Shown here: in pieces, positions 1 through 37,781 of the stretch | How positions within the stretch are numbered: position 1 is the stretch's first letter | Layout of the letters: each line of letters begins with the position of its first letter | Source of the DNA: a virus | IMG/VR virus record: IMGVR_UViG_3300046529_000553 | Span: 1 to 37,781 of that record | Direction: 5' to 3' (one strand) | DNA length: 37,781 nt | Made by a program: the position numbers and the translations under genes | The notes under the pieces: generated by a model | The model's database searches: none | Told to the model about the DNA's origin: nothing | What the model saw: only the letters and a program-made list of their open reading frames with translations

Positions 1-2
1 AG

Positions 3-365
3 ATGTTTAAGTCCGTCGTTGAGGCGGGACAGACCGCTCTGAAGTCCGCGATCCTTATCAACGGTGGTGCGGCAGGCATTTTATTTTCGTTCGCCGCAAG
101 TGCAATGGCGAAATGGGACATCAAGCCGGGCACGCCAATACTCACCGAGATCGGCCATGCACTGCTCGCGTTCATGGTCGGGGTTGGTGCGGCTGGCACC
201 GCGACTGGGTTCCGTTATTTATCTCAATTCTCATACTCAGGGAAGGCAGGCAAGGTTAGCGGAGTCGCCGGATTGATCAGCAACATTATCTCGATAGCGC
301 TTGGCATAACATCGTTCGCGCTGTTCTTCTACGGTGGCTTCCTTGCATATCGCACCCTAGTCTAA
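3..365 (+). CDS. Small membrane protein, probably 5'-truncated by the window edge
   Basis: Product unknown. The 120 residues hold about three hydrophobic segments (roughly 17-36, 46-69 and 88-115) with short charged links, so an integral membrane protein is likely. The first visible ATG lies 3 bases from the window edge with no room for a ribosome site. The opening (FKSVVEAGQTALKSAILING) reads like the middle of a longer protein: I recall prophage and chromosomal proteins with a similar stretch preceded by a charged N-terminal region. The true start is therefore probably outside. It converges on the last late gene, ending 5 bases from it, so it is either a terminal phage gene or the first flanking gene. 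Confidence 0.55.
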   Translation: MFKSVVEAGQTALKSAILINGGAAGILFSFAASAMAKWDIKPGTPILTEIGHALLAFMVGVGAAGTATGFRYLSQFSYSGKAGKVSGVAGLISNIISIALGITSFALFFYGGFLAYRTLV

Positions 366-370
366 CCCGG

Positions 371-655
371 CTAGCGCAATTGCACGGCGATTTGAATGCG
401 GCGCGTCTCCATGCGGCCGGCCGACGTTGTGATGGTGCAGGCGACGGTATAGGTTGTACCCGCGACACCTCCAGCGAGCCAAGCCGCAACGATAGCGGCA
501 TTGATGCTGGAAGAATTGACCGTGAGCCCGTCATCGGGCATCACGGACTTGTCGGTGATCGTTTCACCCTCGCCGAGCCAGGCGGACCAATCCCAGTTGA
601 AGTCGAGAACTGCCTGCGGATCCTTGATGAAAGAAGGAACGTACGGAAAAGCCAT
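371..655 (-). CDS. Putative phage fibre-tail adaptor (Gp77-like)
   Basis: A 94-residue protein with the pattern F-I-K-D-P-x-A-V-L-D-F then W-S-A-W-L-G-E-G near the start, and A-G-T-T-Y-T-V followed by T-T-S-A-G-R near the end. This matches small phage proteins annotated as fibre-tail adaptors, a beta-sandwich fold linking appendages to the tail. A GGAG site lies about 7 bases before the ATG. It is the last gene of the late operon, 17 bases after the repeat-rich appendage gene, which fits a role in attaching that protein. Family assignment is from recalled pattern only. Confidence 0.55.
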   Translation of the reverse strand: MAFPYVPSFIKDPQAVLDFNWDWSAWLGEGETITDKSVMPDDGLTVNSSSINAAIVAAWLAGGVAGTTYTVACTITTSAGRMETRRIQIAVQLR

Positions 656-672
656 TTGATGCTCCGAAGTTG

Positions 673-2226
673 TTATCCAGGCTGACCCGCTCGTACGGCG
701 ATCCTGCGGCTTTCTGGTTCGATCCCATGCGTGCGCCCATCGGCAGCAACCCGCACCATCCTTGAATCGCCGTCGACAGCGACGCTGCGCGCCTCGCGCG
801 AGACAGTGACCGTCCTTGGATCCGCAGCGATCGAATAGCGGACCGGAACCGGCACTCCGACTATCGCGCCTTGACCGACTGCTCTCCCAGTGCCCGGCGT
901 CTGGATCGCGGCTGCGCTTCCAGCAATCGAGTCAAGGACGGCTCCAGTCGCGGCGGCAACCGCAGCCGCCTGTGTCCCGGTAGCACTACCGGTCGATGTC
1001 ACGCCGCCGTTCGCATCGCCTGCTTGCGGCAACTGCACGGCCGCAGCGCTTCCGCCGACGTTCACCGCGCCGCCCGCCACGGCGGACCCCGGCGATGCCG
1101 TCGCAGCCCCTACGCCGCTGATCGGCGGTGTACCTATTTGCCCTGACGCCGCGCCGGTATTCGCTGTCTGCGTAGATGAAGCGCTGCCCGAGACGCTGAT
1201 CGATCCCGTTGCGCTCGCCGTGGCCTGATTCGTCGATGCCGAAACGCCCGAGATCGGAGCCGATCCGACTTGCCCGCTCGCGGTTGCGCTGTTCGGCTGC
1301 TGCGCCCCGGCCGCCGCGCCGCTGGTTGAAACTGTGCCGCTCGCCGACGCGCCGCCCGAATTCGTCGATGCCGCTGCACCCGACAGCGAGACACCGCCAG
1401 ATCCCGCGCCACCGCCAGGCGCTTGCGTGGCGCTCGCCGTGCCCGCGTTCGAGACATTGCCGCTTGCCGCGCTCGCGCCCGGTGCCTGTGTCGCTGCCGC
1501 GCTGCCGCTCGCGCTAACGCCGCCCGAGGCGCCCGCCCCGCCTACAGCCTGCGTCCCGGCCGCCGTGCCCGACATGCTCACGCCGCCCGATGCTGCGCCC
1601 GTCGACTTGCTCGAAGTGCTCGCGCCGGTGCCGGTGATCGCCGCCGGCGCACTGCCGAGATACTTCACCGCGTGGAGCATGACGTTGAACGACGAGCCGA
1701 CATTCGTCGTGATCAGCGTCTTGATCGTCAGCGTCTGAGAGGCAGAGTTCGCCGCCCAAGTGATCGTCGTCGCGTAGAACTTCTGATTGCCGCTGCCAGT
1801 CGTGCCCGGCGAGACGGTGTAGGCGGTCGCGCTGCCGTCCGAGAGCGTCGCGGTCAGCGTGCAGGCGCTCGAATAGGCCGCCCAATAGATCGTCAGCGTG
1901 CGCGACGTCGTGTCCGCAGGCAGAACTATCTGGATGCCTTGTCCGGTCGCCGTCGTGTTGTCGGCATAGATGCCGCCCGCGAGCGCCGTCGCTGAAGCCG
2001 TGGGCGTGCCATCCGTCCACGTCATCTTCGGGCCGTCCGTGTAGCCCGTGAACGTTACACCCGAACCGATCGTGGTCGGCAGCCCGATCGTCGACCCGCC
2101 GCCCGACTTCCGGTTGACGGACGTTGCTGACTGCGGAAACTGAATCCAGTCGGTCTGAACCGGCGACGAGAGATTGAACGTCTCGGTGCCGGCCAGAACT
2201 GTGTTCGAACCGGTGAGAGTGCCCAT
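673..2226 (-). CDS. Repeat-rich appendage or fibre-like virion protein
   Basis: A 517-residue protein in three parts. Residues 1-195 look like a beta-rich globular domain with alternating Thr/Ser/hydrophobic strands, possibly a carbohydrate-binding-like sandwich. Residues 210-448 are almost wholly Ala, Gly, Ser and Thr and fall into about eleven degenerate 20-24-residue units built around A-S-G-x-V-S-x-S-G-x-A-x-x-T-Q. Residues 459-513 hold about five short units of the form R-x-V-x-V (RTVTV, RSVAV, RMVRV, RRIAV). It has an AGGCGA ribosome site and lies between an unknown structural-type gene and a fibre-tail adaptor candidate. Composition and context suggest a virion surface appendage; a surface adhesin is the alternative. 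Confidence 0.6.
   Translation of the reverse strand: MGTLTGSNTVLAGTETFNLSSPVQTDWIQFPQSATSVNRKSGGGSTIGLPTTIGSGVTFTGYTDGPKMTWTDGTPTASATALAGGIYADNTTATGQGIQIVLPADTTSRTLTIYWAAYSSACTLTATLSDGSATAYTVSPGTTGSGNQKFYATTITWAANSASQTLTIKTLITTNVGSSFNVMLHAVKYLGSAPAAITGTGASTSSKSTGAASGGVSMSGTAAGTQAVGGAGASGGVSASGSAAATQAPGASAASGNVSNAGTASATQAPGGGAGSGGVSLSGAAASTNSGGASASGTVSTSGAAAGAQQPNSATASGQVGSAPISGVSASTNQATASATGSISVSGSASSTQTANTGAASGQIGTPPISGVGAATASPGSAVAGGAVNVGGSAAAVQLPQAGDANGGVTSTGSATGTQAAAVAAATGAVLDSIAGSAAAIQTPGTGRAVGQGAIVGVPVPVRYSIAADPRTVTVSREARSVAVDGDSRMVRVAADGRTHGIEPESRRIAVRAGQPG
883..1599 (-). repeat. Degenerate Ala/Gly/Ser coding repeats
   Basis: About eleven imperfect units of 60-72 bp encode A-S-G-x-V-S-x-S-G-type modules in the appendage gene. 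They are clear in the protein and looser in the DNA, where GCGCTCGC- and GCCGCCG-type words recur. Divergence between units suggests an old expansion. Unit number could still vary by recombination or slippage. Confidence 0.7.
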
Positions 2227-2247
2227 TGCGGTCGCCTATGCGGCCGC

Positions 2248-2661
2248 TTACTGGCCGTTCGTGTAAGTGCTCGAAGAGATGCTGACCGTCTGGCCTTGCG
2301 CGATCGTCGTGCTCGACAGATTCAGATCGCATCCGCTTGTGCCGACGCTGCCGTCGACATGCGCCGTGCCGCCCGACGTGCGCAGGCGGTACCAGGTCGC
2401 CGTCTTGCCGGTGCCCGCTGCCGCCGTCCCTGTGCCGTTGCTGATCGCATTTGCTGTCAGCACCCCGCCACTGGAAGCCGCGGCAAAAGTCGCGCTGCAG
2501 GGAAGCGTTGCAAGCAGATTTTGCGTCGTGACGGCCACGTCGGGCGATGCGGGCTGCGTGCCGTCGTAAAGGTCATACGCGCCGCTCGTGCCGACCTTCG
2601 CCGTGATTTGATCCTGCTGTCCGTTCTTAAGCACGGCGCTGTACTTCAGATTCGATGCCAT
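2248..2661 (-). CDS. Unknown late protein, probably virion-associated
   Basis: 137 residues, not recognised with confidence. It opens MASNLKYSAVLKNGQQDQIT, then has a segment in which the residue pattern A-Y-D-L-Y-D-G-T-Q-P-A is followed by S/T/G/A-rich strands and ends T-V-S-I-S-S-S-T-Y-T-N-G-Q. There is no signal peptide or membrane segment. A GAAGGA site precedes the ATG. It starts 3 bases after the Rz stop and lies 21 bases before the repeat-rich protein. Proteins with this opening occur, as I recall, beside tail-tip or fibre genes in similar prophages, so a virion component is the best guess. Confidence 0.5.
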   Translation of the reverse strand: MASNLKYSAVLKNGQQDQITAKVGTSGAYDLYDGTQPASPDVAVTTQNLLATLPCSATFAAASSGGVLTANAISNGTGTAAAGTGKTATWYRLRTSGGTAHVDGSVGTSGCDLNLSSTTIAQGQTVSISSSTYTNGQ

Positions 2662-2664
2662 GTG

Positions 2665-3243
2665 TCATTCCTTCGCGGTGGTCGTGAGCGTGCATGCGCC
2701 CGCAATCACTCCTTGCTGCTGGAGGATGCAGACGTAGTGCTGGAGGTATTCGGCTTTTGCGCGGGCGTCGCTATCAGCGTCGTCGACGATCCCGAAAAGA
2801 GCTGATCCAAACGCAGGTGATAGCTCGGCTGTGCCACCGGCACCATCGCCCACGCTGCCGGTGCTTGCGCCTGAATCTGCGGCGTTGCCACTGCTTCCGG
2901 GGGTGTAGGCGGTGACTGCGACGCGCAGCCGGCGAGCTCCATCAGCGATAGCAGCGCGATTCTTCGCATTGTCGGCGTCATGAGAGGCCTTCTCCTGGTT
3001 GAGTTGCGCGTCGAGCGTCGCGAGCTGCGCGGCCGCATCGTTCTGCTTCGCGATGGCCGCGCGTGCCGCGCTGGCCGCCGCATCTGAGACTGCCTTGAGC
3101 TTCAGCGCGTTTGTCTCGTTGTCGCGCGCGTGCGCAGTCTGCTCTGCGGCGAGTTTCGTCGAGTCAACGGTATGTAGCGCCGCGCCGCCGATAAAGATGC
3201 CGATGACACCCGCGATGACACCAGTGAGGAAATATGGGCTCAC
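2665..3243 (-). CDS. Inner-membrane spanin (Rz-like)
   Basis: The 192-residue product has an N-terminal membrane segment at residues 5-23 (FLTGVIAGVIGIFIGGAAL) followed by a charged alpha-helical, Ala/Lys/Asp-rich region at about 28-100. This is the type II i-spanin design. It would sit in the inner membrane and join Rz1 across the periplasm to fuse the two membranes in the last lysis step. The start is GTG; its first bases overlap the stop of the DUF6527 gene (GTGA), implying coupled translation. A complete Rz1-type lipoprotein frame lies inside it, which strongly supports the call. The Gly/Ser-rich stretch around 115-140 is probably forced by the overlapping frame. Confidence 0.8.
   Translation of the reverse strand: MSPYFLTGVIAGVIGIFIGGAALHTVDSTKLAAEQTAHARDNETNALKLKAVSDAAASAARAAIAKQNDAAAQLATLDAQLNQEKASHDADNAKNRAAIADGARRLRVAVTAYTPGSSGNAADSGASTGSVGDGAGGTAELSPAFGSALFGIVDDADSDARAKAEYLQHYVCILQQQGVIAGACTLTTTAKE
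2706..2981 (-). CDS. Outer-membrane spanin lipoprotein (Rz1-like), nested inside Rz
   Basis: Encoded wholly inside the Rz gene in another frame. From the ATG at 2981, 91 residues start MTPTMRRIALLSLMELAGC, a short lipoprotein signal with the lipobox L-A-G-C and lipid-carrying Cys19. Pro and Gln residues follow (SPPTPPEAVATPQIQAQAP), typical of Rz1, and the Ser/Thr-rich tail is unusually long. An AGGAG site lies about 9 bases before 2981, so the longer Arg-rich frame upstream is rejected as the start. The second ATG at 2969 would also leave the lipobox intact. Confidence 0.82.
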   Translation of the reverse strand: MTPTMRRIALLSLMELAGCASQSPPTPPEAVATPQIQAQAPAAWAMVPVAQPSYHLRLDQLFSGSSTTLIATPAQKPNTSSTTSASSSSKE

Positions 3244-3536
3244 GCTTCGACCTCCGGTAGATCGACGGTTTGATTCGCAAGTTCGTGCGTGCAGTCGCCG
3301 AGAAATTGAATCCGACCATCAGTCACAAACGAGTGGCAAACCTTCTCCACCGGATTCGTTCGCGGCGTTTCCGTCCACCAAACCTTGATAGATGGCGAGA
3401 ATGTCGGCTTGTCGGCGTCGCCATTGAACGACCAGTGCGGGCGCCCTGGTGACTTCAGATAGACGACATGAAGCATGCCGCAGCCGGGGCAATCGAAAAG
3501 CGCATCGCCGTTCTGGGTGATTTCGATTTTTGCCAT
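3240..3536 (-). CDS. DUF6527 family small protein
   Basis: 98 residues with C-P-G-C-G at 16-20, then W-S-F-N-G-D at 35-40, P-T-F-S-P-S at 44-49, a C-H-S-F-V-T-D-G-R-I motif and F-L-G-D-C-T-H-E-L-A near the end. These motifs are characteristic of DUF6527 proteins, which are common in phage lysis regions. Conserved Cys and His residues suggest a metal site. As I recall, related domains are also found in bacterial ubiquitin-like (Bub) gene clusters, where a peptidase role has been proposed; nothing here shows that activity. It starts 1 base after the endolysin stop and its stop overlaps the Rz start. Confidence 0.7.
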   Translation of the reverse strand: MAKIEITQNGDALFDCPGCGMLHVVYLKSPGRPHWSFNGDADKPTFSPSIKVWWTETPRTNPVEKVCHSFVTDGRIQFLGDCTHELANQTVDLPEVEA

Positions 3537-3537
3537 G

Positions 3538-4059
3538 TCAGTTTCCTCGGCAGGCCTGCGCCTCGAGCTGGCGACGCGTCACGATTCCGCCGCAACGATT
3601 CGCGGCGATCGCGCAGTCCTTGCCGGCGACGAATCGCCACTTCATAAACTCGGAGCACGCGCCGGGGAAGTCGCGCGCGATGTAGCGCTTGCGCAGCGTC
3701 GACCCCTTGTAATTCGGTACGCCGATGTTGTAGGCGAGATCCACGACGGCGACCTTCTGGCCGTCCGTTAGCGTGTCGAACCCAGGTGTGATGTCGCGCA
3801 CGGCCGACGCGTATCCAGCGAGGCTATCGCTGAGCATCGACTTGCACTCGGGCAGCGTGTACGCGCGCATATCAACGTTCGTCTCGCCGAAACAGACCGT
3901 TTGGACGTTGTTCGCGAGACGATCGTTGTACGGCTTGAGCGAAACGCCTTCCTGCGACGCCGTCAGCGCGACAAGCGCAGCTGCCGCGGCAGCGCCGAGC
4001 GTCGCGGCCAGCGTCTTCTTGCCGGGCCGCTTACTCGGCTGCTGCGCTTGCGTCGCCAT
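3538..4059 (-). CDS. Endolysin: GH24 lysozyme with signal-arrest-release type N-terminus
   Basis: A 173-residue muramidase cutting the peptidoglycan sugar backbone. Residues 16-34 form a weakly hydrophobic Ala/Gly-rich segment after basic residues (KRPGKK). This is typical of a SAR endolysin, which is exported tethered and becomes active once the membrane is depolarised. The catalytic glutamate is probably E37 (S-Q-E-G), with D46 (Y-N-D) and T54 (Q-T-V-C-F-G-E-T) filling the lysozyme E-D-T pattern. The A-Y-N-I-G and late G-G-I-V-T-R-R-Q-x-E motifs also fit GH24. Cysteines at 56, 72, 134, 148, 155 and 169 could allow a disulfide-controlled switch. Its start overlaps the holin end by 29 bases. 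Confidence 0.88.
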   Translation of the reverse strand: MATQAQQPSKRPGKKTLAATLGAAAAAALVALTASQEGVSLKPYNDRLANNVQTVCFGETNVDMRAYTLPECKSMLSDSLAGYASAVRDITPGFDTLTDGQKVAVVDLAYNIGVPNYKGSTLRKRYIARDFPGACSEFMKWRFVAGKDCAIAANRCGGIVTRRQLEAQACRGN

Positions 4060-4318
4060 CCGCTACCCCACTCGTGGTCGTTTTCGGAGCCGTCGTCGTG
4101 TAGCGCGCGGCGATGATCGCGAGACAGCCAACCGTGATCGCAATCGCGAGCCGCCAGCTATCCGGGAGAAGCGACTTCACTTCGTCGGGCATGCCCGTCC
4201 ATGCCGCCTCGATGAAAGGCGACGCGGCGGAGACAGCGCCGAGCGCCGCCGCGATGATCGTCGATGAATACGTGTGCACCTTGGCCGCGTCATCGACCAG
4301 GCGAAGCTTTAGGTTCAT
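4031..4318 (-). CDS. Holin-like two-TM membrane protein
   Basis: 95 residues from the ATG at 4318, which has a GAGG site. A short basic N-terminus (MNLKLRLVDDAAKVHTYSST) precedes a membrane segment at about 20-40. A short loop with P-D-E-V-K-S-L-L-P follows, then a second segment at about 58-77 (RLAIAITVGCLAIIAA) and a charged tail. The opening resembles small holins of proteobacterial phages (DUF7940-like, from memory). Direct overlap with the endolysin gene supports a holin, although with a SAR endolysin it could be a pinholin that depolarises the membrane. A longer frame from 4399 runs through the terminator and is rejected. Confidence 0.75.
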   Translation of the reverse strand: MNLKLRLVDDAAKVHTYSSTIIAAALGAVSAASPFIEAAWTGMPDEVKSLLPDSWRLAIAITVGCLAIIAARYTTTAPKTTTSGVADGDASAAAE

Positions 4319-4330
4319 AGGGCCTCTGAA

Positions 4331-4356
4331 AAGAAAAACCCGGCGCGCGGCCGGGT
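4331..4356 (-). terminator. Intrinsic terminator just upstream of the holin gene
   Basis: Read on the minus strand, ACCCGGC (4356-4350) pairs with GCCGGGT (4344-4338) around a 5-base GC loop and is followed by TTTT-C-TTTT. It lies between the membrane coiled-coil gene and the holin, so it could limit lysis gene expression until antitermination occurs. Confidence 0.75.
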
Positions 4357-4377
4357 CGAGGTGGAAAACCAAAGATG

Positions 4378-4941
4378 TCAGCGGCGACTCCCTGCCCATG
4401 GGGTAGAGGGCACAACGGCTGTCGGGTGCGTTGCAGTGTCGAGCTTCTTCTCGGTCGCCTTCGCCGTACTCGCCGCTTCGGCAGCGCTTGCAGTGGCGAC
4501 GGATACCTTCTGCTCGACGACATCGGTTTTCTTTGCCGCAGCAACCGCCGCCGCAGCTGCCGCGCGCGTCTGCTTGAGCATCGTCGCCGCGCGCGCGTCG
4601 GTGACCTTGGCTCGGTCACCGAGGAACCGCAGCGTGTATGCGGCGAGCTCGTGCGTGTCGGTCATCTGCGCCTTTAGATCGACAAGCGCTTGTTCACTGT
4701 GCTCGTTGAGCTTCTGCAATCCCTCAATCCGCCCAGCAAACTCGCGCGTGCACGCTTCGCGCGTTTCCTGTCGAACCTTCGGGAACCGTGCAAGGTATGC
4801 AGAGCGCTCGGCTTGCCAATTCGCGCGCTCGATCGACATGCCCCACTGCCCAATAAAGAAGCCGACCGCAGCGACGCCAGCCAGCCCTCCAAGCAGGCAC
4901 ACGCCGACAACCCACCAACGCCAGTCACGAACGCGAGACAT
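4378..4941 (-). CDS. Membrane-anchored helical protein of the lysis region
   Basis: 187 residues from the ATG at 4941, chosen because GGAGG lies about 8 bases upstream. The product has basic residues, one strong membrane segment at about 9-31 (WVVGVCLLGGLAGVAAVGFF), then helical charged sequence rich in Arg, Glu, Gln and Ala up to about 165. The topology is like an i-spanin, but a clear Rz/Rz1 pair exists downstream, so it may be an auxiliary lysis or envelope protein. Family not recognised. Its first 17 bases overlap the end of the next gene upstream. Confidence 0.6.
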   Translation of the reverse strand: MSRVRDWRWWVVGVCLLGGLAGVAAVGFFIGQWGMSIERANWQAERSAYLARFPKVRQETREACTREFAGRIEGLQKLNEHSEQALVDLKAQMTDTHELAAYTLRFLGDRAKVTDARAATMLKQTRAAAAAAVAAAKKTDVVEQKVSVATASAAEAASTAKATEKKLDTATHPTAVVPSTPWAGSRR

Positions 4942-5344
4942 CTGACTCCCTCCGGTTGCCGATCGCCCGCTCAAGGCGTTCGATTCTGGTTTTCAGTTCG
5001 AGCACTTCTGCCTCCGCGCGCTGCGCACGTCGGTCAGCAGCGTCGGCGCGCTGCTCTGCGGCCCGCATGAGTTCCTCGGCGCGATCGGCGCGCTGCACCG
5101 CGAGAAGCTCACGCGCCTCGGCACGGCCCGCACGCTCTTCGGCCAATGTGGCAAGCCGCTCGAAGCGCCCGATAGCTTCAACCTGCGCGGCAGAGTCGGC
5201 CTTGACGATGTTGGCTTCGCCTTCGCTCTCAGCTTGCCGCCGGCGGTCGATCTGACGCCACATGCGGCCGCCGACCCAGAAAGTGCCCACGCTTCCGAGA
5301 GCAGTCACAATCGACTTAACGCCCTCGTTCCAGAATTCCGACAT
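4925..5344 (-). CDS. Membrane-anchored coiled-coil protein of the lysis region
   Basis: 139 residues from the ATG at 5344, chosen for the GAGGAAA site. A short hydrophobic stretch at about 11-27 (SIVTALGSVGTFWVGG) is followed by one long Arg/Glu/Ala heptad region (about 35-128, with repeats such as R-A-E-E-L and R-A-D-A-A-D-R-R-A), strongly predicted by eye to be coiled coil. Similar phage proteins sit upstream of holin and endolysin genes, but no function is established here. It is the first gene of the lysis group, downstream of the methyltransferase insertion. Confidence 0.6.
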   Translation of the reverse strand: MSEFWNEGVKSIVTALGSVGTFWVGGRMWRQIDRRRQAESEGEANIVKADSAAQVEAIGRFERLATLAEERAGRAEARELLAVQRADRAEELMRAAEQRADAADRRAQRAEAEVLELKTRIERLERAIGNRRESDVSRS

Positions 5345-5381
5345 CTGGCATTTCCTCAAGTGAGCCGCGAGGGCATAAATG

Positions 5382-5397
5382 CCGCCCGAAGGCGGCG
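5382..5397 (-). terminator. Weak terminator-like UUCG hairpin ahead of the lysis cassette
   Basis: On the minus strand GCCGCC-TTCG-GGCGGC forms a 6-bp stem with a stable UUCG loop. The following ATTTATG is a poor T-tract, so termination would be weak. It lies between the lysis cassette and the plus-strand methyltransferase. Confidence 0.35.
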
Positions 5398-5437
5398 AAC
5401 ACAAAGCATCCAAGCGTGACTTCTGGAAAGGTCCGGT

Positions 5438-6445
5438 ATGATACGAATCTTCTTTGAAAACCTTACCAACAGCCTACGAGGGCGCATCAAAGTCATGAGT
5501 AACCTGCGACGCATATCAAAAATGGTATTGCCCTATGGAGTTATCAGGGCATTCCAACTTCGACGCGAGAAACGTGATTTGCTGGCGACGATCGACGCGC
5601 AAAGAGCATCGGCGGAAGCACAAATAGCGTCGGCGTCTGAAGCCTCTGCAAGAGCTTCCGCTTTGGCGGCCGAGGCGGTGGCCAAGGCGGCGGAAGAGGT
5701 TGCGAATATGGCAAAGATTGCGAGAGAAGAGGCTGAGCGGGCTGCCGAAGAGATACAACGTCGCGACAGAACTATTCTTGACCTTGAGAAAAAAATTGCC
5801 TATGTTCCGCCGCTCAAGCTAACTGAGGAGCACGTGCGCGGCGCTCAGTTGTTTTCCGACCGGTTTAAGATGATCGAAGGGCTTTCACTGCCTAGAGAGA
5901 ATCCGGTAATTGGCGAAATCGGTGTTGCGCTTGGGACATTTACCGATGTCATGATCAAGAAGTTCAGGCCATCAAAGTTTGTCGCATTCGACACATACAA
6001 CCTGCACGCGTGCCCGCTGATTTGGGGCGAACCCAGTGCTGTCGTTCTCAAAGGGATGACGCATCTAAATTTCTATAAAGATAGATTCGCTGCGCAAGGC
6101 GATGTGATGACATATGAGGTCGGAAATTGTCACGAAACGCTTGGCGCATATCCTGATGAGACGTTCGACCTGATTTATATCGACGCTGGTCATGAATACG
6201 CAGATGTCAAGATTGATACGCTTAACGCAGCGCGCAAGCTGAAGCCTGACGGAATCATCATCTTCAATGACTATGTGATGTTTGATCATCATGCGAATAT
6301 TCCCTATGGAGTTGTTCGCGCGGCAAACGAGCTGATCGTTGAGGATGATTGGCGCATCGTCGGTTTCGCGTTTCACCATGAAATGTTTTGCGATCTCGCA
6401 GTGAAACGCGCCTCCGTACCCACTAAAGTGCAGCTGCCGCAATGA
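5438..6445 (+). CDS. Class I SAM-dependent methyltransferase (Methyltransf_24-like), likely moron
   Basis: 335 residues; a GGAAAGG site precedes the ATG, with a second possible start at 5495. The N-terminus contains V-L-P-Y-G-V-I-R, a motif I associate with sugar- and O-antigen-modifying enzymes. Residues about 45-125 are a long Ala/Glu helical stalk. The methyltransferase domain follows: G-E-I-G-V-A-L-G-T-F (motif I, about 159-168), F-D-L-I-Y-I-D-A-G-H-E-Y (acidic loop, about 243-254) and L-K-P-D-G-I-I-I-F-N-D-Y. It runs against the late operon, is visibly richer in A+T than its neighbours, and overlaps the tail-fibre partner gene tail-to-tail by 23 bases. That context suggests an acquired cargo gene, perhaps modifying surface glycans or phage receptor; the substrate is unknown. 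Confidence 0.8.
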   Translation: MIRIFFENLTNSLRGRIKVMSNLRRISKMVLPYGVIRAFQLRREKRDLLATIDAQRASAEAQIASASEASARASALAAEAVAKAAEEVANMAKIAREEAERAAEEIQRRDRTILDLEKKIAYVPPLKLTEEHVRGAQLFSDRFKMIEGLSLPRENPVIGEIGVALGTFTDVMIKKFRPSKFVAFDTYNLHACPLIWGEPSAVVLKGMTHLNFYKDRFAAQGDVMTYEVGNCHETLGAYPDETFDLIYIDAGHEYADVKIDTLNAARKLKPDGIIIFNDYVMFDHHANIPYGVVRAANELIVEDDWRIVGFAFHHEMFCDLAVKRASVPTKVQLPQ

Positions 6446-6809
6446 AGAGCGCGTCGAGTGCGGCGTCGTTTAGCCCAACGGCAGTCGCGAGCTGAACCAA
6501 CAATGGCGACGAACGTTCTGCCGTCGCTCCGCCCCACTCGACCTGAGCTTTGAGCTTGTCGATGCCGGTCATCGAAGCAATGGCGTCCTCGACAGCCTGA
6601 TACTTCCCGGCATCTATGAGCGCGAGCTTCGCCTGGCGCATGCTCACGACCGAAGGCGGCGGCGGGGTCGGGTTAATAAACGCCTGGTACCGAGTGTCAC
6701 CGGAATCGATCGTTGCCTGATTCGGGTAGATACTCGGATCTTGCGGGCAGCCAAAAGACGCGACGATCGTCGTCTCGGTTGCGTCGCTGAATTGGACGTA
6801 AGCTTCCAT
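6423..6809 (-). CDS. Tail-fibre partner / assembly protein
   Basis: 128 residues directly downstream of the tail fibre with a 9-base gap. The N-terminal half has strand-forming sequence (YVQFSDATETTIVASF). A P-P-P-P linker at about 49-52 leads to S-M-R-Q-A-K-L-A-L-I-D-A-G-K-Y, then a helical region with V-E-D-A-I-A and W-G-G-A-T. The M-R-Q-A-x-L-A-L motif is very common in small proteins encoded after phage tail fibres and thought to act as fibre assembly chaperones or tips. Its 3' end is overprinted by the methyltransferase in the opposite direction. Confidence 0.65.
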   Translation of the reverse strand: MEAYVQFSDATETTIVASFGCPQDPSIYPNQATIDSGDTRYQAFINPTPPPPSVVSMRQAKLALIDAGKYQAVEDAIASMTGIDKLKAQVEWGGATAERSSPLLVQLATAVGLNDAALDALFIAAAAL

Positions 6810-6818
6810 TCCTGATCC

Positions 6819-7787
6819 TTATATCGTGTAGCCAGTGATGAAGATATTGAACGTCACTGCGCCGCCGCCAGCCGTCGTGCTGTAACCGATGGCTTGTGAC
6901 TTGACCACCGCGTTTTCAAACACCTGTGTCGATGCAGCGTTAGCGAGGCAGTACATGCCCATCGGGTGCGTAATAACGCCGCTCCCGGCTGTTCCGGAAG
7001 TCCACAGGTTAAGCGTCATGAGAACCGATGCAGTCGACAACAGCGAACAGTAGCCGCCATAGCGCTTTGCGTTCAGCGGAACAGCGCCGGCGATGCTGAG
7101 GGACGTCTGCGACTGCGCGGTCGTCGTGTTCAGCACCTGTATCGCTGCAAGCCGAAGATTGCGATCTTGCAATTCGCCCAAGACAAATTGACCACTGCCG
7201 TTCGTAGGCCACACTGCTACCAACGCGCTAGCGGTATAACCTGCTGGCATATTCGCGCCCGCGTAGACCTCGCTGCGTAGCACGCCGGCACTTTGGGCGA
7301 GCAGCGCGGATGCGCCCGACGTCGGGTTGTAGATGGCATACACCGCAACGTAGCTCGACGCCGGCGCGCTGCCGGTGTCCATACCGCCCGCGCCAGTCGT
7401 GGCGAGATTGATGGTCTTGCTGAAACTGGCGAGCTTGAATGTCTGGCCGCCGAGCGCCGACTCGACAGTGAGTTCATCTGCCGTGAGCGTGGCAGAAGCC
7501 GACGCAGCCGTGACGGACATTGCCACGTTGCGCGCCTGCCCGATTACTGGCGAATACATCTTCTGCAGCGCGCTATTCACTTGGTTATAGGCGGTCTTCG
7601 AACGCGTGATACCTGCGGACGCGAGGATCGCGCACAGCTCTTCTTGAATCATGTTCAGCCACGATCCGCGCACGTTCGTTGCAGGAGTCCCCGCCGTCGG
7701 ATTGCCTTCGGTGAAATAACCCTCTGTGCCGGCGGTTTCCGGCGTCGGGAGGGACGTCGCGGCGGTTGCATCATCGATTCGAAACAT
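6819..7787 (-). CDS. Tail fibre protein
   Basis: 322 residues from the ATG at 7787 (AGAGG site), 8 bases after the gp48-like gene. The first 60 residues include F-R-I-D-D, then T-E-G-N-P-T-A-G-T-P-A-T and W-L-N-M-I-Q-E-E-L. This is the conserved baseplate-attaching opening of many proteobacterial phage fibres. The rest is Ala/Thr/Ser/Gly-rich and likely a trimeric shaft with a receptor-binding end. Position after baseplate genes and before the fibre partner fits Mu and P2 order. The host receptor cannot be read from sequence. Confidence 0.8.
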   Translation of the reverse strand: MFRIDDATAATSLPTPETAGTEGYFTEGNPTAGTPATNVRGSWLNMIQEELCAILASAGITRSKTAYNQVNSALQKMYSPVIGQARNVAMSVTAASASATLTADELTVESALGGQTFKLASFSKTINLATTGAGGMDTGSAPASSYVAVYAIYNPTSGASALLAQSAGVLRSEVYAGANMPAGYTASALVAVWPTNGSGQFVLGELQDRNLRLAAIQVLNTTTAQSQTSLSIAGAVPLNAKRYGGYCSLLSTASVLMTLNLWTSGTAGSGVITHPMGMYCLANAASTQVFENAVVKSQAIGYSTTAGGGAVTFNIFITGYTI

Positions 7788-7795
7788 GGTGCCTC

Positions 7796-8392
7796 TTATG
7801 CGTAAGCGAAAATTGGAATCGTGTGCGCCGGCATCACTGCGCGGAACTCGCACTCCAGAACTTTGTTGCCCCACGATGCGAGCGGATCGCCAGCGGCCAT
7901 CGAACCAGCCACTGCGCGGACGACGGTGTTCAACGGTGCAGTGATCTTCCAGGCGAAATTCCAGTCATAGCCGCAGCACGGCTGGCCGGCTCGCAGCATG
8001 CCCGCGCGCGCCTGCGTGTACTGGGTGATTGCCACGGTGTACCCGAGCGAAGCTGCGAACGCTGTAAGCGCTGGAATCGAAGCTCCGCCCTGAGCCGTCA
8101 ACCTTGCAATCACCTGCGCGCGACGCGCGGCGATCGTTGGAGCGGTGCCGGCGCACGGGTCGGGTAAGCCAAGCGTCGACTCCCACTCCGGCAGAAGCTC
8201 GTAGGTCGTCGAGGGGAATGCGTCGACCAGAAGGTAGTTGGCGCGCGCGGTCTGTCGCTCGTATGAAGGCGCTAGTCCCGACAGCACCTTCGTCTGGACT
8301 GCATCCGGGTCGCGCGGCCATACGCGACCACGCGGCAGCAGCGCCTGCATTGCAGCGAGGAAGTCGGCCGCCTTGAAGTTCGGTGCAAGCAT
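7796..8392 (-). CDS. Baseplate protein, DUF2313 (Mu gp48 / YmfQ-like)
   Basis: 198 residues with A-L-L-P-R-G-R-V-W-P near the start, W-E-S-T-L-G-L-P-D-P-C at about 70-80, then R-R-A-Q-V-I-A-R-L-T-A-Q-G-G. This is the family signature of DUF2313 proteins, which correspond to P2 gpI and link the baseplate wedge to the fibre. It follows the J-like gene by 7 bases and precedes the fibre, the expected order. The late Cys-Cys-G-Y-D-W-N motif is also usual in the family. Confidence 0.85.
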   Translation of the reverse strand: MLAPNFKAADFLAAMQALLPRGRVWPRDPDAVQTKVLSGLAPSYERQTARANYLLVDAFPSTTYELLPEWESTLGLPDPCAGTAPTIAARRAQVIARLTAQGGASIPALTAFAASLGYTVAITQYTQARAGMLRAGQPCCGYDWNFAWKITAPLNTVVRAVAGSMAAGDPLASWGNKVLECEFRAVMPAHTIPIFAYA

Positions 8393-8399
8393 GGATGCC

Positions 8400-9563
8400 T
8401 CAAACGTAGTTCACGCCGGAAAGCACGGGAAGCTGGCCGAAGCCGCTCGTGATGTTGCCCGGGTAAGTTGTCGTCGTTGCGCCGACCATGCCTTGAACCA
8501 AGGTGATGACGAAGCCGCTCGTGCCTGACACCGACGCGATCGCCGATTCGATGTCGGATCGGTTGATCGTGCCCGCGCGCGGGTCGCCGTTCCGGAACAG
8601 GACATCAGCTATAGCCGCTGAAATCGCTGCCTTGGTCGCGGGCGACGCGCTCATCAATCCCGAGAGCGTGAACGTCAGATTGTTCGCGACCGGCGCACAT
8701 GAATACACGAGCGCTGTAACCGGCTGTTCATTGACGATGGCGTCGGCGACGACAAGTTGATCGCCGGTTGCGACCGTGCCGCGGGGCGAGCCGCCCGGTC
8801 CCTTGTCGTACTGTGAGCATCCGTTCGTCCCTTGTGGGAATCCGTTGTGCGAGGCCTCCGCAGAGTCCCACATCGTATAAATCACGACCGTCCCGGCTCC
8901 GAAGCCATTCGGCGCGCACCAAGCGCGCGTCACACCAGGTACGGCGAGGGCCCAACCGATGTAGTCGTTGAGGTCGCCACCTTGAGGCGTGTTCTGATAT
9001 GCAGCAAGCATGCGGGTCCGCAGATCGTCGTTTTCCTCGACGTCCGCTCCTGATGCAACCGTGCCCGTGATCGTCCCGGACGACTGCAATCCAGAGACCG
9101 CAGCGCCGAGCGCTACAGTCGTGCCTGGATCTGCGTTACCGGCCGCACCCGCCACAGTCGCGACGATCGTCACCGAAAGCGATCCCGTTCCGTCCACCGC
9201 CGCTGTCGCGCCCGTCGTGTATGTCGCGCCATCGCTGCGTACGACCTGCGTCCCGGCATTAAGCACCGTTCCCGTGACGCCAGCGAACGCTGCTGTCAAC
9301 TGCGCTGGCGTCGCTGCCTTCCGATAGACCTTCTTGAGCGCCGCCCAACCTTCCAGATATTCGTCTTCCGCGGTGAACGGAACCGCCTGCTTGGCAATCC
9401 AGTCGAGATACCCCATCTGCAGGTTAGACATTCCGGCCTGCACCTTTCCGACCACCTTCAAGACGGTACGGCGCAGCGTTGCATCAGCACCCTGCAGGGC
9501 CGAGTTGATGTCAGCCGCCACCTCGCTGATCAAGGTGGAGAGCGTTTTACGTTGGAATGGCAT
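8400..9563 (-). CDS. Baseplate wedge protein J-like (Mu gp47)
   Basis: 387 residues. The start has L-S-T-L-I-S-E-V-A-A-D-I, then Y-L-D-W-I-A-K-Q-A-V-P-F-T-A and Y-L-E-G-W-A at about 57-80. Middle regions carry G-T-V-L-N-A-G-T-Q-V and P-G-T-T-V repeats, and a D-L-R-T-R-M-L-A-A-Y-Q-x-x-P-Q-G-G motif at about 182-200. These are diagnostic of the baseplate J family, which forms the wedges around the hub in contractile tails. It sits between gp46-like and gp48-like genes. Length is usual for the family. Confidence 0.93.
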   Translation of the reverse strand: MPFQRKTLSTLISEVAADINSALQGADATLRRTVLKVVGKVQAGMSNLQMGYLDWIAKQAVPFTAEDEYLEGWAALKKVYRKAATPAQLTAAFAGVTGTVLNAGTQVVRSDGATYTTGATAAVDGTGSLSVTIVATVAGAAGNADPGTTVALGAAVSGLQSSGTITGTVASGADVEENDDLRTRMLAAYQNTPQGGDLNDYIGWALAVPGVTRAWCAPNGFGAGTVVIYTMWDSAEASHNGFPQGTNGCSQYDKGPGGSPRGTVATGDQLVVADAIVNEQPVTALVYSCAPVANNLTFTLSGLMSASPATKAAISAAIADVLFRNGDPRAGTINRSDIESAIASVSGTSGFVITLVQGMVGATTTTYPGNITSGFGQLPVLSGVNYV

Positions 9564-9564
9564 A

Positions 9565-10011
9565 TCAGGTGAGCTGTTGCCATGCCCATGCGTACGTCAG
9601 AGAGACGCTGGGCCCGGCCGGTTGATAGAGCGTTATCTGCGCGCCGAGAAACGTGTCGCGCGTCCATTCCGTCTGAACATCCATGCTCGCAACGACGCCG
9701 TCATCGACGAGCCACTGGAGCGCCTCGACGATGTAGTCGCGCGCGTTGTTGAGCACCTCTTGAGTCTGCTTCGACCGATCGAGAAGCCAGAGCCGCGAAC
9801 CGATCGGGCTGTCCTCGTCGAGGTCGCCCCACCAGCCGCGCGGGTCACCGGTGCCATCTGGGATGACGTCGTCGGCATTCGCCGCACGGTCTGTGAACAG
9901 GCTAAGCAGCACAGCGGTTTGCAGATCGTTGCCGGTGAGCAGGTCAGGACCGAGCTGCTGCCAATCGCCGCGGCTGTTCGCGGCATCCCAGACGATGCTG
10001 ATGTCAGGCAT
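9565..10011 (-). CDS. Baseplate wedge protein, GP46 family (Mu gp46-like)
   Basis: 148 residues with L-L-T-G-N-D-L-Q-T-A-V near the start, S-L-F-T-D-R-A-A, then G-W-W-G-D at about 59-63 and G-S-R-L-W-L-L-D-R-S-K at about 71-81. These are the core motifs of the Mu GP46 family, counterpart of P2 gpW and T4 gp25, which anchors sheath and wedge. It ends 1 base before the J-like gene. The G-W-W-G-D and W-L-L motifs leave little doubt. Confidence 0.9.
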   Translation of the reverse strand: MPDISIVWDAANSRGDWQQLGPDLLTGNDLQTAVLLSLFTDRAANADDVIPDGTGDPRGWWGDLDEDSPIGSRLWLLDRSKQTQEVLNNARDYIVEALQWLVDDGVVASMDVQTEWTRDTFLGAQITLYQPAGPSVSLTYAWAWQQLT

Positions 10012-10014
10012 CTA

Positions 10015-10578
10015 TTACTCCGGCTGTGTCGGCGGCTGCGTATTGATCGTGCTGCCGCCTGTCTGCACATTGACGATCGGATGCGTGTGCAGGTTGGCGA
10101 CCGTGCGCATGCCCGCGACGGTGCGCGTATTCGTCTCGTAGTTGTCGATGATGTCGCCCTTGCACTTGAGCAACGGCGTATCGGCGTCGATCTCGGGCGT
10201 GTTCGTGATCGTCACCGGCTTACCGCCGCCGTCGAGCACCATGCCGGCTCGCGACAGGTACACCTTCTGACCGGTGTTGTCGTGGATCACGACTTCGCCG
10301 CTTTTCAACGCTGTCACGCGGTATGTCGCATTCGAGGTGGCAATGACGATGCCGTTCGTTCGTTCTCCGTTTCCGAAAACGATCAGAGCTTCAGATCCGA
10401 GCGGCGGATTCGACGATAGCCCGTACTCGACATAGCGTGGAATGTCGCCCACAGTCTCAAGCGCGTTGATCCTCGCCTGCAGATACTGGACTGTTCGCGT
10501 ATCGTCGACGAACGAAATCACCGCGCGGCTCACGAACAGACGAATTCGCCGCGAGAGCGCGTTCAGTGCGTCGAGCAT
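10015..10578 (-). CDS. Baseplate spike protein (Mu gp45-like, V family)
   Basis: 187 residues: an N-terminal helix, an OB-like region (Y-G-L-S-S-N-P-P-L-G-S-E-A), then short strands with H-D-N-T-G-Q-K-V-Y-L and I-D-A-D-T-P. The C-terminal N-L-H-T-H-P gives a His-x-His pair. In spike proteins of this class, such pairs hold an iron ion at the needle tip. The protein would form the trimeric membrane-piercing spike under the hub. It lies 3 bases before the gp46-like gene. The shaft is short, so the needle should be short. Confidence 0.87.
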   Translation of the reverse strand: MLDALNALSRRIRLFVSRAVISFVDDTRTVQYLQARINALETVGDIPRYVEYGLSSNPPLGSEALIVFGNGERTNGIVIATSNATYRVTALKSGEVVIHDNTGQKVYLSRAGMVLDGGGKPVTITNTPEIDADTPLLKCKGDIIDNYETNTRTVAGMRTVANLHTHPIVNVQTGGSTINTQPPTQPE

Positions 10579-10588
10579 CCAGAGTCCT

Positions 10589-11668
10589 TTACGCCGGCGC
10601 TATGTCCGGATCAATGCGTTGAAGAACGAGCGGCTCGGGCAGATATGCCTGGCGCGGTGCGAGCAGAAGCTCGGTATGTGTGCCGTTCTCGTCGAGGATG
10701 AAACTGATCTCCGTGATGAGCAGCAGCGTCTTCTCGGGGATCTTGAGCAGCGGCATCGTGACCGGCACCTGATAGTTCAGATACCAAGGCGAGCCGCTCG
10801 CATCGGTCCAACTGTCCACCAGCGCTCGCACCTGGCGCGACATGCCGTACGCGCGCGCGATCTGCCAATCGACACGTCGCTCTAAGTACGTGCGATCGGA
10901 CGAAGGCTGCTCGGACACGATGAACTTCGGCCGATACCGCTTCACGCCAGGGTCGTATGCCGTGTATTCGGGAAGCAGGTTGACGCCAATGTCGGTCGCA
11001 TTGTTGTAGTTCGTCAGCACGCCCGAGACGCTCGAAAACCGACCCAACGAACTCTTCACTGATACCGCGGACTCGACGTTTGCGCCGAGTTCGAGACCTG
11101 TCGATCCGAGCTCGTCGCCGGCCAGCGCGAGACACAACGAGCCATCTTCAAGCTCGAACGCGAGCACTCCGCTGTAGCGGCAACACCGTTCGATAATTTC
11201 CCAAGACGTCTCGCTGATCGAGATCAACTGAAACGGGATCGTCGGCAGATCGTCGATGACGGCCTGCAGGCTCGCGCTGACCACCACTTCGATGTCGAAG
11301 TTTTTCACTAGCGCACGACAAACCGCGTCAATCCGACTGTTCGCCAGTATCCGATCGACGGGAGCGCTGCAGTCGATCAGATCCTCGCAGCGCCCGCGCC
11401 CTGTTGCCCGAATCAGATGCTCGTGCGGCGTGATGATGTATTCGACGGTGTCGACGTACCCGGTCAAAAGCAGATTGTCGGCGTCGATCGCGATCTGAAT
11501 CGGCACACCACCGATCAGCGAGGCCTCGTCGACCTCATCCGGGAAGCGCTCGGTCATCTCCAGCACGAACGAGCCGGTGCAGCTCTCGATCGAGCGCGTC
11601 ACGCGCGCGCCTTTCCAACCGGTGATCGAGATACCTGCATCGGGAAGCGTCACCACAAGCGAATTCAT
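10589..11668 (-). CDS. Baseplate hub protein (Mu gp44 / P-like)
   Basis: 359 residues. The opening has L-P-D-A-G-I-S-I-T-G-W-K. Later motifs include I-S-I-S-E-T-S-W-E-I-I-E-R-C-C-R-Y-S-G-V-L-A at about 145-166, then the A-R-A-Y-G-M-S-R-Q-V region and W-Y-L-N-Y-Q-V-P-V near the C-terminus. They match the Mu gp44 hub family, related to T4 gp27 and P2 gpD, which forms the trimeric platform for the spike. The ATG overlaps the tape-measure stop by 1 base. Confidence 0.88.
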   Translation of the reverse strand: MNSLVVTLPDAGISITGWKGARVTRSIESCTGSFVLEMTERFPDEVDEASLIGGVPIQIAIDADNLLLTGYVDTVEYIITPHEHLIRATGRGRCEDLIDCSAPVDRILANSRIDAVCRALVKNFDIEVVVSASLQAVIDDLPTIPFQLISISETSWEIIERCCRYSGVLAFELEDGSLCLALAGDELGSTGLELGANVESAVSVKSSLGRFSSVSGVLTNYNNATDIGVNLLPEYTAYDPGVKRYRPKFIVSEQPSSDRTYLERRVDWQIARAYGMSRQVRALVDSWTDASGSPWYLNYQVPVTMPLLKIPEKTLLLITEISFILDENGTHTELLLAPRQAYLPEPLVLQRIDPDIAPA

Positions 11669-13272
11669 CAGTACGTCGCCCCAAGTGCGAATTGACTGGT
11701 TGAGCCGGTCGAGCCGCGCTCAACCGTCGATTTCACGTTCGGAGAACCAGAAACCTCAGCGCGCGACCCCTTCGGCAGATTTCCGAGCTCGACCTTCACT
11801 CGAAGCTCGCCATCCGCGCGCGCTGGCCCGGCCTCTGGTGCATTCGCTGCCCCCTGATCTCCCGAATAGAGGCCAGCAATGCGGTTCGCTGTCGCGGCGC
11901 GTGCCGCGGCTTCGGCTGCCGCTGCCGCCGGGCGCTCGTACAGACGAGATACGACGTCAGCCGCTTGGCCGGGCGTGCGCGACATTTCCAACTCCGCGCC
12001 CGCGCGCTGCTCGCCTCCCTGCCGCAATTCATAGTCGACAAATCCGAGCTGCTGCTCGAGCGTCGAGTTGCCGATCCAATTTCCGGCCCACTGCTGAAAC
12101 GCCGCTTGTCGGTCCGGGTGCCACTGCGCGATGCCGTACGCCTTCCCGTTATCACCGCTGGCGGAGGGATCGATGCCGCTTTCGTGCTGCAAATTCGAAA
12201 CGATGCCGATTGCCTGCGCGCGGGTCCAGCCGCGAGATTCGAAAAACGAAACGGCGGCCGGCACGTTGGCGTTCGGCTCAGCGCCGACTTGCGCATTCGT
12301 GCGCGCGCCGTTGCCGCGCAAGAAATTGCCGAATTTCTCCAGTCCGTCGATTGCGCGATCGCCGAGGTTTGATGCCGGCGGCGCATCGGGCGACGAAGCT
12401 GGAACATAGCCTTGACCATTCCAGCGCGTCGGAACGTATTCCTGCCCGTTTAGGCGCGCAACGACTCGCTCAACCCCTTCAAGGAAGGTCGTCAACGCAG
12501 GTGCAAGACCGCCGAGAATCGTCTGCTTGGTCTTATCGAACTGCGCATCAAGTCTCGACATCGCCTCGGCGTAGTCGTTGGCGTGACGAATGTCCTCCTC
12601 GCTCGGCGCGAGCGCCAAGCCGCGAGAGTAGCGATCACGCACGCCGCCCGCACCCTTGTTCAACAGGTCCTCAAGGCCACCAGCGTCGAGCGCCTCGAAC
12701 AGCCGATGCCGCGCGAGCGGGCCGTTTCGGCTGTTCACACTCTCGCCAGCCGCCGCAATCTGCTCGAGCAGGCGCTCGGAACTGAACTGCCCGCGCGCGT
12801 CGAGTCCGTTGATGCCGTACGCCTGGTAGATCATCCGCTTCTGCGGATCGCGGCCCTGCGTGGACTCGTAGTACCCGCGCGTCACGCCCTCTACCGACGA
12901 CGTCGCCTGATCCCCACTGATGCCGACCGACTTCGCGGCGTTCTGAATGCCGAATAGCTGCTTAGCATCGATACCGAGCGTCAATGACTTGTTGCTGACG
13001 CTGCGCACGGTGTTCGCCCACGCCGTCTCGATCGAAAGAATTTTCGACGTGACGAGCGCGGCGGCGCCAACGACACCGGCAAGCAACGCGCCGCTGAGCG
13101 CGCTCGCGCGCGTTGCACCGGTCACGAAGCTTTGCACCGCCGTCATCCGCTGCGACGAGCGCGTCGTGCGCACCATTGCTTGATCGATGGCGCGGAGGTT
13201 CCGGTTCGCCGAAGCGAAGCCAGCGCCCGTCCTGTCGAGCGCGGAAATAACGATCGTCAGGTTATTCGCCAT
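11668..13272 (-). CDS. Tape measure protein with tail-lysozyme domain
   Basis: 534 residues. The N-terminal half is helical with a membrane-like stretch at about 57-78 (ASALSGALLAGVVGAAALVT), as in tape-measure proteins that contact the membrane. At about 335-400 lies a phage tail lysozyme domain: S-F-F-E-S-R-G-W-T, then A-I-G-I-V-S-N-L-Q-H-E-S-G and A-Y-G-I-A-Q-W-H-P-D-R. The glutamate in Q-H-E-S-G is the probable catalytic residue. The gene follows the two tail chaperones and precedes the hub, as expected, but it comes after the DNA-circularisation-type gene rather than before it as in Mu. Role: set tail length and cut peptidoglycan at entry. Confidence 0.85.
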   Translation of the reverse strand: MANNLTIVISALDRTGAGFASANRNLRAIDQAMVRTTRSSQRMTAVQSFVTGATRASALSGALLAGVVGAAALVTSKILSIETAWANTVRSVSNKSLTLGIDAKQLFGIQNAAKSVGISGDQATSSVEGVTRGYYESTQGRDPQKRMIYQAYGINGLDARGQFSSERLLEQIAAAGESVNSRNGPLARHRLFEALDAGGLEDLLNKGAGGVRDRYSRGLALAPSEEDIRHANDYAEAMSRLDAQFDKTKQTILGGLAPALTTFLEGVERVVARLNGQEYVPTRWNGQGYVPASSPDAPPASNLGDRAIDGLEKFGNFLRGNGARTNAQVGAEPNANVPAAVSFFESRGWTRAQAIGIVSNLQHESGIDPSASGDNGKAYGIAQWHPDRQAAFQQWAGNWIGNSTLEQQLGFVDYELRQGGEQRAGAELEMSRTPGQAADVVSRLYERPAAAAAEAAARAATANRIAGLYSGDQGAANAPEAGPARADGELRVKVELGNLPKGSRAEVSGSPNVKSTVERGSTGSTSQFALGATY

Positions 13273-13275
13273 GGA

Positions 13276-14703
13276 TCAGGTCGCCAGTGCCTTAAATCTT
13301 GTCGGAAAAAATGCGGGGTGCACCGGGTCTGCTTGCGCCACCAGTTCATCTGCGCGCGCAGCATCGCGATAGATGCGATTCGCTAGCGTCAGAGAAGGCA
13401 GTGGCGACGCGAAAACGAACGTCCGAATCGCGGGCAGGCCCGCGCCGCGCTGGTTCAAATCAGAGACGACAGCTTGTCGCAGCGAGCGCAGCGCCTCGTA
13501 CGTCTCGTCGTCTCCCTGATCACCAGCGACAGTCATCTCGGCATCGATCAGATCGAGCACCTGCCCGCGCACGCGAGCGGCGTCATCGCTCGATGTCGGC
13601 TCATACGTCGAGGCGGCGACAGCGATCGATGCGATCGTCGTGCGCCGAAAAAGATCGGAGCATGCAGACTGCATCGTTGCCATGGCCGCGCCGATCGTGG
13701 ATGTCGTTGTCACCCCGCTCGGCACGTAGCCCGCGAGCGACGTGAGCAATCGAATCGAGTCCGCCGGATCTGGCGTCGCCGCGAGCACCGCGTCCGTGAC
13801 GCCTTGAACGGCCGCGGTGAAATCGTCGATCGTTGACGCATCGAGCGACCGCGCGGCGGCGTCGAGCGTCGCCGAGGCCGTGTCAAGATTCGCGCGCGCG
13901 ACGGTCGCGGCCTGCGTCAGGCTCTCGACCGTGGCGCCGCTCGTGTCGACCGACGAACTCGGAAATTTGCTGAAGGTCGGCACCGTCGCGCTGCCAGCGA
14001 ATCGACCGAAGTCGCCAGGCAGATTCGTCAGAAGGCGGAATAAATTCCGCGCATCACCGATGAAATTCTTCGCCGCTGTGTACCAGCCCACGGCCGTGCT
14101 GACCGCGGACCCGAGCACTGCCGCGCCGTATGCGATGGCGGTCAGTGCCGTCTTGGCGAAATTCAGCGCAGCGGCCACATTCAGGCCGCTCGCAGCACTC
14201 TCGACTACGCTGCCGCTCGCGACCGTAGATGCAGGGAATACACGCGGTCCGCCTTCGATGAATTCAAACTCGAACTCGAAATATCGGCCCTTCTCCCAGC
14301 GCTCGATACTTCGGAAGTCCATCAAGCTGACGTCTCGTCGTCCGAAAGTCGGATGAACGAGCGAGCCGACGCCCTCCTTCTCGCACGCAGCGATCAGGAA
14401 ATCACGCTGCGCGATTACGTCGTCGCCGACCACGAAACCGAAAAGCCGGAAGCGACGCGTGCCGCGACCGATGTCCTCGACCCATGGAGTGTCGCGCAGC
14501 GGGTATTCATGCAACTCGTTGCGCCGACCGAAGCCGCCCTCGCCGCCAAGGGACACGAACGGCACCCCACGAAACGATGCGGGGCGCAACTGATCGAAAT
14601 ACGAGCCCGCCGAGCCGCCAAGTCGCGCGGCCAGCGAACTCGCCAGATTGGAGATGCCCGAGGTGGTGCCGAGCACTGCGCCTGCGCCGCCTCCTACGTT
14701 CAT
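13276..14703 (-). CDS. DNA circularisation-type tail protein (Mu gp43 / N-like)
   Basis: 475 residues. At about 40-160 it has the DNA_circ_N pattern: F-R-G-V-P-F-V-S-L, G-G-F-G-R-R-N-E-L-H-E-Y-P, then W-V-E-D-I-G-R-G-T-R-R-F and H-P-T-F-G-R-R-D-V. The remainder is Ala-rich helix. In contractile phages this family is a tail or baseplate component; the name comes from early Mu work. The ATG overlaps the end of the E'-like frame (ATGA). Two hydrophobic stretches near 180-210 might contact membrane. Confidence 0.85.
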   Translation of the reverse strand: MNVGGGAGAVLGTTSGISNLASSLAARLGGSAGSYFDQLRPASFRGVPFVSLGGEGGFGRRNELHEYPLRDTPWVEDIGRGTRRFRLFGFVVGDDVIAQRDFLIAACEKEGVGSLVHPTFGRRDVSLMDFRSIERWEKGRYFEFEFEFIEGGPRVFPASTVASGSVVESAASGLNVAAALNFAKTALTAIAYGAAVLGSAVSTAVGWYTAAKNFIGDARNLFRLLTNLPGDFGRFAGSATVPTFSKFPSSSVDTSGATVESLTQAATVARANLDTASATLDAAARSLDASTIDDFTAAVQGVTDAVLAATPDPADSIRLLTSLAGYVPSGVTTTSTIGAAMATMQSACSDLFRRTTIASIAVAASTYEPTSSDDAARVRGQVLDLIDAEMTVAGDQGDDETYEALRSLRQAVVSDLNQRGAGLPAIRTFVFASPLPSLTLANRIYRDAARADELVAQADPVHPAFFPTRFKALAT

Positions 14704-14921
14704 ACCTTCACTCCAATCTGTTGTTTCATGCGCTTTGCTTGGTCAAGCCAGCGCAATGTCTCGGAAACCGTCATGCCTTCGACGTCGTTCGGCCCCCACC
14801 GCATGAAATGCGTCAGCTCGGCGAGGACGTCATCCCAGCCTTCCGGCACAGCCGTGACGGCGGCGATCAGTCGTCCGAGTCCGCTGTCCGCCGAAGCTGA
14901 AAACCGTTGAAGTACGCGCAC
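14700..14921 (-). CDS. E'-like extension of the tail chaperone, probably made by -1 frameshift
   Basis: A 73-codon frame from a GTG at 14921, overlapping the E-like gene by 55 bases in the -1 frame. The last 35 residues (W-G-P-N-D-V-E-G-M-T, then S-E-T-L-R-W-L-D-Q-A) match the second half of P2/Mu-type tail chaperones. That half is normally fused to E by frameshifting. A T-T-T-T run at 14903-14900 would let tRNA-Phe slip back one base. The fusion would join E residue 176 to residue 8 here, giving about 242 residues. No clear ribosome site supports independent translation from GTG. Confidence 0.65.
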   Translation of the reverse strand: MRVLQRFSASADSGLGRLIAAVTAVPEGWDDVLAELTHFMRWGPNDVEGMTVSETLRWLDQAKRMKQQIGVKV

Positions 14922-15427
14922 GCGGCCATGAAGTCACGCGCCGACAGCGCTCGCACGGCGTTCTTCGGCACCTTTGACACGATGCTAATCATCGCGATGC
15001 TCGACGCGAACGAGCCACCCGCGGCCGATGCCTTGCGCTTCTGCTGGTTCGTCGGCTCGCTCAGATCGAGCGTGGCGACGTTCAGCGGGCTGTCGTCGGA
15101 GGTCAGCTTGACCGGCGACTGGAGAACGAGTTGGAACTCGTCAGCACTCGGCTTCATTCCGCTGATCGCTTCCTTGCCGAAGGAACCGATGAAATCGGCC
15201 GCCTCGTCGATCTGGCTCGTGTACATCTGGTCGATCACATCAACCGGCACGCCGCTCAGCAGCGCTATCAGAGCGATCTGCAGGCCATATACGCCGGCCG
15301 CGATTTCCGCCTTTTCGTAGTCGCCGGCGGTCGGCTCGCGCAGCGTGATCGCGTCCACGGTCGCAGCTTTCTCGCCCTTACCGTAGGTCAGCGGCTTGCG
15401 CAGCTGAATGATCTTTGTGTCCGACAT
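14867..15427 (-). CDS. Tail assembly chaperone (Mu gp41 / P2 E-like)
   Basis: 186 residues, with I-I-Q-L-R-K-P-L-T-Y-G near the start and I-T-L-R-E-P-T-A-G-D-Y at about 26-37. These are signatures of the Mu gp41-type tail assembly family. It lies between the tail tube and the tape measure, where the chaperone always sits. A second frame, shifted by -1, extends past its stop and gives an E'-type domain, so this gene probably makes both a short and an extended protein. Confidence 0.85.
   Translation of the reverse strand: MSDTKIIQLRKPLTYGKGEKAATVDAITLREPTAGDYEKAEIAAGVYGLQIALIALLSGVPVDVIDQMYTSQIDEAADFIGSFGKEAISGMKPSADEFQLVLQSPVKLTSDDSPLNVATLDLSEPTNQQKRKASAAGGSFASSIAMISIVSKVPKNAVRALSARDFMAACAYFNGFQLRRTADSDD
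14899..14905 (-). promoter_or_regulatory. Candidate -1 ribosomal frameshift site (GGTTTTC)
   Basis: In the E frame the codons read AAC GGT TTT CAG. A -1 slip at TTT reads TTT again, then continues TCA in the E' frame. It is not a classic X-XXY-YYZ heptamer: the A-site phenylalanine re-pairs perfectly but the preceding GGT to CGG does not. It is the only tetra-T run in the overlap. Confidence 0.4.
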
Positions 15428-15430
15428 TGA

Positions 15431-15805
15431 TTAATTCTCCGTGACCGCGTCTTGCAAGCCTTCCCACTTGACCGTGAACTTCGCCTCGGTCGTGTCGACT
15501 TCCTGCGCCTCCACCGTCCACATGTTGCGGCCGATGATCGTCTTGCCGTTTGCGAGCTCAAGAACGACCGTCACACTTCGCATTGCGTTGAACTGCGCGA
15601 GACTCAAGCCGCCGGAATCACGAATCGACGCGGAGATTGACGGCGCCTTCGGCTTTTCGCTGAAACCGTGCCCGGTGTCCTGTCCCTGCAGCGACTCCCG
15701 CGTCACGCGGCCGACGTCGTACTTCAGTTCGCCTTCGAGCTGATAGTTGACGCCGTCGACAGTGATATACGCGGTGCCGGCGATGAAATTCGAGTTGTTC
15801 GCCAT
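15431..15805 (-). CDS. Tail tube protein (Mu gp40 / M-like)
   Basis: 124 residues with the opening F-I-A-G-T-A-Y-I-T-V-D-G, then L-E-G-E-L-K-Y-D and the G-R-N-M-W-T-V-E-A-Q-E-V-D-T-T-E-A motif near the C-terminus. These match the Mu-type tail tube family, which stacks in hexameric rings as the DNA channel inside the sheath. Position after the sheath and before the chaperones fits. A terminator precedes the gene. Confidence 0.92.
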   Translation of the reverse strand: MANNSNFIAGTAYITVDGVNYQLEGELKYDVGRVTRESLQGQDTGHGFSEKPKAPSISASIRDSGGLSLAQFNAMRSVTVVLELANGKTIIGRNMWTVEAQEVDTTEAKFTVKWEGLQDAVTEN

Positions 15806-15821
15806 CGTTGGCTCTCCACAA

Positions 15822-15849
15822 ATGAAAAAGCCGCCCGGTTAGGGGCGGC
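15822..15849 (-). terminator. Intrinsic terminator between sheath and tube genes
   Basis: On the minus strand GCCGCCC (15849-15843) pairs with GGGCGGC (15836-15830) around a short loop, followed by TTTTT-CATTT. It is inside the late operon, 17 bases before the tube start codon, so it must be read through or act as an RNA processing or stabilising hairpin. Confidence 0.75.
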
Positions 15850-15869
15850 GCACAGCGTTGGCGAATTGC

Positions 15870-17363
15870 TTACGTCTGGCTCGTGGACAGGCGGAACTGC
15901 GCAAGCAGCGCGAAGATCCGCAACTGATTGATCAACGTGCCAGGCCAGAGGACATCGACGCGGTTCGGGTTCTGTGCGTTCTGCTCGACGATGATCGCTT
16001 GCGCGAACGCATCGCTGCCCTGCACATAGCCTTCGTACTCCATCGCCCGATACTCGGCGATCTGATCCGCCTTGATGATGTTCGGCGTCACGATGCCGGC
16101 ACCCGGACCGAAGCGCGTTCCGTTCGCGGCGAGCTTAACCCGCGCGTACTTCGACGTCACCAGGGTGCGGAGACGACGCAGCACATATGCGAGCAGGAAC
16201 ATCGTCTCGATTTCGAGATAGCTGTTGTCGGGCTGCCCGAACGCGTTGAGCTGATAGCTCGTGATCAAGTTTTCGATTGCGACCGTGCCATCCTGAGCCA
16301 CCGTGACCGTCGAGATGCCGTCGTACAACAGCGTGTTGCGCTGACTGAGGTTGAAGCGGGACTGCAACGGCGGCGCCAGCACGCCCGCCAGCGCGACGGT
16401 TTGCATCGGCACGCCAGGGTCGGCACGCACGCTAACAGCGGTCACCGCGGCCAGCGCGGCGGCCCACTGCCATGCCGGCGTCGGCGAGTCGTTGAAGCCC
16501 ATGATCGACTCGTGCTGATTGTTGCGCGACGTGCCGAACGTCGTGAGACCCGCCCAGGTGCTGCGGTACGCCACGAACACGTGGCCATATACCTGCTGCT
16601 GCCAGCTCCAGCGCCCCGTCGTGTCGTTCAAGAAGGCCTTGAGCGCGTCGAGCGACGTCGCGTCCGTGAACGCGCAGGCGATGAAGTCAAACGGCATGTC
16701 TTGCAGATTGCCGAGCGCCGTGGTCAGCGTTGGATTCGTCGCGCCGCTGGCCATCGCCGTGATCGTCGCAGCGAGACCCGTCGGCAGCGCTTCACCTGCG
16801 GGCGTGCCCTGATAGTTGAAGCGGATGTCGATGTCGTTGCCGACCAGCCCTTTGTTGTCGGCCGTCAGCGTCACCGTGCTCGTCGACGCCGATGCGGTCA
16901 CGGGCATCGCCGGGATCAGGTTGATGGCGGCAGCAACAGCCGTCGCAATCTGCGCGGTCGTCTGGCCGGAAGTGACCGGAACGGTGACCAGTTGACCGGC
17001 GATGTACAGCGAGATCGTGCCGTTGGCCGTCGGCGCCGACGTGAACGCGATCGTTCCGGTCGCCGCAACCGCGCCGGCAGCATCCTGTACCGGCAGATAC
17101 CAGAGCTCGCCGAACTGGTCATTCTGGCGATACGCAGCGGTCATGAGCGCGAGCACCGAGTTCGCGCCTGCCTGCACGTTTGCATCGCCTGTGCCCGACG
17201 AGATGAGGGGCACGTTCGGCGTTGCCGCGCCGGCCGACGTCATCGGACCGATGAGCAGGGCGCGCTGGTTCGCGACCGCCGAGTTAGCGTGCGAATTGTC
17301 GATCTCAGCGAAGAACAGCGGCGTGCGCAGGTTCTGCGGGATCTGCTTGAACGGAATGGTCAT
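15870..17363 (-). CDS. Tail sheath protein (Mu gp39 / L-like)
   Basis: 497 residues. The start has I-P-Q-N-L-R-T-P-L-F-F-A-E-I-D-N-S, the middle includes Y-G-H-V-F-V-A-Y-R-S and A-A-A-L-A-A-V-T-A-V, and the C-terminal third has Y-D-G-I-S-T-V, then Y-L-E-I-E-T-M-F-L-L-A-Y-V-L-R-R and A-N-G-T-R-F-G-P-G. These are characteristic of Mu-type contractile sheath proteins. The subunits form the outer helical sleeve that shortens to drive the tube into the cell. The start overlaps the DUF2635 stop (ATGA). Confidence 0.95.
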   Translation of the reverse strand: MTIPFKQIPQNLRTPLFFAEIDNSHANSAVANQRALLIGPMTSAGAATPNVPLISSGTGDANVQAGANSVLALMTAAYRQNDQFGELWYLPVQDAAGAVAATGTIAFTSAPTANGTISLYIAGQLVTVPVTSGQTTAQIATAVAAAINLIPAMPVTASASTSTVTLTADNKGLVGNDIDIRFNYQGTPAGEALPTGLAATITAMASGATNPTLTTALGNLQDMPFDFIACAFTDATSLDALKAFLNDTTGRWSWQQQVYGHVFVAYRSTWAGLTTFGTSRNNQHESIMGFNDSPTPAWQWAAALAAVTAVSVRADPGVPMQTVALAGVLAPPLQSRFNLSQRNTLLYDGISTVTVAQDGTVAIENLITSYQLNAFGQPDNSYLEIETMFLLAYVLRRLRTLVTSKYARVKLAANGTRFGPGAGIVTPNIIKADQIAEYRAMEYEGYVQGSDAFAQAIIVEQNAQNPNRVDVLWPGTLINQLRIFALLAQFRLSTSQT

Positions 17364-17548
17364 TCTGCGTCACTCCCCGACTGCTTCGGCGCGGGCAGAG
17401 CCGCGGTGTCCGCGAGAACGACGTCGCCGTCATTGAGCACGCGGGTCCAGAAGATGTCGCCATCCGGCACTTCGATGCCTTCGGGCGGCAGCAACTGCTT
17501 CGTAACCGGATGCCGCACTACGAGGCCCGGTGCAGGTTTGACGATCAT
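17360..17548 (-). CDS. DUF2635 protein (Mu gp38-like)
   Basis: 62 residues, opening M-I-V-K-P-A-P-G-L-V-V-R-H-P, with L-L-P-P-E-G-I-E-V-P at about 19-28 and W-T-R-V-L-N-D-G-D-V-V near the end. This is the DUF2635 pattern, a small protein always encoded just before the sheath in Mu-type tails. Its molecular role is not known; coupling to the sheath by an ATGA overlap suggests matched expression. Confidence 0.88.
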   Translation of the reverse strand: MIVKPAPGLVVRHPVTKQLLPPEGIEVPDGDIFWTRVLNDGDVVLADTAALPAPKQSGSDAE

Positions 17549-17557
17549 TCGTCGCTC

Positions 17558-18163
17558 CTATTGAGGAAATTGAACGTTGACCTGCCCTTCCGAGCGCCCG
17601 TCAGGACCCTGCATGCGCGGGGCTGGAGTGACAGCGTCAGGGAATGGTGGGTCCGGATAGGTGCCGTTCGGATCGGCGACGTCCGTAAGGTCGGCCGTTA
17701 GGTTCATCGCGAGCAGCTGGGTATTGATGTCTGGCACGAACGTCTCGAAGAACTCGATACCCAGAAGGATCGAGATCCCGCCGACGTGCGGCGCACCCTC
17801 GGCATTCACATCCGTCTCGGTGTCGCAGAACGCGAAGTCCTGCACGATCTGCCGAAGCGGAATGCTCTTGAAGATCGCCTCTTCGATTTGCGCGCCGAGT
17901 GTCTCGACAGCAGACAAAGCCGCCGGGCCGGAAACCGCAGACACCTCGGCCTTGATCTCGAACGCCGCGACAGTCGTGAACGACGTCTGCCCGTTTCGCC
18001 CGGTCGACTGCTTGCGCTCCTTCGCCTGCCGCAGCTTTATCGCTGGCAGCTTCGGCGCCGGCACATTCCAATCGCCGGGCGAATACACCGTCACGCCCGA
18101 GATCGTCTGCAAGATCGACAGCAGCACGCCGCGAAGCTGCGCGCGTCCGGTTTGATCAGGCAT
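17558..18163 (-). CDS. Tail completion protein candidate (Mu gp37-like)
   Basis: 201 residues. The middle carries F-E-I-K-A-E-V-S-A, then G-A-Q-I-E-E-A-I-F-K-S and F-E-T-F-V-P-D-I-N near 135-150. This pattern and the position just before DUF2635 suggest the Mu gp37 / tail terminator group, which caps the tail tube and sheath before joining the head. The C-terminal 40 residues are Pro-rich. Alternative: a different minor tail protein. Its start overlaps the preceding connector gene by 8 bases. Confidence 0.55.
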   Translation of the reverse strand: MPDQTGRAQLRGVLLSILQTISGVTVYSPGDWNVPAPKLPAIKLRQAKERKQSTGRNGQTSFTTVAAFEIKAEVSAVSGPAALSAVETLGAQIEEAIFKSIPLRQIVQDFAFCDTETDVNAEGAPHVGGISILLGIEFFETFVPDINTQLLAMNLTADLTDVADPNGTYPDPPFPDAVTPAPRMQGPDGRSEGQVNVQFPQ

Positions 18164-18494
18164 CGGTCTGTCCTGGAACGTTGAGCATCAGGCGGCCGCC
18201 GCCGTGGCCGTCGAGATGAACCTCGCGCACCTGCCACTGCTCGCCCGTCTTGTTGATCATCAGCGTGTCGTACTGCTGCGGCTCGATGGGGAACTGCGAA
18301 AGCTGAATCCCGACCGTCGGCTGCTGCGTGACGACCGTCGACCCAGTCACCGGATCGACGCCGAAGAACGCCTTGTCGTAAGCGCCCGTGATCTGGAACG
18401 AGCCACCGTCACCCGGCATGTAGGTAATCGCCGTCCCGAACTGCGCCATCAAAGGACCGAGGATCTTGCCGTCGACGATGTCGTCCCAGTCCAT
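18156..18494 (-). CDS. Head-tail joining protein (lambda FII-like)
   Basis: 112 residues with W-D-D-I-V-D near the start, a Y-D-K-A-F-F-G-V-D-P segment, then Q-P-T-V-G-I-Q-L-S-Q-F-P and D-T-L-M-I-N-K-T-G-E-Q-W-Q-V-R-E-V near the end. This looks like the lambda FII / phage-attachment family, small beta-barrel proteins that form the site on the head where the tail docks. It lies right at the head/tail junction of the map, which supports the role. Confidence 0.65.
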   Translation of the reverse strand: MDWDDIVDGKILGPLMAQFGTAITYMPGDGGSFQITGAYDKAFFGVDPVTGSTVVTQQPTVGIQLSQFPIEPQQYDTLMINKTGEQWQVREVHLDGHGGGRLMLNVPGQTDA

Positions 18495-18497
18495 CGA

Positions 18498-18749
18498 TTA
18501 CTCCGACTCGTTGATCGACACCTGGCCGCCGGTGATCTGCGCACCTTCCAGCTTCACCTCCTCGACCTTTTCGGGGACGAGGTAGCCAAGCTCACGCAGA
18601 CGGACCGCTTCGGATTCCGGCAGGCGCACTTTCTGACCAGCCGTCTTGATCACATCAACGACTTCGGGGCTTTCTTTGCTGCCGGTGAGGATGCGATCGT
18701 GAACGGTACGATTGCGCGCGACGACTGCTTCGATGAGTTTTTCAGCCAT
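18498..18749 (-). CDS. Small unknown protein between capsid and connector genes
   Basis: 83 residues from the second of two adjacent ATGs (18752 and 18749); GAGGT lies 6 bases before the second. No recognised domain. The central part reads K-V-R-L-P-E-S-E-A-V-R-L-R-E-L-G-Y-L-V, suggesting two helices with a short turn, followed by an acidic tail. In lambda this slot holds FI, involved in DNA packaging. Location suggests a head-completion role, but there is no sequence match I can point to. Confidence 0.5.
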   Translation of the reverse strand: MAEKLIEAVVARNRTVHDRILTGSKESPEVVDVIKTAGQKVRLPESEAVRLRELGYLVPEKVEEVKLEGAQITGGQVSINESE

Positions 18750-18757
18750 CATTCACC

Positions 18758-19804
18758 TCACGCGACGGTCGCGGCGAGCGCAGCGTTGACGCGGCTCGGG
18801 ATGATGATCGGAGCCGATTGCATCATCAGGAAACGCTGAGCCGGATCATCCTTCAACCACGTCTTCGGCGCGAACGGCAGCGACGCATAGTTGAACGCCG
18901 GGTCTATGATTTGACCGAACGCACGCGTGCCGTCGAGATCGGGGCCCGTCATGATCAGAGAGCCGTCCGGCAGCATCGGCTGCTCGACGTTGTTGTCGTC
19001 GACGTACCAGTCGTTGTAGAGCCAGAGGTTGTACTGGCCCCACACGCCCTTCGAGACGGCGCCACGCTGGATCTGCGCGCCGACATTCACGACGTTGCCA
19101 TTCTGGCCCAGCGCCGGGTAGTAGATCGCGCCCTTCAGCGTCGGGTCGAGCTTGAACCCGCCCCACGCCTTCGGGGTGAAGATGATGTCCGTCGCCACCG
19201 CGCCCGACGACTTCAGGATCTGTTGCTGCCACGTCTCGATGTTTCCGGTCGGATTTGCCGTACCAGCGGTGATGTTCGCAGCCGTCCACTGCGCACCGCC
19301 GGTCAACGCGATCGTCAGCGAACCGTCGCGACCGAAGTCGATGACGGTCGTCGGGAAGCCTTCACCGGAAACGGTGAGCGTCCCCGTCACGAGCACCTGT
19401 GCAGCCATCCATTCCATACGGCGCGTCAGCATGTCGATCTGGTCGTTGAGCTCGAACTCGAGGTTCATTTGCTCGCGGACTTCCGGCGTCAAGTCGCCGC
19501 CGATGCGCTCGCCGATCATGCGACGGACCGGCCTGCGCAGATCGGGCGCGCGCTTGTCCTTGATGTACGGCGGCTTGAACGTGTTCGTCTGATAGCGGCG
19601 GCTCTCGACGAGTTTGCCTTCGACGAGCGGCGAGCAGAACGGGGACATACGGCGCTTGCCGACATCCACGTCGATCGAGACAAACTCGCTGTCCGCCGCG
19701 ATCATGTTCGTGAAGAACCTGTCGAGCAGCCAGCTCTGCGCCATCTTCAGGTTCTGCACAACCCCGATCAGGGTGTTCGTGTCATAAATCAGGTTTCCGG
19801 GCAT
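18758..19804 (-). CDS. Major capsid protein (lambda E family)
   Basis: 348 residues with a GGAGAGAG site. The opening has D-T-N-T-L-I-G-V-V, then F-F-T-N-M-I at 30-35 and F-V-S-I-D-V-D-V-G-K-R-R-M-S-P-F-C-S-P at about 42-60. F-K-P-P-Y-I-K-D-K and a long C-terminal region with I-I-D-P-A-F-N-Y-A-S-L-P-F-A follow. All match the lambda E-type capsid family. Hundreds of copies form the head shell. Length is close to lambda E (341). It follows a terminator and the decoration gene. Confidence 0.95.
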   Translation of the reverse strand: MPGNLIYDTNTLIGVVQNLKMAQSWLLDRFFTNMIAADSEFVSIDVDVGKRRMSPFCSPLVEGKLVESRRYQTNTFKPPYIKDKRAPDLRRPVRRMIGERIGGDLTPEVREQMNLEFELNDQIDMLTRRMEWMAAQVLVTGTLTVSGEGFPTTVIDFGRDGSLTIALTGGAQWTAANITAGTANPTGNIETWQQQILKSSGAVATDIIFTPKAWGGFKLDPTLKGAIYYPALGQNGNVVNVGAQIQRGAVSKGVWGQYNLWLYNDWYVDDNNVEQPMLPDGSLIMTGPDLDGTRAFGQIIDPAFNYASLPFAPKTWLKDDPAQRFLMMQSAPIIIPSRVNAALAATVA

Positions 19805-19832
19805 TGCTCTCTCCGAGTGTGTGGCCCAAATG

Positions 19833-19857
19833 AAAAAGCCCCGCTCAGCGGCGGGGC
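19833..19857 (-). terminator. Intrinsic terminator between decoration and capsid genes
   Basis: On the minus strand GCCCCGC (19857-19851) pairs with GCGGGGC (19844-19838) around a 6-base loop, then TTTTT. It is 28 bases before the capsid start, again inside the late operon. Confidence 0.75.
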
Positions 19858-19881
19858 CTTCGCATCAGTTCAGTTGAGGGT

Positions 19882-20295
19882 TTAGCTCGGGTCAGCAGCC
19901 GAGACCGAGGACTTGAGGTGGATGCCCAGCGGACGCAGCGCGTCCTGAGCGGCCGTCGACGTGATACCCGTGCCGAGCGTGACCGCGTTGACGTTGAACT
20001 CGCCTTCGAGATACACGCCCGCGACCACATCGCCGCCGCTGCCGTCCGCGTAATCGGCCAGGATCGCCGTCGGCGTCTGGCTGCCATCGGACGAGGCCGA
20101 GAGAGCGACCGTGTACTTGCCGTTTGCCGTGATCTTGCCGAGCACCGTGCCGCGCGCGAACGGGCCGCCGGTGATCGTGACGTTGCGGGTGACGAGTTGC
20201 TTCGGACCCGCGATAAGCTGATCGGGAACGAAGGTTTGTGCGGATGCCGACGGGACTTGGGGGTTCTCCCCGACCGTGGTAGGAGTCAAAGCCAT
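19882..20295 (-). CDS. Head decoration protein (lambda D family)
   Basis: 137 residues from the ATG at 20295 (GGAGAAA site); a longer Arg-rich upstream reading is rejected. It contains F-V-P-D-Q-L-I-A-G, then G-P-F-A-R-G-T-V-L-G-K-I at about 44-55 and A-I-L-A-D-Y-A-D-G-S-G-G near 78-90, with V-Y-L-E-G-E-F-N close behind. These are hallmarks of lambda gpD-type proteins. They trim the capsid surface as trimers and stabilise the DNA-filled head. It lies between scaffold and capsid genes as in lambda. Confidence 0.9.
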   Translation of the reverse strand: MALTPTTVGENPQVPSASAQTFVPDQLIAGPKQLVTRNVTITGGPFARGTVLGKITANGKYTVALSASSDGSQTPTAILADYADGSGGDVVAGVYLEGEFNVNAVTLGTGITSTAAQDALRPLGIHLKSSVSAADPS

Positions 20296-20323
20296 CTGAG
20301 TTTCTCCGGGGTTTGGGGAGGGG

Positions 20324-20950
20324 TTAGATCTCGCCGCGGCGCAGCTTGCCTGCCGCAACAATTCGTTCTGCCAGCGATGGTTCAGCCGCTGCTGCTGCGG
20401 TCGCGCCAGGGTTCGCCGGGCGTGCGTGCGACATACGCTCATCCAGCGACGGCTTACGTTGTGTCGGCACGGTCGCCACCGGCCGGTCTTCAGCCCCGAC
20501 CGCAAGCGCGTTGATTGCTTGCGCAGCCGACATGTTCGTGTCGAATGCGAAGGCGCATGCCTGCTTCACCATGCCGCTCTTGATGCCGGCCGCAACGATC
20601 GCGGCACAGCGCACGCGCTCGCGCTGGCGCGCGCCTTGCGCGCGACCCGCACGCTTGCCTTCTTCCTTGTCGTCTTTGTCGTCCGCTTCGGCGTCGACAT
20701 CGTCGTCGTTTTCTTCGGCACGCTTGGCCTCTTTGTCTTTCTCGTCCTGCTCGGCCTTGCGCGCTTCCTCGTCCTTCTTGTCCTGCTCTTCCATGCGCTT
20801 GGCATAGTCGTCGTCGGATTCGCCTTCGCGCTGCTTGCGATCGTCCTCTTCTTCCGCGCGGGCCGCCGCGCTCGGCGACGATGCGGACGTGCTCGGCAGC
20901 CCGAGGAAATGGGCGAACGGCATCGCGCTCGCGATCTTCGAGAGCTTCAT
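20324..20950 (-). CDS. Capsid scaffold-like acidic coiled-coil protein (Nu3-type)
   Basis: 208 residues. Residues about 30-100 are extremely charged (Asp, Glu, Lys, Arg), with E-R-V-R-C-A-A-I-V-A near 110-120 and F-D-T-N-M-S-A-A-Q-A-I-N-A at about 135-148. The C-terminal region has S-L-D-E-R-M and ends in basic residues. This composition and the slot between protease and decoration genes suggest the lambda Nu3 scaffold, which guides capsid assembly and is then degraded. In lambda, Nu3 is nested in the protease gene; here it is a separate gene. AAGGGAAG precedes the ATG. Confidence 0.7.
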   Translation of the reverse strand: MKLSKIASAMPFAHFLGLPSTSASSPSAAARAEEEDDRKQREGESDDDYAKRMEEQDKKDEEARKAEQDEKDKEAKRAEENDDDVDAEADDKDDKEEGKRAGRAQGARQRERVRCAAIVAAGIKSGMVKQACAFAFDTNMSAAQAINALAVGAEDRPVATVPTQRKPSLDERMSHARPANPGATAAAAAEPSLAERIVAAGKLRRGEI

Positions 20951-20976
20951 TTGATAGCTTCCCTTGAGTAAGAAAT

Positions 20977-21861
20977 TTAAGACCGGATCGACTGGATCAG
21001 GGCTCGAAACGCGGCATCGGGCGCCGCCACTTCATCCGCCAACCCCAAGGCGACACCCTTGTCACCCATGAATGTGGCGGCTTGCGTATCGCGCACCGTG
21101 GCGGCCGCGATATTCCGGTTACGGGCGACTGTTTCAACGAACAATTCACCCATCGTGTTGATGTCCGCCTGGAAGCGCGCCAGCGCATCGGGCGCGAGCG
21201 GGATCTCAGAATGGCCGTCGGCTTTGTAATCCCCGTAGGTGATGAACGTCACTTTCATCCCGGCCTTCGACAGCGCTTCAGACAGATCCACGTGCGCGCA
21301 GATCACGCCGATGCTTCCAACGCCGCCGGTACGCGGCACGATGATGCGATCCGCGGCGCTCGCGATCGCATACGCAGCGCTGTAGGCCGACTCGTTGAGA
21401 ATCGACCAGATCGGCTTTACCCCTCGCGCGCCGTGGATCATGTCGACGAGATCGAAGCATCCGGCCACTTCGCCGCCAGGCGAGTCGATGTCGAGCGCGA
21501 TGGCTCGCACATCGGGGTCGTCGAGGGCCATCAGCAAATTCTGGCGAATTCCGTCGTATCCCGACATGCCGCTGTACGGGCGCAGCGAACCGAGCTTCTG
21601 AACAAGCGTGCCCTGAACCTCGATGACCGCAACGCCGCCGACGTTGTCGTACCCGGCGCGCGGCGTGCGCCCCGGTTCCGCAAAGCCATACTCGTCGTCT
21701 TCCATCGCCATCGGGACGATGCCCGTCCCGTCGAGCCTCACCATGCCGCCAATGCCAAGCCGATCCGCGAGCGCAGCCACCACGATCTCCGCCTTGCGCG
21801 GATGAATGGCGACGGGCGTGTTGAACATCCGCGTCGCCAGTCGTGGGAGAAGGTTGTTCAT
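20977..21861 (-). CDS. Head maturation protease, S49 family (lambda C-like)
   Basis: 294 residues from the ATG at 21861, which overlaps the portal stop by ATGA. The S49 core includes I-A-L-D-I-D-S-P-G-G at about 121-130. The nucleophile is probably S161 in the E-S-A-Y-S-A-A-Y stretch, and the base K213 in Y-K-A-D-G. The S-K spacing of 52 equals that of lambda C (S166/K218). It would process scaffold and head proteins inside the procapsid. The longer reading from 22266 is out of frame with the portal and rejected. Lambda C carries Nu3 in its C-terminus; this protein lacks that extension. Confidence 0.92.
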   Translation of the reverse strand: MNNLLPRLATRMFNTPVAIHPRKAEIVVAALADRLGIGGMVRLDGTGIVPMAMEDDEYGFAEPGRTPRAGYDNVGGVAVIEVQGTLVQKLGSLRPYSGMSGYDGIRQNLLMALDDPDVRAIALDIDSPGGEVAGCFDLVDMIHGARGVKPIWSILNESAYSAAYAIASAADRIIVPRTGGVGSIGVICAHVDLSEALSKAGMKVTFITYGDYKADGHSEIPLAPDALARFQADINTMGELFVETVARNRNIAAATVRDTQAATFMGDKGVALGLADEVAAPDAAFRALIQSIRS

Positions 21862-23519
21862 TGAGCCTTGGGTTCCTGTGTGACCTCGTCCGCCGTCGCG
21901 TCGTCTTTCAGCGTCGAGGGAAGAGGAATTCCGCGATCCTTGAAATACTGGATCTCGATTGCGCGCTGGTCGATGTTGTCGCGCCAATCGTTGCCCGACA
22001 GCTGGGCCGATTCGTCTTCGAGCGTCGACAGCCCCGACTCGATTCCGAGCGCCGCACCCTGACGTTCTTTCATCGGATCGACATATCCCCGGCCCGGACC
22101 GATCCACCACGCACGGGTATATGCTGCGCGTGCCATCGCGAACTCGGGCGCTCCCGACGGAAGCGGAAGCTCGCCGATGTCCATCATTTCCTCGACCATC
22201 GCGCAAAGAATCGGCTGCCCGAATCCTCGACCGAAGTCGCTGCGGCGCCGATCGAACGTCTTCCACGCCTCGAGCGCAGCAGCGCGGTATGAGGAGTAGT
22301 TCACATCCGCCCAGTTCTGCGTGATCTGCTGCGCCGACATGCCGGTGCCCGCCGCGACATTGCGCAGCATGGCGTTCTCGAACTCGGCGAAGTTTCCAGC
22401 GGGGCGAGTCGCCGACACCGTGTTGATCGTCTCGCCAGGGAATAGGATCGGCAATCGCGCGCCGCCAAGACGGAGATCCGTCTTGTCGTGGAACTCAGTT
22501 CGGGCGTCCTGATAGCCGTTGTATCCTTCGACCGCCTCTTCACCATCGCCAAGAGCCTCGGTGACGAGCTGCTTGTCGAACGGGCTCGTGACGTAAGCGC
22601 CGAAGATCGCATTGATGATCGCTGCGTCGAGCTCGGTGCCGTCGTACTTGATCAGCATCTTCAGCCGCTGTAGCACAGGCGTCAGGATGCCCGCGCCACC
22701 GCGATGCTGCGACGCCCGGTCGAAGTCGTAGTCATGGACGACGATCGGCCGACCCCAATCGGTTTCGGCGGCGATCCGCTCCCACGTCACCTGCTTTCCG
22801 CCACTGAACCAGTCGCCTTGATGCGCCTTGCGGATGTGATAAGCGACGGGCGCGCCGTATTCGTCCACCTCAACGCCGCCGCGCATCGTCTGGCGGTCGA
22901 AATTCTGCTGCGGGTTCGAGAGGCGGTCCGGGTCGATCAGTTGCAGCACGGTCGCGTAGCGCGCGCCGCGCGGCAGCCGCTCGGGCATCCACTGGAGGAT
23001 GGCGAGCGCGTCGCCGTCGACGATCTTGTGGCGGAAGGCCAAGCGCATCATCTGCGGAATCGTCAGCTTGCGCTGAGCGTCACAGAAATGCGCCGGATCT
23101 TCCGACCACGTGCGCCAACCCGCCTCGAGCGCACGGCCAAACTCGTCTGCCCAAACGTGATCGAACTTCTTATTGGCTGTCATCGCTGCGAGCGCGCGGT
23201 AATCCGGCTTCGAGATCGGCCGGAAGTCCGCGCCGATCACGTTGTCGAGCGTGCGCGTGACCGCCGCAGATGCCCACCCGTCGTTGCGCACCAGATCGCG
23301 CACGCGCGACACGATGCGGTCTCGATACGGGTTGAGCTCGCCATCCGGTGACCAGAGCACCGGATTCCAGTCGCGCATATGCTGGCTGGACATGTCCGCC
23401 GCATCGAATGCGCTGGTGCTGCCGTATCCGCTATAACTGCCGTTCAGCGCGAGCGCACGGCTCTTGCGCTCCGGCAGCGGCTTCCCGTCCGGACCAAGTA
23501 GCTGTACGTTCGATTCCAT
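21858..23519 (-). CDS. Portal protein (lambda B family)
   Basis: 553 residues. Key stretches include W-N-P-V-L-W-S-P-D-G-E-L-N-P-Y at about 51-65, R-V-R-D-L-V-R-N-D-G-W-A near 72-83, L-D-N-V-I-G-A-D-F-R-P, and later Y-S-S-Y-R-A-A-A-L-E-A-W-K. All match the lambda B-type portal family. Twelve copies form the ring where DNA enters and the tail attaches. Length is near lambda B (533). It starts 3 bases after gpW and overlaps the protease by 4 bases. Confidence 0.94.
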   Translation of the reverse strand: MESNVQLLGPDGKPLPERKSRALALNGSYSGYGSTSAFDAADMSSQHMRDWNPVLWSPDGELNPYRDRIVSRVRDLVRNDGWASAAVTRTLDNVIGADFRPISKPDYRALAAMTANKKFDHVWADEFGRALEAGWRTWSEDPAHFCDAQRKLTIPQMMRLAFRHKIVDGDALAILQWMPERLPRGARYATVLQLIDPDRLSNPQQNFDRQTMRGGVEVDEYGAPVAYHIRKAHQGDWFSGGKQVTWERIAAETDWGRPIVVHDYDFDRASQHRGGAGILTPVLQRLKMLIKYDGTELDAAIINAIFGAYVTSPFDKQLVTEALGDGEEAVEGYNGYQDARTEFHDKTDLRLGGARLPILFPGETINTVSATRPAGNFAEFENAMLRNVAAGTGMSAQQITQNWADVNYSSYRAAALEAWKTFDRRRSDFGRGFGQPILCAMVEEMMDIGELPLPSGAPEFAMARAAYTRAWWIGPGRGYVDPMKERQGAALGIESGLSTLEDESAQLSGNDWRDNIDQRAIEIQYFKDRGIPLPSTLKDDATADEVTQEPKAQ

Positions 23520-23522
23520 GCG

Positions 23523-23798
23523 TTATCGCCGTGTGAAGGTGATTCGGTTTGCTCTGCGAGGCGAGTCGACGATGCCAAGCTGCGCCTGCATCAACTGGAT
23601 CGCTGCGGCCAGTTCCGCGAGGTTTGCGCGCGTGTACGTCACCGACCTTGTGCCGTCTCCCTGCGTGTATGAGTAAGACTCGCCCTGCGCGCCGGTCGAC
23701 AACTGGATGTAGATCTGCTGCGCATTGGCAAGTGACTGCCGCAGCGCCGTCTGATCCATACCAGCCAATAAGCTGCGGCTCGGGTCAAAGCATCGCAA
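23523..23798 (-). CDS. Head-tail joining protein (lambda W-like)
   Basis: Ninety-one residues from a TTG at 23798, which has AGGAGAA 5 bases upstream; the ATG at 23759 has no ribosome site and would give 78 residues. The core runs L-A-N-A-Q-Q-I-Y-I-Q-L, then Y-S-Y-T-Q-G-D-G-T-R-S-V-T-Y-T-R and L-A-E-L-A-A-A-I-Q. This fits gpW's helix-hairpin-helix design. gpW seals the portal after packaging. It lies between terminase and portal, as in lambda. Confidence 0.82.
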   Translation of the reverse strand: MRCFDPSRSLLAGMDQTALRQSLANAQQIYIQLSTGAQGESYSYTQGDGTRSVTYTRANLAELAAAIQLMQAQLGIVDSPRRANRITFTRR

Positions 23799-23815
23799 AA
23801 TTCTTCTCCTATGCT

Positions 23816-25837
23816 TCAGCCGGCGAGCCGCCGAATCCGAGAGCGTTTCTCAGGCTGTGCCTGTTTGATGATCGGTCCGTCCGGGCGTACCGGCCGCGCC
23901 GCGCTCACGACATCGAGCTCGACCTCCTGCCGCGTCTCTGGAGCAGGCGGCACGAGATCGCTTGGATCGGCCTGCACGGCTTCGACGCGCCGGTTCAACT
24001 TCAGGCCCATATGCATGAGGCCGCAAAGCGCTGCATATCCGTACACCCGAATGTCGAGCGCTTCGTTCGCGCGCCCGGGCGGCAGTTCCCACACACGGAA
24101 CTTCTGCCCATTTGCGAACTTCGTCACCGAGCGCTCCGAGATAAGCTGCGCGAAGTAGTTGATGTCCCGGTCCGTCGGGAAGTGCATATAGCCGGCTGGG
24201 TACGTCAGCGCCCCGTCGTTGTCTTCGGGATCCCGCCGCAACCGCTCGCGTATCACGTCTTTCGCCGCGTTCACGCCGATGATGACCGGCCGGAACGTCG
24301 ATTTCGTTCGCGACGACGGCCGCTTCGTCGGCCAGACAGGTGACCGCGCGCCGCCGCGCGCCGACTCGCCTTTGATCGCCCAGATGCGACGCCCGAGCCG
24401 CGCCTTCGCGAACTCGTACACCTTCTGCGTATGGTGACCACCGGAGTCGATACAGGCGGCGGAGACTGCAAAGCCTCGACCGTCCGCGCGCCGCCAGACT
24501 CGCTTCAAATACTCGTCGACGCGTTTCCACAGCTCCGCGCTTTCGGGGTCGCCCTCAATGACCGCGTGATCTATGGACCAGCTTTCTTCGTTGTGCCCCC
24601 AGCCGATCGTTTCCAGCTCGACTCGATCGTCCTGGACATCACCGCCGACCGTGATCAGACCGACGCCGTCGGGGACTTCCGCATCCCAGACTTCAGTCCG
24701 TGCTGCCAGCCGCCTCTCGCTGAGCGCGCGATCGCCGCGATCTTCGTACGGCTCGCCGAGCACGAGGTTGATGAACGTCTGCCGCGCGAGCGGGTCGTCT
24801 TTCACGCGGAGCCATTCGGCAACAAGATTCGACCAGCACGCGTTCGGAAAAAGGCTGTATCCGGCCCAGATATGAAATCCGGCATGCCCCTTGAATGGCT
24901 TCGTCGCGCGCCACTCGCCGTTCGTCACCATGTCGGCCTTGTCGGCCTCGTGGATAATGCAGCCGTTGTGCCGGCAGACGTAGTAGACGCTTTCCGGAAT
25001 ACCGTTGCCGTGCTCGTCCTTGTCCCACTTCATGCCGTGGGGCGTATCAGGGCCGCCCCATTCGAGCACTTGCCGCTCGCCGCAGTGCGGACACGCGACG
25101 AAGAAGTAGCGCTGATCGCTCTCGCCGAAGCTCTTCTCGATCCGGCTATATCCCTTCACCGTCGGCGTCGAGCCGAGAACGATCTTGCGATTCCAGAACG
25201 TCTCAGACCGCTTCGTGCCGAGCGCGATCTGATCGCCTTCGTTGCCCGCACCGTCGACCGGATAGGCGTCGACCTCGTCGAACATCACGACGCGCGACGT
25301 GATCCGCCGGAAGCCCGCCGGGCTATTCGCGCCGACGAGCGTCAGGCTCGAACCATTGCGGAACGTCTTCGCAAGGATCGTCTGATCGCTGTTCTTCGCC
25401 TTCTGATCGCCCGCGATCGCCGCGAGGACCGGCGTGTCGCGCAGCATCGGCGCGATTTCCGTCTTCGAATAGCTCTCCGCATCCTCGACGCGGGGCTGCA
25501 CGACGAGAACCGGCGAAGGATCCTGGTGGATGAAGAAGCCGACCGCGTGATCCATCAGCTTCGTATAGCCGACTCGGGCCGACTTCATTACGCTGATCTT
25601 CTCGACGCTGGGGTCGGTTACTGCATCCAGCATGCCCCTCTGATAACCGAACGCCCGGAAGCGGCCGGTCTGCGCACTCGTCTCGCGCGACAGAACCGCA
25701 TAACGCTCGGCCCATTCGCTCAACGTCAGCTTGGGCGGCGGCGTCAGGTTCTGGCGAAGCGCCGTCGCGAGGCCCGCCCGCAACGCGTCATAGCCGCGCG
25801 CGTACCGCCTGGTGCTATTTAGGGTTGCCTGCTCCAT
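23816..25837 (-). CDS. Terminase large subunit (lambda gpA family)
   Basis: 673 residues from the ATG at 25837, overlapping the small subunit end by 23 bases; longer upstream reading is rejected. The ATPase has the lambda-type P-loop variant K-S-A-R-V-G-Y-T-K at about 85-93 and Walker B V-V-M-F-D-E-V-D at about 183-190. A Cys-rich stretch (C-P-H-C-G, C-R-H-N-G-C) lies near 265-300, and the nuclease region contains G-G-D-V-Q-D-D-R and C-I-D-S-G-G. It drives DNA into the head and cuts it at cos. Length is close to lambda A (641). Confidence 0.95.
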   Translation of the reverse strand: MEQATLNSTRRYARGYDALRAGLATALRQNLTPPPKLTLSEWAERYAVLSRETSAQTGRFRAFGYQRGMLDAVTDPSVEKISVMKSARVGYTKLMDHAVGFFIHQDPSPVLVVQPRVEDAESYSKTEIAPMLRDTPVLAAIAGDQKAKNSDQTILAKTFRNGSSLTLVGANSPAGFRRITSRVVMFDEVDAYPVDGAGNEGDQIALGTKRSETFWNRKIVLGSTPTVKGYSRIEKSFGESDQRYFFVACPHCGERQVLEWGGPDTPHGMKWDKDEHGNGIPESVYYVCRHNGCIIHEADKADMVTNGEWRATKPFKGHAGFHIWAGYSLFPNACWSNLVAEWLRVKDDPLARQTFINLVLGEPYEDRGDRALSERRLAARTEVWDAEVPDGVGLITVGGDVQDDRVELETIGWGHNEESWSIDHAVIEGDPESAELWKRVDEYLKRVWRRADGRGFAVSAACIDSGGHHTQKVYEFAKARLGRRIWAIKGESARGGARSPVWPTKRPSSRTKSTFRPVIIGVNAAKDVIRERLRRDPEDNDGALTYPAGYMHFPTDRDINYFAQLISERSVTKFANGQKFRVWELPPGRANEALDIRVYGYAALCGLMHMGLKLNRRVEAVQADPSDLVPPAPETRQEVELDVVSAARPVRPDGPIIKQAQPEKRSRIRRLAG

Positions 25838-26393
25838 CGCGAGTGAGTTCTTCGAGTGCTTCTGTGATGACCTCCTGCAACATGTCCTGCAACTCGGCAG
25901 GCGTCTTGCACCGATGGAGACGCGGAGCCTGTTCCGCGGGAATTGACAGCAGGCGGGTTCGGACCTTGGCGTATTCGGTGCCGACTGCTTTCGCCACTTC
26001 GGCAACGTCGATAACCAGACCGGAGTCGCGGTCGTATTCGAGCTGAGCCTTCAGCCCGAGATAGTTCTCTTTGAAACAGCGCGCCGCGTCGAAGTCGAGC
26101 AGCTCGACGTTGCCCGAGAGAATCCGGTCCGCGACGTCAGCGGCGTCCTCTCGCGCGCCGAGCGTTACCTCGCTCGCTGCCTGGGTAACAGTTTTGCGTT
26201 TGTTACCCTGAGGCGGGGGGGTAACAGTTTGGGTAACAGCCGGCGTGCCGTCACGCCGGTACTTTTTCAGCAGCGCGTTCGACGCGTCGACATCGACCTC
26301 ATCGCCCGCAAACACAAGCCAGCCACGCTCCTTCCACTTCGTGACCGTCTTCCGGCTGACGTTGTGGAGAACCGCAAACTCGCTCTGTTTCAT
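25815..26393 (-). CDS. Terminase small subunit (Nu1-like)
   Basis: 192 residues. The N-terminal 45 residues form a winged helix-turn-helix (S-E-F-A-V-L-H-N-V-S-R-K-T-V-T-K-W) that would bind cos DNA. A linker rich in T-V-T-Q and Pro follows, then a helical region with F-K-E-N-Y-L-G-L-K-A-Q-L that would join the large subunit. This organisation matches Nu1-like proteins. It overlaps the large subunit gene. The DNA encoding the linker contains several GTTACC words, treated separately. Confidence 0.85.
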   Translation of the reverse strand: MKQSEFAVLHNVSRKTVTKWKERGWLVFAGDEVDVDASNALLKKYRRDGTPAVTQTVTPPPQGNKRKTVTQAASEVTLGAREDAADVADRILSGNVELLDFDAARCFKENYLGLKAQLEYDRDSGLVIDVAEVAKAVGTEYAKVRTRLLSIPAEQAPRLHRCKTPAELQDMLQEVITEALEELTRDGAGNPK

Positions 26394-26417
26394 CGCCCGA
26401 ATCTGTTACCTGTTACC
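26164..26417. repeat. Seven GTTACC/GGTAAC words clustered at the small terminase gene
   Basis: Copies at 26164, 26184, 26202, 26220, 26232, 26405 and 26412 (either orientation) within 254 bases; several extend to GGGTAACAG or CTGTTACCC. Five are in the Nu1-like gene and two just upstream of its start. In lambda the small subunit binds repeated R sites close to its own gene (cosB), so these are candidate terminase binding sites. No cut site is identified. The intergenic stretch 26394-26583 also has pyrimidine-rich sequence but no gene. Confidence 0.5.
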
Positions 26418-26583
26418 CAAATTTGAAAAGTTTGTGCCTAGAAAAAGATCGCACGCGCGCAGTGCCCGCGAAGCAGAAGGGCGGAGAGGGACCCGCTTGT
26501 AAACCCTACCTGCCACCTCTCCAAATCGACCACCCCCGCCCTCCTTTCGCGCACCTTTTACAACCACCCCAGCGCCCCGCGGC

Positions 26584-26793
26584 TCAGTAGTTGCCGTCAG
26601 CGAGGATGCGAACGCTGGGTTGGTCTACGTCGATAGCAGTAGCCTCGTGCACCTCTGCGTCACCGGGAAGGCCGCGAGCGCGCAATGCGACATTGAGCAG
26701 GTGCTCGGCAGCCGCAGCACAATCTGCGACAACGACCGCTGCGACGCCTACAGGCCAAACACCGGTGAAATCGGTGCACGTGTAAATCTTCAT
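26584..26793 (-). CDS. Small unknown phage protein
   Basis: 69 residues from the ATG at 26793. It opens M-K-I-Y-T-C-T-D-F-T-G-V-W-P-V-G, an unusual pattern I associate with small phage proteins of unknown role, followed by A-A-V-V-V-A and a helix (A-A-E-H-L-L-N-V-A-L). A compact alpha/beta fold is likely. It is encoded between a structural-type gene and the terminase region and overlaps nothing. No function proposed. Confidence 0.6.
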   Translation of the reverse strand: MKIYTCTDFTGVWPVGVAAVVVADCAAAAEHLLNVALRARGLPGDAEVHEATAIDVDQPSVRILADGNY

Positions 26794-26801
26794 GGCACGG
26801 C

Positions 26802-27053
26802 TCACTTGTGGTTTGCGTTGCCCTCGATCTCCACATCGAAGTCGATGATGCTTAGCTTCAACACTGGTACACCGTATCCGTCCTGTTCGATAGCCATCGC
26901 TGTGACACCTGCAATCACGGTTCCGTCTGGCAGTTCAATGCGCGCCGGCTTGAGGCCGATGCTGTCAGCGGCGTTCCTAACGACGCGCAAAGCGATGCGC
27001 GCCCCAGTCCGTGAGTTTCCCTTCGGGCCTGGCGGTGGTGGCAGTCGATCCAT
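26802..27053 (-). CDS. Small unknown protein
   Basis: 83 residues from the ATG at 27053 (GAGATGAA upstream). The long Arg-rich reading before it overlaps the preceding gene and is rejected. Pro-rich start (LPPPPGPKG), then A-R-I-E-L-P-D-G-T-V-I-A-G-V-T, V-P-V-L-K-L-S-I-I-D-F-D-V-E-I. This looks like a small beta-rich fold. Lies 7 bases after the next gene upstream. Not recognised. Confidence 0.55.
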   Translation of the reverse strand: MDRLPPPPGPKGNSRTGARIALRVVRNAADSIGLKPARIELPDGTVIAGVTAMAIEQDGYGVPVLKLSIIDFDVEIEGNANHK

Positions 27054-27060
27054 TCGTCTT

Positions 27061-27747
27061 TCATCTCGCCGTCGCGAGCGCCTTTGCAAACGCCGCGGCA
27101 AACTCGGCGCGATATGTGGATGCGACCACTTCCCGGCCGCGCTTTCCGAAGTCGAGATGCTGCTTGACCGGTTGCGCATCGCCGAAGCGGATCAGCAGCT
27201 TCAAATGACTCGTCTTGTTCGCGCCACGCAGCGCGACGCCACGCTTCCCGCTGCGCTTGATCGCCTTGACATCGGTCGGGCGCTGCCACACACCGCCGAT
27301 TGACTCGCCGCTCGCTGTCTTGATCGATCCAACGAAAATGTCCGGCCGCCCTTCCAGACGCTTAAGCGCGGATGGGCTGAAGTTGCCGTACTGGTTGAGC
27401 AGCGCCATGTCCTTCGGATTCAGCCACGTCTTGCCAGAGCCGATGAGCTTATGCGTGCCACCAAACTCATACGGCGCGAGATACGCGGCCGCGATGTCCT
27501 TCACGAACACCGTCGCTTCTTGCGTGTTCTTGCGCGCGGCCTTAACGCCAATCGAGTTGACTGTGAATGGCGTCGGCCGGTCAAACACTTGAGGAAGGGC
27601 CGCTTTCTCGGCGGCCTGAACGCGTTTTGCGACTGCCGTCAGCGCCTGTGCAGACGCGAACGGCAGTTGCTTGCGTTCGAAATCGTTGAGCCTCCGCGTC
27701 AGCGCGTCGAGATCCGACTGGACACTGATGCGGATGGGGCTCTGCAT
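27061..27747 (-). CDS. Unknown protein, possibly minor tail or head-completion type
   Basis: 228 residues. A helical start (L-D-A-L-T-R-R-L-N-D-F-E-R-K-Q-L-P-F-A) leads to F-D-R-P-T-P-F-T-V-N-S-I at about 55-66, then E-F-G-G-T-H-K-L near 94-101. I associate the F-D-R-P-T-P-F-T pattern with phage structural proteins of uncertain role. Position before the terminase is unusual for a tail gene. Its ATG overlaps the upstream stop (TAATG). Confidence 0.5.
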   Translation of the reverse strand: MQSPIRISVQSDLDALTRRLNDFERKQLPFASAQALTAVAKRVQAAEKAALPQVFDRPTPFTVNSIGVKAARKNTQEATVFVKDIAAAYLAPYEFGGTHKLIGSGKTWLNPKDMALLNQYGNFSPSALKRLEGRPDIFVGSIKTASGESIGGVWQRPTDVKAIKRSGKRGVALRGANKTSHLKLLIRFGDAQPVKQHLDFGKRGREVVASTYRAEFAAAFAKALATAR

Positions 27748-28382
27748 TACTCGCCGTCCTTGATGGTCGGGTGATTCTTCAGATCGGCCAGCCGTTGGAT
27801 CAGGCGCTGGTATTCGTGCACGGCGCTATTGCCGATCATTCTCACCAGCGCTTCGATCTCGCCGATGATCGTCAGCGGGTGCTCATCCGAGCCAGACCCA
27901 TTCGGGCCAGCAGAAAGTGCCGTCTCCGACTCCCCCGCTTCGGCACTGCCAGCCTCCGCATCAGCGGCGCCACCAGCGTCCAAAGGGACGGCATCCGACG
28001 ACACGCTTGCCGGCGCTTGCGCATCGAGGTTCGGAGCGGCCGGCGTCGGATTCAGATCTGTAGCGCCCGCGCCGCCCGGATCTGCTTGTGCGTCAGAAAT
28101 CACCGCCGGCGAAACGTCGACAGAACTCGCGCCGGAGCCGTTTCCCTGCTCACCTGCCGTATCCGAGCCGGTCGCAGACACAGCCGGGTCCAGCGCAGCC
28201 AGGGCATCGCCAGCCGTCGGCGCGGCTGACGAGGTTTGCTCCCCCACATTCGCGCTCGGGTCGACGCCCGCACCGTTGGCGATCAGGTCGGGAATCTCGT
28301 CGCGCGTGATCTCGCGGATCGGCGCGACCGCCGCCTCGTCGTTGTCAAAGATGACGTTGGTGTCCGGATTGAACTTGAGCAT
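27747..28382 (-). CDS. Low-complexity unknown protein, first gene of the late operon
   Basis: 211 residues; GGAGG precedes the ATG. Residues 1-40 are ordinary (F-N-P-D-T-N-V-I-F-D-N-D), 40-165 are almost only Ala, Gly, Ser, Asp and Pro and probably disordered, and the last 45 are helical (I-I-G-E-I-E-A-L-V-R-M-I). It is the first gene after the pR'/tR'-like site. The disordered middle resembles linker or scaffold-like proteins. No family recognised. Confidence 0.55.
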   Translation of the reverse strand: MLKFNPDTNVIFDNDEAAVAPIREITRDEIPDLIANGAGVDPSANVGEQTSSAAPTAGDALAALDPAVSATGSDTAGEQGNGSGASSVDVSPAVISDAQADPGGAGATDLNPTPAAPNLDAQAPASVSSDAVPLDAGGAADAEAGSAEAGESETALSAGPNGSGSDEHPLTIIGEIEALVRMIGNSAVHEYQRLIQRLADLKNHPTIKDGE

Positions 28383-28393
28383 AGCAACCTCCG

Positions 28394-28425
28394 AAAAGAA
28401 AACGCCCCGGCACAGGCCGAGGCGT
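28394..28425 (-). terminator. Second terminator of the tR'-like pair
   Basis: On the minus strand GACGCCTCGG pairs with CCGGGGCG around CCTGTG, one mismatch, then TTTTCTTTT. It is 12 bases before the first late gene. Confidence 0.7.
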
Positions 28426-28480
28426 CAAATCAGGGCAGTTGCCCCGCCGAGGAGACACGCATGAACGTGTTCGAGAAAGC

Positions 28481-28506
28481 AAAAAGCCCGCTCAGCGGCG
28501 GGCTTT
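28481..28506 (-). terminator. First terminator of the tR'-like pair (possibly bidirectional)
   Basis: AAAGCCCGC (28506-28498 on the minus strand, as its complement) pairs with GCGGGCTTT around a 6-base loop, followed by TTTTT on the minus strand. It lies about 70-90 bases downstream of the late promoter candidate. Confidence 0.8.
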
Positions 28507-28579
28507 CTCTACCGACGACTTCGCCTCCCAGTCGGGAAGCGAAAGCTCACGCGCGAGGCGGATTCGGTAATCTGGCGCG

Positions 28580-28608
28580 ATTATAGGACGGTTGCTTCTG
28601 GTTTACAA
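28580..28608 (-). promoter_or_regulatory. Candidate late promoter pR' (TTGTAA-N17-TATAAT)
   Basis: On the minus strand, a perfect -10 TATAAT (28585-28580) has TTGTAA exactly 17 bases upstream (28608-28603). The -10 includes the stop codon of the Q-like gene. Transcription would start near 28573 and meet the terminator at 28506-28481 after fewer than 100 bases, the lambda pR'/tR' arrangement. Confidence 0.65.
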
Positions 28609-29009
28609 CCTGTCTTTCGCAAGTTCTTCATGAATGCTCGTGCATGGATTTTCGAGATGTGTTGCCGGAGCGAAGACTCGGCTTCGGCCAGCACGATTTC
28701 GAACTGCCGCCCGCGCAACACGGCCTTGTGTTGCTTACGCATGCGCGTCTGCACCTGCTCCGGCGACATTCTCCAAACGTAGGTGTATTTCAAAACCCAC
28801 TTGTGCACATGGTTCGGCATCGTCGACCAAGCCGCCTCAACGAGCCACCCGTCCTTCTCGACGGGCGTCACACCGTGAGGCGCCTCCTTCGCATCGCGCA
28901 ATGCGACATAGAGCTGCGCCCACTGCGCGCACACTCCGGATTGGAACTTGGGCATGCGCACCGTCATGCCCCAGTTATCGAACCGCGCCTCGTTCGTCTC
29001 GAACTTCAT
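28581..29009 (-). CDS. Candidate late gene regulator (Q-like by position)
   Basis: 142 residues. Motifs include R-F-D-N-W-G near the start, W-A-Q-L-Y-V-A-L, G-W-L-V-E-A-A-W-S-T-M-P-N-H at about 54-67 and V-L-K-Y-T-Y-V-W-R-M-S near 72-82. The last parts resemble the small helical antiterminator or DUF1133-type proteins seen at the end of phage early operons. Position is the main evidence: it is the last early gene, its stop lies in a late promoter and two terminators follow. A non-regulatory role cannot be excluded. ATG overlaps the preceding stop (ATGA). Confidence 0.55.
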   Translation of the reverse strand: MKFETNEARFDNWGMTVRMPKFQSGVCAQWAQLYVALRDAKEAPHGVTPVEKDGWLVEAAWSTMPNHVHKWVLKYTYVWRMSPEQVQTRMRKQHKAVLRGRQFEIVLAEAESSLRQHISKIHARAFMKNLRKTGCKPEATVL

Positions 29010-29203
29010 TCAACCTCCGCCTCGTATTTATTGCATCGGCGCATCTCGACCCAATCGAGTGACGCTTTCTGATTTCCTCTGCTGCAAACGTACTTCCGCG
29101 TCCCGCCCCAACGAGACAGCACGAGTTGAACGCATCCCAAGCAAGTGCCGTCTTGCTTGCGCTCAAGCACGATGGCCGGGTCCAAGAACTCGAACCGCCT
29201 CAC
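29006..29203 (-). CDS. Small Cys-rich protein, zinc-binding candidate
   Basis: 65 residues from a GTG at 29203 that overlaps the preceding stop (GTGA), chosen over a longer reading from 29242. It begins R-R-F-E-F-L-D-P-A-I-V-L-E-R-K-Q-D-G-T-C and contains C-L-G-C, then a later Cys at Y-V-C-S and another at M-R-R-C, so four cysteines could bind one zinc. No family recognised. It is coupled to both neighbours by four-base overlaps. Confidence 0.6.
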   Translation of the reverse strand: MRRFEFLDPAIVLERKQDGTCLGCVQLVLSRWGGTRKYVCSRGNQKASLDWVEMRRCNKYEAEVE

Positions 29204-29448
29204 ATCGCCACCATGAAGCTGATGCCCCAGTTCATCAGCCACGCGACGAAGCTGTTGCGCAGATCGGCGCTGCGCGGGAACGGAAACTCGATTTCGAGCG
29301 ATTCGGCCTCGCTCTCAATCTGGCCGGCGAACGGGCAACCGTCGAAGGCGATGACCTTGGCGCCCGTCACCCCATCGACGTGCTGCCTGCTAGTGTCGAT
29401 CAGGCTCTGCGGCACGTCAGCGTATTGGATATAGGCGTGCGCGCTCAC
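29200..29448 (-). CDS. Small unknown early protein
   Basis: 82 residues from a GTG at 29448 with GGGTGA upstream, overlapping the preceding stop. It reads A-Y-I-Q-Y-A-D-V-P-Q, then V-D-G-V-T-G-A-K-V-I-A-F-D-G-C-P-F-A-G-Q and ends in F-P-R-S-A-D-type sequence and a hydrophobic tail (W-L-M-N-W-G-I-S-F-M-V-A-M). The latter could be a membrane segment. Not recognised. Confidence 0.55.
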   Translation of the reverse strand: MSAHAYIQYADVPQSLIDTSRQHVDGVTGAKVIAFDGCPFAGQIESEAESLEIEFPFPRSADLRNSFVAWLMNWGISFMVAM

Positions 29449-29573
29449 TGGCTCACCCCCGTGCGCGAATACGCGGCGATAGCGAGAACCGACAGAGCGG
29501 TCCACATGAACACGAAGACGATGCCGGCGGCGTCCGCGTTTGGCTGCGCCGCGAGAGAAGCGGCGGCAATCAT
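29445..29573 (-). CDS. Small single-pass membrane protein
   Basis: 42 residues from the ATG at 29573 (AAGGTGA site). After a short polar start (MIAAASLAAQPNADA) comes one membrane segment, residues about 16-35 (GIVFVFMWTALSVLAIAAYS). The ATG overlaps the tiny gene upstream (ATGA) and the stop overlaps the next gene (GTGA). Function unknown. Confidence 0.6.
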   Translation of the reverse strand: MIAAASLAAQPNADAAGIVFVFMWTALSVLAIAAYSRTGVSQ

Positions 29574-29674
29574 CGCGTCACCTTTTGCGATTGCGCCGGG
29601 ATCGCCCAGTCTTTGCGCTTGATGCCGAGCGCCACCCACAGCGCGTCGAAGTTTTCCGGAATCGTCGTGTTCAT
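29570..29674 (-). CDS. Tiny 34-residue protein
   Basis: 34 codons starting with ATG at 29674, with GGAGA 7 bases upstream. Sequence begins MNTTIPENFDALWVALG and ends K-V-T-R. The stop overlaps the next ATG as ATGA. The ribosome site and overlap support translation, though the function is unknown. It starts 2 bases before the end of the gene upstream. Confidence 0.6.
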   Translation of the reverse strand: MNTTIPENFDALWVALGIKRKDWAIPAQSQKVTR

Positions 29675-29676
29675 GC

Positions 29677-30015
29677 TCAATCTCCCACTTCCATCTCGTT
29701 TAATCCGCTCTCAAGGAACGGGGCCAAAGTCTTTTTGTTTTCGTCGATATACGCTCGGGTGCGATACACGCCCGGCTTGTCTTTCACCCACGCGTCATCC
29801 CAGATCGGGATACCGTTTCGGCGATCCTCCGGAATCCACGCGTCCACCACCACGAATGGTCTGTCTGCGCTCTGCAACTTCGGCAGCGCCACGCGATAAG
29901 CCCTCGTCTCGAACTGCGTCGTCAGCCGAAAGGGCTCCAGTAGATACCGCCTCCCGTTCCTGCCGCGAGGCGTGCGCCATCGCGTATCCGTCGGCACTCG
30001 AATCAAAACCTGCAC
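29677..30015 (-). CDS. Unknown early protein overprinted by the HNH gene
   Basis: 112 residues from a GTG at 30015 with a strong GGAGGAAGAAA site. Features include W-R-T-P-R-G-R-N-G-R-R-Y-L near the start, F-V-V-V-D-A-W-I-P-E-D-R-R-N at about 54-67 and W-V-K-D-K-P-G-V-Y-R-T-R-A-Y near 76-89. Rich in Arg, Trp and Asp, it could bind nucleic acid. The C-terminal part of the HNH gene overlaps it for 221 bases in another frame. Not assigned to a family. Confidence 0.6.
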   Translation of the reverse strand: MQVLIRVPTDTRWRTPRGRNGRRYLLEPFRLTTQFETRAYRVALPKLQSADRPFVVVDAWIPEDRRNGIPIWDDAWVKDKPGVYRTRAYIDENKKTLAPFLESGLNEMEVGD

Positions 30016-30649
30016 TTTCTTCCTCCTTCACGTACTTAAATCTGCAACTCCAGCCGGTGCGCGGAGGGTAATAACGCCCGCTATGCACGCCTCCGTTACA
30101 ACCTCGCACCACCACCGACGGATGAACACCAAGCGAGCGCGCCGCAACCACGCTCGACTCGTACTCAATTCCATCGACGACCCAAAATTTGGAGACTCGC
30201 TTATTGATCTGATTGGCAGACGGCGTTACCCACTTGCAATTGCCTGGGCCGTAGCCAAGATCGTTGTTCAGTCGCTCGATCCACGCCCCTTCCGGTCGCG
30301 GACCCATATCGGCGATGAATTCATCGAAGGTCGCCCACAGGACACGAATTCCGCGTGCACCGTAGTTCTTGAAGTGCTCGTTGCTGGGGTTGCCGCATCG
30401 CGTCTTCATGTTCTGGTAAATCTTGTATTCGGACGTCCTCGATGCTCCATGCCTGAGATTCGAGACCCTGTTCTGCTGTCGGCGCAGACATCCACATGAC
30501 TTCGCGCGTCCATTGAGCAATGCTCCACGTTGCGGCGTCACCACCTTCCCGCATATGCAAAGACATTCCGCCTTCGGATTCTTGGAGTCAGGAATCAGCC
30601 GAAGAACGGTCAGCCGATGAAAGACATCTCCCACAAACACCTTTCTCAT
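29795..30649 (-). CDS. HNH-type homing endonuclease with read-through tail
   Basis: 284 residues from the ATG at 30649 (AGGAG site). An N-terminal Cys-rich ribbon (C-L-C-I-C-G and S-C-G-C-L) leads to M-K-T-R-C-G-N-P, then N-Y-G-A-R-G-I-R-V and M-G-P-R-P, followed by the catalytic-type region W-I-E-R-L-N-N-D and G-P-G-N-C-K-W-V-T. This order is typical of free-standing phage HNH endonucleases of the N-Y-G-G-R-G-I type. The last ~73 residues run out of frame through the start and body of the next gene and look random, so the natural end of the protein has probably been lost by insertion or mutation. Confidence 0.75.
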   Translation of the reverse strand: MRKVFVGDVFHRLTVLRLIPDSKNPKAECLCICGKVVTPQRGALLNGRAKSCGCLRRQQNRVSNLRHGASRTSEYKIYQNMKTRCGNPSNEHFKNYGARGIRVLWATFDEFIADMGPRPEGAWIERLNNDLGYGPGNCKWVTPSANQINKRVSKFWVVDGIEYESSVVAARSLGVHPSVVVRGCNGGVHSGRYYPPRTGWSCRFKYVKEEESAGFDSSADGYAMAHASRQEREAVSTGALSADDAVRDEGLSRGAAEVAERRQTIRGGGRVDSGGSPKRYPDLG

Positions 30650-31083
30650 CAAGAGAACTCCTCGTGACCGATTTCGTTTAGGACCTGCGCCAATAGCGCC
30701 TCCTCTGTTCCGAACTTCCACTGCCAGATCTCAGGGCCGGCGTGGAACGCAACCCCGTAGCCACCTAACCTGTGGTGCATAGGGCAAAGCGGAATCGTGT
30801 CGAGATTGCCGCTTCGCTGGCCGCCGCCGGCGAGAAAGCGCACGTGATGCACTTCCGCCGGGCTTTCTCCGAATCGGAGATTCCGGCAGACGACGCAGCA
30901 CAGGCCGGCAACGATCCCCATGTGCTCTCGCTCAGCTTTCGGCGCGCGAGGCTTTGCGCGCTTCTTCAATTCCGCGCGACGCAGCGACGTCGCGCGATCC
31001 GCCGTGTTCGTGAACGGCGACTTGCGTTTGAAGCCGCTCGACTTGAGCGGCGTCCTACGCTGAATCGGCGCCGAACGCTTCAC
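30649..31083 (-). CDS. Ref-like HNH nuclease
   Basis: 144 residues from a GTG at 31083 (GGAGG site) overlapping the preceding stop; longer Arg/Gly-rich reading is rejected. The N-terminus is very basic (K-R-S-A-P-I-Q-R-R-T-P-L-K). Then come C-C-V-V-C-R, V-H-H-V-R-F, I-P-L-C-P-M-H-H-R and G-Y-G-V-A-F-H-A-G, the zinc-binding and His-metal motifs of the P1 Ref family, RecA-dependent nucleases. The C-terminus with F-G-T-E-E-A-L-L fits too. It may process phage DNA in recombination. The closely linked HNH intruder is a different protein. Confidence 0.8.
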   Translation of the reverse strand: MKRSAPIQRRTPLKSSGFKRKSPFTNTADRATSLRRAELKKRAKPRAPKAEREHMGIVAGLCCVVCRNLRFGESPAEVHHVRFLAGGGQRSGNLDTIPLCPMHHRLGGYGVAFHAGPEIWQWKFGTEEALLAQVLNEIGHEEFS

Positions 31084-31448
31084 GCGGCCTCCGCCTGGTC
31101 GAGCAGCTCGATCACCGCCTCTTGCGAAATGACCGGCATGTCGCCAGCCAGGCCGACGATGTGACGCGCCTGCATTACGAGAAGCCCCAGGCCGCGCGCC
31201 AGCGTGTGCTCGACGGTCGCGCCCCGCGACTGCTCCCAGCCGGGAAGCAGCGCGATGCCGTCGCACGTCACGAGCTCGCGAATGTCCGCGCGCATTGCCG
31301 TCAGCCAGTCGGGATTGGGGCCGACGTCTATCTCCGCCGGATTGACGATCTCAAAGCCCAGCGCGCGGAGACGCGCCGCCTCGGCGTGGAATACCGGGAA
31401 GTTCAGTTCGGGCAGGTTGGACATCGGTCCGGCGATGTAGAGCTTCAT
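31080..31448 (-). CDS. DUF4406 protein (nucleoside deoxyribosyltransferase-like)
   Basis: 122 residues from the ATG at 31448 (GGGAGGGC site). The start Y-I-A-G-P-M-S-N-L-P-E-L-N-F-P-V is the DUF4406 hallmark, with A-A-R-L-R-A-L-G-F-E-I and N-P-A-E near 27-42, then I-A-L-L-P-G-W-E-Q-S-R-G-A near 66-78. The fold is related to nucleoside 2-deoxyribosyltransferases. In phages the reaction is unproven; nucleotide metabolism is the usual guess. Four-base overlaps link it to both neighbours. Confidence 0.85.
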   Translation of the reverse strand: MKLYIAGPMSNLPELNFPVFHAEAARLRALGFEIVNPAEIDVGPNPDWLTAMRADIRELVTCDGIALLPGWEQSRGATVEHTLARGLGLLVMQARHIVGLAGDMPVISQEAVIELLDQAEAA

Positions 31449-31852
31449 GCGACTGCCCTCCCGACGCGGCACATGGCCTGCATGCCGGCGACCAGCGCCG
31501 CGAGAGACGGCGAGGTCGGCACCGAAATCTCCCTGCTGCGCAGGCTCAGTTCCGCGGACGACGGAAACTTTTTTCCAGACCAGCGATACACGACCGGGGG
31601 CTGGCCACCGATGGACTGGCGGCTCTTCCCGACTCGCTCGACGTATCCATGCGCCTCAAGCGCCACGAAGACGTTCTTCAGGATGTCGCGGGATACCTGA
31701 AGGTCTTCGACGACCGCGCGCAGCGTCGCGTGCCGGCGGCGTTTCAAGGCTTCGAGCACGAGGCGCTGATTCAGCGGCATCGGTTTCGGGGTTCGCTTCT
31801 TCGGCGCGCGTGTGCTCAGATCCTGCCGCGCGTAGTTCTCATTTCCTCGCAT
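31445..31852 (-). CDS. Winged-helix DNA-binding protein
   Basis: 135 residues from the ATG at 31852, which lies 6 bases after GGAGGTG (a GTG at 31855 is an alternative). A basic start (K-K-R-T-P-K-P-M) leads to a winged helix at about 27-90: N-Q-R-L-V-L-E-A-L-K, then A-V-V-E-D-L-Q-V-S-R-D-I-L, L-E-A-H-G-Y-V-E-R-V and P-P-V-V-Y-R-W-S-G. It could regulate early genes, but no ligand region is visible. Stop overlaps DUF4406's ATG. Confidence 0.7.
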   Translation of the reverse strand: MRGNENYARQDLSTRAPKKRTPKPMPLNQRLVLEALKRRRHATLRAVVEDLQVSRDILKNVFVALEAHGYVERVGKSRQSIGGQPPVVYRWSGKKFPSSAELSLRSREISVPTSPSLAALVAGMQAMCRVGRAVA

Positions 31853-32388
31853 CACTTCACCTCCACGATCGTTAGTCCCCGCGCGGCCATCAAATGGCGC
31901 TTGATGCGGTATCCCTCGGTCACACGCCCTTTCACGTCTTCAATCACCTGCTCGCCAGCCCGCTCGTAGACGAAGTCGGCGACATAGCGCAGCGCCGGAC
32001 GCTTCCGGCCTGCGATCACGACTGGGTCCGCCAGGACGAACGGCACTTGCAACTCCAACTCGCTGATCTCGCCGCGCGCCTGCATCTGCACCAGCTCGTG
32101 CCAGCGCTTCATCTCGCGCTTGCTGTCGAACTTGATGCCGCCGCTTTCGCATTTCTCGTTGCGGTATTTGGTCGGTTTCTTCTTCGCGGCCGGAACCTTC
32201 GTCGCAGTCGCGAATGGGTCATATCCGGATGCGATGTCGTCGAACTCGCTCGCGGGCTGGTTGCCAGCGCGGCGCATCAACTCGCGCCGGGCAAAGTCCG
32301 GCCCGACGGAGCGGTCGTCGCGCACGCGCGCGGTGCCGACTTGTGTCGTTCCTTCCGGGTAATGGAGGGCTGCGGTGCGCTTGCTCAC
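31852..32388 (-). CDS. DUF1064 endonuclease-like protein
   Basis: 178 residues from a GTG at 32388 with GGAGG upstream, overlapping the replication gene stop (GTGA). The C-terminal 110 residues fit DUF1064: K-Y-R-N-E-K, I-K-F-D-S-K-R-E-M-K-R-W, E-I-S-E-L-E-L-Q-V-P-F, Y-V-A-D-F-V-Y, V-I-E-D-V-K-G and Y-R-I-K. Asp, Glu and Lys in the A-D-F and E-D-V-K motifs make a nuclease active site likely (restriction-endonuclease fold). The N-terminal 70 residues are unstructured-looking. Probable role in DNA replication or recombination. Confidence 0.8.
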   Translation of the reverse strand: MSKRTAALHYPEGTTQVGTARVRDDRSVGPDFARRELMRRAGNQPASEFDDIASGYDPFATATKVPAAKKKPTKYRNEKCESGGIKFDSKREMKRWHELVQMQARGEISELELQVPFVLADPVVIAGRKRPALRYVADFVYERAGEQVIEDVKGRVTEGYRIKRHLMAARGLTIVEVK

Positions 32389-33485
32389 GCCGCCTCCGTG
32401 TTGCCGTTTTTGTCGCGCGGGACGTCGTTGAAGTAGGCATAGAGCTGCTCGTACCGCTCTTCGCTCTCGCGGCCGACCGTGCGCAGCATGTCTTCCATCC
32501 ATTCGCCCGGGCCGGCCGCCTTGAAAACGCGGACCTTGAAGTGCATGAACGTCTCGCCGTCCTTCAGCTTCACGCCGAGTTGCGCGGCACGCGCCTCGAT
32601 GCCGCTCGACGTCTTCCACCAGTCCGAGGCGATCGCCTGCGCGCCGCCAGTCGCCCCGGATACACCGTCAGCCTTCACCGTGAACAGCCCCGTCCAGCCG
32701 CGCAGAACCGCTTCCTCGACCGTGACCTCCGGCGACTGTCCGGCTGCAGCGAGCTTCAGCAGCTTCTTGATCGACACCTGTGCCGCCGCACGCGTCCAGG
32801 GGGCGTCCTTGTTTTTGGCTTCGCGGTGTTCACACCACATCGCCCACACGTCCGCAGGGATGCCGTTAGGAAGTTGGAGATGGCGAAGCTCGTCATGCAA
32901 CGCAACTCGCGGCGCACGCCGCGCGAATTGCTGATCTAAGTTCTTCTCTTGCTCTACTAAAGCAATCTTGGTGTCGAAATTTGGAGGGGCTTCAGGTGAA
33001 ATTTCACCCCCTTCAACGTGGGATTTGGAGGGGCTTGAGGTGGGATTTACAGCCCCTTGAATATTGGAGGGGCTTGAATTTTCATCCCCCTTAGAACGTC
33101 GCGATTTGGAGTGGCTTGCTTTTTCACCCCTCTTCGCCACGTATTCTTCGAGCGTCGGCGGGCTCAGCGAGATTGTTTTGCCATTTCGCGGATCGACGCT
33201 CTGCACGATCGTCGCGCCGGCAGGAGCGAGCATCTGATAGATGACAATGCTCTGCGTGCGGCCCAGACGCTTATCGGTTTCCAGCAGGTAGCCCAGTTCG
33301 ATCAGCTTGCTTCGGGCACGGCGGATCGTCTGGATATTCAACTCGGTGTCCAGTTCGAGCTCGTCGTTCGTGACCCACGTCGAATAGTCTTCGGCGGCCC
33401 AGTTCGCGTAGGTCTTCAGCAGCGTCTTGGCGGACGAATCGCCGACGCGCTGACGCTTTGCCCATTGGTGTGCGTATCCGCTCAT
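32385..33485 (-). CDS. Replication initiation protein (lambda O-like organisation)
   Basis: 366 residues from the ATG at 33485. The N-terminal ~90 residues form a winged helix (L-L-K-T-Y-A-N-W-A, then T-W-V-T-N-D-E-L, I-R-R-A-R-S-K-L-I-E-L-G-Y-L). The middle 118-169 has Ser/Pro/Lys-rich repeats (S-S-P-S and S-P-S-K-S-H) encoded by iteron-like DNA. The C-terminal half has D-V-W-A-M-W-C-E-H-R near 215-230 and A-V-L-R-G-W-T-G-L-F. This fits phage proteins that bind the origin through the N-terminus. No helicase or loader gene is visible, so the host helicase may be recruited directly. Confidence 0.75.
   Translation of the reverse strand: MSGYAHQWAKRQRVGDSSAKTLLKTYANWAAEDYSTWVTNDELELDTELNIQTIRRARSKLIELGYLLETDKRLGRTQSIVIYQMLAPAGATIVQSVDPRNGKTISLSPPTLEEYVAKRGEKASHSKSRRSKGDENSSPSNIQGAVNPTSSPSKSHVEGGEISPEAPPNFDTKIALVEQEKNLDQQFARRAPRVALHDELRHLQLPNGIPADVWAMWCEHREAKNKDAPWTRAAAQVSIKKLLKLAAAGQSPEVTVEEAVLRGWTGLFTVKADGVSGATGGAQAIASDWWKTSSGIEARAAQLGVKLKDGETFMHFKVRVFKAAGPGEWMEDMLRTVGRESEERYEQLYAYFNDVPRDKNGNTEAA
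32979..33134. repeat. Four iteron-like repeats inside the replication gene (candidate origin)
   Basis: Four imperfect direct repeats read ATTTGGAGGGGCTT, a variable section, then CA-rich CACCCCCTT. TTGG cores are at 32981, 33025, 33064 and 33106, spaced 44, 39 and 42 bases. GGGG and CCCC blocks in each repeat could pair. Copy 4 differs at one G (GGAGTGGCTT). Lambda-type phages place their origin iterons in the middle of gene O in just this way. Confidence 0.65.
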
Positions 33486-33492
33486 CGTGGCC

Positions 33493-34191
33493 TCAGTGCA
33501 GATCCGCGCCGCGCATCTTCTGCGCAATCTCGGTGAGGCCCTTGGCGGTCACGAGAACCTGCGTGGTGACCTTCTCGGAACCGTCGTTGCGGTGGACGGT
33601 CGTGATCTTGTGCTCGAGCACGCCGCGCTGCAGCTTGTCCTGATAGGCGGTCCACGTCGCGCCGCCGGGACGGCGATAGATCCAACCGTTCGACTGCATC
33701 CACTCGAACACGCGCTTCGGCTGCTCCTGCAGGTTCTTGGCGGCATCGGTGATGCACATCGCACCCTGTGCAACCGTCAAGCGATTGAGCGCCTCGACCT
33801 TCGGCGCCGCGGCGGCGACCTCTTTCTGCAGGCGATCACGATCTTCCGCGAGATCCGCCGCCAGACGCAGCGCTTCAGACATCGTCTGCGGGATGGCGAA
33901 CGCGCTGGCCGCGGCCTGCTGCTCCAACTGCTGCCAGCGATCAACGAGACGCGCAGTGAACTGCGGTGAGAGCTGCGCGACGATCACATAGCTGTCTCGC
34001 TTGCCCACGCGATACTCGACTACGCGCTGCCCGAGGTGGTTTTTAACTTCCTCAGCCTGAGGAAGTTGAATCACGCCTTGATGTGCCAAATTCTCGATGG
34101 TCCGCTTCACGTTGTCGTGACGCGATTCGAGCAACTCGGCAATCTCGCGGCTCGACATCATCGGCGCGCCCGGCATCGTCAATTCGTTCAT
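33493..34191 (-). CDS. Rha/KilAC-domain phage regulatory protein
   Basis: 232 residues from the ATG at 34191 (GAGGT). Residues 1-85 match the Rha family: M-S-S-R-E-I-A-E-L-L, S-R-H-D-N-V-K-R-T-I-E-N-L, then Y-R-V-G-K-R-D-S-Y-V-I-V and L-V-D-R-W-Q-Q-L-E. A helical linker leads to a KilAC (antirepressor-type) domain at about 120-230: I-T-D-A-A-K-N-L, R-V-F-E-W-M-Q-S-N-G-W-I-Y and V-L-V-T-A-K-G-L. Such proteins modulate early phage gene expression or antagonise repressors; the target here is not known. Confidence 0.85.
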   Translation of the reverse strand: MNELTMPGAPMMSSREIAELLESRHDNVKRTIENLAHQGVIQLPQAEEVKNHLGQRVVEYRVGKRDSYVIVAQLSPQFTARLVDRWQQLEQQAAASAFAIPQTMSEALRLAADLAEDRDRLQKEVAAAAPKVEALNRLTVAQGAMCITDAAKNLQEQPKRVFEWMQSNGWIYRRPGGATWTAYQDKLQRGVLEHKITTVHRNDGSEKVTTQVLVTAKGLTEIAQKMRGADLH

Positions 34192-34199
34192 GGATGACC

Positions 34200-34385
34200 T
34201 CACAGGTCGTTGTCGTGACCGCACGGCAACGAGCCGTCGGCGGATTGACGCGCACCGCAGCCGATGCAGATCTTGCTCGGCTGGGCGGCGTCAGAAGGTG
34301 ATGTCGAGATCGGGCCGAGGAACATGCGCCCGATGCCGAGGAGTTCGAGAGCCGAATTGACGGGCTGCAGATCGCGCGCGCTCAT
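34200..34385 (-). CDS. Small protein with a C-terminal zinc-knuckle-like motif
   Basis: 61 residues from the ATG at 34385 that overlaps the preceding stop (ATGA). The C-terminus has I-C-I-G-C-G-A-R-Q, then S-L-P-C-G-H-D-N-D-L, giving C-x2-C and C-x-H that could bind zinc. The rest is unremarkable (A-L-E-L-L-G-I-G-R-M-F-L). It lies 8 bases before the Rha gene. Function unknown. Confidence 0.6.
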   Translation of the reverse strand: MSARDLQPVNSALELLGIGRMFLGPISTSPSDAAQPSKICIGCGARQSADGSLPCGHDNDL

Positions 34386-34594
34386 GCCTTCACCTTTTGC
34401 GCCAGAGCGCAACCAGACTTGAGCTGACCGAACTCGTGCGTCAGACGAAGGCGCATATCGGTGAGTTCGCCGTTGTAGCGAACGCCGCGAGCCGCCACGG
34501 CGCAAAGCGCCTCACGGATCTGCTTCTGCTCCGCCGGCGTCAGTGCTACCGGCGGTTCCCCCGGCATGAGAACCGGATTCGAATTGTTTTGCAT
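34382..34594 (-). CDS. Small helical protein of unknown function
   Basis: 70 residues; a GGGAGA site precedes the ATG. Starts with polar, Pro-rich sequence (M-Q-N-N-S-N-P-V-L-M-P-G-E-P-P), then a helix (T-P-A-E-Q-K-Q-I-R-E-A-L-C) and another with M-R-L-R-L-T-H-E-F-G. Likely a small two-helix protein. No family recognised. The 137 bases between it and the gene upstream contain no supported gene. Confidence 0.55.
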   Translation of the reverse strand: MQNNSNPVLMPGEPPVALTPAEQKQIREALCAVAARGVRYNGELTDMRLRLTHEFGQLKSGCALAQKVKA

Positions 34595-34731
34595 GGGATC
34601 TCCCGCCGGCGTACCGGTCAGTAGTACTAAATCGGAACATAAGAAGCCTGGCGTCCAAGCTGCTTGTGTATCGACTCATCCATGCAGGTGTCGGCCTCGT
34701 AACCGACTTGCTCCGTCAGTTGTCTGACGTT

Positions 34732-34926
34732 TTATTCCCCGCGACGCCCAATGTGGGCCACTTCAAACGCGGCTACTTCAGGGTGCAGCGGTCCATATGC
34801 TGAGCGCAGGACGTGATACCCAAGGTATTTCTGTGTTGAAACGCCCAGACTCGCCGCCAAAGCAGCCAACTCCCCAGCTTCAGGAATCGGAAGTTCAACG
34901 AGGAAGCTGGTTTTTCCTTCCTTCAT
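34732..34926 (-). CDS. Small unknown early protein
   Basis: 64 residues from an ATG that overlaps the preceding stop (ATGA). It includes F-L-V-E-L-P-I-P-E near the start and L-A-A-S-L-G-V-S-T-Q-K-Y-L-G-Y-H in the middle, which looks helical with a ribbon-like first strand. Could be a small DNA-binding or partner protein of the gene upstream. Not recognised. The 33 codons after its stop stay open in the same frame but have no start. Confidence 0.55.
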   Translation of the reverse strand: MKEGKTSFLVELPIPEAGELAALAASLGVSTQKYLGYHVLRSAYGPLHPEVAAFEVAHIGRRGE

Positions 34927-35147
34927 GCCGTTACAGCGCTCCCAACTTGGGACGACGCGACACTGACGCTCAGCAGATTCGCTGGCAAAGTGCCAATCGT
35001 GCCGAACAGAAAAAGCTTGGCAATTCGAGCAAGCGCAGCGGAATCGTGATCGATCCCATGCAGAGCCTTGTAGGCCTGCAATCCCTCGTAGACGGGGTCT
35101 TCGAGGCGGGTCTTGACTTCATTTCGAAACTCGGCACGACGCGACAT
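34923..35147 (-). CDS. Small early protein, possible ribbon-helix-helix type
   Basis: 74 residues with AGGGAGG just upstream. The N-terminal half reads R-A-E-F-R-N-E-V-K-T-R-L, then Y-E-G-L-Q-A-Y-K-A-L-H-G-I-D-H-D-S-A-A-L, which fits a short strand and two helices. The C-terminal part is Gly/Ser/Val-rich and probably flexible. As the first gene after the cro-like gene, it holds the slot of lambda cII-type regulators, but has no cII motif. Function uncertain. Confidence 0.55.
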   Translation of the reverse strand: MSRRAEFRNEVKTRLEDPVYEGLQAYKALHGIDHDSAALARIAKLFLFGTIGTLPANLLSVSVASSQVGSAVTA

Positions 35148-35225
35148 AGAACCTCCCTAACAAAAAGAAAAAGTTGAACGATGACCATCTTTACCGCGGG
35201 TGAGACCAACCTCCTTTTCTTCCAC

Positions 35226-35489
35226 CTAGATTTCGGCTGTCCGAGAAACACGCAATATCTCGAACCCTCGATAGTCCGGCCGAAGCTTCTCGCATGTGAT
35301 GCGTTCGTCTTTCAGCGCGTCCTCTATGAACGGGCACGCCTCGACCGGTGCACGCTTGTCCCTGTTGATCCACTGCCAGACGGCCTGCGTGCTACTTCCG
35401 ATACGGCGCGCGAAATCGGCCTGGCTGTCGCACAAGGAGACGGCGAGCTTCAGGGTTTCGAGCGCGAGGGTTTGGGCGGCGTTTTCCAT
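35226..35489 (-). CDS. Cro/YdaS-like HTH regulator
   Basis: 87 residues from the ATG at 35489; upstream in-frame ATGs at 35501 and 35498 would lie in the promoter. A YdaS/Cro-type helix-turn-helix is clear: A-V-S-L-C-D-S-Q-A-D-F-A-R-R-I-G-S-S, then A-V-W-Q-W-I-N-R-D-K-R-A-P, and a conserved end (A-C-P-F-I-E, I-T-C-E-K-L-R-P-D). It would bind the operators between itself and the repressor gene. The -10 box ends 8 bases before the ATG, so the message probably starts at or next to the ATG. Confidence 0.82.
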   Translation of the reverse strand: MENAAQTLALETLKLAVSLCDSQADFARRIGSSTQAVWQWINRDKRAPVEACPFIEDALKDERITCEKLRPDYRGFEILRVSRTAEI

Positions 35490-35496
35490 AGCCACC

Positions 35497-35525
35497 ATCA
35501 TAAACCTTTGTTTAAAGAAAATCAA
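35497..35525 (-). promoter_or_regulatory. pR-like promoter driving the cro-like and early genes
   Basis: On the minus strand TTGATT (35525-35520), 17 bases, TATGAT (35502-35497). The -10 shares two bases with operator 35501-35514 and the -35 overlaps the next operator. Predicted start at 35490-35489, at the ATG of the cro-like gene. Confidence 0.7.
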
Positions 35526-35559
35526 ACTCTTGTTTATGGCGCATGAACACAATTGTTTA
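35501..35559. promoter_or_regulatory. Three repressor operators (OR-like), 14-bp palindromes
   Basis: Copies at 35501-35514 (TAAACCTTTGTTTA), 35523-35536 (CAAACTCTTGTTTA) and 35546-35559 (AACACAATTGTTTA) follow the consensus TAAAC-N4-GTTTA. Centre-to-centre spacing is 22 and 23 bases, two helix turns. The first is perfect, the second and third are degenerate on one arm, as in a graded-affinity lambda-type array. Confidence 0.75.
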
Positions 35560-35572
35560 TACGATGCGCCCC

Positions 35573-36586
35573 ATGAGTCTGGGAAAGAACGTCAAGCACC
35601 TTCGCGCCTTAGCTGACATCGCACTGGAGCCCTTGGCGGAAGCCCTGGGCTTGGAGCGTGCTGCCGGCCGTCAAAAAATTTATGCGCTCGAAAAGCGCGA
35701 AAGCAAAAAGTCAGACATCGCTTCTGACCTCGCCAGATATTTCGGCTTCCCCGTCGAACGGCTGCTCTCCGAAGATCTGACGCACCTCACCAAGGACGAG
35801 TGGCTGGCGATCCGCAGCGCCTACTATCATTCCAATCCACCGAATAACAGCCAGAACAGCGGCCAGATCGAGCAATCGACAGCGCCGTCGCGGGCGGATC
35901 ATTCCCGAACAGAACTTGGGCGGACGGAAGCCCTGCAGCGTGTTCAGGCCGCAGGGAACTCCCTCGGGCTCTCAGCAATAGAAATTGCGAAGGCCGCCAA
36001 CGTCGATCAGAGGGTGGCCGAGCGTTGGCTGCGAGGCGAAGGCGATCCGCCCACGCTGGAGCAGGCTGTCGCGCTCCAGAACAAGTTTGGGATCAACGCT
36101 GTCTGGCTAACAAAGGGAAAAGGTGATCCGGGTGTTACCGTTCGCTTCACGGACGAGTTTCAGCCGATCCCCATAACGAATTGGAAGGCAATACCTGTGG
36201 TTGGCATGGCACAACTTGGAGATAACGGCTACTGGGCTGACCTGGAGTATCCAGTCGGCCACGGTGATGGCTACGTTACCTTCCCGACGAACGACCCCGA
36301 CGCTTACGCGCTTCGTTGCGAAGGTGATTCGATGCGGCCTCGCATCAAAGCCGGCGAGTTCGTGGTCGTTGAGCCGAATCACGAAATCGAGCCAGGCGAT
36401 GAGGTTCTCGTGAAGTCCATCGACGGACGCGTCATGGTGAAGGAGTTTCTCTACCGCCGCATGGGAAGAACACACCTCATCTCGACTAACGACGCTCACC
36501 CGCCGGTGGCATTTACGGATGAAGAAATCGAGAAGATGCATTACGTCGCCGGCATCGCGAAGCGGGCAATGTGGCGCCCTGCATGA
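35573..36586 (+). CDS. Phage repressor, two HTH domains and S24 autoprotease domain (CI-like)
   Basis: 337 residues if it starts at the ATG at 35573, just behind the third operator; ATGs at 35543 and 35564 would lie in operator DNA. The first helix-turn-helix-like region is at about 5-65. The second, at about 119-185, has S-A-I-E-I-A-K-A-A-N-V-D-Q-R-V-A-E-R-W-L, an XRE type. The C-terminal S24 domain has G-D-S-M-R-P (Ser253) and V-M-V-K-E-F (Lys290). No Ala-Gly or Cys-Gly cleavage pair is visible before the protease domain. It keeps the prophage silent by binding both operator clusters. Confidence 0.85.
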   Translation: MSLGKNVKHLRALADIALEPLAEALGLERAAGRQKIYALEKRESKKSDIASDLARYFGFPVERLLSEDLTHLTKDEWLAIRSAYYHSNPPNNSQNSGQIEQSTAPSRADHSRTELGRTEALQRVQAAGNSLGLSAIEIAKAANVDQRVAERWLRGEGDPPTLEQAVALQNKFGINAVWLTKGKGDPGVTVRFTDEFQPIPITNWKAIPVVGMAQLGDNGYWADLEYPVGHGDGYVTFPTNDPDAYALRCEGDSMRPRIKAGEFVVVEPNHEIEPGDEVLVKSIDGRVMVKEFLYRRMGRTHLISTNDAHPPVAFTDEEIEKMHYVAGIAKRAMWRPA

Positions 36587-36606
36587 TTTCCCTGGGGTTA
36601 ACAACA

Positions 36607-37344
36607 ATGAAAAGAACCCGGATCTTATTCACCTTTATCGCCGCGCTCGCGAGCGTCGACGCATTCGCTGATACCGAGTATGCGCTGCTCGCGCCCCCTG
36701 AGAGTATCGAGAGGATATGCATGCAAACAGCGGGCGTAACCTGCGTGCACGATGCGGAGCAGGCGGTTCCTGATAATTTGAGGCATAACGCGGCCCTTCC
36801 CTTGTCGCCGGACCAGATGTCGTTCCTCGATCGAGCAGGATCGCCGCGCACGGAAGTCCGCGGCTTCTTGATCCTAGCGGACGCGCAAACGCCAGGTGGG
36901 AATCGGTACTACCGCGCGTCGGCGAAGATCTTCAAGACAGCCTTTCTCGGAACCGGGATGAAGCAGGACGAGGACTACCAGCCAGTTTTCTGGTCTGAGG
37001 TTGGCGCCGAGTTCTCCGCAGCTCCCGTCAACTCGACCGCGGAAGCGGCGTTTGCGGCGGACATCGACAGAAAGGCCGAGCAAGAAGCGATGCGCCGACA
37101 GCAGCGCCAGCTGCTGCTCGCGCAAAAAGAAGCCGACGCCAGGTATCGAGCTTCGCCTGAATACGCGGCGTCGGAACGGAAGCGTCAAATCGAGCAATGC
37201 AAGGTCACAATCGTGCAGGCAAGAAAGGCTATCGCGCAAGACGAGCGTGTCGCGAAGATCTCCGGATATGAAAACAAGTTGCTGCGCGAGCAGGCCGCCA
37301 TCTCGATAGTGCAGTGCGAGGACTTGCTGGCGTCGAGCCAATAA
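36607..37344 (+). CDS. Secreted/periplasmic protein, candidate lysogen-expressed gene
   Basis: 245 residues from the ATG at 36607. A signal peptide is plain: basic K-R-T-R, hydrophobic I-L-F-T-F-I-A-A-L-A, then A-F-A-D with cleavage after Ala. The middle has a globular region with C-M-Q-T-A-G-V-T-C, probably a disulfide. Residues about 150-240 are helical, very rich in Gln, Arg and Glu, with a second Cys pair (E-Q-C-K, V-Q-C-E). It lies 20 bases after the repressor on the same strand with its own terminator, so it is probably expressed in the lysogen. Function unknown; surface exclusion is a guess. Confidence 0.65.
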   Translation: MKRTRILFTFIAALASVDAFADTEYALLAPPESIERICMQTAGVTCVHDAEQAVPDNLRHNAALPLSPDQMSFLDRAGSPRTEVRGFLILADAQTPGGNRYYRASAKIFKTAFLGTGMKQDEDYQPVFWSEVGAEFSAAPVNSTAEAAFAADIDRKAEQEAMRRQQRQLLLAQKEADARYRASPEYAASERKRQIEQCKVTIVQARKAIAQDERVAKISGYENKLLREQAAISIVQCEDLLASSQ

Positions 37345-37365
37345 AGATCGCAGACCACCAATACC

Positions 37366-37388
37366 AAACCCGCTTCGGCGGGTTTTTT
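37366..37388 (+). terminator. Strong intrinsic terminator after the repressor operon
   Basis: AAACCCGC (37366-37373), UUCG loop, GCGGGTTT (37378-37385), then TTT. It ends the repressor/secreted protein unit and isolates it from pL. Confidence 0.85.
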
Positions 37389-37452
37389 GTTGCGCTCGCG
37401 CGCCGCGCCTCGGCCCTTTCGGTGCGCTGTTACAACTTTCTCTGCGTCCACA

Positions 37453-37489
37453 TAAACATTTGTTTTGACATTGTCTAAACGTATGTTTA
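37453..37489. promoter_or_regulatory. Two repressor operators (OL-like)
   Basis: 37453-37466 (TAAACATTTGTTTT) and 37476-37489 (TAAACGTATGTTTA), the same 14-bp palindrome as at the repressor/cro boundary, spaced 23 bases. They lie across the -35 and -10 of a strong promoter. Confidence 0.75.
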
Positions 37490-37493
37490 TGAT
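37465..37493 (+). promoter_or_regulatory. pL-like promoter (TTGACA-N17-TATGAT)
   Basis: Perfect -35 TTGACA (37465-37470), 17-base spacer, -10 TATGAT (37488-37493). The -10 shares two bases with the downstream operator and the -35 two with the upstream one, the same geometry as pR. Transcription would start near 37500 and run off the window, presumably to integration or recombination genes. Confidence 0.8.
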
Positions 37494-37536
37494 TCATCCC
37501 ATGCGCTGAACGAAGAGCGCACCGGCGAAAACCGGG

Positions 37537-37589
37537 AGCCCTGATCTCAGGGCACTGAGTGACTCATCCAGTGCCTTGTACTCAGGGCT
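37537..37589 (+). ncRNA. Structured leader downstream of pL with alternative hairpins
   Basis: Within the first 90 bases of the pL transcript AGCCCTGA (37537-37544) can pair with TCAGGGC at 37547-37553 or, with one more pair, with TCAGGGCT at 37582-37589. GGCACTG (37551-37557) can pair with CAGTGCC (37569-37575), competing with the first hairpin. A small GAAAA-loop hairpin precedes this at about 37522-37535. It could be an antitermination or attenuation element or a small RNA. The 393 bases from 37389 to 37781 hold no other supported gene. Confidence 0.45.
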
Positions 37590-37660
37590 TCTCTCCCGAC
37601 AAAGAATGCGCCGAATTGCCGGCGCGGCGCCGAAAGGCGATCGCTCTCTATCACTGTTGA

Positions 37661-37781
37661 ATGATGAATTGGCGTGAAATCGCCCTGCCCATGTCCCGGA
37701 CGGCAGAACGTAAAAGTCCCGGAAATGGCGGCCAGAGGAGCTGCTTCCGAAAGGCGCCCAGTGCTAGGTGGCGCGGTAACC
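37661..37781 (+). CDS. Possible start of a gene cut by the window edge
   Basis: Forty codons (M-M-N-W-R-E-I-A-L-P-M-S-R-T-A...) remain open to the end of the window, downstream of pL. No ribosome site is convincing and the sequence is Arg-rich, so chance is possible. A start at 37664 or 37691 is equally possible. Confidence 0.25.
   Translation, partial: MMNWREIALPMSRTAERKSPGNGGQRSCFRKAPSARWRGN

Follow-up and report, generated by a model that had tools for sequence, protein, structure and literature searches.

The window analysed here, an IMG/VR virus record taken at its full length of 37,781 bases, has Caballeronia phages as its close relatives. The closest is a metagenome contig (L007) encoding a repressor 99% identical to that of the window, and a prophage in Caballeronia temeraria (L008 and L020) encodes one that is 92% identical. 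A DNA search of phage records with the whole region gave weak matches only, to the S24 half of the repressor and to Bcep176 beyond the early promoter PL, and no match was obtained in Rfam or in a PDB sequence search. The genes, domains and RNA elements of the immunity region are as follows.

33493-34224, minus strand: antirepressor-type gene with Rha and KilAC/ANT domains (PF03374, E 6.5e-31; phrog_63, anti-repressor Ant)
35226-35489, minus strand: Cro-type gene of the YdaS family, 87 aa (Pfam PF15943, E 2.9e-15)
35573-36586, plus strand: repressor, 337 aa, composed of HTH1, HTH2 and Peptidase S24
35573-35842, plus strand: HTH1, residues 1-90, predicted operator reader with a 434-repressor-like fold (phrog_36081, AF2, Foldseek)
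35936-36130, plus strand: HTH2, residues 122-186, predicted to have no role in operator specificity (Pfam HTH_3, E 2.5e-06 at residues 130-179)
36266-36532, plus strand: Peptidase S24 domain, residues 232-320, with a Ser253/Lys290 dyad (PF00717, E 5.8e-17)
36607-37344, plus strand: unrelated cargo gene in the interval between the repressor and PL, no family match
37366-37385, plus strand: terminator-like hairpin closing the repressor operon just ahead of OL
37499-37591, plus strand: structured PL leader RNA, conserved even where the operator words of the phages differ

The minus-strand genes run leftward in the order YdaS-type Cro, small genes, Rha/KilAC gene and replication initiator. The Cro-type gene carries a YdaS domain and is divergent from the repressor. 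The Rha/KilAC gene, which lies on the Cro (PR) side, could provide a second induction route besides S24 cleavage. The cargo gene is probably read together with the repressor; its protein looks secreted and belongs to no known family. The operators and promoters located in the two intergenic regions are listed below.

35497-35525, minus strand: early promoter PR, TTGATT at 35525-35520, 17-base spacer, TATGAT at 35502-35497; similar layout in G113 and L008
35501-35514, unstranded: operator OR1, TAAACCTTTGTTTA, 0 mismatches; TA in common with the PR -10; arms kept in L008 and G113
35523-35536, unstranded: operator OR2, CAAACTCTTGTTTA, 1 mismatch; overlaps the PR -35; position-1 C also in G113
35546-35559, unstranded: operator OR3, AACACAATTGTTTA, 2 mismatches, the most degenerate; overlaps the putative PRM -10
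35557-35562, plus strand: putative PRM -10 (TATACG), predicted from the sequence
37453-37466, unstranded: OL operator, TAAACATTTGTTTT, 1 mismatch; overlaps the PL -35
37465-37493, plus strand: early promoter PL, TTGACA, 17-base spacer, TATGAT
37476-37489, unstranded: OL operator, TAAACGTATGTTTA, 0 mismatches; TA in common with the PL -10

The five TAAAC-N4-GTTTA words that the earlier note had placed at 35501, 35523, 35546, 37453 and 37476 were all present there, and the 22-23-base spacing it gave was measured as 22 and 23 in OR and 23 in OL. The promoter geometry that it described (TATGAT as -10, TTGATT or TTGACA as -35, 17-base spacers and operator overlaps) also agreed with the sequence: the -10 of each early promoter has two bases (TA) in common with one operator, and the -35 runs into the adjacent operator, by 3 bases at OR and by 2 bases at OL. 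PR and PL were the sole sigma-70-like matches within 35100-37781. The repressor and cro are thus divergent genes, one operator array lies over both PR and the putative PRM, and the same word recurs in a second array, with two sites, at the distant early promoter PL. With the PRM start placed from the -10 position, the centre of OR2 would lie about 40 bp upstream of it. Judged by the -10 positions, both the repressor message and the Cro message appear to be nearly leaderless, the Cro ATG being predicted at or beside the PR start, which would make that message leaderless.

The number of words was compared with chance expectation. In the window, 4 words with at most one mismatch were observed against 0.13 expected, a count reached in no shuffle, and 7 words with at most two mismatches were observed against 2.85 expected; the two additional words in the latter set, at 8717 and 28774, are both isolated. 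Word pairs 20-25 bp apart occurred three times in the real sequence and were absent from 150 order-2 Markov copies of the window. The host genome of a near-identical prophage (8.3 Mb) has three copies of the exact word, two within the prophage and one outside, and five copies of a reversed control word. A tandem word pair, defined by 8 bases between words and at most two mismatches, was present in 4 of 398 Burkholderiaceae genomes, and mismatch-free pairs among these 398 were confined to the related prophage and to G113. An equal density of the motif elsewhere, which the earlier note had named as grounds for giving up its reading, was therefore not seen in the host or in the 398 genomes. Tandem-word matches on unrelated viral contigs (L062-L067) were set aside once their context had been inspected; in two of them (L066 49-84 and L067 965-1023), the TAAAC-N4-GTTTA words form tandems with a spacing of about 22 bp, lie within or adjacent to HTH replication-protein-like frames and are perhaps iterons.

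The 398 Burkholderiaceae genomes were also searched with repressor residues 1-92. A stand-alone helix-turn-helix protein of 126 residues (G113:C1:3283694), 43-47% identical to HTH1 and devoid of both HTH2 and the S24 domain, was found in a distant prophage, next to a divergent YdaS Cro (54-58% identical to that of the window) and three OR words spaced 22 and 23, with two OL words 2 kb off, past a gene resembling HipA (weak match) and another with DUF3037. Over OR, the operator arms of the window and G113 are identical at 29 of 30 positions and the other positions at 13 of 29 (Fisher p 8e-6). All four promoters of the two loci have a 17-base spacer, a -10 sharing TA with an operator and a -35 entering the other operator, and even the odd letters are kept in G113, namely the position-1 C of OR2 and the xACAC of OR3. 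In L008, the PR hexamers are now TTGCAA/TATGCT and the OL spacers are altered (the counterpart of the 37476 operator is TAAACCAATGTTTA, with the same arms and a changed spacer), and the operator arms are identical. Since arms are kept while operator spacers vary in G113 and L008 and the PR hexamers in L008, selection acts on the arms. The array is retained in G113 without HTH2, indicating that an HTH1-type domain alone would suffice to accompany the word. For the other relatives of HTH1 (L036-L039), no operator array was found nearby, and tblastn with HTH1 and the G113 repressor as queries matched no phage records and gave one distant plasmid match.

The third copy, which had been suspected of differing most, is the most degenerate one in the window, L008 and G113, with an xACAC left arm, so the weak third site is a conserved feature. 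As for the complete two-site switch proposed earlier, the 3+2 array and the promoter geometry are kept in relatives including G113, which bears the proposal out; OL has two sites where lambda has three, and the likeness is partial in this respect. Also overlooked in the earlier reading were the two HTH domains of the repressor, only the front one of which follows the operator word. Between repressor and OL, a cargo slot holds different genes in different phages, the HipA-like and DUF3037 genes of G113 (L054 8072-9606) giving weak matches to PADLOC candidate-defence entries.

The repressor has the make-up of an S24 CI repressor, that is, an HTH together with a Peptidase_S24 domain bearing a Ser/Lys dyad. 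Ser253 and Lys290 were invariant across an alignment of 10 sequences, and self-cleavage is therefore expected. In the full-length AlphaFold model, HTH2 folds confidently and the HTH1 part is mostly below pLDDT 50, for which reason HTH1 was modelled by itself (AF2, built from 4 sequences), giving a pLDDT of 87. The top Foldseek matches of this model include the DNA-binding domain of the 434 repressor, with a TM-score of 0.83 by target length. The E-values were weak (best 0.04), as is usual for a domain so short. No Pfam family matched HTH1 at cut-off, and its assignment as an HTH is based on the 4-sequence AlphaFold model, the fold similarity and the PHROG matches. The latter are to phrog_36081, in which HTH1 matches 1-89 of 133 and the stand-alone G113 protein (L054 7695-8075), nearly over its full length, 1-119. 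The function listed for this family is unknown; the prediction made here is that it comprises immunity repressors.

Homologs of the HTH2+S24 half were found in 36 of the 398 Burkholderiaceae genomes. At least 89 residues lie ahead of HTH2 in the same open frame at 27 of the 30 loci fetched, and 3 of the 30 are single-HTH; HTH2 is the only HTH in L015, L085, L087 and L089. L009-L017 align with the window repressor only from about residue 76-122 on, and they carry other front domains, except for L015, which has a single HTH. Pfam HTH matches, some below cut-offs, were obtained for 7 of 9 front domains tested. By a de novo word search that was blind to the word of the window, each front-domain type was found to go with one palindrome, present in both the OR and the OL clusters. 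The word classes are as follows.

TAAAC-N4-GTTTA: window type
TAAAC-N5-GTTTA: L009, L013, L071, L072, L074, L076, L082, L091
TAGGC-N3-GCCTA: L057/L077
AATAC-N4-GTATT: L014/L079
GTAGC-N4-GCTAC: L073, one locus with both arrays
ATACG-N4-CGTAT: L086, one locus with both arrays
ATAGC-N3-GCTAT: L098, one locus with both arrays

The score of the real word was reached in 0 of 100 shuffles per locus at nine loci, and at several survey loci the de novo search gave no confident word. Two pairs of loci separate the contributions of the two domains. L077 and L079 have 60 of 70 HTH2 residues in common (86%), their HTH1 domains are unrelated, and their words are TAGGC-N3-GCCTA and AATAC-N4-GTATT, respectively. 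L091 and L009 have HTH1 identical at 56 of 94 positions (60%) and HTH2 at 23 of 63 (37%), with TAAAC-N5-GTTTA as the common word. The word follows HTH1 and not HTH2 in both pairs, which makes HTH1 the very probable reader and HTH2 an older domain that has been kept. In a partial Mantel test on 14 loci, eight of them in the TAAAC-N5 class so that the effective sample size is small, the correlation with the word was 0.90 for HTH1 (p 2e-4) and -0.34 for HTH2. OL lies beyond the HTH2+S24 half and still goes with HTH1, so the link cannot be put down to adjacency alone. The arrangement in which a single HTH right before the S24 half is the reader was not found here; there are two HTHs, and it is the front one that tracks the word. 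The comparison thus suggests that the repressor reads the word through the added front domain HTH1 and that the older HTH2 behind it sits unused.

Over roughly its first 90 bases, the PL transcript folds into conserved hairpins, and a 284-base stretch starting at 37498 has a folding z-score of -4.2. The leader is nearly invariant across several operator classes, and the operators immediately upstream change class. A scan of the window with a covariance model of the leader found the PL copy (plus its own reverse strand) and none on the PR side. The leader was considered as a put-like antiterminator and set aside, there being no PR-side copy and the support for the structure including no two-sided compensatory changes; with the element on PL only, it was not filed as put. 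It is possibly a cis-acting antitermination or translation element. In L008-type phages, another hairpin covers the ribosome site of the next gene. Sequence resembling the start of the leader (CATCCCATGCGCTGAACGAAC) occurs in two Caballeronia-genus genomes, at about 1490-1531 of L047 and 148-194 of L048, directly upstream of a gene for an Hcp-like protein. About 140 bases past the leader (37640-37781) are 74% identical to a stretch of Burkholderia phage Bcep176 that holds the tiny annotated genes gp28/gp29, similar DNA is also present in L057, and a small frame starting at 37661 has no stop before the window end.

Taken together, the locus is very probably a lambda-type switch with three OR and two OL sites, in which HTH1 reads the word, HTH2 is kept and the immunity type changes through a new HTH1. 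In the lysogen, a repressor dimer on OR1 and OR2 would block PR and support PRM from OR2, and repressor on both OL sites would block PL. OR3 would be weak and would shut PRM at high occupancy. The YdaS-type Cro would bind the same words and compete for them with the repressor, and induction would proceed through RecA-stimulated S24 self-cleavage, possibly also through the Rha/ANT-type antirepressor. HTH1, as a 434-like domain for a 5-4-5 operator, would read TAAAC-N4-GTTTA, and HTH2 would be the domain with which the S24 repressor ancestrally bound DNA, retained after its role in specificity was gone. A new immunity type would arise when the conserved HTH2+S24 half is joined to a different HTH1, together with the OR, OL and Cro that match it.

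Another reading is that the palindromes are mainly sites of the YdaS-type Cro and that the repressor acts elsewhere or via HTH2. Cro follows the word just as closely as HTH1, so the comparison alone cannot rank repressor and Cro as the conserving force, and YdaS of CP-933P binds operators over PRM and PR (PMC8630535); in that same phage, however, the repressor and YdaS compete for overlapping sites (PMC8630535). Around the repressor gene, no second family of repeated palindromes was conspicuous, and the array covers parts of both early promoters, whose silencing is required in a lysogen, so this reading is considered very unlikely. A bivalent repressor, which would hold the palindrome arms with HTH1 and contact nearby or remote DNA through HTH2 so that sites are bridged, would account for the keeping of HTH2 in 27 of the 30 surveyed loci with a front extension and for its confident fold in the AlphaFold model. 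However, the same array is found with the G113 repressor, which lacks HTH2, and HTH2 has no predictive value for the word when HTH1 is controlled for. In addition, the start of the HTH2 recognition helix is DQRVAERW in the window and DQAVAERW in L008 with the word unchanged; such bridging is rather unlikely. Next to no credence is given to chance AT-rich palindromes or replication iterons in place of operators. The tandem words 22 bp apart in or beside replication-protein-like frames on the unrelated contigs L066 and L067 would fit iterons, but the words of the window sit on both early promoters, their arms are conserved and their spacers are not, and chance is already refuted by the shuffle and Markov controls.

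With HTH1 as the preferred reader, a wider proposal, held with moderate confidence, is that temperate phages of the Burkholderiaceae switch immunity by stacking a new N-terminal HTH on an S24 repressor, the old HTH being kept silent. The added HTH would sometimes be a former stand-alone repressor, for example of the G113 type, and OR, OL and Cro would change to match it. If so, immunity specificity would be uncoupled from the SOS-sensing half, and new phage immunity types would have a testable account in which a reader domain is added and not mutated. The survey also offers six or more HTH domains, each paired with its own operator word and all carried by the same conserved scaffold; these pairs may be useful as orthogonal repressors. 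It further suggests a function for the unannotated phage protein family phrog_36081. In a limited set of papers on phage repressors with two, double or tandem HTHs and on the immunity regions of Burkholderia phages, the architecture appeared in no title or abstract opening.

In lambda, the three OR sites are spaced at about 23 bp, OR2 is near -40 of PRM, PL carries an array and the repressor is autoproteolytic. The window resembles it in the three OR sites, in the predicted position of OR2 relative to PRM, in the second array on PL and in the expected autoproteolysis of its repressor, and differs in having only two OL sites, words of 14 bp, a Cro of the YdaS type, a repressor with two HTH domains and an antirepressor-type gene. 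The operators of phage 434 are also 14 bp, the 5-4-5 size is the same, and the HTH1 model superposes on the DNA-binding domain of the 434 repressor, whereas HTH1 is longer, with an extra helix and about 27% identity, the word is another one and HTH2 is present in addition. In HK022, put RNAs (the putL/putR antiterminators) occur in both early transcripts (PMC9378689); a structured, conserved RNA right after PL is common to HK022 and the window (PMC9378689), whereas in the window it is on the PL side only.

CP-933P of E. coli O157:H7 (PaaR2/YdaS/YdaT) differs from the window in that its OR region holds four inverted repeats of 18 bp, its PL has three operators and a two-HTH S24 repressor is lacking (PMC8630535); PaaR2 is small, with a His-tagged mass of 15 kDa, and is described as having no sequence similarity to CI (PMC8630535). 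Both loci have a YdaS-type Cro divergent from the repressor or CI analogue, operators over PR/PRM plus a separate PL, and non-phage cargo genes between repressor and PL (PMC8630535), the toxin-antitoxin genes that adjoin the CP-933P repressor being comparable to the cargo slot of the window. In CP-933P, measurements have shown leaderless translation of the repressor, a Cro role for YdaS and matching operators on PL (PMC8630535), and the leaderless repressor message predicted for the window is consistent with the one measured there.
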